From Rhodocyclaceae bacterium (GTDB lineage Bacteria > Pseudomonadota > Gammaproteobacteria > Burkholderiales > Rhodocyclaceae), in contig PMIH01000181.1 in NCBI GenBank assembly GCA_003158255.1, forward strand, positions 4,482-50,778: 46,297 nucleotides of DNA, read 5' to 3'. Below are positions 1 to 46,297 of the stretch, one piece after another; the first letter of the stretch is position 1, and every line of letters begins with the position of its first letter. The translations under genes and the position numbers were made by a program. Below the pieces are notes generated by a model. That model did no database searches and had not been told where the DNA came from. It worked only from the letters and a program-made list of their open reading frames with translations.

Positions 1-1188
1 GGCGATGGCGATGCCGCCCAGGCTCATAATGTTGGAGTTGATACCGAGCCAGCGCATTGCGATGAAGGCCATCAGCACGCCGACCGGCAACATCAGGATC
101 GCCACCAGCGCCGAGCGCACGTGCAGCAGAAGCAGCGCGCAGACCAGCGCGACGATCGCGCTCTCCTCGATCAGCGTGCTCTGCAGCGTGGCGATGGCGC
201 GCTCGATCAGTTCGGAGCGGTCATACACCGGCACGATGCTGACGCCATTGGGCAGACCGGGCGTCACTTCCGCGATCTTCGCCTTGATGTTGGCGATCAC
301 CTCCAGCGCATTCTGGCCGTAGCGCGCCATGGCGATGCCCGACACCACCTCGCCTTCACCATTGAGTTCGGCGATGCCGCGCCGCTCGTCGGGCACCAAC
401 TCAACGCGGGCGATGTCGCGGATCAGCACCGGCGTGCCCTTGTCACTCTTCACCACCAGCGCCGCGATGTCGTCGGCGCCGCGCAGGTAGCCACGACCGC
501 GCACCATGTACTCGGTCTCGGCCATCTCCAGGCTGCGACCGCCGACGTCGCGATTTGACGTGCGAATCGCATTGGCCACGGTCATCAACGGAATGCCGTA
601 GGCGCGCAACTTCACCGGATCGACCGTCACTTGATACTGCTGGACGAAGCCGCCGATGCTCGCGACTTCGGCCACGCCCTGCGCCTTGGTCAGCTGGTAG
701 CGCAGGTACCAGTCCTGCAAGGTGCGCAATTCGGCCAGCGTCTTGTCCTTGGCCAGAACCGCGTACTGGAACACCCAGCCGACGCCGGTGGCGTCCGGCC
801 CCAGCGTCGGCGTCACTCCTTGCGGCAAACGGCCGGCCGCCGCGTTGAGGTATTCGAGCACGCGCGAGCGCGCCCAGTAGATGTCGGTGCCGTCGTCGAA
901 GATGACATAGACGAAGGAGGCGCCGAAGAAGGAGAAGCCGCGCACCACTTTCGACTTCGGCACCGACAGCATGGCGGTCGTAAGCGGATAGGTGACCTGG
1001 TCCTCAACCACCTGCGGCGCCTGGCCGGGCACTTCGGTGTAGACGATCACCTGCACGTCGGAGAGGTCGGGCAGCGCGTCGAGCGGCGTCTTCAGCACCG
1101 CATAGACGCCGCCGAGAATGGCGGCGAGCGTGCCGAGCAGCACCAGGAAGCGGTTGCGCGCCGACCAGTCGATGAGGGATGAGAGCAT
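1..1188 (-). CDS. cusA: CusA/CzcA-type heavy-metal efflux RND permease, N-terminal part (cut by window edge)
   Basis: Inner-membrane proton-driven pump of a tripartite Cu(I)/Ag(I) efflux system, exporting metal with CusB and CusC. The ORF track omits it because no stop lies in the window, but reading back from the ATG at 1188 gives an open frame of 396 codons to the edge. It starts MLSSLIDWSARNRFLVLL, the usual first membrane helix of this family, followed by the conserved LPDLSDVQVIVYTEVPGQAP segment and the porter-domain stretch GVGWVFQYAVL. The family is about 1040 residues, so over half is missing. The start lies one base after the cusB stop (TGA C ATG), so translation is probably coupled. 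The family assignment is confident; Cu/Ag specificity is inferred from the cusF and CusF-fused cusB neighbours. Confidence 0.95.
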   Translation of the reverse strand, partial: MLSSLIDWSARNRFLVLLGTLAAILGGVYAVLKTPLDALPDLSDVQVIVYTEVPGQAPQVVEDQVTYPLTTAMLSVPKSKVVRGFSFFGASFVYVIFDDGTDIYWARSRVLEYLNAAAGRLPQGVTPTLGPDATGVGWVFQYAVLAKDKTLAELRTLQDWYLRYQLTKAQGVAEVASIGGFVQQYQVTVDPVKLRAYGIPLMTVANAIRTSNRDVGGRSLEMAETEYMVRGRGYLRGADDIAALVVKSDKGTPVLIRDIARVELVPDERRGIAELNGEGEVVSGIAMARYGQNALEVIANIKAKIAEVTPGLPNGVSIVPVYDRSELIERAIATLQSTLIEESAIVALVCALLLLHVRSALVAILMLPVGVLMAFIAMRWLGINSNIMSLGGIAIA

Positions 1189-1189
1189 G

Positions 1190-2701
1190 TCAGTTTCTCT
1201 TTTCGACTTTGGTGATCACCCACTCGCCGGGCTTGCGCTCGACGAACTCGAAACTGATTGCCGTGCCTGGCTTGATGTTGGCGAACAGCGCGGCGTTGGC
1301 CGGCACGAACTCCATGGTCATCTTCGGCCACTTGAGGCTCGCCACCGGTTCGTGGCTGATGGTCACTATGCCGCCATCGATGGCGTCGAGCTTGCCGACG
1401 GCCTGATGACCGACCGCCTTGGGCTTCTCCATGCCGTCCAGCGCTGCCTTGAGGTTGCTCTCGGAGTCGATCAGGAAATTGCCTGCCGATACCACGCGCT
1501 CGCCCTCCTTCACGCCGTCGAGGATCTCGACGTACTGGTCGCCGCGCGCACCAGTCGTAACCGGTCGCGGCTCGAAGCGGCCCTCGCCGAGATCGATTAC
1601 CACCACCTTGCGGGTTCCGCTGTCGATCACTGCAGCGGTCGGCACCGCCAGCACCGCGCCGCGATTCCCGACGGCGAACTCGACCTGCGCGTACATCGCC
1701 GGCTTGAGCAGCCCACCGGGATTGGCGAGTTCCAGCCGCACGGGAATCGTGCGCGTCTCGGCCTTCAACGTTGGGTAGATGTAGGCGACCGTGCCAGCGA
1801 AGGTCTTGCCTGGATAGGCATCGACGTGCACGCTGGCCTTGCCGCCGTTCTTCACCAGCGAGATGTCCTGCTCGGGCACATCCGCGACCACCCACACGGC
1901 GGACGTGTCGGCGATCTGATAGAGCGCGTCGCCCGGCATGAAGCGCATGCCCTGCACCGCTTTCTTTTCGGTGACCACGCCTGCCACCGGCGAGGCGAAA
2001 GTCAGGGTCCGCCTTTCTCCGTCTGCGGCGAGCGCCTTAACCTGCACGTCGGAAATATTCCAGTTGCGCAGGCGCGCGAGGCTGGCGTCGGCGAGCTGTT
2101 GCATGGCGGCGCGTGAGTCCGGTGAGGCCTCGGCGGCGGCTTTCGTCGCAATGGCATATTCGCGCTGCGCGGAAACGAGTTCAGGGCTGTAGGCCTCGAA
2201 CAGCGCCTGGCCGCGAGCGACCGGCTGGCCGGTGACATTCACGTGCAGGCGCTCGATCCATCCTTCGAACTTCGGTGCAACGGTGAACGTGCGTCGCTCG
2301 TCGACCTCGACGCGACCGCTCGCGCGCAAAGCACGGTCGAGCACTCGGCGTGCCACGACGACTGACTTTACGCCCGACTTCTGCACCTTCTCGGCGCCAA
2401 GCGTGACACCGCTATCTGACGCCGCACTGTCTTCGCCCTCAAATACGGCGATGTAGTCCATCCCCATCGGGTCCTTTTTCGGCACCGGCGAGGTGTCCGG
2501 CAGGCCCATCGGATTGCGGTAGTAGAGCAGTTTCTTGCCGGCCCCCGCAGTCACCGCAGATGGCGTACTCCCACGGGGATTCCCTTCGGTCACGTCATGG
2601 CTGACTTTCGTGCCGGCCCAATAGCCGGCTCCGGTGGCAAGTGCCACCGCGACGGCGACGATCGCAAGTCGTTTCATCCCAGAGGGATTTCCGTTGGTCA
2701 T
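1190..2701 (-). CDS. cusB: CusB periplasmic adaptor with N-terminal heavy-metal-binding domain and C-terminal CusF domain
   Basis: Membrane-fusion protein bridging CusA and CusC in the periplasm. An N-terminal hydrophobic anchor (about residues 9-30) is followed by a heavy-metal-binding domain with the typical YYRNPMG...KKDPMGMDY pattern (about 58-85), then the barrel-sandwich, helical hairpin and beta-barrel regions. After the adaptor part (about residue 425 on) comes a complete CusF-like OB domain in which the His, Trp and two Met ligands known from E. coli CusF are all present (ISHEP...KWPKMTM). At 503 residues it is longer than E. coli CusB (about 407), and the extra length is the CusF domain. 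It overlaps the upstream cusC by 4 nt (ATGA), and cusA follows after one base, so the three form one operon. Confidence 0.95.
   Translation of the reverse strand: MTNGNPSGMKRLAIVAVAVALATGAGYWAGTKVSHDVTEGNPRGSTPSAVTAGAGKKLLYYRNPMGLPDTSPVPKKDPMGMDYIAVFEGEDSAASDSGVTLGAEKVQKSGVKSVVVARRVLDRALRASGRVEVDERRTFTVAPKFEGWIERLHVNVTGQPVARGQALFEAYSPELVSAQREYAIATKAAAEASPDSRAAMQQLADASLARLRNWNISDVQVKALAADGERRTLTFASPVAGVVTEKKAVQGMRFMPGDALYQIADTSAVWVVADVPEQDISLVKNGGKASVHVDAYPGKTFAGTVAYIYPTLKAETRTIPVRLELANPGGLLKPAMYAQVEFAVGNRGAVLAVPTAAVIDSGTRKVVVIDLGEGRFEPRPVTTGARGDQYVEILDGVKEGERVVSAGNFLIDSESNLKAALDGMEKPKAVGHQAVGKLDAIDGGIVTISHEPVASLKWPKMTMEFVPANAALFANIKPGTAISFEFVERKPGEWVITKVEKRN
2349..2369 (+). repeat. 21-bp dispersed motif, copy A (inside cusB, antisense)
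   Basis: CGTGCCACGACGACTGACTTT. It differs from copy B at 9894 by a single base, although it lies within cusB and is read on the other strand as part of SVVVARR. Confidence 0.5.
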
Positions 2702-3927
2702 ATTTCACCCCCAACCAATCGTTCGATCTCGGCCAGCCGCGCCTGCTGCTCGGCCTGCGCCTTGATAACGTTCTGCTTCGCGTTGCGGATCTGCCGCTGC
2801 GCATCGAGCAGCGTGGCGAAATCGACCTTGCCGTTCTCGTAGCCGGCCAGCGCAGCCTGGAAGGTCAGTTCGGCCTGCGGCAATAAGTCGCCGCGCGTGA
2901 GCTGCTCGATCCGCTGCGATGCCTCGAATGCGGAGACGTTCTCGGCAAGTTCAACCAGCAACCGATTCGCGCTGGCATCGCGCCGGGCGCTCGCCGCTTC
3001 GAGCGATCGCTCGGCCTCGCGTTCCTGGCTGCGGCGACTACCCTGTTGCAGCGGAATGTTCACTTCCAGCATCAGCTCCCATTCGCTGACGCGGCTGCCG
3101 GTCTGGATCGGCGAGACGCCGAGCGCGACATCGGGATAGCGGTTGCGGTAAGTGGCGTCGCGATTCTTCTCGGCGGCACGGATGCGCGCGTCGTCGGCGA
3201 ACAGCTGCGGATTGCGCGCGCGCAGCCGTTCCTCCAGCGCGTCGTGATCGAGATTGGCGGGCATCGGTCGCCATGCCATCGGCTCGGCGAGCGCAGCATG
3301 CGATGGCCGCGCCAGCAGGCCGTTGATGCGTACCTGAGCATGGTGCCGCTCGTTCTCGGTCTGCACGATCTCCGTCTGCAAGGCCGTGCGCTCGACACGG
3401 GCACGAATGGCATCCTGCTGCGGCGCCAGGCCATTGGCATAGCGGTTGCGGCCGATCTCCGCCAGCCGGTCGAGCAGGTCAGCCACTTCGCGGCTCAGTG
3501 CGAGTTGGCGTGAAAGTGCGTAATCGAGCGCGTACGCCGTCTTGATGCGCGCCGCGAGTTCGAGCCAGCCTGCATCGCTGCCGGCCACCGCGGCATCGGC
3601 CTCGGCCTCGGCGGCCTCGCGCTTCAGGTCGCGCTTGCCCCAGAAGGGCAGCGGCTGGATGAAGGTGTACTTGGTGCTGCGGCCCACCATGTCGGCGGCG
3701 ATGCCGCGCTCCTCGAAGCGCAGCGTCGGATCGGGCAGCGCGCCGCTGGCGGCGGCGCGTTCACGCGCGGCGTCCGCCTCCAGTCGCAGCGCGATCACCT
3801 CGGGGCTTTGCTGGCGGGCGAGAGCGAGCAGCGCGTCGACGCTGCCGCCGGGCGGACTATCTGCCCGAACGGTCAGCGCGCACAGCGCGGCCATCGCCAC
3901 CAGCCCGTGCGTAACGGGCCTGAACAT
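2698..3927 (-). CDS. cusC: CusC/TolC-family outer-membrane efflux channel
   Basis: Outer-membrane exit duct of the tripartite metal efflux complex. A signal peptide (MFRPVTHGLVAMAALCALTVRA) is followed by two long alpha-helical repeats typical of outer-membrane efflux proteins, for example the SGALPDPTLRFEERG segment after the first helix and a similar Ala/Glu/Arg-rich pattern in the second half (AGYENGKVDFATLLDAQRQ). Length of 409 residues fits the shorter TolC-like proteins of metal efflux operons. There is no lipobox cysteine behind the signal peptide, unlike E. coli CusC. The stop overlaps the cusB start by 4 nt. It lies 9 nt downstream of cusF. The outer-membrane efflux call is firm; the CusC name rests on gene order. 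Confidence 0.9.
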   Translation of the reverse strand: MFRPVTHGLVAMAALCALTVRADSPPGGSVDALLALARQQSPEVIALRLEADAARERAAASGALPDPTLRFEERGIAADMVGRSTKYTFIQPLPFWGKRDLKREAAEAEADAAVAGSDAGWLELAARIKTAYALDYALSRQLALSREVADLLDRLAEIGRNRYANGLAPQQDAIRARVERTALQTEIVQTENERHHAQVRINGLLARPSHAALAEPMAWRPMPANLDHDALEERLRARNPQLFADDARIRAAEKNRDATYRNRYPDVALGVSPIQTGSRVSEWELMLEVNIPLQQGSRRSQEREAERSLEAASARRDASANRLLVELAENVSAFEASQRIEQLTRGDLLPQAELTFQAALAGYENGKVDFATLLDAQRQIRNAKQNVIKAQAEQQARLAEIERLVGGEI

Positions 3928-3936
3928 GGCGCGCCC

Positions 3937-4227
3937 CTACTTCGCGGCTTCGATGCGGGTGACGACGATGTCGCCGCCCGACATGATGGCTTGGAAGCGC
4001 ACCTTATCGCCGGCCTTGAGCTTGGCCAACGCGGCGGTGTCCTTGACCGGAAACTGCATGGTCATCGGTCCCATGCCGACGCTGTCGATAGGCCCGTGGG
4101 CGATGGTGGCTTTGTCGCCGGCGATCTTCTTGATGGTGCCCTGCGCCCAGGGCACCTCATCGGCAGCGAACGAGGCGAACGAGAACAGCAGGGACAGGGC
4201 GATGGCGAATGCGCGCAGCAATTTCAT
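3937..4227 (-). CDS. cusF: CusF-like periplasmic copper chaperone
   Basis: Small periplasmic Cu(I)/Ag(I)-binding protein that hands metal to CusB. I chose the ATG at 4227 over the upstream ATG in the ORF track because GGAGG stands 6 nt before it and it directly begins a signal peptide (MKLLRAFAIALSLLFSFASFAAD). The mature part is one OB-fold CusF domain. The ligand motif reads IAHGPIDSVGMGPMTMQF: the His and both MTM methionines are kept, but the position of E. coli CusF Trp44 is occupied by Met. The CusF domain fused to CusB next door keeps the Trp. First of the metal efflux genes proper, followed by cusC after 9 nt. Confidence 0.92.
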   Translation of the reverse strand: MKLLRAFAIALSLLFSFASFAADEVPWAQGTIKKIAGDKATIAHGPIDSVGMGPMTMQFPVKDTAALAKLKAGDKVRFQAIMSGGDIVVTRIEAAK

Positions 4228-4306
4228 GATGAACCTCCGAATGCAATGACGAGACATTGCGGCCGTGGACGACCGCTACCGCCGCGGTGATGAGCCGCGG
4301 TTGCTG

Positions 4307-4681
4307 TCAGGCCACGCGTTTGGGCGGTTGCTGCGGCGGTTCGGGAATAGCGCTCGCGGGGGCGAGCGGCGCATCGGCGGCGAAATCTCGCCCGGCAGGA
4401 ACGACAGCGGCGACATGCTCGGGCGTCGGGAGGAAGCCGGCCGCCGCGAGATGGCAGAAGCCGCAGTCGTCGCAATTCATGCCGTGGTCCGCCGGCGCGG
4501 GCTGATGCTCGTGTATGGGGCAGTGTTCGACTGTGGCATCGTCAACCATCGCCATCATCTTGTGCGCCTCACCATGCCGGCAGAATGGCATGGCGGTCGC
4601 CGCGATGGCCTGGAAAGGCAGCCACAGGGCGGCGACGAACAGCGGCAGGAGGCGGATGAAGCGATGGTGCATGGCGATCAT
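4307..4681 (-). CDS. Small secreted Cys/His-rich protein of a copper cluster (DUF2946-like)
   Basis: About 124 residues from the ATG at 4681; another ATG three codons later (4672) is also possible, and the ORF-track start is too far upstream for the signal peptide. An N-terminal hydrophobic stretch (FIRLLPLFVAALWLPFQAIAATA) looks like a signal peptide. The mature chain is rich in possible metal ligands: CRHGEAHKMM, EHCPIHEHQ and MNCDDCGFCHL, and ends in a Pro/Ala-rich tail. Proteins of this shape (DUF2946-like) commonly sit beside copper efflux genes. A role in periplasmic metal binding is inferred from ligands and position only. It is the first gene of the run leading to cusFCBA, 79 nt upstream of cusF. 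Confidence 0.75.
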   Translation of the reverse strand: MIAMHHRFIRLLPLFVAALWLPFQAIAATAMPFCRHGEAHKMMAMVDDATVEHCPIHEHQPAPADHGMNCDDCGFCHLAAAGFLPTPEHVAAVVPAGRDFAADAPLAPASAIPEPPQQPPKRVA

Positions 4682-4732
4682 TGTAGGTAGCCGCCCTTCG
4701 GACCGCAAGGGCAACTGTCGACAGGGCAACGG

Positions 4733-5299
4733 TCAGGCCGCCATCCGCTCCCAGAGCAACCAAGCGACGAGGAAGGCCAAGCCAACGACTTCGTAGGCGA
4801 GGATGAGGATGACGACGCGCCGCCCGGTCTGGTTCATGCGCAGCCAGATTCGGTCCAGCAGCCACTTGCCCAAGCGGGCGCGCCAGCGCGGGCTGGCGGA
4901 CAGCAGGAGGTAATCCGCGGTGGCGCGCAGCCAGAGTGCCAGATTCGTGCGCGCGGGGCCGTCGTCGTCGGCGATGCTGGCATCGCGCAGCACGAGTTCG
5001 CAGATTCGATCGAACGCGGTCAACTCGACGTCGATCGTGCGCACGGCACCGCTACGGACGATCTCCAGCCGCCAGGGCGGCTGGTTGTCTGCCGCCGAGG
5101 CGAATCGGGCCTGATAGTCTTCTTCGCGATCGTCTTCGTCCAGGCGCAAGCGAACGTCGAAGCAATTCGGATCGCCGGTTGACTTCAGCGCCAACAGACT
5201 CCATTCAGGATTGAGCCGCAGCCAGGTGTCGAGCGTCGGGAAGCGGTCGCGCAGGTCTTCTGCAGACGCCGATAACCGCAAGCGGCCCTCGAAAGCCAT
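4733..5299 (-). CDS. Hypothetical protein with C-terminal membrane anchor
   Basis: 188 residues if it starts at the ATG at 5299, whose A is shared with the TGA of the upstream universal stress gene (ATGA-type junction); the longer ORF-track version reads through that gene out of frame. The soluble part (1-155) is acidic with a mix of predicted strands and helices (LNPEWSLLALKS, WRLEIVRSGAVRTIDVELTAF). A hydrophobic helix (RVVILILAYEVVGLAFLVAWLLW) follows near the end, giving a tail-anchored topology. I do not recognise the family. Coupling to the stress protein and YeiH genes suggests it acts with them. It stops 51 nt before the copper-cluster protein. Confidence 0.75.
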   Translation of the reverse strand: MAFEGRLRLSASAEDLRDRFPTLDTWLRLNPEWSLLALKSTGDPNCFDVRLRLDEDDREEDYQARFASAADNQPPWRLEIVRSGAVRTIDVELTAFDRICELVLRDASIADDDGPARTNLALWLRATADYLLLSASPRWRARLGKWLLDRIWLRMNQTGRRVVILILAYEVVGLAFLVAWLLWERMAA

Positions 5300-5733
5300 C
5301 AGCGCACAATCAGCAACGGTGTGGCGAGCCGCCGAAACAACTGCTCCGGCAAGTTGCGCGATTCGAAGCGCTGATACCAGCCTTCGAGCACGCTGCCGCC
5401 GACGACCACCAGATCGAAAGTCGAGGCCCGCGCGACGATCACCTCGGCACGATCGCCGTCGGCCAGTTCGGTGGTCGCCGCAATGCCGGCTGTAGCGGCA
5501 ATCGCCGCGAATTCCTTCAGGGCACTCAACCCTTCCTTGCGCAATGATTGGTCGAGATGCGCACGGCACTCGTTGCGACCCACGGCGTAGATCTCGTGCG
5601 TGTATTTCTCCAGGTATGGATCGACGACGTGCAGCGCGGTCAGATTAGCGCTTAAGGCGCCGGTCAGCAGCAGGGCATGGCGCAGCGCCTTTTCGGTGTG
5701 CGGCTCGCCGTCGACGCAGAAGAGGATATGCAT
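5299..5733 (-). CDS. Universal stress protein (UspA family)
   Basis: 144-residue single Usp domain, cytoplasmic. It begins with the typical first strand MHILFCVDGEPHTEKALRHAL and continues with LTALHVVDPY, and closes with DLVVVGGSVLEG...LFRRLATPLLIVR, the usual last strand ending in PLLIVR. The ATP-binding signature of the MJ0577 type (GxxG, nine residues, GS/T) is not evident after VVVGG, so it may be of the non-ATP-binding UspA type. It lies 56 nt downstream of the YeiH gene and overlaps the following hypothetical gene by one base, so the three are probably co-transcribed. The specific stress it answers to cannot be read from the sequence. Confidence 0.9.
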   Translation of the reverse strand: MHILFCVDGEPHTEKALRHALLLTGALSANLTALHVVDPYLEKYTHEIYAVGRNECRAHLDQSLRKEGLSALKEFAAIAATAGIAATTELADGDRAEVIVARASTFDLVVVGGSVLEGWYQRFESRNLPEQLFRRLATPLLIVR

Positions 5734-5789
5734 GGCAGTGCGGGATGCGGAGCGGCGCGATGAAGCGCCGCTCCGGTCGGCGACGTCCG

Positions 5790-7166
5790 CTATTTGATCG
5801 CGAACACCTCGGCGCCGATGGCCATCACCGCCACCGCCGACAGCACCGCCTTCAAGGTGGCCGCGACGACGCCGATGACGAAGGCCGTACCGCCCGCCTT
5901 CTTCAAGTCGTCGAAGGCAATATTGAGACCGACGCCGGCGAAGCCGATGGCGAAGAACAGCTTGAGCAGTTCCTTGCCGAGGATGTCGCGCTCGGACTGC
6001 ACGAACATGCCGTACTCGTTCATCGTGACGATGATGAAGAAGCCGAGAATGAAGATCGGAAACTTCTCTCGTACCACTTGCCAGACGTTAACTTTCTGCG
6101 CCTCACCACCCGCCGCGATGGCCGGCTGCACGACATAGAAGTAGATCGTCCAGAGCACGATCAGCGGAATGAAACCGACGCGGACGATGTTGATGACGTT
6201 GGCGGTCAAGAGCGCTTCGTGCCCGTACCAGGACGCAGCCGCCACCAGTTGCGCCGTGTTGAGGATGGCCGTGCCCGCCCAGGCGCCGAACACGGGTTGA
6301 CTCATGTTCAGAGCCTGACCGATGTAGGGGAAGGTGAACAGCGCGAGCGTGCCGAACAACAGGATGGTGCCGATGGCATAGAAGAAGTCGCGCGGCTTGG
6401 CGTTGACCACCGGCGCGACCGCCACCGCCGCCGAGACGCCGCAAACGCCGACGCCGGCCGCCATGACGCCGGCCAGCCCCTCGTCGACCTTGGAGCGTCG
6501 CCCCCAGTACGAAATCAGGATCTGGGTGCCGAGTACGAACGTCACCACGAGGCCGAGGCCGATGGCGCCGACTTTGAGCAGGTCGGACCACAGGTAATAG
6601 CCGCCGAGGATGATGATGCCCGGTTTGATGATGGGGCGCGCGGCGATGGTGCCGGCTTTGAAGACCTCTGCGACGCCCACCGTATTGCGGATCAGCATGC
6701 CGACCAAGAGCAGCATTGCCACATAGGTCAACTGGAACTGGATGATCTTGTTGCCGAAGCTGAACTTGCCCGGCATCTCCTTGCTCTGTGCCAGATCGTT
6801 GTACTCCGACTCCTTGAGCAGATGCGGCTTGGCCGGCTTTTTTGGTTCCTTGGGCTTGGCCTGCCCGGCCTGCAACGCTCCCAATGCGGCTTTGTGCTCA
6901 TCGATCTTGGTCTTGTATTCGGCTTCCTTCAGGGCGAAGGATTCCTTGCTCTTCGCCGTGTAGTCGGCGAAGGGCGCGAACGCGCCGCCTTCCTTCCCGG
7001 CGATCGAGAGTAGCCGCTCGGCCTCCTTGTAGTCGACCGACCAGCCGTGGGTCGTGGCGTCCCATTGCAGGGCCGCCCAGCCGAATACCATGCAGAGAAT
7101 CAAACCCGGCAGCATCCTGGGCAGCGCCCGGAAGCTGTACTCGATGCCGATGCCTCCCCCCGCCAT
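5790..7166 (-). CDS. yeiH: YeiH/UPF0324-family membrane transporter (putative sulfate exporter) with large N-terminal insertion
   Basis: Polytopic inner-membrane protein of 458 residues; E. coli YeiH is about 349. Family hallmarks include NTVGVAEVFKAGTIAARPIIKPGIIILG, GVGVCGVSAAVAVAPVV, and the C-terminal KLFFAIGFAGVGLNIAFDDLKKAGG. The extra length is one charged, Lys/Glu/Ala/Pro-rich segment of roughly 100 residues between the first membrane helix and the core (about residues 38-140), probably helical, possibly coiled coil. A strong ribosome site (GGGGAGGG) precedes the ATG. The 49-aa membrane protein lies 16 nt upstream. The family name 'putative sulfate exporter' is a database label; the substrate is not shown by the sequence. 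The divergent TtrS-like sensor makes a sulfur compound plausible. Confidence 0.88.
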   Translation of the reverse strand: MAGGGIGIEYSFRALPRMLPGLILCMVFGWAALQWDATTHGWSVDYKEAERLLSIAGKEGGAFAPFADYTAKSKESFALKEAEYKTKIDEHKAALGALQAGQAKPKEPKKPAKPHLLKESEYNDLAQSKEMPGKFSFGNKIIQFQLTYVAMLLLVGMLIRNTVGVAEVFKAGTIAARPIIKPGIIILGGYYLWSDLLKVGAIGLGLVVTFVLGTQILISYWGRRSKVDEGLAGVMAAGVGVCGVSAAVAVAPVVNAKPRDFFYAIGTILLFGTLALFTFPYIGQALNMSQPVFGAWAGTAILNTAQLVAAASWYGHEALLTANVINIVRVGFIPLIVLWTIYFYVVQPAIAAGGEAQKVNVWQVVREKFPIFILGFFIIVTMNEYGMFVQSERDILGKELLKLFFAIGFAGVGLNIAFDDLKKAGGTAFVIGVVAATLKAVLSAVAVMAIGAEVFAIK

Positions 7167-7182
7167 GATCCGCCCTCCCCGG

Positions 7183-7332
7183 TCAGAAGAACAACGACTT
7201 GACGAAGCTCGGGCCGATGACGCCGAGCTTCACCAGGACGACGGCAATGGCCGCCAGGATGAGGACGAATACATCCTCTTTGCGTTCGGCCGAGAAGGTG
7301 TCCTGCGCTTTCTTTTCGAACTCCGAAGGCAT
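7183..7332 (-). CDS. 49-aa single-pass membrane protein preceding yeiH
   Basis: I start it at the ATG at 7332, which has GGGGGAA 4-5 nt upstream; the longer ORF-track start has no such site. MPSEFEKKAQDTFSAERKED forms a charged cytoplasmic-looking head, then VFVLILAAIAVVLVKLGVI is one membrane helix, and the chain ends SFVKSLFF. It is the first gene of the minus-strand run and stops 16 nt before yeiH. It has no recognised family. Its position and size suggest a small partner subunit of the YeiH transporter, which is inference. Confidence 0.75.
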   Translation of the reverse strand: MPSEFEKKAQDTFSAERKEDVFVLILAAIAVVLVKLGVIGPSFVKSLFF

Positions 7333-7400
7333 CTTGTTCCCCCTTGCTTTTCGAATGGTTGGACTGCTGGCGCCGACTCTAGCTAGGCGACCGTGGCCGC

Positions 7401-7446
7401 ACAATTGGCGCGCTGCCGTAGCCGTCTACCTGAAACACCCAATTGT
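7401..7446. promoter_or_regulatory. Inverted repeat in the divergent yeiH / sensor-kinase intergenic region
   Basis: ACAATTGG at 7401-7408 and its exact reverse complement CCAATTGT at 7439-7446 are separated by 30 nt in the 172-nt region between the divergent 49-aa gene and the sensor kinase gene. The spacing of about 38 nt centre to centre is near four helical turns. A second, shorter pair (AACAC ... GTGTT) overlaps the right arm. This could be the operator of the adjacent LuxR-type response regulator; no direct evidence exists. Confidence 0.35.
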
Positions 7447-7504
7447 CGAAGGCATGAAAGTGTGTTACAGACAGTCATTCGAAATCCCGTAGCGTCTGGC
7501 CATA

Positions 7505-9265
7505 TTGAATTCACTCTCGCCGCTGATCCGTCCGCTCCTCGTGTTCCTCGCGCTGGTCTCGTGCGCGGCCCGTGCGCAAACCGCGCAACCGGTTCGGGTC
7601 GCTGTCCTGGCCGACAAGGGCATCGAATCTGCCGAGCAGGAATGGGCCGGATTGTTCGACTGGCTCAATCGGCGCGTGCCCGGACGATCCTTCGTGTTCG
7701 TCGGACTCGACCACCCGGAACTTCGACAGGCGGTGCACGACCACAGCGTCGACTTCGTCGTCACCAACGGCGGCAACTACAGCGAACTGGAATACAGCGA
7801 GGGCGTGACCCGCATCGCCACGCTCGACTCGCCGCTCGGGCTGTCACCGGACCAGGCGGTGGGTTCGGCGATCGTGACCAGGGCCGGTTCCGGAATCACG
7901 GAACTCGCCGACCTGAAAGGCAAGCACCTGCTGGCCGCCAGTCCGGAAGCCTTCTGCTGCTACCAGATTGCCGCTCGCGAACTGGTATTGGCCGGGATCG
8001 AGCCGGAGCGCGACCTGGGGCGACTCGAATTCACCGGCTTTCCGATCCAGCGCATCGCCCGCGCCGTGCAAGACGGCAAGGCCGACGCGGGAATCATTCG
8101 CACCTGTCTGCTCGAACAGATGATCGAACGCGGCGAAATCAAGCCGCACGCGTTGCGCGTGCTGTCTCCGCGCACGATACCGGGCTTCCCCTGCCAGACG
8201 TCCTCGCGGCTGTACCCCGACTGGCCGTTCGCGGCGCTAAGCCACACCGCACCCGAACTTTCCCGGCAGGTGGCCGTTGCGCTGCTGGAAATGCCGCGCA
8301 CGCCAGAAGGCTACCGCTGGTCGATTCCCGCGCACTACGCCATCGTCGACGAGCTATTCCGCGACCTGAAGCTCGGCCACTACGCCAACCTGCAGCAGGA
8401 AACGCTGGAGGCCCTGGTCCGGCGCTATCGCCTCGAACTCATGCTGCTCGCCAGCCTGATCGTCTTCTGGATCATCCACACCGTTCGCGTCGATTATCTG
8501 GTGGCGCTGCGTACGCGCGAATTGCGACACATGACCGAGGCCATGCGCGAGCGCCAGAATGCCCTCGACCACGCCGGCCGCCTGGCCATCCTCGGCGGCA
8601 TGGCCAGTGCCATCGCCCACGAACTCAAACAGCCATTGGCGGCGATCGGCAACTTCGCCCGCGGCATGGATCGGCGCATCGTCGCGGGCCGTTTGGAGCC
8701 GGAACCGCTGCGGGAGGGCTGCCATGAAATCGTGCAACAGAGCACGCGAGCCGACGCGACCATCGAAAAGATCAGGAGCTTTGCCAGGAAGAATGTCGGC
8801 GTCATGCGATCGGTGAATCTCGCCAGCTTCGTCAAGGAAGCTGCCGATTTGTTCGGCGTTGCCCATCCGGAGGTCTGCATCGATTGGGACGATTCGACCG
8901 ACCCGAGCGGCGCCCAGGTTCGGGCGGATGCCATCCAGATCCAGCAGGTCACGTTCAACCTGCTCAAGAACGCGTTCGACGCGCAGAAGGCGGCCGGGAA
9001 TCCGGGCGCGCCCATCGAAGTCACGCTCGCCGACATGGAGCGCGGCTACCAGGTCTCGGTGCGCGACAAGGGCGGCAGCCTCAGGGACGAAGACATCGCC
9101 CATCTCTTCGAACCGTTCTTCACCACCAAACCCGATGGCCTCGGTCTCGGGCTCGCGCTGAGCAAAGGAATCGTCGAATCGCACGGCGGCACGCTCACCC
9201 TGACGAAGGAAGCCCAGGGCGTGCGCGCCAGTTTCTGGCTGCCGGCGGAGTACCCGCATGACTGA
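7505..9265 (+). CDS. TtrS-like sensor histidine kinase with periplasmic PhnD-type binding domain
   Basis: 586 residues from a TTG start; the next in-frame codons begin a signal-like helix (LIRPLLVFLALVSCAARA). Residues about 28-290 are a periplasmic phosphonate-binding-like (PhnD/TtrS) sensor domain, with cysteines in EAFCCYQ and PGFPCQTSSRLYPDWPF. A membrane helix lies at about 311-330 (LELMLLASLIVFWIIHTV). The HisKA dimerisation region has the phospho-acceptor His372 in AIAHELKQPL, and the ATPase domain has NLLKNAFDA, a slightly altered D-box (VRDKGGSL) and FEPFFTTKPDGLGLGLA. TtrS, the tetrathionate sensor, has this architecture. It overlaps its response regulator by 8 nt. No tetrathionate reductase genes are in the window, so the ligand is uncertain. 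Confidence 0.9.
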   Translation: MNSLSPLIRPLLVFLALVSCAARAQTAQPVRVAVLADKGIESAEQEWAGLFDWLNRRVPGRSFVFVGLDHPELRQAVHDHSVDFVVTNGGNYSELEYSEGVTRIATLDSPLGLSPDQAVGSAIVTRAGSGITELADLKGKHLLAASPEAFCCYQIAARELVLAGIEPERDLGRLEFTGFPIQRIARAVQDGKADAGIIRTCLLEQMIERGEIKPHALRVLSPRTIPGFPCQTSSRLYPDWPFAALSHTAPELSRQVAVALLEMPRTPEGYRWSIPAHYAIVDELFRDLKLGHYANLQQETLEALVRRYRLELMLLASLIVFWIIHTVRVDYLVALRTRELRHMTEAMRERQNALDHAGRLAILGGMASAIAHELKQPLAAIGNFARGMDRRIVAGRLEPEPLREGCHEIVQQSTRADATIEKIRSFARKNVGVMRSVNLASFVKEAADLFGVAHPEVCIDWDDSTDPSGAQVRADAIQIQQVTFNLLKNAFDAQKAAGNPGAPIEVTLADMERGYQVSVRDKGGSLRDEDIAHLFEPFFTTKPDGLGLGLALSKGIVESHGGTLTLTKEAQGVRASFWLPAEYPHD

Positions 9266-9878
9266 ACAAGACGCCATCATTTATCTGATCGACGATGACG
9301 ATGCCATGCGTCGCTCGCTCGTCTATCTGCTCGATTCGGCGGGCTGGCGGACCGAGGCGTTCGCCTCCGGCCGCGACTTCCTCGATCAGTACGACGGCCA
9401 TGTGCCCGGATGCATGGTGCTTGATGTCCTGATGCCGTTCATGGGCGGCATGGAAGTCCAGCAGGTGCTGCGGGCGCGCGACATCTGCCTGCCCATCATC
9501 TTCCTTTCCGCGCACGGCGACCTGGCCATGGCCGTTCAGGCGATGAAGCTGGGCGCCGTCGATTTCCTGGAGAAGCCCTGCAAGGATCATGTGCTGCTCG
9601 ACGCGGTCGGCCGCTCGGTTCGGCACAGCATCGTTCAATGCCTCAGCGAGCAGCAGTTGGCCGCGGCACGCGCCCGGCTGGAAACGCTGACGGCGCGCGA
9701 GCGTGAGGTGGCGGAGTGCCTCGCCGCCGGCGACTGCAACAAAACGATCGCGCGCAAGCTCCAGATCAGCGACAAGACCGTGCAGGTGCACCGGCACAAC
9801 GCCATGGAGAAGCTGCACGTGCACTCCACGGCCGAAATTGCTCGCCTGATCTTGCACGCCCAGACTCCGAGCGCGTGA
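9258..9878 (+). CDS. TtrR/FixJ-like response regulator, LuxR-type DNA binding
   Basis: 206 residues. The receiver domain (about 7-120) has the acidic pocket IDDDDA, the phospho-acceptor Asp56 in CMVLDVLMPFMGG, the conserved Ser in IIFLSAHGD and the Lys in FLEKPCKD. The output domain (about 140-200) is a GerE/LuxR helix-turn-helix: LTAREREVAECLAAGDCNKTIARKLQISDKTVQVHRHNAMEKL. This is the FixJ/TtrR arrangement. It overlaps the kinase gene by 8 nt, so the two form a cognate pair. Probable targets are its own operon and the divergent yeiH run; that is inferred from gene layout. Confidence 0.92.
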   Translation: MTEQDAIIYLIDDDDAMRRSLVYLLDSAGWRTEAFASGRDFLDQYDGHVPGCMVLDVLMPFMGGMEVQQVLRARDICLPIIFLSAHGDLAMAVQAMKLGAVDFLEKPCKDHVLLDAVGRSVRHSIVQCLSEQQLAAARARLETLTAREREVAECLAAGDCNKTIARKLQISDKTVQVHRHNAMEKLHVHSTAEIARLILHAQTPSA

Positions 9879-9893
9879 CCCTTGTTGGCGCGC

Positions 9894-9914
9894 CGTACCA
9901 CGACGACTGACTTT
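9894..9914 (+). repeat. 21-bp dispersed motif, copy B (downstream of response regulator)
   Basis: CGTACCACGACGACTGACTTT, 15 nt after the response regulator stop, in the 119-nt gap before the alpha-2-macroglobulin gene. It is one base different from copy A. Confidence 0.6.
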
Positions 9915-9997
9915 GGCTGGTCGTCCCGATGCTTGAACGACGCGCCGCTAGCTTATGATGCCGTCGTCCATAGAGCCTGATTCGAGGAGTCGTCTTC

Positions 9998-12900
9998 ATG
10001 TCACGCCGCATCCTTCGCATTCTGCCGTTGCTGCTCGTATTGCCCGCCGTCGCCCAGGCGACGGAGCTGAGCCATTTCGTTCCGCTCGGCGAAGCCAAGC
10101 GCGTGCATCAGGTTTCCGTCAACTTCAGCGATGCGATGCGGCCGCTGGGCGACCTGGCAGCGCCGGATCCCTTCACGTGGAGCTGCCAGGGCAGCAATGC
10201 GGTCGGCCGCGGCCGCTGGGTGGATACGCAAAGCTGGGCGCTCGATTTCGACCGCCAACTGCCCGCCGGCGTCCGCTGCGAATTTCGGCCGGCCGCGGGC
10301 CTGCGCGATCTGGCCGGTCACACGGTGAAGGCGGCACCGGTCTATCGCTTCGACACCGGTGGCCCCGCCGTCGTCTCCATCGACAATGGTCGCTACTCGA
10401 GTGGCATCGACGAAGACGCGGTGTTCATGGTGCGGACCAACGGGCCAATCGACTTCGCGTCGGTGGAAGCGAACACATGGTGCGCGATCGAGGGCATCGG
10501 CGAGAAGGTGCCGGCGAAGTTGCTGTCGAAAGCCGACAAGCTGACTTTGCTGAGCCGTTACGGCGGCACGCCCAACGCCGAAACACTGGAGACCACGGCG
10601 GCGTTGCGTTGCGCGCGCCAGTTGCCCAACGACATGAAGGTGCAGCTCCATTGGGGCAAGGGCATCCGCGGCACGACCGGCCTTGCCACGACGGAAGCGC
10701 AGTCGCGCGAATTCAAGGTGCGGCCGCAGTTTTCGGTCACCGTCAGTTGCCAGCGCGAGAACGCGCATGCCGACTGCGTGCCGCTCTCGCCCATAGAACT
10801 AAAGTTCACCGCCTCGGTGCGCCGCGAGGATGTGATGAAAATTCGTCTCGTCGGCCCGATGGGCAAGAAGTGGCCGGCGATGGTGCGCGATGACGACGGC
10901 GAATCCGAGTTCGTCGACTACGTGCAGTTCGACAGTCCCTTCCCGGCGGAGTCGCGCTACACCTTGCAGGTGCCGGATCGCATCCGCGACGAGGCCGATC
11001 GGCCGCTGACCAACCGCGACCGACTGGCCGCGGTGGAGATCAAGACCAGCGACTATCCGCCGCTGCTCAAGTTCGCCGCCGACTTCGGCATCATCGAGCG
11101 CAAAGCCGGTGGGTTGCTGCCGGCGACGCTGCGCAATCTGGAACCGGTCGCCGAAGGCTCGACCGACACCACGGTGGACGGCAGCAAGCCCGGCACCGCC
11201 GCGACGATCCGGCTGCTGCGCCTGACGCGCGACGAGGACATCCTCGACTGGCTGCGCCAGTCGAATCAGGCGCGCGGTTACGACGACCGTCGCGTATCGC
11301 TGCTCAAGAGCGAGCCGCGTGCCCGCATCGCGCTGCTGCCGAAACCGAACGGCCCGAAGCCGATGGAAGTGGTGGGCATTCCGCTCGGCGAGCCGGGGCA
11401 GTACGTCGTCGAGGCCGAGTCGCGGCTGCTGGGCGAGCGGCTACTCGACAAACCCGAGCCGATGTACGTGCGCACGCTGGCGCTCAACACCAACCTCGCG
11501 GTGCATTTCAAGAAGGGCGACGAAAGCAGCTTGGTCTGGGTAACGACGCTCGACACCGGCAAGCCGGTCGGCGACGCACGCATCTCCGTGCGCACCTGCG
11601 ACGGCACCCAGGTGGCGTTTGGCACCACGGGCGCCGACGGCGCCATGGCCATCCGCCGGCGCCTGCCCGAGCAGCCGCGCAGCTGCAAGGATTTCTACGC
11701 GTACTTCATCTCGGCGCGCGCGAACATCGACGGCGTCGACGACATCAGTTTCGCCACTTCCGACTGGCAGAAAGGCATCGAGCGCTGGCGCTTCAAAGTA
11801 CCCTATCCAAGCCTGTTGCCGGACGTGATGACGCACACCGTGTTCGACCGGCCGTTGTTCCGCACCGGCGAGACGGTGCATATGAAGCACATTGCACGTC
11901 GCCATACCGACTCCGGCTTCGGCTTCGTGCGCCGTGAAGTCCTGCCCGACCGCATTGCCATCCAGCTCGAAGGCAGCGAGCTGCGCTTTGAAATGCCGTT
12001 GACCTGGAAGGGTGGCAGCGCCGAAACCACCTGGACGATTCCCGCCGAGGCCAAACTGGGCCGCTACTGGGTGAGCTTCCTGCGCCCCGGCGACAAGGCG
12101 CAACGGGTCTATGGTGACGAGGGCGAAATGGACGGCGAGGACGCCTGGGCCTCGCCCGGCACCTATTGGCGCGGCGGCAGTTTCCGCGTTGCCGATTTCC
12201 GTTTGCCGGTGATGCGCGGCGAAGTGGCCGTGCCGGCCGCACCGCTGATTGCCGCCTCGTCATTCGACGTCGACCTGCGCCTGGGCTACCTCGCCGGTGG
12301 CGGTGCCAGCGGCGACAAAGTGCGCCTGCGCAGCGAAATGCGCCCCGCCAGTTTCACGCCGGCGGATGATTTCGAAGGCTACGTATTCGGCTCGCCGCCG
12401 GTGGACGCGGCCGCCATCCGCGACGGTGGTTGGGGCGGCCAGCCCGAGGCGACGATCGTCGACGACCAGCGCGATGTTGCGCTCGATAAGGCTGGCACGC
12501 GACGCGTCGCCGTCGCTTCGCTGCCCAAATGGCAAGTACCTGCGAGCATCGTCACGGAAATGGAATACGCCGATCCTTCCGGCGAAACCCACGCCGCGGC
12601 GGGCACCAGCACCTGGTGGCCGGCGGCGGCGCTGATCGGTATCGGCAGCGACAACTGGGCCAGCGCGCAAGACAAGATCAAGCTGAAGCTGGCCGGGCTG
12701 ACCACGGCGATGAAACCGGCGGCCGGCCTCGCGTATACGGTGCGCGGCTGGTACAAGCGCAGCTTCGTGCATCGCAAGCGCATGATCGGCGGCTTCTACA
12801 GCTACGACACGCGCAACGACGTCGTCGAGCTAAGCGAGCTGTGCAAAGGCAGCACCGACGAACGCGGCCGCGCTGGCTGCGAGTGGGCGCCGCCGAAGAA

Positions 12901-15793
12901 CGAGAAGAACCAGCAGAGCGCGGAGCTGATCGTCGAGGCGCGCGCTGTCGACGCCGCTGGCCGCGCCAGCCACGCCGTGACCAGCGTCTGGCTCGGCGAA
13001 TCGGAAGAGACCTGGTTCGACCAGGACGAATCGGACCGCATCGACGTGCTGCCGGAGAAGAAGCACTACGAGCCGGGCGACACCGCCGTGCTGCAAGTGC
13101 GCATGCCGTTCCGCAACGCCACGGCGCTGGTTACCGTCGAGCGCGAAGGCATCCTTGATCGCTTCGTGGTACCGCTCTCTGGGCGATCGCCGACCGTGCG
13201 CGTGCCGATCAAGCCGAACTACGGACCGAACGTGTTCGTGTCGGTGTTCGTGGTGCGCGGCCGCGTCGGCGGCGTGCAACCGACCGCGCTGGTCGATCTC
13301 GGCAAGCCGGCCTACAAGCTCGGCATCGCCGAACTCACCATCGGCCGCAAGGGCTACGAACTGGGCGTGAAGGTCGACGCGGACAAGCCGGTCTACAAGA
13401 CGCGTGAAGAGGTCACGGCACGCATCCGCGTCACGCTGCCCGACGGCTCGCCGGCCAAGGGCGGCGAGTTCGCGCTCGCCGCCGTCGACGAAGCGTTGCT
13501 GGAACTGGCACGTAACGACTCGTGGCAATTGCTGACACGCATGATGGCACGGCGCGGCCTCGCCGTGGATACCGCCACCGCGCAAGCGCAAGTGGTGGGC
13601 AAGCGCCACTTCGGCCTCAAGGCGCTGCCGGCCGGCGGCGGCGGCGGGCGCCAGCCGACGCGCGAATTGTTCGACACGCTGATCAAGTGGCAGGGCCGCG
13701 TGATGCTCGACGACAACGGCGAGGCGACCGTGAAGATTCCACTCAACGATGCACTGACCACCGTGCGCATCGTCGCCGTCGCCCAGCAGGGCGCTGGGTT
13801 GTTCGGCACCGGCTTCGCGCGCATCCGCACCACCAAGGAGGTGCAGATCTTCGCCGGCCTGCCGCCGGTGGTGCGCGATGGCGACCAGTTGCGCGCCGGC
13901 ATCACGGTGCGCAACATGACGCAGCAGAAGGACAGCTTCACGGTCACACCAACGGCCAACGCGACGGTCGACGGCAAGCGCGTGACGGTGAGCGGACTCG
14001 CCGCACAGACCGTGGCGCTGGAACCCGGCGAGTCGCGCGAACTGGCCTGGCCGCTGGCGGTGCCGACCTCGGCCAACCGACTGGAGTGGCTGGTCAATGC
14101 CCGCGCCGAACATGGTGACGGTCAGGACGCGTTGCGCGCCGCGCAGTCGGTAATACCGGCGCTACCGGTGCGCGTGCAAGCGGCGACGCTTGAGCAGGTC
14201 AACGGCAGCCTCGCCGTGCCGGTGAAATTGCCGCCCGGCGCCGTGCCGGGACGCGGCAGCGTGGACGTGTATCTGAAGCCGACGCTTGGCGCATCGAGCG
14301 ACGGCGTGCGGGCGTATATGGAAGACTATCCGTACATCTGCCTGGAGCAGAAGATCTCCAAGGCGCTCGGCACACGCAGCGCGGGGCGCTGGGAGGACAT
14401 CACCGGCAAGCTTGGCACCTATCTCACCGCCGACGGACTGGCTTCCTACTTCACGAATCCGGAACGCGACAAGGGCTCGGTGCCGCTGACGGCGTACTTG
14501 TTGGCGACCGCGCACGAGAGCGGCAATACGCTGCCCGACGACGCCCGCGAACGCATGCTCGGCGCGCTGGCCGCATTCGTCGAGGGCCGGCTGAAGGAAG
14601 GCGAGCGCATGGCCTGGTCGCCGAAACCCGATCTGCCGATGCGCAAGTTGATCGCCATCGAGGCATTGTCGCGCTACGGCCGCGCCACACCGCAGCATCT
14701 CGCGACGGTGCCGATCACGCCGGGCCTGTGGCCAACCGGTGCAGTGGTCGACTGGCTGAATATCGCCAACCGCATGACGGCGCTACCCGAGCGCGAGCGG
14801 CGATTGACGGAGGCGGAGTCCATCCTGCGCACACGCATGGTCAGCTCCGGCACGCTGACGCAGTTCGCCGACGAATCCGACCACTACTGGTGGTGGCTGA
14901 TGGTCTCGCCCGACGCCACCGCGGCACGCGCCATCAGCGCGTTGATGGACCGCCCCGGTTGGCAGCGCGAGATCCCGCGCCTGGTGCGCGGCGTGATGTC
15001 GCGCCAGCACGAAGGCCGCTGGAACACCACGCCGGCGAACGTCTGGGGCGTGCTGATGCTCGACAAGTTCGCGCGCAAGTACGAAGCCGAGCCTGTGGCC
15101 GGCGAGACCGCCGTCAGCCTGCCTGGCGGCGTGCCACCACGGCTGACTTTCGACTGGAGCCAACTGCCGGCGCAGGAAACCACCAATGCGCAGCTGGCGG
15201 CGACCGGCAAGACCGCCGCGCCGGTGGCAGGAAGTGCGTGGCGCGATGCCGGCGAACGACTGCGCTTCGCCTGGCCTGATAGCGGCGCGGGACAAGTCGC
15301 CATCGAGCACCACGGCACCGGCAAGCCCTGGGCAACCGTGCAGGTGCGCGCCGCACGCGCGCTGACCACACCGCTTTACGCCGGCTTCGTGATCAAGAAG
15401 ACGGTGACGCCGCTGGAGCAGAAGGTGAAGGGCCGCTGGAGCCGCGGTGACGTCGTGCAGGTGCGCATCGACGTCAAGGCGCCGACGCGCTGGACCTGGG
15501 TCGTAATCAACGACCCGGTGCCGGCCGGCGCGACCATCCTCGGCAGCGGCCTCGGCCGCGAGTCGTCGCTGGTCAAGACAGTCGACGGTAGTGAGGGCTG
15601 GGTGAGCTTCGTCGAGCGCGCCTTCGACGGCTACCGCGCCTACTATGAATATTTCGGCGGCAAGACCACGCTGGTGTACAGCTACCGACTCAACAACAGT
15701 GGCCGACTGCAACTACCGCCGACGCGCGTCGAGGCGATGTATGCGCCGGAAAATTTCGGCGAGGCGCCGAACGAGACAATGCAAGTGGATTGA
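9998..15793 (+). CDS. Bacterial alpha-2-macroglobulin with thioester (YfhM-like)
   Basis: 1931-residue periplasmic protease trap. The ATG at 9998 has GAGGAG upstream and starts a signal peptide (ILRILPLLLVLPAVAQA). Macroglobulin-type beta domains fill the first two thirds, with a Gly-rich, bait-like stretch (LPAGGGGGRQPTREL) followed by the A2M domain core VMLDDNGEATVKIPLNDALTTVRIVAVA. The thioester motif is intact: YICLEQ with Cys1448. A helical thioester domain and a receptor-binding-like end follow. The signal peptide has no lipobox, unlike the E. coli YfhM lipoprotein, and the chain is longer than YfhM (1653). pbpC starts one base after the stop, the classical partnership in which the trap protects the periplasm while PBP1C repairs peptidoglycan. 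Confidence 0.95.
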   Translation: MSRRILRILPLLLVLPAVAQATELSHFVPLGEAKRVHQVSVNFSDAMRPLGDLAAPDPFTWSCQGSNAVGRGRWVDTQSWALDFDRQLPAGVRCEFRPAAGLRDLAGHTVKAAPVYRFDTGGPAVVSIDNGRYSSGIDEDAVFMVRTNGPIDFASVEANTWCAIEGIGEKVPAKLLSKADKLTLLSRYGGTPNAETLETTAALRCARQLPNDMKVQLHWGKGIRGTTGLATTEAQSREFKVRPQFSVTVSCQRENAHADCVPLSPIELKFTASVRREDVMKIRLVGPMGKKWPAMVRDDDGESEFVDYVQFDSPFPAESRYTLQVPDRIRDEADRPLTNRDRLAAVEIKTSDYPPLLKFAADFGIIERKAGGLLPATLRNLEPVAEGSTDTTVDGSKPGTAATIRLLRLTRDEDILDWLRQSNQARGYDDRRVSLLKSEPRARIALLPKPNGPKPMEVVGIPLGEPGQYVVEAESRLLGERLLDKPEPMYVRTLALNTNLAVHFKKGDESSLVWVTTLDTGKPVGDARISVRTCDGTQVAFGTTGADGAMAIRRRLPEQPRSCKDFYAYFISARANIDGVDDISFATSDWQKGIERWRFKVPYPSLLPDVMTHTVFDRPLFRTGETVHMKHIARRHTDSGFGFVRREVLPDRIAIQLEGSELRFEMPLTWKGGSAETTWTIPAEAKLGRYWVSFLRPGDKAQRVYGDEGEMDGEDAWASPGTYWRGGSFRVADFRLPVMRGEVAVPAAPLIAASSFDVDLRLGYLAGGGASGDKVRLRSEMRPASFTPADDFEGYVFGSPPVDAAAIRDGGWGGQPEATIVDDQRDVALDKAGTRRVAVASLPKWQVPASIVTEMEYADPSGETHAAAGTSTWWPAAALIGIGSDNWASAQDKIKLKLAGLTTAMKPAAGLAYTVRGWYKRSFVHRKRMIGGFYSYDTRNDVVELSELCKGSTDERGRAGCEWAPPKNEKNQQSAELIVEARAVDAAGRASHAVTSVWLGESEETWFDQDESDRIDVLPEKKHYEPGDTAVLQVRMPFRNATALVTVEREGILDRFVVPLSGRSPTVRVPIKPNYGPNVFVSVFVVRGRVGGVQPTALVDLGKPAYKLGIAELTIGRKGYELGVKVDADKPVYKTREEVTARIRVTLPDGSPAKGGEFALAAVDEALLELARNDSWQLLTRMMARRGLAVDTATAQAQVVGKRHFGLKALPAGGGGGRQPTRELFDTLIKWQGRVMLDDNGEATVKIPLNDALTTVRIVAVAQQGAGLFGTGFARIRTTKEVQIFAGLPPVVRDGDQLRAGITVRNMTQQKDSFTVTPTANATVDGKRVTVSGLAAQTVALEPGESRELAWPLAVPTSANRLEWLVNARAEHGDGQDALRAAQSVIPALPVRVQAATLEQVNGSLAVPVKLPPGAVPGRGSVDVYLKPTLGASSDGVRAYMEDYPYICLEQKISKALGTRSAGRWEDITGKLGTYLTADGLASYFTNPERDKGSVPLTAYLLATAHESGNTLPDDARERMLGALAAFVEGRLKEGERMAWSPKPDLPMRKLIAIEALSRYGRATPQHLATVPITPGLWPTGAVVDWLNIANRMTALPERERRLTEAESILRTRMVSSGTLTQFADESDHYWWWLMVSPDATAARAISALMDRPGWQREIPRLVRGVMSRQHEGRWNTTPANVWGVLMLDKFARKYEAEPVAGETAVSLPGGVPPRLTFDWSQLPAQETTNAQLAATGKTAAPVAGSAWRDAGERLRFAWPDSGAGQVAIEHHGTGKPWATVQVRAARALTTPLYAGFVIKKTVTPLEQKVKGRWSRGDVVQVRIDVKAPTRWTWVVINDPVPAGATILGSGLGRESSLVKTVDGSEGWVSFVERAFDGYRAYYEYFGGKTTLVYSYRLNNSGRLQLPPTRVEAMYAPENFGEAPNETMQVD
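15130..15150 (+). repeat. 21-bp dispersed motif, copy C (inside the alpha-2-macroglobulin gene)
   Basis: CGTGCCACCACGGCTGACTTT, within the coding sequence for GVPPRLTF. Same strand as the other copies. Confidence 0.45.
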
Positions 15794-15794
15794 G

Positions 15795-18044
15795 ATGAGG
15801 TTTGTCGTACTCGCCGCCTATGTCGTATTGACCGTCGCGTCCGCGCACGGCGCGCAGGACGAGCGCGTGCCAAGCTTCGAGCAAGTGCGGGCCGAGCACC
15901 GACCATCCGACTGGATCGTCGCCGACCGTGACGGCGTGCCGCTGCAACGCGTGCGCCGCGAGTTGCGCGTGCGACGACTGGCCTGGATATCGCTCGCGGA
16001 GGTGTCGCCCGCCTTGCCGGCGGCGCTGGTCGCCGCCGAGGACAAGCGCTTCTGGGAACATGGCGGCGTCGACTGGGCTGCCGTCGCCAGTGCGGCTTGG
16101 GATCAGATCGGCATCGGCAACGCGCGCCACAAGCGCGGCGCGTCGACGCTGACCATGCAGCTCGCCGGCATGCTCGACCCCGCGCTGCGGCTGGAATCCG
16201 GCCAACGCCGCGACCTGCGCCAGAAGTGGAACCAGCTCTGGGCCGCACGCGCCATCGAGGCGCAATGGACCAAAGCGCAGATCCTCGAAGCGTATTTGAA
16301 CCTGGTGCCCTGGCGCGGCGAAGCGGTCGGCCTGCCCGCTGCCGCGCGCATCTGGTTCGGCAAATCGCCCGACGGTCTCGACCTGACCGAGAGCGCGCTG
16401 CTGGTGGCGCTGCTGCGCCAGCCGCGCGCGGCACCCACACTGGTCGGCACTCGCGCCTGCACAGTGATCGCCAACCTCGACGCGACCGCCATGCCCGGTG
16501 TGCCGCGGCCCGATTGCCCATCGGTGAAGACGCGTGCCTTGTGGGCGTTCGACGCTACGACGCCGCGTTCGGCGCCGGACGAGATCGGCCTCGCGCCGCA
16601 TGCGGCACGGCGCGCGCTGGCCGAGTGGGGCACGCGGCCGGCGCCACCCCCTGCGCGACCCGGCGGCGAGCCGGTGTTGCGCACGACACTGATGGCCGAC
16701 GTCCAGCGACAAGCGATCGAGAGCGTCGCCACGCACTTGCGCGAACTGTCGCGCCAGAACGTCGAGGACGGCGCGGCCATCGTCATCGACAACGCCAGCG
16801 GCGAGATCGTCGCCTACGTCGGATCGAGCGGCACGCTATCGGCGGCCACCGAGGTGGATGGCGTAATGGCGGGCCGGCAGGCCGGCTCGACACTGAAGCC
16901 CTTCCTCTACGGACTTGCCATCGAGCAGAAGCGGCTCACGGCCGCTTCGCTGCTCAACGACTCGACGCTGCAACTGACGGCCGAAAACGGCGCCTACATT
17001 CCGCAGAACTACGACCACGCCTTCCGCGGCTGGGTGTCGGCCCGCGTCGCGCTGGCCTCCAGCCTGAACATTCCGGCGGTGCGAACCCTGCTGCTGGCCG
17101 GCACCGAGGCCTTCCATCGTCGACTGCTCGACTTCGGTTTCACGACGCTCGTCGAACCGCCGGATCGTTACGGCCTCGCGCTGGCTTTGGGTGGTGCCGA
17201 CGTGCGGCTGATCGATCTCGCCAACGCCTACCGCGCGTTGGCCAACGGCGGCCGCTGGCAGGCGACCGCGCCGCTGACCGGCCAGAGTGAGGCGCGGCCG
17301 GAGCGGCAAGTCATGACGCCTGCCGCCGCTTTCATCGTCAGCGACATGCTGTCCGACCGCGCCGCGCGCGCGCTCACCTTCGGCCTGGAAAACGCGCTGG
17401 CGACGCACGTCTGGTCGGCGGCCAAGACCGGCACCAGCAAGGACATGCGCGACAACTGGTGCGTCGGCTTCACGCGCCGCTACACCGTCGGAACGTGGGT
17501 CGGCAATTTCTCCGGCGCACCGATGTGGGATGTCTCCGGTGTGCAGGGCGCCGCGCCGATCTGGCGCGATCTGATTCACGCCGTCGCCCCGAGTGAACGC
17601 GAAGCGCCGCCGCCGGCACCGAGCGGCGTCAAGGCTATCGAGGTCCGCTTCGAGGGCATCGCCGAACCGCCGCGCCGCGAGTGGTTCCTGCGCGGCACGG
17701 AAACGCCGGTAGTGGCCTTGGCGACGGGTGAGCCAGACGCACTCGCGCCCGCCATCGTCTATCCTGCCGACGGCCTGATCGTCGCCATCGATCCCGACAT
17801 TCCGCTTGACGCCGAGCGACTGGTGTTGCGCATGACGCCGGAGCGCGCCGACCGGCATTGGCGGCTGACGCGGCTCTCGGGCAAGCCCTGCCAGCAGATG
17901 CTGGCGCCCTACGCGACCTGGGCGCCACAGCCGGGCGACTGGCGGTTGGAACTGCTCGATGCCGAGGGCAAGGCGGATGCATCGGTGAAGTTCAGCGTGC
18001 GCGGCGGCGCGCGGCATGCCGATGCCTGCGCAGCCGGCCAGTGA
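15795..18044 (+). CDS. pbpC: Penicillin-binding protein 1C, bifunctional peptidoglycan synthase
   Basis: 749 residues from the ATG at 15795 (TGAGATG junction with the upstream gene); the ORF-track start lies inside that gene. A hydrophobic N-terminus (FVVLAAYVVLTVASAHG) is followed by a GT51 transglycosylase domain with the catalytic Glu82 in AAEDKRFWEHGG and the RGASTLTMQLA motif. The transpeptidase domain has SxxK at Ser365 (AGSTLKPF), SSLN, and KTGTS at Lys544. A C-terminal beta domain of the BiPBP_C type ends the chain. The transglycosylase motif reads RGAST where RGGST is usual. Translational coupling with the alpha-2-macroglobulin gene is expected. Confidence 0.95.
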   Translation: MRFVVLAAYVVLTVASAHGAQDERVPSFEQVRAEHRPSDWIVADRDGVPLQRVRRELRVRRLAWISLAEVSPALPAALVAAEDKRFWEHGGVDWAAVASAAWDQIGIGNARHKRGASTLTMQLAGMLDPALRLESGQRRDLRQKWNQLWAARAIEAQWTKAQILEAYLNLVPWRGEAVGLPAAARIWFGKSPDGLDLTESALLVALLRQPRAAPTLVGTRACTVIANLDATAMPGVPRPDCPSVKTRALWAFDATTPRSAPDEIGLAPHAARRALAEWGTRPAPPPARPGGEPVLRTTLMADVQRQAIESVATHLRELSRQNVEDGAAIVIDNASGEIVAYVGSSGTLSAATEVDGVMAGRQAGSTLKPFLYGLAIEQKRLTAASLLNDSTLQLTAENGAYIPQNYDHAFRGWVSARVALASSLNIPAVRTLLLAGTEAFHRRLLDFGFTTLVEPPDRYGLALALGGADVRLIDLANAYRALANGGRWQATAPLTGQSEARPERQVMTPAAAFIVSDMLSDRAARALTFGLENALATHVWSAAKTGTSKDMRDNWCVGFTRRYTVGTWVGNFSGAPMWDVSGVQGAAPIWRDLIHAVAPSEREAPPPAPSGVKAIEVRFEGIAEPPRREWFLRGTETPVVALATGEPDALAPAIVYPADGLIVAIDPDIPLDAERLVLRMTPERADRHWRLTRLSGKPCQQMLAPYATWAPQPGDWRLELLDAEGKADASVKFSVRGGARHADACAAGQ

Positions 18045-18050
18045 GCGACG

Positions 18051-18629
18051 CTACCTTACGCGCAGATAAACCGACTTCCGCTCCCAGTTGCGCGTGCCGG
18101 CGTAGCGGATGGAAATGACATAGCGACCCGGCGGCAGGTCGTCCTGCGTCAGCGTGTTCTGCTGCCGCACCGCGGCCTGGCCATTGATGCGCACATCGGG
18201 GCTGGCGACCATTTCCTGCTTACTATCCAGATCCTGGTCGTCGAGCGGATAGATCGTCAGGTCCACATCGCCCTTCGGCTCGCCGACATGCGGGCGGCCG
18301 AGCGCGTTGGCGATTACCTCGACGTCCATGGCATGTTGGCCATCGACCGGTTCGAGCACCTCCCAATACACTTCGCGGACCTCCGAATTGCCGTTGTGCG
18401 CTTCGGCCGTGATCCGCTCGTGGCGTTGCTTGTCGGCGATCACGACCACGGGCTGGCCGGCGATGGTGGCATCGAAACAGCGGCCGATGCGGTCGACGCA
18501 CGGCAAGCGGTCGAAGTAACTAGCATAACTGGGGGGCGGCGCCGGCGGTTGCGTTGCGCAGCCCGCGAGCAGTGCGACAACAGCAGCAAGGGTGGCCGGC
18601 CCGATAGTACGGGCGGCTTGATCGATCAT
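18051..18629 (-). CDS. Hypothetical lipoprotein
   Basis: 192 residues from the ATG at 18629, with GGAG 8-10 nt upstream; the longer ORF-track start lacks a reason. TIGPATLAAVVALLAGC is a lipoprotein signal with the lipobox LAGC. The mature part looks beta-rich (VVVIADKQRHERITAEAHNGN, PPGRYVISIRYAGTRNWERKSVYLRV). The ending resembles immunoglobulin-like or filament-type domains that describe forces on a chain, but I do not recognise a family. It is convergent with pbpC (6 nt between the stops) and stands alone, 69 nt downstream of the EF-G-like gene region. Confidence 0.75.
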   Translation of the reverse strand: MIDQAARTIGPATLAAVVALLAGCATQPPAPPPSYASYFDRLPCVDRIGRCFDATIAGQPVVVIADKQRHERITAEAHNGNSEVREVYWEVLEPVDGQHAMDVEVIANALGRPHVGEPKGDVDLTIYPLDDQDLDSKQEMVASPDVRINGQAAVRQQNTLTQDDLPPGRYVISIRYAGTRNWERKSVYLRVR

Positions 18630-18674
18630 TCGGGTTCTCCAACGGTGCAGGCGGTGCCGATCCCACACAATCGG

Positions 18675-18695
18675 CGTACCGCCACGGCTGACTCT
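18675..18695 (+). repeat. 21-bp dispersed motif, copy D (between lipoprotein and EF-G-like genes)
   Basis: CGTACCGCCACGGCTGACTCT, a few bases beyond the EF-G-like stop. Together with copy E it brackets the EF-G-like gene as a direct repeat; GGCGTACCGCCACG is identical in both. Confidence 0.6.
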
Positions 18696-18698
18696 TGA

Positions 18699-20753
18699 TT
18701 ACTCTTCGTCTTCCTTCAGCTTGAACGAGGCCGCCAGCTTCTGCTGCGTCTGCGGTGGTACGGGCGCATGGCGCGCGAACTCGATGGTGTAGGCGCCTTG
18801 GCCACCCGTCACCGACTTCAGCTTCGATGCATAATCGGTGATCTCGGCCAGCGGCACCTCGCCGGCGATGGCCACCGAGCCATGGCCACGCGGCGTGGTG
18901 CCGGTGACGTGGCCGCGCCGCGAGGAGAGATCGCCGGCGATGTCGCCCATCGAATGTTCGGGTACGATGATCTCGACGTTGACGATCGGCTCCAGCATGA
19001 TCGGATTGGCGCCCTGGATAGCCGCGATGGTGGCCTTGCGACCGGCGGTGGTGAATGCGACGTCCTTGCCATCGACCGGGTGGGTTTTGCCGTCATAGAC
19101 GATGACGCGCAGATCGTCGACCGGGTAGCCGGCGACCACGCCGTCGGATAGCGCCTGGCGTACGCCCTTCTCGACGGCCGCCATGAATGCGCCCGGAATC
19201 ACGCCGCCCTTGACGCTGTCGACGAACTCGAAGCCGGCGCCGCGCTCCATCGGTTCGATCTTCAGATACACCTCGCCGAACTGGCCGGCGCCGCCGGTCT
19301 GCTTCTTGTGCCGGCAGTGGCCTTCGGCGTTCTTCGTAATCGTCTCGCGATAGGGAATGCGCGGCGGCTTGGTGTCGAGTTCCAGCTTGTATTGCGTCGC
19401 CATCTTTTCCAGCTTGTAGCGCAGGTGCATTTCGCCCAAGCCCTGGATGACGGTTTCATGCGTGGTCGGATGCCGGTCGACGCGGAAGCACGGGTCTTCG
19501 AGTTCCAGCTTGTGCAAAATCTCGAACAGACGCTGCTCGTCGTTCTTCTTCCGCGTCTCGACGGCCAGGCCCTGCATCGGCTGCGGGAACTCCAGCGGCT
19601 TGAGGTGGATGTGGTCTTCGTCGTGCGAATCGTGCAGCACGGCGTCGAACTCGATCTCCTCGATCTTGGCCACGGCGCCGATGTCGCCCGGCCGCAACTC
19701 ATCGACCTCGACGTAATCCTTGCCTTGCAAATGGTAGAGGTGGCCGGCCTTGAACGGCTTCTTGCCATCGCCGACGAAGAGTTGCGAGTCCTTGCGGATG
19801 GTGCCCTGATGAACGCGGAAAACGCCGACCTTGCCCATGTAGGGATCGGCGATCATCTTGAAGACGTGTGCCAACACATGCTTCTTCGCATCCGGTTCGG
19901 CATGGAAGGATTCGATATTCTTGTCGCCTGGCTCACCCTTGTAGAACGGCGGCGCGTTGCCCTCGGCCGGATTCGGCGCCAACGAGGCCAGCACATGCAT
20001 CAGGTGGTCGAGGCCGGCACCCGTCTTGGCGGAAACGAACAGGATCGGCACCAGGTGGCCTTCGCGCAGCGCCTTTTCGAACGGCGCATGCAGCTCGCCG
20101 GGCGCCGGATCCTTGCCGTCTTCAAGATAGCGGGCCAGCAGGTTCTCGTCTTCTTCGACCAACTGGTCGATCAGCTCGCGGTGCGCGTGGGCGACGGTAT
20201 CGAAGTCGGCATCGCCGGCTTCATGTTCGAGCACCTCGACGACGTCGGCGCGGTTGTGCGCAGGCAGATCAAGGAGCTTGCATTCCGCGCCGAAGCGCTC
20301 GCGGATATCGGCAACCAGTCCCGGCAAATCGACGTTGTCGGCATCGATCTTGTTGACGACGATCATGCGTGCCAGATTGCGGGCCTTGGCAGCGCGCATC
20401 ATGCGCTCGGTCATCAGCTCGACACCGGTCTGGGCGTTGACGACCACCAGGGCGGTATCCACGGCAGCCAGCGCGGCAACGGCCTGGCCGGCAAAATCCG
20501 GGTAGCCCGGCGCATCAACCAGATGGACGTGCACGCCCTCGGCGGCGAAATTGACCAGCGCCGAATTCAGGGAATGACCGGCTGTCTTTTCCTGGGTATC
20601 GAAATCGCAAACGGTGCTGCCCTTCTCGACGGCGCCCTTGACAGTGATCGCCCCGGCGCGGAACAGCAATGCTTCCGCGAGGGTGGTCTTGCCGGAACCG
20701 CCGTGACCTACAAGTGCAACTGCGCGGATCGATTCGGTGGCGTAGATCGCCAT
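18699..20753 (-). CDS. Elongation factor G-like translational GTPase (EF-G2 type)
   Basis: 684 residues, cytoplasmic. The GTPase domain has the P-loop GHGGSGKTT (17-25), DAPGYPDF and NKID motifs. Domains II-V follow, with HKKQTGGAGQFGEVYLKIEP in domain IV and EIIVPEHSMGDIAGDLSSRRGHV in domain V. The P-loop Gly-Ser and the switch I region (VEKGSTVCDFDTQEKTAGHSLNSA) differ from canonical EF-G (AHIDAGKTT; the RGITI motif is absent), as in the second EF-G paralogue found in many bacteria. It stands alone, away from rpsL/rpsG/tufA, which also argues for a paralogue rather than the housekeeping factor. The exact function of this subgroup is not visible here. Confidence 0.9.
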   Translation of the reverse strand: MAIYATESIRAVALVGHGGSGKTTLAEALLFRAGAITVKGAVEKGSTVCDFDTQEKTAGHSLNSALVNFAAEGVHVHLVDAPGYPDFAGQAVAALAAVDTALVVVNAQTGVELMTERMMRAAKARNLARMIVVNKIDADNVDLPGLVADIRERFGAECKLLDLPAHNRADVVEVLEHEAGDADFDTVAHAHRELIDQLVEEDENLLARYLEDGKDPAPGELHAPFEKALREGHLVPILFVSAKTGAGLDHLMHVLASLAPNPAEGNAPPFYKGEPGDKNIESFHAEPDAKKHVLAHVFKMIADPYMGKVGVFRVHQGTIRKDSQLFVGDGKKPFKAGHLYHLQGKDYVEVDELRPGDIGAVAKIEEIEFDAVLHDSHDEDHIHLKPLEFPQPMQGLAVETRKKNDEQRLFEILHKLELEDPCFRVDRHPTTHETVIQGLGEMHLRYKLEKMATQYKLELDTKPPRIPYRETITKNAEGHCRHKKQTGGAGQFGEVYLKIEPMERGAGFEFVDSVKGGVIPGAFMAAVEKGVRQALSDGVVAGYPVDDLRVIVYDGKTHPVDGKDVAFTTAGRKATIAAIQGANPIMLEPIVNVEIIVPEHSMGDIAGDLSSRRGHVTGTTPRGHGSVAIAGEVPLAEITDYASKLKSVTGGQGAYTIEFARHAPVPPQTQQKLAASFKLKEDEE

Positions 20754-20851
20754 GATGCAACTCCCTGTATGTTGTTGGTCGTTGCGTTCGATTCTACCCC
20801 TAAGATTTGCGGCGCCGCGGCGACCGCTGCGACTGCTGCGCCTCTGCTTGG

Positions 20852-20872
20852 CGTACCGCCACGACAGACTTT
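20852..20872 (+). repeat. 21-bp dispersed motif, copy E (upstream of EF-G-like gene)
   Basis: CGTACCGCCACGACAGACTTT, about 100 nt upstream of the EF-G-like start. All five copies fit CGTRCCRCSACGRCWGACTYT. Confidence 0.6.
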
Positions 20873-20938
20873 CCCAGCTCTTGAAACAGTTCCCATTGCG
20901 TGCTAAGAAGAATGGCTCTATTCGCGTTAACTAGTGAC

Positions 20939-20957
20939 AGGCTCGCGGCCTGAGCCT
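20939..20957. repeat. Small inverted repeat upstream of the IS1595-type transposase
   Basis: AGGCTC, seven bases, GAGCCT. It lies 45-65 nt before the transposase start and may be part of the left end of the element. The right end is lost, so no terminal repeat pair or target duplication can be compared. Confidence 0.3.
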
Positions 20958-21002
20958 CTGGATTGTCAAACTGGTCGTATTGGTAGCGGCCAGGAGGGCG
21001 AA

Positions 21003-21803
21003 ATGAGGCAACGGGAATTGAAGAAGCTGAAGGCGATGGTGGCGAAGCTCACCTTTGCGCAGCGCCGGGAGCTTACAGATGCATTGGTGGCCGAGGATGG
21101 TGCGGCGGCTTCCGTTGGCATCATTGAGGCCCAGGAGAAGCGGGCGACGTGCCCGCATTGTGGAAGTGAGCGCGTGGTCAGGAACGGCAGCGCCAGTGAC
21201 TTACAGCGCTACAAGTGCCGGGATTGCAGCCGGACGTTCAACGCCCTGACCGGAACACCACTGGCCCGCTTGCGCCAGAAGTCGAAGTGGATCGCGCAGG
21301 CCGAGGTGTTACGTGATGGCATGACCATTACGCAGGCGGCCAAGCGGTTGAAGGTGGCACGGAGCAGAGCATTCCGCTGGCGCCACCGCTTCCTGGCGGT
21401 ACCGAAGACCGTTCAGGCTCAGTCGCTGACAGGGATTGCCGAGGCAGACGAGACCTTCTTCCTGGATTCCCGCGAGGGACAACGTCGCCTTGACCGGAAG
21501 CCGCGCCGACGCGGCGGCAGAGCCGCCAAGCGGGGTCTATCCAAGGAACAAGTTCCGGTGCTGGTCGCTCGGGATCGCTCAGGCGCTACAGCCAACTTCA
21601 TTCTTGTTGCTGACGGCAAGGCGGATCTCGTGGCAGCCCTCAAACCTCTACTGCCCTCAGATACGATCTTGTGCACCGACGGCAGTAGTGTGCTCGCCGC
21701 TGCCGCCAAAGCGATCGGTGTGACCCATCGCCCGGTCAATGTCTCTGCCGGCCGGCGCGTTATTGCCGGCGTCTATCACATCCAGAACGTATGCGCCCGG
21801 TGA
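21003..21803 (+). pseudogene. IS1595-family transposase, 3' end lost to IS66 insertion
   Basis: I start it at the ATG at 21003, which has AGGAGG 6 nt upstream. A zinc-ribbon domain (CPHCGSERVVRNG...YKCRDC) and a helix-turn-helix (MTITQAAKRLKVARSRAFRWRHRF) precede the DDE-like ISXO2 nuclease domain (IAEADETFFLDS; ILCTDGSSVL). The chain ends GVYHIQNVCAR. In intact relatives, HIQN continues with a conserved stretch (NAYHSRLK or similar) of about 30-40 residues carrying later catalytic-domain residues. Here that part is replaced from about 21789 by the end of the IS66-type element. So the gene is about 50 codons short and probably inactive. Confidence 0.85.
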
Positions 21804-22905
21804 ACACAGGGTGGCTCGGAGGTGGGCCAAGCCGGAGTGGATCTCAGACGTGAGCTGAGGTTTGCCAGCGATGCGGCAGCAATTCCTCGATGCGGCTGGC
21901 CGGGTGAGTCGGCAAGCACGTCAAGACGTCCTTGAGGTAGGCGTACGGATCGTGACCGTTGAGCTTGGCCGACTGGATCAAGCTCATGATGGCAGCGGCA
22001 CGTTTCCCCGCACGCAAACTGCCCGCGAAGAGCCAGTTTGATCTGCCCAGGGCAATCGGCCGAATGCGGTTCTCGTTCCAATTGTTGTCGATCGGAATGT
22101 CGCCGTCGTCGAGAAAGCGCATCAGCGCCACCCAGCGGTTCAAACTGTAGTCGAGGGCCTTGGCGATCGGAGACCCCTTGTGAACCAGTTTGCGCTGCGC
22201 AACCATCCAGGCATGGAGTGCATCGGCAATCGGCCGGCTCTCGGATTGCCGTAACTCTCGTCGCTCGTCAGCTGTCAGTTCCGCCGCCCGTTTTTCGATT
22301 TGGTACAAGTGACTGTAGAACGGCAGCGCCGCTTCGGCGATCTGGCTGCGATGATTGGCGTGCAGGTCGAAGAACTTTCGGCGCGAATGCGCCAGGCATC
22401 TGGCGTCGGTGATTCCCTGGGTCAGGAGTTGCTTGTACCCTGAGTAGTCGTCGCAGACGAGGATGCCCTTCCAGTCACCGAGAAAGTCCTTGGCATGCTG
22501 GCCGGCGCGGCTCTCGGCAAAGTCATAGACACAGCCTGGATGGCGTCATAGACGGTCGTGCAGTAGCTCCACACAAACGCCCGTTTGGTCTTGCCCGCCC
22601 CGGGATCCAGCATCGCCACCGGCGTCTCGTCGGCATGGAGCACCTTGCGGGCAAGGAGGATGTCTTTCTGCGCCTCGACCAGCGGATCGAGCGCAACGCC
22701 GGTTTGTCCCACCCACTGTCCCAGGGTCGAGGGCGGAATCGCCAAACCGCTGCGTTCAAAGATGCCCGATTGCCGGTACAGCGGCTGATGATCGGCGTAC
22801 TTCGCGACCATCACCTGCGCCAACAGGCCGGCAGTGGGCAGGCCCTTGTCTATTACCTGAGCGGGCACGGGTGCTTGAATCAGGGTCTCGCACTGGCCGC
22901 TGACT
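21789..22905 (-). mobile_element. IS66-family element remnant
   Basis: The left junction is placed at about 21789, where the IS1595 reading frame loses homology and the sequence GTATGCGCC begins; IS66-family ends typically start GTA. The element holds only the 3' two thirds of tnpC. The accessory tnpA and tnpB genes and the other end are missing, so it is a decayed, 5'-deleted copy. The right limit is approximate: recognisable transposase coding stops near 22905. Confidence 0.75.
21844..22905 (-). pseudogene. IS66 transposase (tnpC), 5'-truncated and frameshifted
   Basis: Two frames join into one IS66 transposase. The upstream frame contains CETLIQAPVPAQVIDKGLPTAGLLAQVMVAKYADHQPLYRQ and the DDE-region LHADETPVAMLDPGAGKTKRAFVWSY. 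Near 22530 the frame changes: reading GCTGTG-TCTATGACTTT with one extra base restores VYDFAESRAGQHAKDFLGDWKG and then CDDYSGYK...ARCLAHSRRKFFDLH, running into the annotated C-terminal ORF with DNNWNENRIRPIALGRSNWLFAGS and ending RIEELLPHRWQ. So one base has been lost. The N-terminal 150 or so residues (coiled coil and zinc-finger region) are absent. Both lesions make it inactive. Confidence 0.85.
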
Positions 22906-23025
22906 ACCTGCTCCGACTCATACCCCATTGGACAACGCTCCTCACACACATAATTTCCGACAGGCTCGACCTTTGCGAAACAGCCACTTCGCGCAACCGC
23001 TCCTGCTTTTCTGCAGAATTCAATC
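22906..23025. other. Unassigned 120-nt junction between IS66 remnant and tssE
   Basis: The ORF track reads through it as the N-terminus of the IS66 frame, but this part has no transposase-like sequence. It contains CACACATAATTTCCGACAGGC, which is reminiscent of the ends of some other IS families, and a small CTGC/GCAG hairpin just after the tssE stop. I cannot name it. Confidence 0.4.
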
Positions 23026-23514
23026 TCACCGCCCGACGACGATTGCGTGCCCCGCCTCCATGTCGAGCTCGGTACGCACATAGAGATCAATTGGAGTGGG
23101 CTCGAACCACAGCTTTGCAGAAATCTCGAATACCGCAAGATTGTGTGAATGAGAAACGGGGTCATGAAAAGGCGTAACGCTTATCGTTTCGGCCAGGATT
23201 CTCGGTTCAAACGTCGCAATTGCGTGCTTGATGCTACTGGCGATCTCGGGCAGATCAAGTTCGCTGTATCGCCGACCTGATATGGGCGCAAGACCGTAAT
23301 TGAGTGTACTGTTCCGGACTCTTGGTGGAAGCGTGAGAGTGCCTCGTGATTCAAACTGCGTCGAATTCAGCAGCCAGGAAAGGTCGCGAATCACTGCATT
23401 GTAATAGTCGATACGACTTATACCCAATTTACGCACTTCGGTGCTACGATCAGGAAATTCGTCGGTAAGACGGTCCAGCAACACTGGCATGAATTGGGCT
23501 TTTCGATCCGCCAT
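23026..23514 (-). CDS. tssE: TssE, T6SS baseplate wedge protein (gp25-like)
   Basis: 162 residues of the gp25-like family, a T4 phage baseplate homologue that starts sheath assembly. The ATG at 23514 gives MADRKAQFMPVLLDRLTDEFPD, the usual TssE opening (LLDRLTD); the ORF track uses an upstream TTG overlapping tagF. Later comes RVRNSTLNYGLAPISGRRYSELDLPEIASSIKHAIATFEPRI, the conserved gp25 core with the GRR and FEPR motifs, then the final strands (VFEISAKLWFEPTPIDLYVRTELDMEAG). The full domain is present, so the adjacent IS debris did not truncate it. It is the last gene of the long minus-strand T6SS operon, 16 nt after tagF. In many T6SS clusters tssE sits next to tssB/C/F instead. Confidence 0.93.
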   Translation of the reverse strand: MADRKAQFMPVLLDRLTDEFPDRSTEVRKLGISRIDYYNAVIRDLSWLLNSTQFESRGTLTLPPRVRNSTLNYGLAPISGRRYSELDLPEIASSIKHAIATFEPRILAETISVTPFHDPVSHSHNLAVFEISAKLWFEPTPIDLYVRTELDMEAGHAIVVGR

Positions 23515-23530
23515 CGCAGTCCCGGCCCAG

Positions 23531-24220
23531 TCAAACTTCGCCAAACATCAAGCGAAATAGCGCCGAATCCGGTCCGCCTGAATGAATTATCTGCCTGGCC
23601 GGCCGCGACGGTGCCGTCTCAGCCCACCAGAAGCTGCGATGCCGGCGCAAGGGAAACTGATCCCTGAGATCGGGCCAGGGAAAGTGCGTCTGCGGCCTTA
23701 CCTTACCTGACTCCGCAATGCCGAGATCCTTGAGTATCCCAGAGGTTGAATCCAAGCCCGTGATGTCCGCGGTGTGCGTCAGGTCAATCACCCGTCGGTC
23801 GAACTCCTCGGACGCCATCGATCGACCAATGCAATCGCGAATCAGTTGGTCGAGCTGGTGAAGCCAGTCGCATTGTGGCGGTAGCAAGGCTCCCAACGCC
23901 TCGCCTCGAAACTCCTGAAGGATGATCACGGGAAACACACGGCCAAAGCGATCAGCGCTCGGTGCCAGACAGCCAATGACTGCCTCCTGGCTCCAGACGC
24001 CCGGTGTTATCGCGAAATGCCAAAGCGGCGCGACCAGATAGCGCTCCCGCCAGTCTTCGGGCTCGACGACGGCTAGATGCTTCATGCCATCCCGCATCCA
24101 CTCCTCGATGGTCGAATCAAAATCGGGCAGAATCCTCCTGCTGAAGAACTCGCTTTCCGAGGGCAGTTTGCCGAACCAGGCCGGCTGCCCGACAAATTGG
24201 GGCACTCCCGTCACCAACAT
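23531..24220 (-). CDS. tagF: TagF, T6SS-associated negative regulator
   Basis: 229 residues. The N-terminal TagF/ImpM domain is clear: QPAWFGKLPSESEFFSRRILPDFDSTIEEWMRDGMKHL, then WHFAITPGVWSQEAVIGCLAPSADRFGRVFPVIIL. In Pseudomonas aeruginosa TagF represses the H1-T6SS post-translationally, acting at the Fha protein. Here it is a stand-alone protein, and the phosphatase, which is fused to TagF in some species, is encoded separately just upstream (54 nt). The C-terminal part ends in HSGGPDSALFRLMFGEV. The family call is confident. Confidence 0.92.
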   Translation of the reverse strand: MLVTGVPQFVGQPAWFGKLPSESEFFSRRILPDFDSTIEEWMRDGMKHLAVVEPEDWRERYLVAPLWHFAITPGVWSQEAVIGCLAPSADRFGRVFPVIILQEFRGEALGALLPPQCDWLHQLDQLIRDCIGRSMASEEFDRRVIDLTHTADITGLDSTSGILKDLGIAESGKVRPQTHFPWPDLRDQFPLRRHRSFWWAETAPSRPARQIIHSGGPDSALFRLMFGEV

Positions 24221-24274
24221 TTTCCCTTTTCGCGCGAGCCAAGTATGATCGATGCAACAGACTTTGGGATTTCA

Positions 24275-25060
24275 CTAAGCACGTTCAGTCACCTCCGGAC
24301 GAGTGCCAAAAAACGTGGTCTCGTCTTTGCACCCGAGCCAAACAGCTAGCGCCGTGGCATTGTCGCCCCATCCGCAGCTGACGGGCCCGCCTTTACCGAA
24401 CAGCCTTTCGAGCCAGTCGCGTGGGTTCTGCGATTGTCGCAGGCAACTTTCCATCAATTGCTCGTCGACCGCATCCCAAAAGCCATCGGAGCACAGTAGG
24501 AACATATCGCCTTCCTCGACCCCGATCGGCTCGGCACTCAACATGTCAGCCGGTATGTCTTCAGCACATACGGACGCGTAGAGACGGTTCCGGTCGGGTG
24601 CGCCACGCACCGATCCTCGGTGTAATCCCGCATCGATTACTGACTGCAAGACACTGTGATCGCGTGTCAGCAGATGAGCGCGTTGATTGCGAAACAGGTA
24701 GATGCGTGAATCGCCAAGTTGCAGCCAAAGAGCTTTCCGCTCCGTCGTATCGACCAGCAAGCACGCCACCGTCGAATCCATCCGATTGGCGCCTGGCTGC
24801 ACACGACGCTCCCGATCAAGGCTGGATCTAGCAAGGCCGAGGCCTCGCTGTAGTACTTCTTTGCTGGTTAAAGGTTGAGCCGAGAATGCGCCAAGCATTT
24901 CCTTTACCACAGCCTTCGCAGCGATATCGCCAAACCCGTGTCCGCCGGCACCGTCGGCGAGAATAAAGCATCCTTTGTCATCATTGGCAAGAAAGCTGGC
25001 GGCATCCTCGTTGACGACCCGATCGCCTCTCTCGGTCAGCGCTGCGACTGCAATCCTCAT
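24275..25060 (-). CDS. pppA: PppA-like PP2C phosphatase of the T6SS
   Basis: 261-residue cytoplasmic PPM/PP2C phosphatase. The metal-binding aspartates are in motifs VVNEDAASF, ILADGAGGHGFGD, LCSDGFWDAV and GWGDNATALAVW, and LGDSRIYLFRNQRAHLLTRDHSV is the usual central motif. It should reverse phosphorylation by the kinase encoded three genes upstream and so switch T6SS off. Its start overlaps the FHA gene stop by 4 nt (ATGA), tying the phosphatase to the phosphopeptide-binding substrate. Confidence 0.93.
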   Translation of the reverse strand: MRIAVAALTERGDRVVNEDAASFLANDDKGCFILADGAGGHGFGDIAAKAVVKEMLGAFSAQPLTSKEVLQRGLGLARSSLDRERRVQPGANRMDSTVACLLVDTTERKALWLQLGDSRIYLFRNQRAHLLTRDHSVLQSVIDAGLHRGSVRGAPDRNRLYASVCAEDIPADMLSAEPIGVEEGDMFLLCSDGFWDAVDEQLMESCLRQSQNPRDWLERLFGKGGPVSCGWGDNATALAVWLGCKDETTFFGTRPEVTERA

Positions 25061-26829
25061 GTCGGAGAGCCGACCTGCGAACGCCCAGCGATCTCTTCTT
25101 CATAGGCGCGGATAAATGCCTGTGCATAGAAGTCCTGAAAGTCGTTACCCAACGCATCGGCAATACCTTGATAACGCGCACAGTATGCGTCCCAGCACTC
25201 GGAACGACCGTGCGCGCGGCTGATCCTGCTCAATACCCCCTTGGCAGTAGACTCGGCCTCGATCTTGGCTGGGTCGAAGCGGCGAATCATGTCCTCCATG
25301 GCCGATCGCATTCCCGCCACCATACCCATCTGGTGTGACGTCAGATCGGAATAGGCCTCTATCATCGCGTCGACCGGGCCGAGGAAGCCAGGGTACTTAC
25401 GCCCGAAAAAGTACTGAATGGCGATATCCACGTCTGGAGATAGTTTCAATGGGTTATTGTCATTCGGCTGGATGACCGTCATTTCCACTCTAACCTCCCT
25501 CTTTACAGTCGAGCGCGCCCGCATGAGGTCCAGCGTACCGACGATCGAGATACGTAGAAGTGCGCCGATCAGTCGTACGGTGTCCGCATTGAACTCCACC
25601 GACTGCTCAGGTAGTTGGGCCTCTAGTCCCTCTTCAAAGGCACGCCTGAGCTCTGCGCGGTTGCCAGAACATGCAGGGGATCCTGCTGGCACCTGCCGGA
25701 ACGATGATGAAGGCTCCGCCGCAACGTCTTGTGTTCCGGTGCTGTCTGGGTTGCTGGTCGTCAGGGTCACCACGGGTTCGTTTGCGGCAGCCTGTGCCAA
25801 TGATTCCTCACGCGATGGCTCCGAACGCTTTGGAGCCTCGATGGAGTCGGCGCCCCCCCTTGCCGCCTCCATAAGCCGGCCTGATTCGTCTGATTCCAGG
25901 GGGTGCCTCATTTTTGGTACCCTGAAGGCTGCGACAAGCTCTGGGGCAAGCTCCATCGACGGCGCCTCGGTCGATCCAATCTGTAGGGTATCCAGCAACG
26001 CATTGCTGCGAGATTCGTCCTTGAACAGTTCCAGTGGATCGTAAGTATCCTGCTCAGTCACCAAGCCCCCCTCGATACCATGGGGCAGCAACATTGACTC
26101 GCGCCGTTCACCGCTGAAATCCGGATCATCCGCCACCACCGAAAACGGGGAGAGCCTCGGAAGAACCTCGCCTAATCCGACTTCGCTCGGACCGACGGAT
26201 TCCAGTGGAGCAGTCGTCTCCCGTCGCTGTGGCATTTCCCCGAATGGATCAAAGTCTGCGGGAATGATATGCGCCCCCGCTGGGGTGACGGCATCCAGAT
26301 TGTCGTTGGCGTCGCGAAAGAGTTCCTTGGGCGGTGCAACCGGTGTGCCCAACAAATCGTCAAATGGTCCAGGCAAGGAAACTGCCGAGTAATCGGCAGC
26401 CGACGGCATCCGGCCCATCGCAGATGACAGCAACCCGTGGATAGGTAGCGGGTCGGGCGTACGTGCAACCTTTTCACCCGACGTCACCGTCGCCGCGACA
26501 CCCGCCCCCCGTCCGGCGGAAACCCTTATGCGAAGTACATACCCACCTATCTGTAGCAGGTCGCCGTCCACCAACCGGCACTTTGCGCCAGCCGCAACAT
26601 CCTGATCGTTGACGAAAAAGGGATTGCCATCGCTGACATTGACAATGACGTATGCGTCGCCCTCTCGAACGAAACGCCCGTGCTTTCTCGATACTAGGCG
26701 TGCCGGGTCGGGAAGCACCAGCGTATTCTCGGAATCGCGGCCGACAGTTCCGCCTTCGTCTGGAATTGACCCGCGAACGGGTACCACGGGAGGCAGTTCG
26801 TTATAGCTCAGCGCTACTATATCCAACAC
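25057..26829 (-). CDS. tagH: TagH/Fha, FHA-domain T6SS scaffold protein
   Basis: 590 residues, started at the GTG at 26829 (GGGGGTGAG upstream, one base after the tssQ stop). The N-terminal FHA domain (about 20-105) has GGTVGRDSENTLVLPDPARLVSRKHGRFV, with the phosphothreonine-binding Arg/Ser/His set. A long low-complexity linker rich in Asp/Glu/Ser/Pro (about 110-400) follows, then the conserved T6SS-specific C-terminal domain of the ImpI/VasC type (LRISIVGTLDLMRARSTVKREVR ... DNNPLKLSPDVDIAIQYFFG). In P. aeruginosa, phosphorylated Fha1 promotes T6SS assembly. Placed between the phosphatase and the lipoproteins. Confidence 0.93.
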   Translation of the reverse strand: MLDIVALSYNELPPVVPVRGSIPDEGGTVGRDSENTLVLPDPARLVSRKHGRFVREGDAYVIVNVSDGNPFFVNDQDVAAGAKCRLVDGDLLQIGGYVLRIRVSAGRGAGVAATVTSGEKVARTPDPLPIHGLLSSAMGRMPSAADYSAVSLPGPFDDLLGTPVAPPKELFRDANDNLDAVTPAGAHIIPADFDPFGEMPQRRETTAPLESVGPSEVGLGEVLPRLSPFSVVADDPDFSGERRESMLLPHGIEGGLVTEQDTYDPLELFKDESRSNALLDTLQIGSTEAPSMELAPELVAAFRVPKMRHPLESDESGRLMEAARGGADSIEAPKRSEPSREESLAQAAANEPVVTLTTSNPDSTGTQDVAAEPSSSFRQVPAGSPACSGNRAELRRAFEEGLEAQLPEQSVEFNADTVRLIGALLRISIVGTLDLMRARSTVKREVRVEMTVIQPNDNNPLKLSPDVDIAIQYFFGRKYPGFLGPVDAMIEAYSDLTSHQMGMVAGMRSAMEDMIRRFDPAKIEAESTAKGVLSRISRAHGRSECWDAYCARYQGIADALGNDFQDFYAQAFIRAYEEEIAGRSQVGSPT

Positions 26830-26830
26830 C

Positions 26831-27292
26831 TCACCCCCCCCTTTTCTTGCTTACCGCTCGCTTTGCGCGGCGAAACGCCGGATCCCAAGCTGGATGCCCC
26901 ATTTCATAGGGCGTGAGGTCGAAACTGGGATCGCGTTCGAGGATCGCCTCGAAATACCACTCGCAGAGAGTTATCTGACCGCCAACGCAGTGTGAAAAGG
27001 CCAATAGTTTCCTCGCGCGAGTCTGCGCTGGCAGCGACGCGTCCAGCCAGTCGCGATTTGCGGTAAGAAGCCCGATCACCGCCGAGTAGTTGCCTTCGTC
27101 GTAGTAATACGAGGCTCGTGCGAGGACATTCTCAGCGGCCTGATCGGACGGTGGAATCGCCGCCTGGCTCAATCTGGAAGGCTGCGATTTCACCACACCA
27201 TTGGCGCATCCGCCTACCGATAATGCGAATATGCAGGCGAGCAAGCATCGGCACTTTAACAGGGTGAACAGATCAAGATGATATCGATGCAT
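26831..27292 (-). CDS. tssQ: TssQ-like T6SS-associated lipoprotein
   Basis: 153 residues. CRCLLACIFALSVGGC is a lipoprotein signal ending in the lipobox SVGGC, so outer-membrane anchoring is likely. The mature part is a helical, TPR-like domain: ASYYYDEGNYSAVIGLL, KLLAFSHCVGGQITLCEWYFEAILERDPSFDLTPYEMGHPAWDPAFRRAK. The last segment matches the TssQ-type T6SS lipoproteins found mainly in Burkholderia relatives. Its stop is one base from the fha start. The neighbouring longer lipoprotein carries the same kind of domain. The function is unproven in the family. Confidence 0.8.
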   Translation of the reverse strand: MHRYHLDLFTLLKCRCLLACIFALSVGGCANGVVKSQPSRLSQAAIPPSDQAAENVLARASYYYDEGNYSAVIGLLTANRDWLDASLPAQTRARKLLAFSHCVGGQITLCEWYFEAILERDPSFDLTPYEMGHPAWDPAFRRAKRAVSKKRGG

Positions 27293-27301
27293 TTCGTTCC
27301 C

Positions 27302-28183
27302 TCACCGCACATCGCGTCGAATTTCGATCTGTTCGCCCGCGCCGACGTCGACATCGGCGGCAAACGGTTCTCCCCGGCCGCCCGTCAACACAAACGTATG
27401 GACACCAGGGTTGACCTTGATAATCCGAATCGGCGGAGACTCGCCCACGAGCTTGCCGTCGAAAACGATCGATCCGCCCGGACGAACGTTCAGCAGCAAC
27501 TGCGAGCTACCATCCGCAGTACTGGATACCTGAAGCGTCGAGCGAATATATGACGAAGTTGTGGGGGCGTTGGCCGCCGCCGTCAAACTGCCACGATGCT
27601 CGGCAGTCACCTCGTCGAGCACTGGCGACCACCTTCGGTATCCGTGGCCCTCCTCCGTCACTAGGAACCCCGGCACCTCCGCGTACATGCGACGGAACTG
27701 CAGGGCGCACCCGCTATTGTCATGTTCGTCGCACAGCATGAAGCCCCTATACATGTAGGCCACGGCACGATCGCCCGCCAACCTCAAGTTCCCAATAAGT
27801 GCCTGATCGATGATCCACCTTGCCTGACTGGTCTCGTCGTGATCGAAATGGGAGATTGCCCGGACAAGCTTTCTCTCGGACAGCGTCGGACTCAGACGGG
27901 CTTTCAATTCCCGAACTGCGTCGCTGCTGGTCACTGAAATGCTGCGCCCGCCTCCTCCATTCGAGCCGTGCTGACCAAGATCCTGAGAATATCTGAGGTC
28001 CAGGACGGCGGATGACGGCACATCGGAAGCATTCTCGCATTCGCTGATCGCGCGACCGGCCGACTTGACGATCTGAACGCCTTCCTGGGACGACGAATCA
28101 AACAGGATCGAGCACCCGGACACAATCAGCGCCGCAAGGCAACTGCTAAGCGCTCGTACTGAACAAAGTGATTGAGGATTCAT
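27302..28183 (-). CDS. T6SS-associated lipoprotein with TssQ-like middle and C-terminal PEGA domain
   Basis: 293 residues. SSCLAALIVSGC is a lipoprotein signal with the lipobox IVSGC. The middle (about 105-200) aligns by eye with the next protein: ARWIIDQAL, AYMYRGFMLCDEHDNSGCALQFRRMYAEVPGFLVTEEGHGYRRWSPVLDEV against AFSHC...LCEWYFEAILERDPSFDLTPYEMGHPAWDPAF. The C-terminus (about 225-293) is a PEGA domain: LLLNVRPGGSIVFDGKLVGESPPIRIIKVNPGVHTFVLT. A similar PEGA domain ends the kinase encoded 9 nt upstream. It lies 9 nt before tssQ. The lipid anchor suggests a periplasmic outer-membrane sensor or scaffold (inference). Confidence 0.8.
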   Translation of the reverse strand: MNPQSLCSVRALSSCLAALIVSGCSILFDSSSQEGVQIVKSAGRAISECENASDVPSSAVLDLRYSQDLGQHGSNGGGGRSISVTSSDAVRELKARLSPTLSERKLVRAISHFDHDETSQARWIIDQALIGNLRLAGDRAVAYMYRGFMLCDEHDNSGCALQFRRMYAEVPGFLVTEEGHGYRRWSPVLDEVTAEHRGSLTAAANAPTTSSYIRSTLQVSSTADGSSQLLLNVRPGGSIVFDGKLVGESPPIRIIKVNPGVHTFVLTGGRGEPFAADVDVGAGEQIEIRRDVR

Positions 28184-28192
28184 ATTGGAGCT

Positions 28193-30217
28193 CTAGTGCT
28201 GTCCCGTAGGAAACGAAGCAAAGTCATGCGCAACTTCGACGACGCCGGATTCCACAACCGTAATCTCCTTGACGAGACTGGCCCCATTGGGATGGCTGAC
28301 AACAAGCCTATGCCTCCCGACAGGCAGCGAGATGCGCCGTAGTGGCGGCGCCACCCCAAGAGACCGGCCGTCCACCGAAACATTGCCCCAAGGCTTGATC
28401 GAGAGATCCACGGCACCTTTCCTGTGCCCGATCTGTTCGGCGCTGCCGACCTTGCCCTCCACCCTTGACACAGCAGATGTTCTCTCCGCCGACGTGGAAG
28501 GGGCTTGCGGTCCTACTGTGCTCTCCGTCCCTACCGTGACCCCTGCTACGGCATTGGTGGAGCCGACCTCTATCGTGTTCAGTTGCTTCGCTTCCAAGCG
28601 CGCATCGACTCGAACCGCGTCATCGGTCGCTGACGGCGCTTGCTTCCATCCGCTAGCCGCTTGAGATGTTGGCCTGGATTCATGAGTCCCAGAAGCCGGA
28701 GTAAATGTACCGGGCTCGACCGAGGCTGGTGAACCCATTGATGTGGGTAGCGGAGAGTTCGCCACCGCCGGCGGTGACACCGAAGCGCCAGTCTGCAGCG
28801 ATGTAGCCGTTTCGGCAGTCGATGCTGCCACAAGCGCAACCTTTTCTGTGTCGACTGGCTCTGCTATCTGTGACAGTTCTTGTAGTGGGACCTCATTCTT
28901 CAAGGCGCGAGCAGACGATTGAGAGTCGCGCTTCCAATAAGTCAAAAGCAGAAGCAGTCCAAACGCGATCACCACGCCGACCAACAGCCAACGCTTCCGC
29001 GGTCCATCATTGGTTCGCACCGAAGGTTTGGAATGTCCCCGCAAAGAATCATCGGGAAGATGGTCGGTGTCGCGCCTCCTTGGCGTGATCTTCGCTCTCG
29101 GGACTACCTGAATAGCTTCAGCATCTGAGACCCCCTTTGGGCCTTGCGGGGAGTAACCCACTGGATTTGGATCGGTTGGGCGTGGACGGCTGCGGGCCGT
29201 ATCAGCCCGCCCCCGCAAAACGGGATCCATCGTGTCCATCAATGGCTTTCCCGGTAGCAAACCGGCAGACACTATATGATTGACGAGTGGTGCCGAACCG
29301 GATTGATTGATCAGGGCTGCAAATTCGGCGATTGTCTGCGGACGATCCTCCGGCCGAACCGCCAATCCCTTGTCGATGGCCGCAAGGAATTTCGTGGAAA
29401 ATCCGGGAAGATCCTGACTAGTTAACGGAACCACCGGGTCGCGCATGATGCGGGCTACCGACGTGGTAGGCATTCGTCCGGAGATTGCCAGATAGCAGAC
29501 CGCGCAGAGCGCATAGATGTCCGTCCAGGGGCCTTGGGGAGCGTTCGTGACGTCGTCCGAATATTGCTCAATGGGAGCGAATCCTGGCTTCAGGATGATG
29601 GTCGCCAATTGGTCTGGCTCAGCCACGATCCGCCGTGCGGCGCCGAAGTCTAGCAAAATTGGGTTGCCATCACCGAGAACGATAATGTTGTCCGAAGAAA
29701 TGTCCCGGTGGAAGCACTTTTCGCGATGCATCGCCTGTAGCCCACTAAGGATCGGCTTGATAAGACGGTGTAGCCAAGGTTCGTCGCAATGGAAGCCGCT
29801 CTGGCGGAACAATTCGCGCAGCGTGCTACCGCGATAGTAGGGCATCGCCATGTAGGCCGTTCCGTTCTCCTCCCAGAAACGCAGCACGTCGACCAGCGCC
29901 GGATGCTTGAACTGGGCAAGTAATCTGGCTTCGTTAATGAAGCTGCGCATGCCTTTGGCGAACGTTTCGTGATGGCTCGCCGAGCGGGGTTCAACCCCCC
30001 ACCCGGAGTTGCGCACCGCCAATGCCGCCGGCATGTATTCTTTGAGTGCAACCTCGCGGTGCAGCAGGACATCGTCGGCGAGATAGACGATGGCAAAACC
30101 GCCTTCCCCCACCACCCCCTTTATGCGGTAGTCCTGAATCCGCGTATCAACGGGCAAGCCACCAACCGGTGGTGGAATGAATTTGCTCAATGCGTCACTG
30201 GACGATGCCGACACCAT
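28193..30217 (-). CDS. ppkA: PpkA-like Ser/Thr protein kinase with single membrane helix and periplasmic PEGA domain
   Basis: 674 residues. Cytoplasmic kinase domain (about 28-305): P-loop GEGGFAIV (37-44), Lys59 in VALKEYMP, FHRDISSDN with catalytic Asp172, and LLDFGAA with Asp190. The catalytic-loop Lys of ordinary Ser/Thr kinases (HRDxK) is Ser here. A basic linker leads to one membrane helix (about 409-428, WLLVGVVIAFGLLLLLTYW). The periplasmic part is a long Ser/Thr/Ala-rich linker and a C-terminal PEGA domain (about 605-674: VSVDGRSLGVAPPLRRISLPVGRHRLVV). P. aeruginosa PpkA has a different periplasmic domain. With the phosphatase and FHA protein it forms the threonine-phosphorylation pathway. 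Starts 47 nt after clpV. Confidence 0.92.
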   Translation of the reverse strand: MVSASSSDALSKFIPPPVGGLPVDTRIQDYRIKGVVGEGGFAIVYLADDVLLHREVALKEYMPAALAVRNSGWGVEPRSASHHETFAKGMRSFINEARLLAQFKHPALVDVLRFWEENGTAYMAMPYYRGSTLRELFRQSGFHCDEPWLHRLIKPILSGLQAMHREKCFHRDISSDNIIVLGDGNPILLDFGAARRIVAEPDQLATIILKPGFAPIEQYSDDVTNAPQGPWTDIYALCAVCYLAISGRMPTTSVARIMRDPVVPLTSQDLPGFSTKFLAAIDKGLAVRPEDRPQTIAEFAALINQSGSAPLVNHIVSAGLLPGKPLMDTMDPVLRGRADTARSRPRPTDPNPVGYSPQGPKGVSDAEAIQVVPRAKITPRRRDTDHLPDDSLRGHSKPSVRTNDGPRKRWLLVGVVIAFGLLLLLTYWKRDSQSSARALKNEVPLQELSQIAEPVDTEKVALVAASTAETATSLQTGASVSPPAVANSPLPTSMGSPASVEPGTFTPASGTHESRPTSQAASGWKQAPSATDDAVRVDARLEAKQLNTIEVGSTNAVAGVTVGTESTVGPQAPSTSAERTSAVSRVEGKVGSAEQIGHRKGAVDLSIKPWGNVSVDGRSLGVAPPLRRISLPVGRHRLVVSHPNGASLVKEITVVESGVVEVAHDFASFPTGQH

Positions 30218-30264
30218 TGCCGTCTCCAGATCACCGGTGTTCCGATGGATATAGGCGAATCAGG

Positions 30265-32940
30265 CTATTTATAGTCATAAACTACTCGCCCTTCGGTCGC
30301 CGAGAGACCCACCGCTGCCATTCCCTTCCCTTCCGTCATTCTGCGCAAGCACTCGCGACTGATTTCCGGCAGGATGACGTTGGTAAGGATGTTGTCCACC
30401 ATGCGCCCACCGGACTCCACTTCCAGGCATCGCTCGGCAACGAGCGCCACCAGACTGTCCTCGTAGGTGAAGCGCGCACCATGCTGCAATTCGATACGAT
30501 CGCCAATCCGGCGAAGTTGAAGGTTGATAATGGAGGCCAGCGTAGCATCACTGAGCGGGTAGTACGGCACGACAACCAGCCTGCCCAGCAGCGCTGCCGG
30601 AAAGACCTTGAGGAGGGGGTCGCGCAATGCCTGCGATAGCGCCTCGGCGGATGGGACCAAGTCGGGATCCCGACACAACGTGGTCGTCAATTCGGTGCCG
30701 ACGTTCGAGGTCAGCAGGATGATGGTATTGCGGAAGTCAATGTAGCGCCCTTCCCCATCCTCCATCCAACCCTTGTCAAAGACTTGATAGAAGATTTCAT
30801 GGACGTCGGGATGCGCCTTCTCCACCTCGTCGAGCAGAACGACACTATGAGGCCGCCGCCGCACGGCCTCGGTTAGAACGCCACCCTCGCCGTAACCGAC
30901 ATATCCCGGGGGCGCACCTTTGAGCGTGGAGACTGTATGCGACTCCTGGAATTCGCTCATGTTGATAGTGATGAGGTTCTGTTCGCCTCCGTAAAGGGTC
31001 TCCGCCAGCGCTAGCGCTGTCTCCGTCTTGCCGACTCCGGATGGGCCGCATAGAAGGAACACGCCGACAGGCTTGCACGGATCATCGAGCTTCGCCCGGG
31101 AAGTCTGCACACGCGCGGCAATGACCTCCAAGGCATGTCGTTGCCCGATGACTCTGGCCTCCAGGGCGGACGCCAGCGACAGCACTGCGGCGATCTCATC
31201 CTTGACCATACGTCCGACCGGGATTCCGGTCCAATCCGCGACGACGGCCGCCACCGCTTGAGCATCCACGGAAGGGAAAACCATGGGATTGTCGCCTTGC
31301 AGGACAAGGAGATCGTTTTCAACGGCCTTCAGACGCTCGATGAGATTGACATCATCAGGCGAACCGTCGATTGCGTCGGGCACCTCCGTGGAATCCTCAT
31401 CGCCATTGCGCCGGTCCTGATCGTCGATCCTCGACCGAAGGAGGGCAATCTCCTCGACCAGTTTGCGACTCTCCTCATAACGCAAGGTCAGAATCGCAGC
31501 AAGAGCGCGCGATTCCTCAATCGACATCGCGATCTCGGTCAGCCGCGTCTCACGCTGCGCGCCGAAACGAGTTTCGCGTTCCAGCATCTCTTTCTCGAGT
31601 GAAAGGGCTTCAATCCGACCCAAGCAATTCTCGAGTTCGGGTGGAGTCGCATACTGACTGACGGCCACACGCGCGCAAGTGGTGTCGAGCAAACTGACAG
31701 CCTTGTCCGGCAATTGGCGCGACGGAATATACCGATGCGACAAGCGTACGGCGGCTTCGATTGCGGCATCCAGTAGCAAGACACCGTGATGCTTCTGAAG
31801 CGCAGGCGCGACAGTACGAACCATCCTGATCGCCCTATCCTCATCCGGTTCCAGCACCTGCACAACCTGGAAGCGCCGAGTCAGCGCGGGATCTTTCTCA
31901 ATGTACTTCTTGTACTCGCTCCACGTTGTCGCACCTATGGTCCTGAGCGTGCCACGAGCGAGCATCGGCTTCAAAAGATTGGCAGCATCGCCAGTGCCGG
32001 CAGCCCCACCCGCACCTACGATAGTGTGAATCTCGTCAATAAATAGGACTGTCGGCACTGCCGAACGTTGGATCTCGTCGATCAGCTTACGCAGTCTGTC
32101 CTCGAATTCACCTTTCATGCTTGCGCCAGCCTGGAGCAGGCCAATGTCCAGAGTCCTCAGACATACGTTGCGCAATACAGGAGGTACCTTGCCACTAACC
32201 AACCTTAAGGCCAGTCCCTCCACAACCGCTGTCTTGCCGACACCGGCCTCGCCGGTCAGGAGTGGGTTGTTCTGGCGACGACGCAGCAGAATATCGACGA
32301 CCTGCCTGATCTCATCGTCACGACACTCAACGGGATCTAGTTCCCCTGCACGGGCCTTGTCGGTCAAATCCACCGTGAACCGGGCAAGTGCAGATTGCCG
32401 GGTATTAGCGGATCCCTGCTCAACATCTGCTGGTGTCGATGCACCGCTCAATGACTCTGCGGTTTCCGGGCTCGCCGCGACAAACATCCCGAACTGATCT
32501 GATAGGCGCTCGGGTGATATCCGATCAAATAGCGGCGACAGACTGAGCATCTGGCGCTTCAGTGCCGGAGTAGCTAGCACGGCGTAGAGCAATACGCCGC
32601 TGCGGATGCTCGACACATTAAACGCCAGTGACGCAAATACCCACGCACGTTCCACAGCAAGATCAATGTGGTCCGAGAGATCGCTGATCGAGGTGGCTCC
32701 ACGGGGCAGCCGATCAAGTGAACTCGCCAAATCCTTCAGGACTTCACCTGGCGTGATGTCGAACTCCGCCAGGATTCGATGCAGGTCGCTATCGCTGTTC
32801 TGAAGAATCTGGTGCAACCAATGACCCAATTCGACATAGGAGTGACTCCGCAGCTTGGCGAATACGGTCGCGCTTTCGATCGACTTGTATAGAGTGGAAT
32901 TCAGCTTTCCAAAGAGCGATATCCGATTGATCTGGTGCAT
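30265..32940 (-). CDS. tssH: TssH/ClpV, T6SS sheath-disassembling AAA+ ATPase
   Basis: 891 residues from the ATG at 32940 ([24 protein letters not shown], the normal ClpV opening). The ORF-track GTG at 32994 would overlap tssG and adds non-conserved residues. The N-domain spans about 1-150. The first AAA+ module has Walker [10 protein letters not shown] and Walker [10 protein letters not shown]; a middle coiled-coil domain follows; the second module has GPSGVGKTE and [11 protein letters not shown], with the pore-loop context [13 protein letters not shown]. It recycles contracted TssB/TssC sheath. Its position within a T6SS operon and N-terminal sequence separate it from ClpB. Confidence 0.95.
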
Positions 32941-32981
32941 GGCGTTGGCGCGGCAATTTGGGCTAGTGATGAATTGGGAAG

Positions 32982-34019
32982 TCAGTTCGTGCACCCGGCC
33001 TCGATATCGAGAACCAGATCGTCAGCATTTCGCTCTGTGGTACGGCAACCGAGCCATGTGGTCCAGCCCAGCCGCGTCGATCCGCCAAGTGATGTTTTGG
33101 GCACCTCGGCCGCGTCAAGAACGAGGCATACGTCCCAGGCGAACTCCAGACCGACGTAGTTTCGGATCCAGTCGCGCACTTGCCGATAGCGCGTTCCGAT
33201 AGGAAGAAAGCGCTCGTACGAGGCAAGATCCAGTGGCCCGGCACGCAGACGGAAACGACCGTGGCGGTCAGGCACGGTGACGCCGCAGATAGCGCCGAAA
33301 CCCAAGCGGGCCTGAGAATTCGAATCGCCCAGGGGCGTGCAATCAACGGGCTGCAACTGTAGCCAATGAAACCGACGCTCTTCGAGCGCGAAGCGGCAAC
33401 CGAAGAAGGACGTCAGCGCACTAACGATACCTTCGGGATTCCGGGTCTGGCGAACGAAATGGCTGGCATTAAACCACTTGGCATTGTCCGGCACCGCATC
33501 CCGGTTCTGTAGCGTCGCCTCACCGTAGCCGGTGATACTACCGATGTAGCCAGTGAAACGATTATCGTCGGGCCGATCCATGGAAACAGTCGGCTGAACC
33601 TGGGCCCACGCTCGATAGAACAACAGCAGCAAGCGATGATGGAAAATGTCGACGAAGGACGCCAGGGAGTGGTCGCGGTAGTTCTCTGTTCGTTCAAGCG
33701 CATATTCAGTCAGGTGGATGGGCAACGGTCCGTTGGGACCGAATAGTCCAAAACCTCTCTGTCGGACCACGACCCGGCCATCCGCATTGACGGAAATTGC
33801 ATCGACATTCGCTGGTGCAAACTGCAACGACGCCTTTTGGCCAACACGCACACGCTCGTCAATTGGACGCGTTGCGGTTCCCAGGCGAGGAGATTGCTTC
33901 TGCTTGGCGTCGATCCAGCGCAGAAGCATGAAAAGATCGTACCGCCATGGTGCCTTTTCGGCCGCTGACAGAAAGGCTGGTAGACACGCGACGTCGATGT
34001 CGCCTCCGGGATTAGGCAT
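32982..34019 (-). CDS. tssG: TssG, T6SS baseplate subunit
   Basis: 345 residues, TssG/ImpH/VasB family. Conserved segments: PWRYDLFMLLRWIDAKQKQSPRLGTATRPIDERVRVGQKASLQFAPANVD, GFGLFGPNGPLPIHLTEYALER, FVDIFHHRLLLLFYRAWAQVQPTVS, GYIGSITGYGEATLQNRDAVP and LGFGAICGVTVPDRHGRFRLRAGPLDLASYERFLPIG. It forms the baseplate wedge with TssE, TssF and TssK. It overlaps tssF by 8 nt. The stop is 41 nt before the chosen clpV start. Confidence 0.95.
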   Translation of the reverse strand: MPNPGGDIDVACLPAFLSAAEKAPWRYDLFMLLRWIDAKQKQSPRLGTATRPIDERVRVGQKASLQFAPANVDAISVNADGRVVVRQRGFGLFGPNGPLPIHLTEYALERTENYRDHSLASFVDIFHHRLLLLFYRAWAQVQPTVSMDRPDDNRFTGYIGSITGYGEATLQNRDAVPDNAKWFNASHFVRQTRNPEGIVSALTSFFGCRFALEERRFHWLQLQPVDCTPLGDSNSQARLGFGAICGVTVPDRHGRFRLRAGPLDLASYERFLPIGTRYRQVRDWIRNYVGLEFAWDVCLVLDAAEVPKTSLGGSTRLGWTTWLGCRTTERNADDLVLDIEAGCTN

Positions 34020-35880
34020 CGGGACGCCCTCCCCATCGAGGTCCCCAGTAAGCGATCTGACCTGACCGCTTCCCCGTCAGCGTAAGCTCCGTGAACAAGT
34101 TGATCGACACATGGCGGCAAAAGTATTGTTCAAGGACACTGCCGAACAGAAACGGGCTGTGCCCCGCGAAGGCACTTTCATCGACGCTCAGCGCAATACT
34201 GACACCACGGCCATATACCAATGGCCCATCCCCCGGAAGACGTCGCGTAATCGGCGCGACGACAGCGGAGTCAATCGATTCACCATGGCGCGCCACGAGC
34301 GGATCGGCAAGAGAGCCATACAACCCGAGCAATTCTCGGATAGCGACGGCACCATTGACTTCATCAAGATTCTTGAGAGCCAGATAGTTCAGCGACAAGT
34401 GGCTGATTAGCCGCCATGTCAGCTCACGTTCTGCGACTGATGCACGCGGCTTCGTCGGACCCCTGACAATATTTGCAGAGCGGAGTTGGCTGGAACTGTC
34501 GATGGTGAAGTCATGATCTCCCGAGATTGGCATCAGCAACGGCAAATCGCGATTTGTTGCCAACATGTTTACCGATAGCTGCTCGATCCCTTCCTGCCAC
34601 GGGGACTCGGTTCCGTCGACCAGCGAGAGAAACGCTTCCGAGCCAAGATAGGCCGACCGAGGGCCATTGCGTTCAGCCGACCCCGAAACCCGACGAGGCT
34701 CCCGCCGCACCGAGAAGTACGCCAAGTCTGGGCGAGCATCGGAGTCAAGGGTCTGATAGAACGGCCGAAAGCTTGTCAGGGGCAGATTACCGTGATCGAA
34801 CCCCTGCACTGCATTGACTCGATAGATTTCAAAGTCCAGTGGACGCGTTCGGTCAGGAACAATATGGTGCTCGAACTCGCCCAATGAGAGCATCACTCGA
34901 CCAGCCTGATATGGAAATAGGTTGATGGCCGGAGTGCAGTTCAGCAGGAAACTACTGCGGTCAATACTCGCCGCCAAGCTGTCCAGATTGCAATTGAGCA
35001 GGATGGCAATCTCGAATTCTCCGCCAGGCTGTGAGGCTACGGACCGGCGAAGACCGTTAATTGAACAGAAGTGGAATCGCGACGGGAAAGCGAAGTACTC
35101 ATGAAGCAGTCGGTAGCCTTGGAACACACGCGTATCGGCCGGCAAGAGTGCCTGATTGCTGCCAAAGCCCTCCGCCACAATCGCACCAGCGGGAAGTGGT
35201 TGCCAGAGCCCCCCCTGTCCGTCGGAAACCAAGACGGCCACGCTACGATCAATCATCATCTGATAGAGATGAGATGCGACACGCTGATCTCCACCGAGGA
35301 ATAGACACATGCTATCCATCTCGCAGCGCTTAAGGGCTCCTGGCGCTTGCTCCTTGAACTTGAGCCGAATAACGCTTGTCACCGTGCGAATGTTCTTGAT
35401 GCCTGGCAGGATCAGGTCTTCGGTGGGCGAAGAAGCCATTACATCGGTCAATGTAATCGGCCAAACCGTAACTTCGTGGCCAGTGACAAAGTCGCACCGG
35501 GTGCCTGCTTCTCCGGCCGGACGCCCCCTCAACACGGTTCCGCGAGGCAACTTCAGCCCCAGTCCGATATCACTGGCCGGCTCCCCTTTGAAGGGAATCT
35601 CAACCACGCACATTGACGGGGTCGGCGCCAAGTAGTGCGGGTATAGAACCTCCATCAGGCGCTGTGAAAACCGAGGAAACTCGGCATCTATCTTCAAGTG
35701 AATACGCGCTGAGAGAAATGCGAATCCCTCAAGCAAGCGCTCCACATATGGGTCCGCCGTCCCCGCGTCGGTCATGCCAAGACGGCGAGCCACCTTCGGG
35801 TAAGCGTGCGAGAACTCCCGCCCCACCTCCTCGATATAGGCTAATTCCTGGTTGTAGTAATCGAGCAGGCGCGCGTCCAT
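34012..35880 (-). CDS. tssF: TssF, T6SS baseplate subunit
   Basis: 622 residues, TssF/ImpG/VasA family, cytoplasmic. The start is diagnostic: MDARLLDYYNQELAYIEEVGREFSHAYPKVARRLGM, then DPYVERLLEGFAFLSARIHLKIDAEFPRFSQRLMEVLYPHYLAPTPSM. The C-terminus contains RGVSIALSVDESAFAGHSPFLFGSVLEQYFCRHVSINLFTEL, also conserved. Length fits the family (about 600). It starts 21 nt after the tssM stop and overlaps tssG. Confidence 0.96.
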   Translation of the reverse strand: MDARLLDYYNQELAYIEEVGREFSHAYPKVARRLGMTDAGTADPYVERLLEGFAFLSARIHLKIDAEFPRFSQRLMEVLYPHYLAPTPSMCVVEIPFKGEPASDIGLGLKLPRGTVLRGRPAGEAGTRCDFVTGHEVTVWPITLTDVMASSPTEDLILPGIKNIRTVTSVIRLKFKEQAPGALKRCEMDSMCLFLGGDQRVASHLYQMMIDRSVAVLVSDGQGGLWQPLPAGAIVAEGFGSNQALLPADTRVFQGYRLLHEYFAFPSRFHFCSINGLRRSVASQPGGEFEIAILLNCNLDSLAASIDRSSFLLNCTPAINLFPYQAGRVMLSLGEFEHHIVPDRTRPLDFEIYRVNAVQGFDHGNLPLTSFRPFYQTLDSDARPDLAYFSVRREPRRVSGSAERNGPRSAYLGSEAFLSLVDGTESPWQEGIEQLSVNMLATNRDLPLLMPISGDHDFTIDSSSQLRSANIVRGPTKPRASVAERELTWRLISHLSLNYLALKNLDEVNGAVAIRELLGLYGSLADPLVARHGESIDSAVVAPITRRLPGDGPLVYGRGVSIALSVDESAFAGHSPFLFGSVLEQYFCRHVSINLFTELTLTGKRSGQIAYWGPRWGGRPDA

Positions 35881-35901
35881 GAGGGAGTCAGCAGCTATGC
35901 G

Positions 35902-38900
35902 TCACAGCGCGTTTGGACAACTGAAGGAGGCAATTTCACGCATGCGGAACGGATTCTGAACGCTGCTCGCCGTCACCTCCAGAGTCACCCTGCGATTGCC
36001 AATGCTCAGCGTAGCCAAAAACTTTTCCGGGCTCGGCCCCGGCGAGATTGACGCCGAATCGAACAATCGGTGAAGCGCCCAAGGGCCCTCCTTGCTCTCT
36101 CCGGACGTTGAACCAGGGATCGCCGGCTCCAGCATGACGCGAACCTGCTGGCTGCCACGTGGCCCCGGCCAAGTAATCGTTTGCGCGATCTGGGGCCCGT
36201 GCTGATAGCGGATTACCTGGCCATCCACATCCAAAACAAAGCTGGTGATGGCCGCATCCATTTCGATGGGCTTCAGCGTCAGGGAAATCCGTGGAATATC
36301 CGAGCCGCTACGAAAAAACACCTCGCGAATCGTCTTGGCCTGCTCGAATGACGCGATGTTAACACCGGCCCCCATTTGCCCGCGCGCGCCCTCCTTGAGC
36401 GTCCACGGATGCATGGAAACATCGACCATTTCCACGAGGTTGCGCTGGAAGTAGTCATCGAACTTCCCACCGGGACCGAACAAGCGGGCGAAGTCCTCCA
36501 GGGGAACATCCCGCGTCGCCTTCCGTGCAAAGGGATAGCGCCCACCAATGGCCTGCTGGCATAGTCGGGTCACCTCCCCCACCATCTCCGCACTCTTCGA
36601 CTGCCTTACGTGCTGCGCAACCTGGATCTCGCCAGTGGCCACCACATCGTCGACGACCTGCCTGGCCGGTTGCGGTAGACGGCCAGCCTCAGCTCTAAGC
36701 TTGGTTGGCAAGTCCGATACAGGCGGTTTGCCACCCGAGCGAATTGCGGAGTCGCTAGCCGCAAGCATTGAGTAGTACTCGTTGAGAATCTGGAGCGTGC
36801 CATCAATCGGCGAAGAGCCACTACCACCGCCAGCGAGGCGCCTGAGCGCCTCAAAGCGGCTGTCGACAATCGCTTCCGGCTTGTCGCGAGGTTGAACCTG
36901 ACCGGGCATAAGGCTGGGGCCGACAAGTTGACTCAAGTCATCCCGTGTCGCACGAACAGATCCTTTCACGCGATCAAGGAGCGAGGCGCTGCCGGAATCC
37001 GTGGCAGCCACTTTGGATAAAGTAGTCTCCCGCGCTGCCGCCTTGATCAGCAGTGAGAGAGGAGAGTCCGGCGACGCCAGCGTCTTGACAAGTTGGACGC
37101 TGTCCAGCAATGTGTCGCCCTTGACGACGCCAATGTCGTCAAGAAACTGTTCCCAGGCAATCACGTAATCGCGTGCATACAGTCGCTTTACCTCCAAGGC
37201 CAATGCACCCGACGTCTGGTCCTTTCTGAGATCAAGCTCTGACTTCTCCGAGACACCAAGAACCCAGGAATCGTCTTGGCTGACCAAGCGGATGGCGGCC
37301 TCCAGTTCGGGGAGAAACAGTTCGTGGTAGGCGCGGTGGGAGTAGAAGGACGGCACACCCGACGTAAGGGGATTGCCGCTCTTGCGTTTGAAGACCGACG
37401 CACCTTGCTCGCCCGCAACTCGAGCAATGGTGAATTCCGGGAGCTGGTTACTCCAGAGCGTTCGCTTGAGCCGACTGTAGATGCGCTGTGACGCTGAGTA
37501 CTTGGACAATCGGGACCGCGCATCCTCCACGAGCGCCAGATCCGGTTCGGCGACCACCAGACGCTCATCGATATCGCCCAACACACCAAGGTGGCGATCC
37601 AACTGACCACGTTCTGTGACGCCACTACCCTGCGTCATGTTTCGGTCCCAGTCGGCAAGCATCAGCGCCTTGAACTCCTTCCCGTTGAATCGCGCCGGAT
37701 CGCGCAACATCAGGTAACCGCGAAGGGTCTCAAAGGCAAACTCGATGTCGCGAACTTCCATAGACCGCAGCAGGGTCTCGATCCGCGAGTCAAGCGCCGG
37801 AACAAAACGGCGTCGCACGAGCTTACGGTAAACGATGTCGCCGGCTGCATGAAGCTTTTCGCCCTGGTACAAACCGAAGGTCCAGGCAGTCGACGGATCG
37901 GAGTACGGAAAAGTCGCAGCGTTGGCCACTTCGTCTGCCCTAACCAAGACCGGAAGCAGAGTATAGGGATCGCCTTCCTCTGTCGTAGACAAGGCGAGCG
38001 TATCCTTGGCCAAACGTTCGGATTTGGCTTCGACTTCCGCAATGTACGTCGTGTTGTGGCGATAACTCACCGTCCAGGCTATCGTGGCACAGAGGAGGGC
38101 CAAGGCCGACGCGCCATACCCGGCGTAGCGGAGCCACCGCAACCTCTGATCCTGTTTTTGATTTGCGCCAGCGAGATGGGCTTCCGGAAATACCACGCGT
38201 CGCAAGGTATCCTGGATGAAATAGCTAACACCTGTTCCGCCACTACGAGATCGTGTCCGCGCGGCTGACTGAAAAGTGGCATCCAGTTGCGACAACACCC
38301 GGTCGAACGGGGCTCCCTCTTGCATCCCACTGGTAAAGTACGCGCCACGAATCTCGACCGAGGCTTGAAAGCGGGACTTGACGGCGACCTCGTTGACGAA
38401 CTCGAGAAACAATTCGCCCAATCCGGCGAACTGCTGAGGAAAGGCATAGCAGAGGGCACGGCGAGTTGTGTCCTGTGTTTTTTGTAGTGCATCCAGCAAG
38501 TTGACGTGGAGTTGCTCTTGCAGAACGTCAAGTTCCTTGCGGAACTGATCCCTTAGACCGACGACTTTTTCGGCACTGTCGTGGGGCAAGGTGAAGCCCC
38601 ACACTTGTGCGCGACCGGCTTTGTCCAATCCATCAAAGAATTCCGCGAACCCGGACATGAGGTCGCATTTGGTAATGAGGAAGTAGACCGGGAAATTCAT
38701 TCCGAGCACTTCACGCAACTCGTCCAGCCGGCTGCGCACATTCAACGCATACTGCTTGCGCGCTTCTTCACTGGTCGCCAGAAGGTCGGCAACCGACACG
38801 GTCACCAGAGCACCGTTGATTGGTTGCCTGGGGCGAAATTTTTTGATCAGGCCAAGAAAGCCTTGCCACTCCTTGCGATCGCTCTCGTCGTTGCTTTCAT

Positions 38901-39519
38901 GGGTGGTGTAGCGACCGGCGGTATCAAGCAACACCGCTTGATCGGTAAACCACCAGTCGCAGTCCCGCGTTCCACCAACGCCCTTGACTGATCCGCGACC
39001 GAGCGATGAGGCAAGCGGAAACTCCAGCCCAGAGTTCGCCAAAACCGTCGTCTTCCCGGAGCCGGGGGCACCGATAATTACGTACCAAGGGAGTTGGTAG
39101 ACGTATTGTTTTGGCGAAAGCAGGCGCAAGACAGAATTCGACTTGTCATCGAACCGTGCCTTTCGGAGAATCGACATCGCTTCGTCAAATCGCTTGCGAA
39201 GTCCCTCGATCTCAGCATCGTCTCGGCCGGAGCGGGAGCGCGCTCTTGCATCGCGTACATCCACCAGCACTCCCAGAAATTTCTGGTTCAACGATCCGGC
39301 CCGCCAGTACCCAATAATCCTTTGTGCAAAGAACACGCCAAAGACAAGGCATATGATCACGACCCGAACAATCACGGGTTCCAGGGGCATCCACAGTCCG
39401 ATTGAAATGATCGGCCCGACGAGCCAAATCAGAACGGAAAGCAGAATCAGTCCAATAAGGACCCACGCGAATCTGTTTTTCATCCAACTCAGCAAGAAGC
39501 TCAGTAGTCGACTGAACAT
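35902..39519 (-). CDS. tssM: TssM (IcmF-like), T6SS membrane-complex protein
   Basis: 1205 residues. Two N-terminal membrane helices (about 17-36 and 46-66) are followed by a cytoplasmic NTPase-like domain with Walker A GAPGSGKTTVLANSG near residue 150 and IcmF motifs (GVGGTRDCDWWFTDQAVLLDTAGRY, PVYFLITKCDLMSGFAEFFDGL). A third helix lies near 465 (GYGASALALLCATIAWTVSY), then the large periplasmic domain that contacts TssJ at the outer membrane. ATG and the tssL TGA share one base. The intact Walker A suggests nucleotide binding, which is not conserved in all TssM. Confidence 0.96.
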   Translation of the reverse strand: MFSRLLSFLLSWMKNRFAWVLIGLILLSVLIWLVGPIISIGLWMPLEPVIVRVVIICLVFGVFFAQRIIGYWRAGSLNQKFLGVLVDVRDARARSRSGRDDAEIEGLRKRFDEAMSILRKARFDDKSNSVLRLLSPKQYVYQLPWYVIIGAPGSGKTTVLANSGLEFPLASSLGRGSVKGVGGTRDCDWWFTDQAVLLDTAGRYTTHESNDESDRKEWQGFLGLIKKFRPRQPINGALVTVSVADLLATSEEARKQYALNVRSRLDELREVLGMNFPVYFLITKCDLMSGFAEFFDGLDKAGRAQVWGFTLPHDSAEKVVGLRDQFRKELDVLQEQLHVNLLDALQKTQDTTRRALCYAFPQQFAGLGELFLEFVNEVAVKSRFQASVEIRGAYFTSGMQEGAPFDRVLSQLDATFQSAARTRSRSGGTGVSYFIQDTLRRVVFPEAHLAGANQKQDQRLRWLRYAGYGASALALLCATIAWTVSYRHNTTYIAEVEAKSERLAKDTLALSTTEEGDPYTLLPVLVRADEVANAATFPYSDPSTAWTFGLYQGEKLHAAGDIVYRKLVRRRFVPALDSRIETLLRSMEVRDIEFAFETLRGYLMLRDPARFNGKEFKALMLADWDRNMTQGSGVTERGQLDRHLGVLGDIDERLVVAEPDLALVEDARSRLSKYSASQRIYSRLKRTLWSNQLPEFTIARVAGEQGASVFKRKSGNPLTSGVPSFYSHRAYHELFLPELEAAIRLVSQDDSWVLGVSEKSELDLRKDQTSGALALEVKRLYARDYVIAWEQFLDDIGVVKGDTLLDSVQLVKTLASPDSPLSLLIKAAARETTLSKVAATDSGSASLLDRVKGSVRATRDDLSQLVGPSLMPGQVQPRDKPEAIVDSRFEALRRLAGGGSGSSPIDGTLQILNEYYSMLAASDSAIRSGGKPPVSDLPTKLRAEAGRLPQPARQVVDDVVATGEIQVAQHVRQSKSAEMVGEVTRLCQQAIGGRYPFARKATRDVPLEDFARLFGPGGKFDDYFQRNLVEMVDVSMHPWTLKEGARGQMGAGVNIASFEQAKTIREVFFRSGSDIPRISLTLKPIEMDAAITSFVLDVDGQVIRYQHGPQIAQTITWPGPRGSQQVRVMLEPAIPGSTSGESKEGPWALHRLFDSASISPGPSPEKFLATLSIGNRRVTLEVTASSVQNPFRMREIASFSCPNAL

Positions 39520-40844
39520 CAGTTCACTCCGCCTTCTCGGGTAGCAGGGGTGCGTGGTGGCGCCGCACTCAACGCGGAGTCGATCGCTGTCCGCGGCAAC
39601 AAAAGCGTGATCTCGACTCGCCTGTTTTTTGCCCGGCCTTCGCTAGTGCGGTTGTCGGCGACCGGTTCCGCTTCGCCTCTTCCTTCTGCCCGCATGCGGG
39701 ATCGATCGCCAATCGCGCGCCCAAGCATGTCCTGAACGACAGTCGCCCGCGCTTGCGACAAATGCCAGTTGGATGGAAACTGTATTGACCTCGAAGGCAC
39801 ATTGTCGGTATAGCCCGCGACCACGATGCTGCCCGGAACCTCGTTCATCGCTTGAGCAATTCGACGCAGCACCGCGTCGTAGCGTGCTTTGACATCGGCA
39901 CGCCCGGAATCGAACAAGCCATCACCAAGAATGGTCACCACGCTGCGATCCGGCAGATCCTGAACCTCGACCAGCCCCTCGGTAATCTCTGGTTCGAGGA
40001 ACTTGCGCAGACGCACTGGATCGATGTCACGGACGGGTACTGGCGCCATCTTTTGCACGCTCGGAACGTCTATCGCCGCCAGTTTGGCAAACACGGGGTC
40101 GGAACGATCGGCCAATAGGAAGCTGAAGGTGATATAGATGATCAATCCAATTGCGCCACACACGGTCGCGACAACCCAGACCGGAATCACCCGCCAAGGC
40201 TGGATCACGCCCTCCTCACCCCGCCAGTGAGGAGACAGTCTGCGTTCACGCTCGCCCTTTGCCGTCTGAATGATCGTCGCCAGACGCTGGCGAAGAGTCT
40301 CAAGCTGACCCCGCCCGTTGTCTATGACACGGAAGCGCCCCTCAAAACCAAGAGCAATGCAGAAATACATAAGTTCAAGCAGATCCAAGTGCTTTTGTGG
40401 GTTCTGCGCCACGCGCGATAGCAGTTGGAAATACTTCTCGCCCCCCCAGGTTTCGTCGTGAAACCGTGTGAGGAGGCTGTGCTGCGCCCATTCACCGTTG
40501 CTTCCCCATGGTGTCTGCATCGCGGTCTCATCGAGAACCGTGCATAGGCAGTACCGCGCACCAATCACCTGGTCCTGGGGAACCGACACCTCTAGGGCGC
40601 GTTGCTCAAACATGCGAATTTCCGAGGCCAGCCTTTCGCGCAGTTGCGCGAGATTACCCGTGTGCGCCATTGCACGGATTTGTGGAATCAGATTGACCAA
40701 ACGGTTGGCGGCACGAACCAACGGATTGGTTCCACTCAAGATCTCCTTTAGCGGCGAAACCGAGGCAGCACCAAGGTCGGCGCCCTGGCGAAACTGGCCT
40801 GAGTTTCCCTCCGGGAGGAGCAAGTTGGCCGTTACTGATTCCAC
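39519..40844 (-). CDS. tssL: TssL (DotU-like) with C-terminal OmpA peptidoglycan-binding domain
   Basis: 441 residues from a GTG with AAGGAG 9 nt upstream. The cytoplasmic DotU domain (about 38-205) has NPLVRAANRLVNLI, YCLCTVLDETAMQTPWG and MYFCIALGFEGRFRV. A membrane helix lies at about 219-244. The periplasmic C-terminus (about 300-415) is an OmpA-type domain (FDSGRADVKARYDAVLRRIA, VAGYTDNVPS, LSQARATVV, GRGEAEPVADNRTSEGRAKNRRVEI), so this TssL is of the type that anchors itself to peptidoglycan without a separate TagL. With TssM and TssJ it forms the trans-envelope complex. 98 nt of non-coding DNA separates it from tssK. Confidence 0.95.
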   Translation of the reverse strand: MESVTANLLLPEGNSGQFRQGADLGAASVSPLKEILSGTNPLVRAANRLVNLIPQIRAMAHTGNLAQLRERLASEIRMFEQRALEVSVPQDQVIGARYCLCTVLDETAMQTPWGSNGEWAQHSLLTRFHDETWGGEKYFQLLSRVAQNPQKHLDLLELMYFCIALGFEGRFRVIDNGRGQLETLRQRLATIIQTAKGERERRLSPHWRGEEGVIQPWRVIPVWVVATVCGAIGLIIYITFSFLLADRSDPVFAKLAAIDVPSVQKMAPVPVRDIDPVRLRKFLEPEITEGLVEVQDLPDRSVVTILGDGLFDSGRADVKARYDAVLRRIAQAMNEVPGSIVVAGYTDNVPSRSIQFPSNWHLSQARATVVQDMLGRAIGDRSRMRAEGRGEAEPVADNRTSEGRAKNRRVEITLLLPRTAIDSALSAAPPRTPATREGGVN

Positions 40845-40942
40845 GTGGCAGAACTCCTTGGCACTATCGGCAGTTGAACCAACCGGAAACCCCGGGCGGG
40901 CAAAACGGCAACTACTTGGGCACTATTCCGCCTCACTTCAGG

Positions 40943-42280
40943 TCAATTCTTCTTGATCGCCCAGCACTCGATCTGGAGGCCAGGCAAGGATCCAGAGATA
41001 TGCAGCGCCAAGCTGCCGCTTTGGGCCAACTCGCGCCACAGCTCGTGACTGGTATCCATCTCGAAGTAGTTGAAGCCGGCGTTATAGGGAAGCTCGCGGG
41101 GGGCGACGGGCAAAGGCCGCAAGCCAATACCCGGCAAGTGCAGGTTCACCAAGTCACGAATTTTTTCTGGCGGCCCGACCTTGATTCTGCCGGGCAATTG
41201 AGCGCGCACCTGTTCCGGCGCCACGTTGGCTGTCGCAGCAAGTACAAAGTTAGCGCTGCTGAATAGATTGCGGTCGTTAACCTGTCCCAAGTGGACTCCG
41301 TAGCTGCGCTCGGAAAGCTCGATGCGGATCGCATTCTGTTCAAGTACGATCGAGAGAGAATGCCGGATGCTTGCGAATACTGGCCGAAACGTACCGGCAA
41401 GATCGTCGTGATCGTATATAGAAAATGCGGGCGAACATCGCGTCTTGCTGGAGTAAGTCGAAAGCTCTCCGGCAATCGCCAAGAACTCGGAGTACATGCG
41501 TTCGGGATGCAATCCGTCCAGCGCCACAAAATGGTCGATCACCGGCTTCCAGCGATTGGCAAGACTCAGCAACAGGAAGTCTGAAACTTCGGTAATGCCA
41601 CCGCTGCCCGGATCGGCCAAGCGTCGCGCCAAAGCGTCGACGCGCTGGTTCAACAAGCCAGCAACTTCCCTGTTCATCCCGGCCAAGACCGACTGGCGCT
41701 TAACGCACAGGCTAGGTGGAATGTAGTCACGGTCGATAGCCAGCACGTTGTTCGCCTGCCGTTCGATGACATGGAGCACTCCAAGTTTTGGCCAGCCTGC
41801 CGGAACCTGACTATCCACCACCAAGCGCAACGACAAGTCGCCAATTTGGATTTCTGCCGCCGGCCCACCGACCGAATTGCAGTCTGCAACCTCCACGATC
41901 TGAGCAAAGTTTCTAGCCGCCACTTCTTCGTTGCGGCCAAATGCCACAGTCGCCATTCCTTGGCGTAACGGTGCAACTGCCAGACAGATCTTGCTGGACC
42001 GCACGTCCTGCGGCACGTCAAGCTCAAGTGGCGGCGACGAGTGGTCTGGAATGGAAAAGGCGGTACCGTCGGGGAAAACGCCCTCCGCGCGACGAATGGC
42101 CACCACGCCCAGCGTTAGCGCATCCTCATCAAGCTCGAACGAGTGAAATCCCCAGTAGTGCGCCGACAACAAGCGGGCGCGATGATGGACAAGAAATTCG
42201 AAATACCGCTCTTCCTGCTGGAAGTGCTGGGGTCGGAGAAACATTCCCTCCGACCAGACAACCTTTTGCTTGAAAGTCAT
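40943..42280 (-). CDS. tssK: TssK, T6SS baseplate-membrane complex linker
   Basis: 445 residues, TssK/ImpJ/VasE family. The start KVVWSEGMFLRPQHFQQEERYFEFLVHHRARLLSAHYWGF is the hallmark of the family, as is the later IPPSLCVKRQSVLAGMNREVAGLLNQRVDALARRL. The end LPLPVAPRELPYNAGFNYFEMD-type stretch (read here as RPLPVAPRELPYNAGFNYFEMDTSHELW) is also typical. It links baseplate wedges to TssL/TssM. The start overlaps the tssJ stop by 4 nt (ATGA). Confidence 0.96.
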   Translation of the reverse strand: MTFKQKVVWSEGMFLRPQHFQQEERYFEFLVHHRARLLSAHYWGFHSFELDEDALTLGVVAIRRAEGVFPDGTAFSIPDHSSPPLELDVPQDVRSSKICLAVAPLRQGMATVAFGRNEEVAARNFAQIVEVADCNSVGGPAAEIQIGDLSLRLVVDSQVPAGWPKLGVLHVIERQANNVLAIDRDYIPPSLCVKRQSVLAGMNREVAGLLNQRVDALARRLADPGSGGITEVSDFLLLSLANRWKPVIDHFVALDGLHPERMYSEFLAIAGELSTYSSKTRCSPAFSIYDHDDLAGTFRPVFASIRHSLSIVLEQNAIRIELSERSYGVHLGQVNDRNLFSSANFVLAATANVAPEQVRAQLPGRIKVGPPEKIRDLVNLHLPGIGLRPLPVAPRELPYNAGFNYFEMDTSHELWRELAQSGSLALHISGSLPGLQIECWAIKKN

Positions 42281-42837
42281 TGCTGTTGCCGCTCGCCTTC
42301 ATCAGCCTCGTCGACCACCGTAACTGCTCGCTGATTGACGGTAATCAAGAGGCGCCGTTCCGGAGAAGCGCTACCCGACCACAACATCCCCGCCTGATTG
42401 GGCGCAGGAATCGGAGCAATAGATCGCCAAACACTGCCCTCCATGTCTCGGTAGCCGACTACTACACCAATGAAGCGAGTCGACAGATCGCTTCGCCGAC
42501 GAACCAGCCTGGTTTCTCCTGGTTGCAGGACATATTCCTGCCTTGCCAGTCGATCCTCCCCCAGGACGCTGCGATCATCCCTGATCAACGACATGAAGTC
42601 GGCCGCCAGGAAACTGGCGGAGTTTCGCAGCTCGTAGATCGAAACCACCACTGGAGAGGGGCGACCGGATACCGAAGGATTTGTGTTCTGTGTCGCGCGG
42701 AGGCTGAACTGTATCGGCACCGGCAATTCCTTGCGGGTTACGCCAGAGCATCCAGCGAGGGCCCCCAGCACAATCATACTAAGGACATATACACATAGAT
42801 CTAGATACAATCCGCCGCGCCGCTGCTCTTTATGCAT
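42277..42837 (-). CDS. tssJ: TssJ, T6SS outer-membrane lipoprotein
   Basis: 186 residues. YLDLCVYVLSMIVLGALAGC is a lipoprotein signal with the lipobox LAGC. The mature transthyretin-like beta-sandwich is recognisable: PIQFSLRATQNTNPSVSGRPSPVVVSIYELRNSASFLAADFMSLIRDDRSVLGEDRLARQEYVLQPGET, where VVVSIYELRNSASF is the conserved TssJ segment. It binds the TssM periplasmic end. It is the first gene of the minus-strand T6SS operon, next to the divergent intergenic region. Confidence 0.95.
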   Translation of the reverse strand: MHKEQRRGGLYLDLCVYVLSMIVLGALAGCSGVTRKELPVPIQFSLRATQNTNPSVSGRPSPVVVSIYELRNSASFLAADFMSLIRDDRSVLGEDRLARQEYVLQPGETRLVRRRSDLSTRFIGVVVGYRDMEGSVWRSIAPIPAPNQAGMLWSGSASPERRLLITVNQRAVTVVDEADEGERQQQ

Positions 42838-43194
42838 ATTGTTCTATGCCTTACGCCTTATGCATGTTTTATGAAATATCCGCAAGCATCTCGATCGACG
42901 ACGCTTCGTTCCCGCATACAAACCTCAGCAACGACAACTTCGCAGTACACCGCATTGCCGCAATACGCCCATTATCAATAGTTCTACAGCCGCATTGCCG
43001 ACATACGGCCGGCACACATCAACCACTAAGAGGCGGTGACGGGACCGGATTGAATGGATCAGTAGCATATGCCAAAAGGCTCCGCGTATCCAACAGCGAT
43101 AATTTTAGTGCTATTCTAGTTTTTTGTGTTTTATGCCTAACGCTTCCTTTCCATGCAGACCCATCTGGCTCTTTGAACGGACTGCCCGCCAACC
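42838..43194. promoter_or_regulatory. Divergent intergenic region between tssJ and tssA
   Basis: 357 nt without a gene, more AT-rich than its surroundings near both ends. It must carry promoters for both T6SS transcripts. TTATGCAT occurs twice near tssJ (42830-42837 and 42858-42865). On the tssA side, TGCTATTCT at 43109-43117 resembles an extended -10 box; no good -35 box stands at 17-18 nt. No clear sigma-54 site (TGGCAC-N5-TTGC) was seen. A pair of 11-bp direct repeats is listed separately. Confidence 0.5.
42950..43000. repeat. 11-bp direct repeat in the tssJ-tssA intergenic region
   Basis: CCGCATTGCCG occurs at 42950-42960 and again at 42990-43000, 40 nt apart (close to four helical turns). 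In both copies a similar ATAC sequence follows a few bases later. It could be a tandem binding site for a regulator of both T6SS operons. Confidence 0.45.
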
Positions 43195-44175
43195 ATGATC
43201 GATCAGCTGCTCGCACCTGTATCAGGCGACGCTCCATCGGGCTCTTGCCTGGAGTACGACCGCCGCTTTCAGTCCCTGGTTTCGGCCTCCCACGGCCGGG
43301 GCGAGCAGCAACTCGGCTCGAACATCGTTCCAGCTTCGGACCCGGATTGGCACTTCCTGATTGCCGAATCGTCCGCGCTTCTTGCGGAGTCCCGCGATCT
43401 TCGGTTACTGGTGATCTGGACCTATGCCAACCTGCGACTGTTTGGCCTCGAAGGGCTTGCACGCGGGATTGAGGCAATTGCGAAACTGATTGATGCGCGC
43501 TGGGATTCCGTTCATCCACTTATTGAACCCGATGGTGACTGGTACATCCGCGTCAATGCGGTCGCCGGCCTGGCAGATCCCGATTCAGTACTACAGGTAC
43601 TGCGGGACATGCTCCTTGGCTTAATCCAGGGAGCACCAATCACCGTTCGTGATGCTTGTACGCTGGCCGACGGTAGTCAGCCCGACGGGTGTCCCATGCC
43701 AAACTTCGAACAATTACGGATCGCCTTTCAGAAATGCGTACCGGACTGCCCGATCCAGTTTGATATTTGCATTAGGATCCTTGATGGTTTGGCGTCGATC
43801 ACGCAGGCATTCGTTTCGCGGCTAAGCCATGACGCCCAGCCAAACCTGGATCCGCTGGCGCACGTCATTGAGTCACTGCGGCGCTTGTATGCGCCCGCGT
43901 CAGCCAGCCAGGAGTTGCCACTCCAGAATGGGGCAGTCAACACGGCTCCTGCCCTACCCGGACAGAGCGCGCCGGCCTTGCAATCGCGGGGCGACGCTTT
44001 GCGCGCCTTGGCTATTGCTCGCGACTACTTCGAACACCATGAGCCCTCCAATCCGGCATCCCTGCTGATCAAGCGGGCCGAACGGCTGGCGTCCTCGACG
44101 TTCCTGGAGATCATCGAGGACATGGCGCCGGCGAGCATGGATCACATCCGGATGCAGGCCGGCCTCAACCGCTAA
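43195..44175 (+). CDS. tssA: TssA (ImpA-type) T6SS baseplate/sheath protein
   Basis: 326 residues. The N-terminal ImpA domain is clear: LLAPVSGDAPSGSCLEYDRRFQSLVSASHGRGEQQLGSNIVPASDPDWHFLIAESSALLAESRDLRLLVIWTYANLRLFGLEGLARGI, with WDSVHPLIEPDGDWYIRVNAVAGLAD. The short C-terminal domain (ALRALAIARDYFEHHEPSNPASLLIKRAERLASSTFLEIIEDMAP) is like that of P. aeruginosa TssA1, not the long type with a VasJ-like tail. The ATG at 43195 has only a weak ribosome site. It is the first gene of the plus-strand operon. Confidence 0.94.
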   Translation: MIDQLLAPVSGDAPSGSCLEYDRRFQSLVSASHGRGEQQLGSNIVPASDPDWHFLIAESSALLAESRDLRLLVIWTYANLRLFGLEGLARGIEAIAKLIDARWDSVHPLIEPDGDWYIRVNAVAGLADPDSVLQVLRDMLLGLIQGAPITVRDACTLADGSQPDGCPMPNFEQLRIAFQKCVPDCPIQFDICIRILDGLASITQAFVSRLSHDAQPNLDPLAHVIESLRRLYAPASASQELPLQNGAVNTAPALPGQSAPALQSRGDALRALAIARDYFEHHEPSNPASLLIKRAERLASSTFLEIIEDMAPASMDHIRMQAGLNR

Positions 44176-44232
44176 CCACGACTCAGAGACAGACTCTTAA
44201 TCACACTTCGGCACCACCAGGGAGGCATCGGA

Positions 44233-44772
44233 ATGGCAACCAGAAACGACGTAGCAAGAGGCAAGAGCGGGCAGAAGTTCATTGCGCGCAATCGGGCGCC
44301 ACGAGTTCAAATCGAATACGACGTGGAGCTTTACGGGTCGGAGCGAAAAATTCAGTTGCCCTTCGTCATGGGTGTTATGACCGATCTGTCCGGCAAACCG
44401 GCTGACCCACTACCGGCCGTCGCCGATCGCAAGTTCCTTGAAATCGATATCGACAATTTTGACGAACGCATGCGCGCGATCAAACCGCGCGTTGCCTTCT
44501 CGGTGCCGAACTCCCTGACTGGAGAAGGCAACCTTCTACTGGATGTCACTTTCGAAAGTCTGGACGACTTCTCACCAGCCGCGATCGCCAGAAAAGTGGC
44601 GCCACTCAGCGCCTTGCTTAATGCCCGCACCGAACTGAACAACCTTCTTTCATACATGGACGGCAAGGTAGGTGCCGAGGACTTGATTGCGAAGGTTCTT
44701 AACGATCCAGCCCTGTTGAAGACCCTGGCAAGCACACCCAGTGCCCCTGCCGAGACCGCTAAGGAGGGATAA
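44233..44772 (+). CDS. tssB: TssB (VipA), T6SS contractile sheath small subunit
   Basis: 179 residues. Family hallmarks are RAPRVQIEYDVELYGSERKIQLPFVMGVMTDLSGKP, KFLEIDIDNFDERMRAIKPRVAFSVPN and LLDVTFESLDDFSPAAIARKVAPLSALLNARTELNNLLSYMDGKVGAEDLI. It has GGGAGG 8 nt before the ATG. It forms the sheath with TssC, which follows 4 nt after the stop; the tssC ribosome site AAGGAGGG lies in the last codons of tssB. Confidence 0.97.
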   Translation: MATRNDVARGKSGQKFIARNRAPRVQIEYDVELYGSERKIQLPFVMGVMTDLSGKPADPLPAVADRKFLEIDIDNFDERMRAIKPRVAFSVPNSLTGEGNLLLDVTFESLDDFSPAAIARKVAPLSALLNARTELNNLLSYMDGKVGAEDLIAKVLNDPALLKTLASTPSAPAETAKEG

Positions 44773-44776
44773 GCAA

Positions 44777-46273
44777 ATGGAACGCAGCCAACAGAAAGTC
44801 GCACGGCAGACGGAGGTCGGTGAGAGCAGCGACTTTACGTCACTTCTCAACAAAGAGTTCAAACCCAAGTCCGACGAACAGCGTAGTGCTGTCGAAGGTG
44901 CGGTGCGTACGCTGGCGGAACAGGCGCTGGCAACCACGGTGCAGATATCCACCGATGCCTACCGAACTATCGAAGCCATCATTGCGGAAATCGATCGCAA
45001 GCTGAGCGAACAGATCGACCTCATCCTGCATCACCAGGAATACCAAGCGCTCGAATCGGCCTGGCGCGGACTCCACTACCTCATCAACAACACCGAAACC
45101 GACGAGATGCTGAAGATTCGCGTCATGAACATCTCGAAGAGGGAGCTGCATCGGACGCTGCGCCGTCATAAGGGCGTCGGCTGGGATCAGAGCCCACTTT
45201 TCCGCCGTATCTACGAAGAGGAATACGGTCAACTCGGCGGTGCCCCCTATGGCTGCCTCGTCGGCGACTACTACTTCGACCACAGTGCCCCCGATGTCGA
45301 AATGCTTGGCGAGTTGGCCAAGATCGCATCGGCCGCACACTGCCCCTTCATCGCCGGTGCCGACCCAGCCATTATGCAAATGGAATCATGGCAAAACCTC
45401 GCCAATCCGCGCGACCTCACCAAGATATTCGAGAACACCGAGTATGCCCCGTGGCGCAGCCTGCGCGAGTCGGATGATTCTCGGTACATCGGCTTGGCAA
45501 TGCCCCGTTTCCTTGGCCGCCTGCCCTATGGGAGCAAGACCAATCCCATCGACGAATTCGACTTCGAAGAGGACACCAATGGCGCCGACCACAGTCACTA
45601 CGGCTGGGTTAACGCCGCGTACGCCATGGCGGTCAACATCAACCGCAGCTTCAAGTACTACGGCTGGGCTACTTCGATACGCGGCGTCGAGTCCGGCGGT
45701 GCCGTAGAAAATCTACCGTGCCACACGTTCCCGACCGACGACGGCGGTGTCGACATGAAGTGTCCGACGGAGATTGCAATTTCGGATCGCCGGGAAGCTG
45801 AGCTGGCCAAGAACGGATTTATGCCGCTGGTGCATCGCAAGAACTCGGATTTCGCCGCCTTCATTGGCGCCCAGAGTCTCCAGAAGCCCATCGAGTACTA
45901 CGACGCCGACGCAACGGCCAATGCCAACCTAGCAGCGCGTCTGCCCTACTTGTTCGCCTGCTGCCGCTTTGCACACTATCTCAAGTGCATCGTTCGCGAC
46001 AAGATCGGTTCGTTCCGCGAACGCGACGACATTCAGCGCTGGCTCAACGACTGGATTATGAACTATGTCGATGGCGATCCCACGAACTCCAGCCAGGACA
46101 CCAAGGCGCGCAAGCCGTTGGCCGCCGCCGAAGTCATCGTCGAGGAAGTCGCTGACAACCCCGGCTACTACGGCGCCAAGTTCTTCCTGCGCCCTCACTA
46201 CCAACTCGAAGGCCTGACGATGAGCCTGCGACTGGTGTCGAAACTGCCCTCCATCAAACAGGCGGAAGCCTAA
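44777..46273 (+). CDS. tssC: TssC (VipB), T6SS contractile sheath large subunit
   Basis: 498 residues from the ATG at 44777, which follows AAGGAGGG by 6-7 nt; the ORF-track start lies within tssB. Hallmarks: LILHHQEYQALESAWRGLHYLINNTETDEMLKIRVMNISKREL, YEEEYGQLGGAPYGCLVGDYYFDHSAPDVEMLGELAKIASAAHCPFIAGADP, SDDSRYIGLAMPRFLGRLPYG and the C-terminal NPGYYGAKFFLRPHYQLEGLTMSLRLVSKLP. Full length. The last 24 nt of the window show no further start; hcp often follows tssC in this position. Confidence 0.97.
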   Translation: MERSQQKVARQTEVGESSDFTSLLNKEFKPKSDEQRSAVEGAVRTLAEQALATTVQISTDAYRTIEAIIAEIDRKLSEQIDLILHHQEYQALESAWRGLHYLINNTETDEMLKIRVMNISKRELHRTLRRHKGVGWDQSPLFRRIYEEEYGQLGGAPYGCLVGDYYFDHSAPDVEMLGELAKIASAAHCPFIAGADPAIMQMESWQNLANPRDLTKIFENTEYAPWRSLRESDDSRYIGLAMPRFLGRLPYGSKTNPIDEFDFEEDTNGADHSHYGWVNAAYAMAVNINRSFKYYGWATSIRGVESGGAVENLPCHTFPTDDGGVDMKCPTEIAISDRREAELAKNGFMPLVHRKNSDFAAFIGAQSLQKPIEYYDADATANANLAARLPYLFACCRFAHYLKCIVRDKIGSFRERDDIQRWLNDWIMNYVDGDPTNSSQDTKARKPLAAAEVIVEEVADNPGYYGAKFFLRPHYQLEGLTMSLRLVSKLPSIKQAEA

Positions 46274-46297
46274 GGAAACGCTGAACAAGTGACCGTA

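What the first reader, a model, noticed from the sequence alone, without database searches (positions are those of the whole stretch)
5790..7332. YeiH-family transporter with a 100-residue charged insertion and a 49-aa membrane partner
The insertion follows the first membrane helix and is rich in Lys/Glu/Ala/Pro. A micro-membrane protein is encoded just upstream. Neither belongs to standard YeiH. Together with the stress protein and tail-anchored protein it may be a regulated four-part transport unit.
Basis: partly seen in the sequence, partly recalled or inferred. Interest (0 to 1): 0.5.

Follow-up and report, generated by a model that had tools for sequence, protein, structure and literature searches.

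The report
Anion exporter with obligate microprotein partner
A membrane transporter related to bacterial sulfite/sulfate exporters always travels with the same tiny one-helix protein, and usually with a stress protein and a membrane-anchored binding protein, mostly in bacteria carrying the Dsr sulfur pathway, which makes it a candidate for their missing sulfur-oxyanion exporter.

Summary
Bases 5790-7166(-) encode a PSE-family (PF03601, YeiH-like) transporter with a ~103-residue Lys/Ala/Glu-rich insertion after helix 1. Bases 7183-7332(-) encode a 49-aa one-helix protein. USP and tail-anchored genes follow.

The microprotein is a real, new family (invariant F-x3-R-x-E-D, purifying selection). 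In genome-wide searches every strong hit lies beside a PSE gene of one subfamily: 22/22 in 369 genomes of the class. The three subfamily genes without it run off contig ends; ordinary PSE genes have none. Microprotein-bearing PSEs form one clade (98/93). USP is almost always present; the tail-anchored protein (predicted SRPBCC/START domain plus anchor) is absent from one sub-clade.

The insertion is a separate, later trait: 5/5 insertion-bearing loci have the microprotein, but most microprotein loci lack the insertion. So the four-part unit is supported; an insertion-microprotein pair is not shown.

Microprotein genomes are enriched for dsrA (18/21 vs 120/369 overall, p=3e-7); the window genome has dsrA, aprA and soxB. 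Best reading: a multi-subunit sulfite/sulfate exporter for dissimilatory sulfur oxidation. Cargo, direction and physical complex are inferred; complexes could not be folded here.

The parts
5790..7166 (-). PSE-family (PF03601) transporter, 458 aa
   Evidence: PF03601 162 bits (cut-off 24.5); TIGR00698 73 bits, below cut-off 232.6
6753..7061 (-). charged insertion (residues 36-138) between helix 1 and helix 2, predicted periplasmic
   Evidence: side inferred from N-in topology of the PSE family in PMC8396727
7183..7332 (-). 49-aa single-helix microprotein, constant neighbour of this PSE subfamily
   Evidence: dN/dS
7273..7296 (-). invariant juxtamembrane motif FSAERKED (F-x3-R-x-E-D) of the microprotein
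   Evidence: 12 of 12; present in every row read in full
7186..7215 (-). C-terminal tail GPSFVKSLFF of the microprotein, conserved only in the insertion clade
   Evidence: 5 of 5 insertion-clade loci; absent elsewhere
5299..5733 (-). universal stress protein, 144 aa, lacks the G2xG9xG(S/T) ATP motif
   Evidence: PF00582
4733..5299 (-). tail-anchored protein, 188 aa: predicted SRPBCC/START-like domain plus C-terminal helix; its start overlaps the USP stop (TGATG)
7505..9265 (+). divergent sensor histidine kinase, TtrS-like with a phosphonate-bd sensor domain (probable regulator)
   Evidence: NF040750 327 bits, cut-off 750; same gene beside the unit in L036 and L042
9258..9878 (+). LuxR-type response regulator, FixJ/TtrR-like

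Best explanation
The locus encodes a multi-subunit exporter for a sulfur oxyanion (most likely sulfite, or sulfate) that is made when sulfur is oxidised in the cytoplasm by the reverse Dsr/Apr pathway. The PSE protein is the permease. The microprotein is a constitutive small subunit whose single helix packs against the permease and whose F-x3-R-x-E-D motif sits at the membrane interface, stabilising or gating it. The USP (without ATP motif) and the membrane-anchored SRPBCC-domain protein are cytoplasmic accessory subunits that probably tune activity. The insertion is a later periplasmic elaboration in one clade. The divergent TtrSR-like system switches the operon on when an external sulfur compound is sensed. 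Shown: the genes, their selective constraint, their exclusive linkage, the clade, the SRPBCC-type fold prediction, the Dsr association. Inferred: complex formation, substrate, direction, roles of USP and SRPBCC protein, regulation.
For: Genome-wide profile search of the microprotein: 22 strong hits in 369 genomes, all 22 beside a PSE gene scoring 290-632 bits; the 3 subfamily PSE genes without it are cut by contig ends; other PSE genes (<=132 bits) lack it. Phylum sample adds Alphaproteobacteria with the same unit; family sample: 25 of 26 adjacent, the 26th begins at a contig end and is followed by USP and TA. Neighbours outside the unit are not conserved. Microprotein-bearing PSEs are one clade, 98/93. 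dsrA in 18/21 microprotein genomes, 120/369 overall, Fisher p=3e-7; window genome has dsrA, aprA, soxB. Literature: Salmonella yeiH confers sulfite resistance (PMC12880088); YeiH is the most thiosulfate-induced gene (+526-fold) in Hyphomicrobium denitrificans and a proposed sulfite exporter (PMC11582611); in Desulfovibrio vulgaris a two-component system lies divergent from USP-PSE-TM protein-USP with molybdate phenotypes (PMC10102598).
Against: No transport or interaction evidence. Most dsrA genomes (102/120) lack the unit, so it is not the universal exporter. One complete genome (G051) has the unit without dsrA or aprA. The Fisher test ignores relatedness. The TIGR02064 model does not tell oxidative from reductive Dsr. 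The transporter structure model failed (pLDDT 38).
Confidence: 0.55

Rival explanations
1. Same multi-subunit transporter, but a different cargo or direction: uptake of sulfite/sulfate, or transport of another anion (thiosulfate, tetrathionate, molybdate).
For: TtrS-like sensors belong to tetrathionate/thiosulfate systems; D. vulgaris PSE cluster mutants have molybdate phenotypes (PMC10102598); one Dsr-less genome carries the unit.
Against: Export is the role proposed for the studied PSE relatives SuyZ and H. denitrificans YeiH (PMC11582611); association with dsrA.
Confidence: 0.25
2. The reader's idea in narrower form (compatible with the best explanation): the insertion and the microprotein's clade-specific C-terminal tail meet in the periplasm and form a clade-specific interface.
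For: Insertion and KSLFF tail co-occur in 5/5 loci and neither was seen elsewhere; the micro gene lies upstream of the transporter only in this clade.
Against: Single branch of the tree, so no independent events; microprotein linkage is common to the whole subfamily while the insertion is not; interface not testable here.
Confidence: 0.25
3. A stress-signalling module: the PSE protein senses anion flux and the USP/SRPBCC proteins are the output.
For: USP and SRPBCC-type domains are typical ligand-binding or signalling folds; several loci lie near two-component or GGDEF genes.
Against: Transporter core residues are conserved; neighbouring signalling genes differ from locus to locus.
Confidence: 0.12
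4. The small ORF is a leader peptide, a type I toxin or spurious.
For: Short hydrophobic ORF upstream of the transporter in the window.
Against: Purifying selection; it lies downstream of the transporter in all other clades; protein-level motif invariant across classes.
Confidence: 0.02

Closest known systems
YeiH of enterobacteria (TIGR00698, PF03601)
   Same: Same Pfam family; linked to sulfite tolerance (PMC12880088)
   Different: The window protein scores 73 bits against a TIGR00698 cut-off of 232.6; it has a ~100-aa insertion and a microprotein/USP/SRPBCC operon; enterobacterial YeiH is controlled by the LysR-type YeiE
Hyphomicrobium denitrificans YeiH (Hden_0834) and Paracoccus SuyZ, PSE family TC 2.A.98 (PMC11582611)
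   Same: PSE family, sulfur metabolism context, proposed sulfite/sulfate export
   Different: No microprotein, USP or SRPBCC partner is mentioned in the passages read; not compared by sequence here
Desulfovibrio vulgaris DVU0539-DVU0545 (PMC10102598)
   Same: Histidine kinase/response regulator divergent from USP, PSE transporter, single-TM small protein and USP
Small accessory subunits of membrane complexes (KdpF, AcrZ, CydX; own knowledge)
   Same: One-helix proteins of about 30-50 aa that bind and stabilise a large membrane complex
   Different: No sequence relation claimed or tested; the partner here is a PSE transporter

Membership tests
PSE / Cons_hypoth698 (PF03601) | Profile match over curated cut-off | tested here: met
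   162.3 bits vs 24.5
YeiH subfamily (TIGR00698) | Profile match over curated cut-off | tested here: not met
   73.3 vs 232.6 bits
PSE (PF03601) | 9 or 11 TM helices with two re-entrant helices, N-terminus inside (PMC8396727) | tested here: inconclusive
   Hydropathy finds 9 segments; AF2 model unusable, pLDDT 38
PSE (PF03601) | Transports sulfite/sulfate outward | not testable with these tools
   Needs a transport assay
Universal stress protein (PF00582) | Profile match over cut-off | tested here: met
   51.1 vs 24 bits
ATP-binding USP subclass | G2xG9xG(S/T) motif | tested here: not met
   Motif absent in all unit USPs scanned
SRPBCC/START fold (tail-anchored protein) | Helix-grip fold | tested here: met
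   AF2 pLDDT 73.5; the 50 best PDB matches are dominated by SRPBCC/START/Bet v 1-type proteins, E from 4e-6, though TM-scores are modest at 0.4-0.6
TtrSR tetrathionate two-component system | NCBIfam equivalog cut-offs (TtrS 750, TtrR 290 bits) | tested here: not met
   327 and 168 bits: TtrSR-like, ligand unknown
Any known family for the microprotein | Match over a Pfam or NCBIfam cut-off | tested here: not met
   No hit over cut-off for the window protein or four relatives in Pfam; none in NCBIfam for the window protein

The most novel reading that the evidence does not exclude
A so far undescribed multi-subunit version of the PSE transporter, with an obligate F-x3-R-x-E-D microprotein subunit and with USP and membrane-anchored SRPBCC-type subunits, that serves as the sulfite/sulfate exporter of a set of reverse-Dsr sulfur oxidisers.
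Probability: 0.45. Interest if true: 0.72.

Novelty: new variant of a known kind. Interest (0 to 1): 0.56.

Why it matters
Dsr-type sulfur oxidisers make sulfite and sulfate in the cytoplasm, and how the product leaves the cell is poorly known. This unit gives a concrete, genetically testable candidate, and adds a new microprotein family and a new membrane-anchored SRPBCC-type protein family tied to a transporter family for which no solved relative was found by sequence search.

Tried and rejected
AF2 of the transporter with the two sequences allowed failed (pLDDT 38), so neither topology nor the insertion's fold was modelled; no complex prediction is offered. Plasmid searches found only ordinary PSE relatives. 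An attempt to reach D. vulgaris through its plasmid record failed, so DVU0544 was not tested. Promoter/terminator scan gave nothing above chance. Leader peptide/toxin reading rejected. Recurrent genes around the unit: only assorted two-component/GGDEF genes. One locus (L043, G022) has a molybdopterin oxidoreductase plus DmsC-type gene within about 4 kb, reminiscent of a sulfite dehydrogenase but not assigned. aprA does not separate dsr+ genomes with and without the unit. Papers searched held no description of this unit.

Full report
Observation. The transporter, the small ORF, the USP and the tail-anchored (TA) ORF are all real and in the stated places on the minus strand. The transporter is a PF03601 (PSE) member but not a TIGR00698 YeiH. 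The insertion covers residues 36-138 between hydrophobic segments 1 and 2. The micro and transporter genes are 16 bp apart, USP stop and TA start overlap as TGATG, and a strong Shine-Dalgarno precedes the micro gene.

Is the small gene real? Among the five insertion-clade loci it is under purifying selection (pairwise dN 0.03-0.34 against dS 0.46 to over 1). Aligned with small ORFs beside more distant transporters it shares an invariant F-x3-R-x-E-D just before the helix. A profile from 12 sequences searched against whole genomes, not only near transporters, gave 22 strong hits in 369 genomes of the class, every one beside a high-scoring PSE gene. Conversely, 25 PSE genes score above 290 bits; 22 have the microprotein, and the three that do not end at contig ends. 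The remaining PSE genes score 132 bits or less and none coincides with a microprotein hit. Samples of the phylum (10 hits, including genomes outside the class) and family (26 hits) agree; in the one family locus without a PSE gene the microprotein starts at base 5 of its contig and is followed by USP and TA. I count about 57 distinct microprotein genes over these searches, all in this setting.

Architecture. Three arrangements occur. Insertion clade (window, L003, L035, L036, L105): micro-PSE-USP-TA. Large clade, about 430-600 aa, many with extra N-terminal hydrophobic segments and with a different insertion before the last helices: PSE-micro-USP-TA. Short clade, 380-395 aa and without insertion: PSE-micro-USP, no TA. 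Exceptions: L114 lacks USP and TA within its stretch; TA was not found in two loci with short flanks (L134, L136). The microprotein-bearing transporters form one clade (98/93) separate from nine ordinary PSEs; the tree has long branches, so its inner order is unsure. The insertion is therefore most simply a later trait than the microprotein partnership.

The tail-anchored protein. No Pfam match. AF2 from three sequences gave pLDDT 73.5 with the strand/helix order of the helix-grip fold, and Foldseek against the PDB returned overwhelmingly SRPBCC/START/Bet v 1-type proteins (E from 4e-6, TM-scores 0.4-0.6). It is thus a predicted ligand-binding-type domain on a C-terminal membrane anchor. The USPs lack the ATP motif.

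Biology. dsrA is found in 120 of 369 class genomes but in 18 of 21 with the microprotein (Fisher p=3e-7, relatedness not corrected). The three exceptions are a 64%-complete genome (G260) and a fragmented one (G330), each with a same-genus relative that has dsrA, and one complete genome (G051) that lacks dsrA and aprA. The window genome itself has dsrA, aprA pieces and two soxB. That the Dsr pathway here runs in the oxidative direction is inferred from the company of aprA and soxB. The divergent kinase/regulator pair is TtrSR-like, and the same pair lies beside the unit in L036 and beside the short-clade unit in L042, suggesting control by an external sulfur compound; its ligand is untested.

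Literature. YeiH confers sulfite resistance in Salmonella with unknown mechanism (PMC12880088). In H. denitrificans YeiH is the most strongly thiosulfate-induced gene and a proposed sulfite exporter (PMC11582611). PSE proteins have 9 or 11 helices with the N-terminus inside (PMC8396727), which would place the window insertion in the periplasm. In D. vulgaris a two-component system is divergent from USP-PSE-small TM protein-USP with molybdate phenotypes of unknown cause (PMC10102598): an independent experimental hint that such a unit handles sulfate-like anions.

Verdict. The special insertion-microprotein link is not shown. Complex formation, cargo and direction remain inferences.

Noticed in passing
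L002:1402-2778(-) and 2863-3864(-) (window genome, contig C304): A second PSE transporter (458 aa, ordinary type, no microprotein) lies next to a 333-aa ORF that reads as a tandem universal stress protein; the PSE-USP association thus may recur outside the microprotein subfamily.
   Followed up: partly
window 9998-15793(+): Very large ORF (1931 aa) with the look of a bacterial alpha-2-macroglobulin, downstream of the TtrSR-like pair.
   Followed up: no
window 1190-4257(-): CusF (PF11604) and efflux-type genes (membrane fusion and outer membrane factor-like ORFs) of a heavy-metal efflux cluster, next to a CzcI-like ORF at 4307-4729.
   Followed up: no
L003:3349-3798(+): An additional USP gene (PF00582, 112 bits) directly upstream of the microprotein; L105 also shows one there.
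   Followed up: partly
L114 and L117 (genome G371): One genome carries two copies of the transporter-microprotein pair; one copy has no USP/TA within the stretch examined.
   Followed up: no
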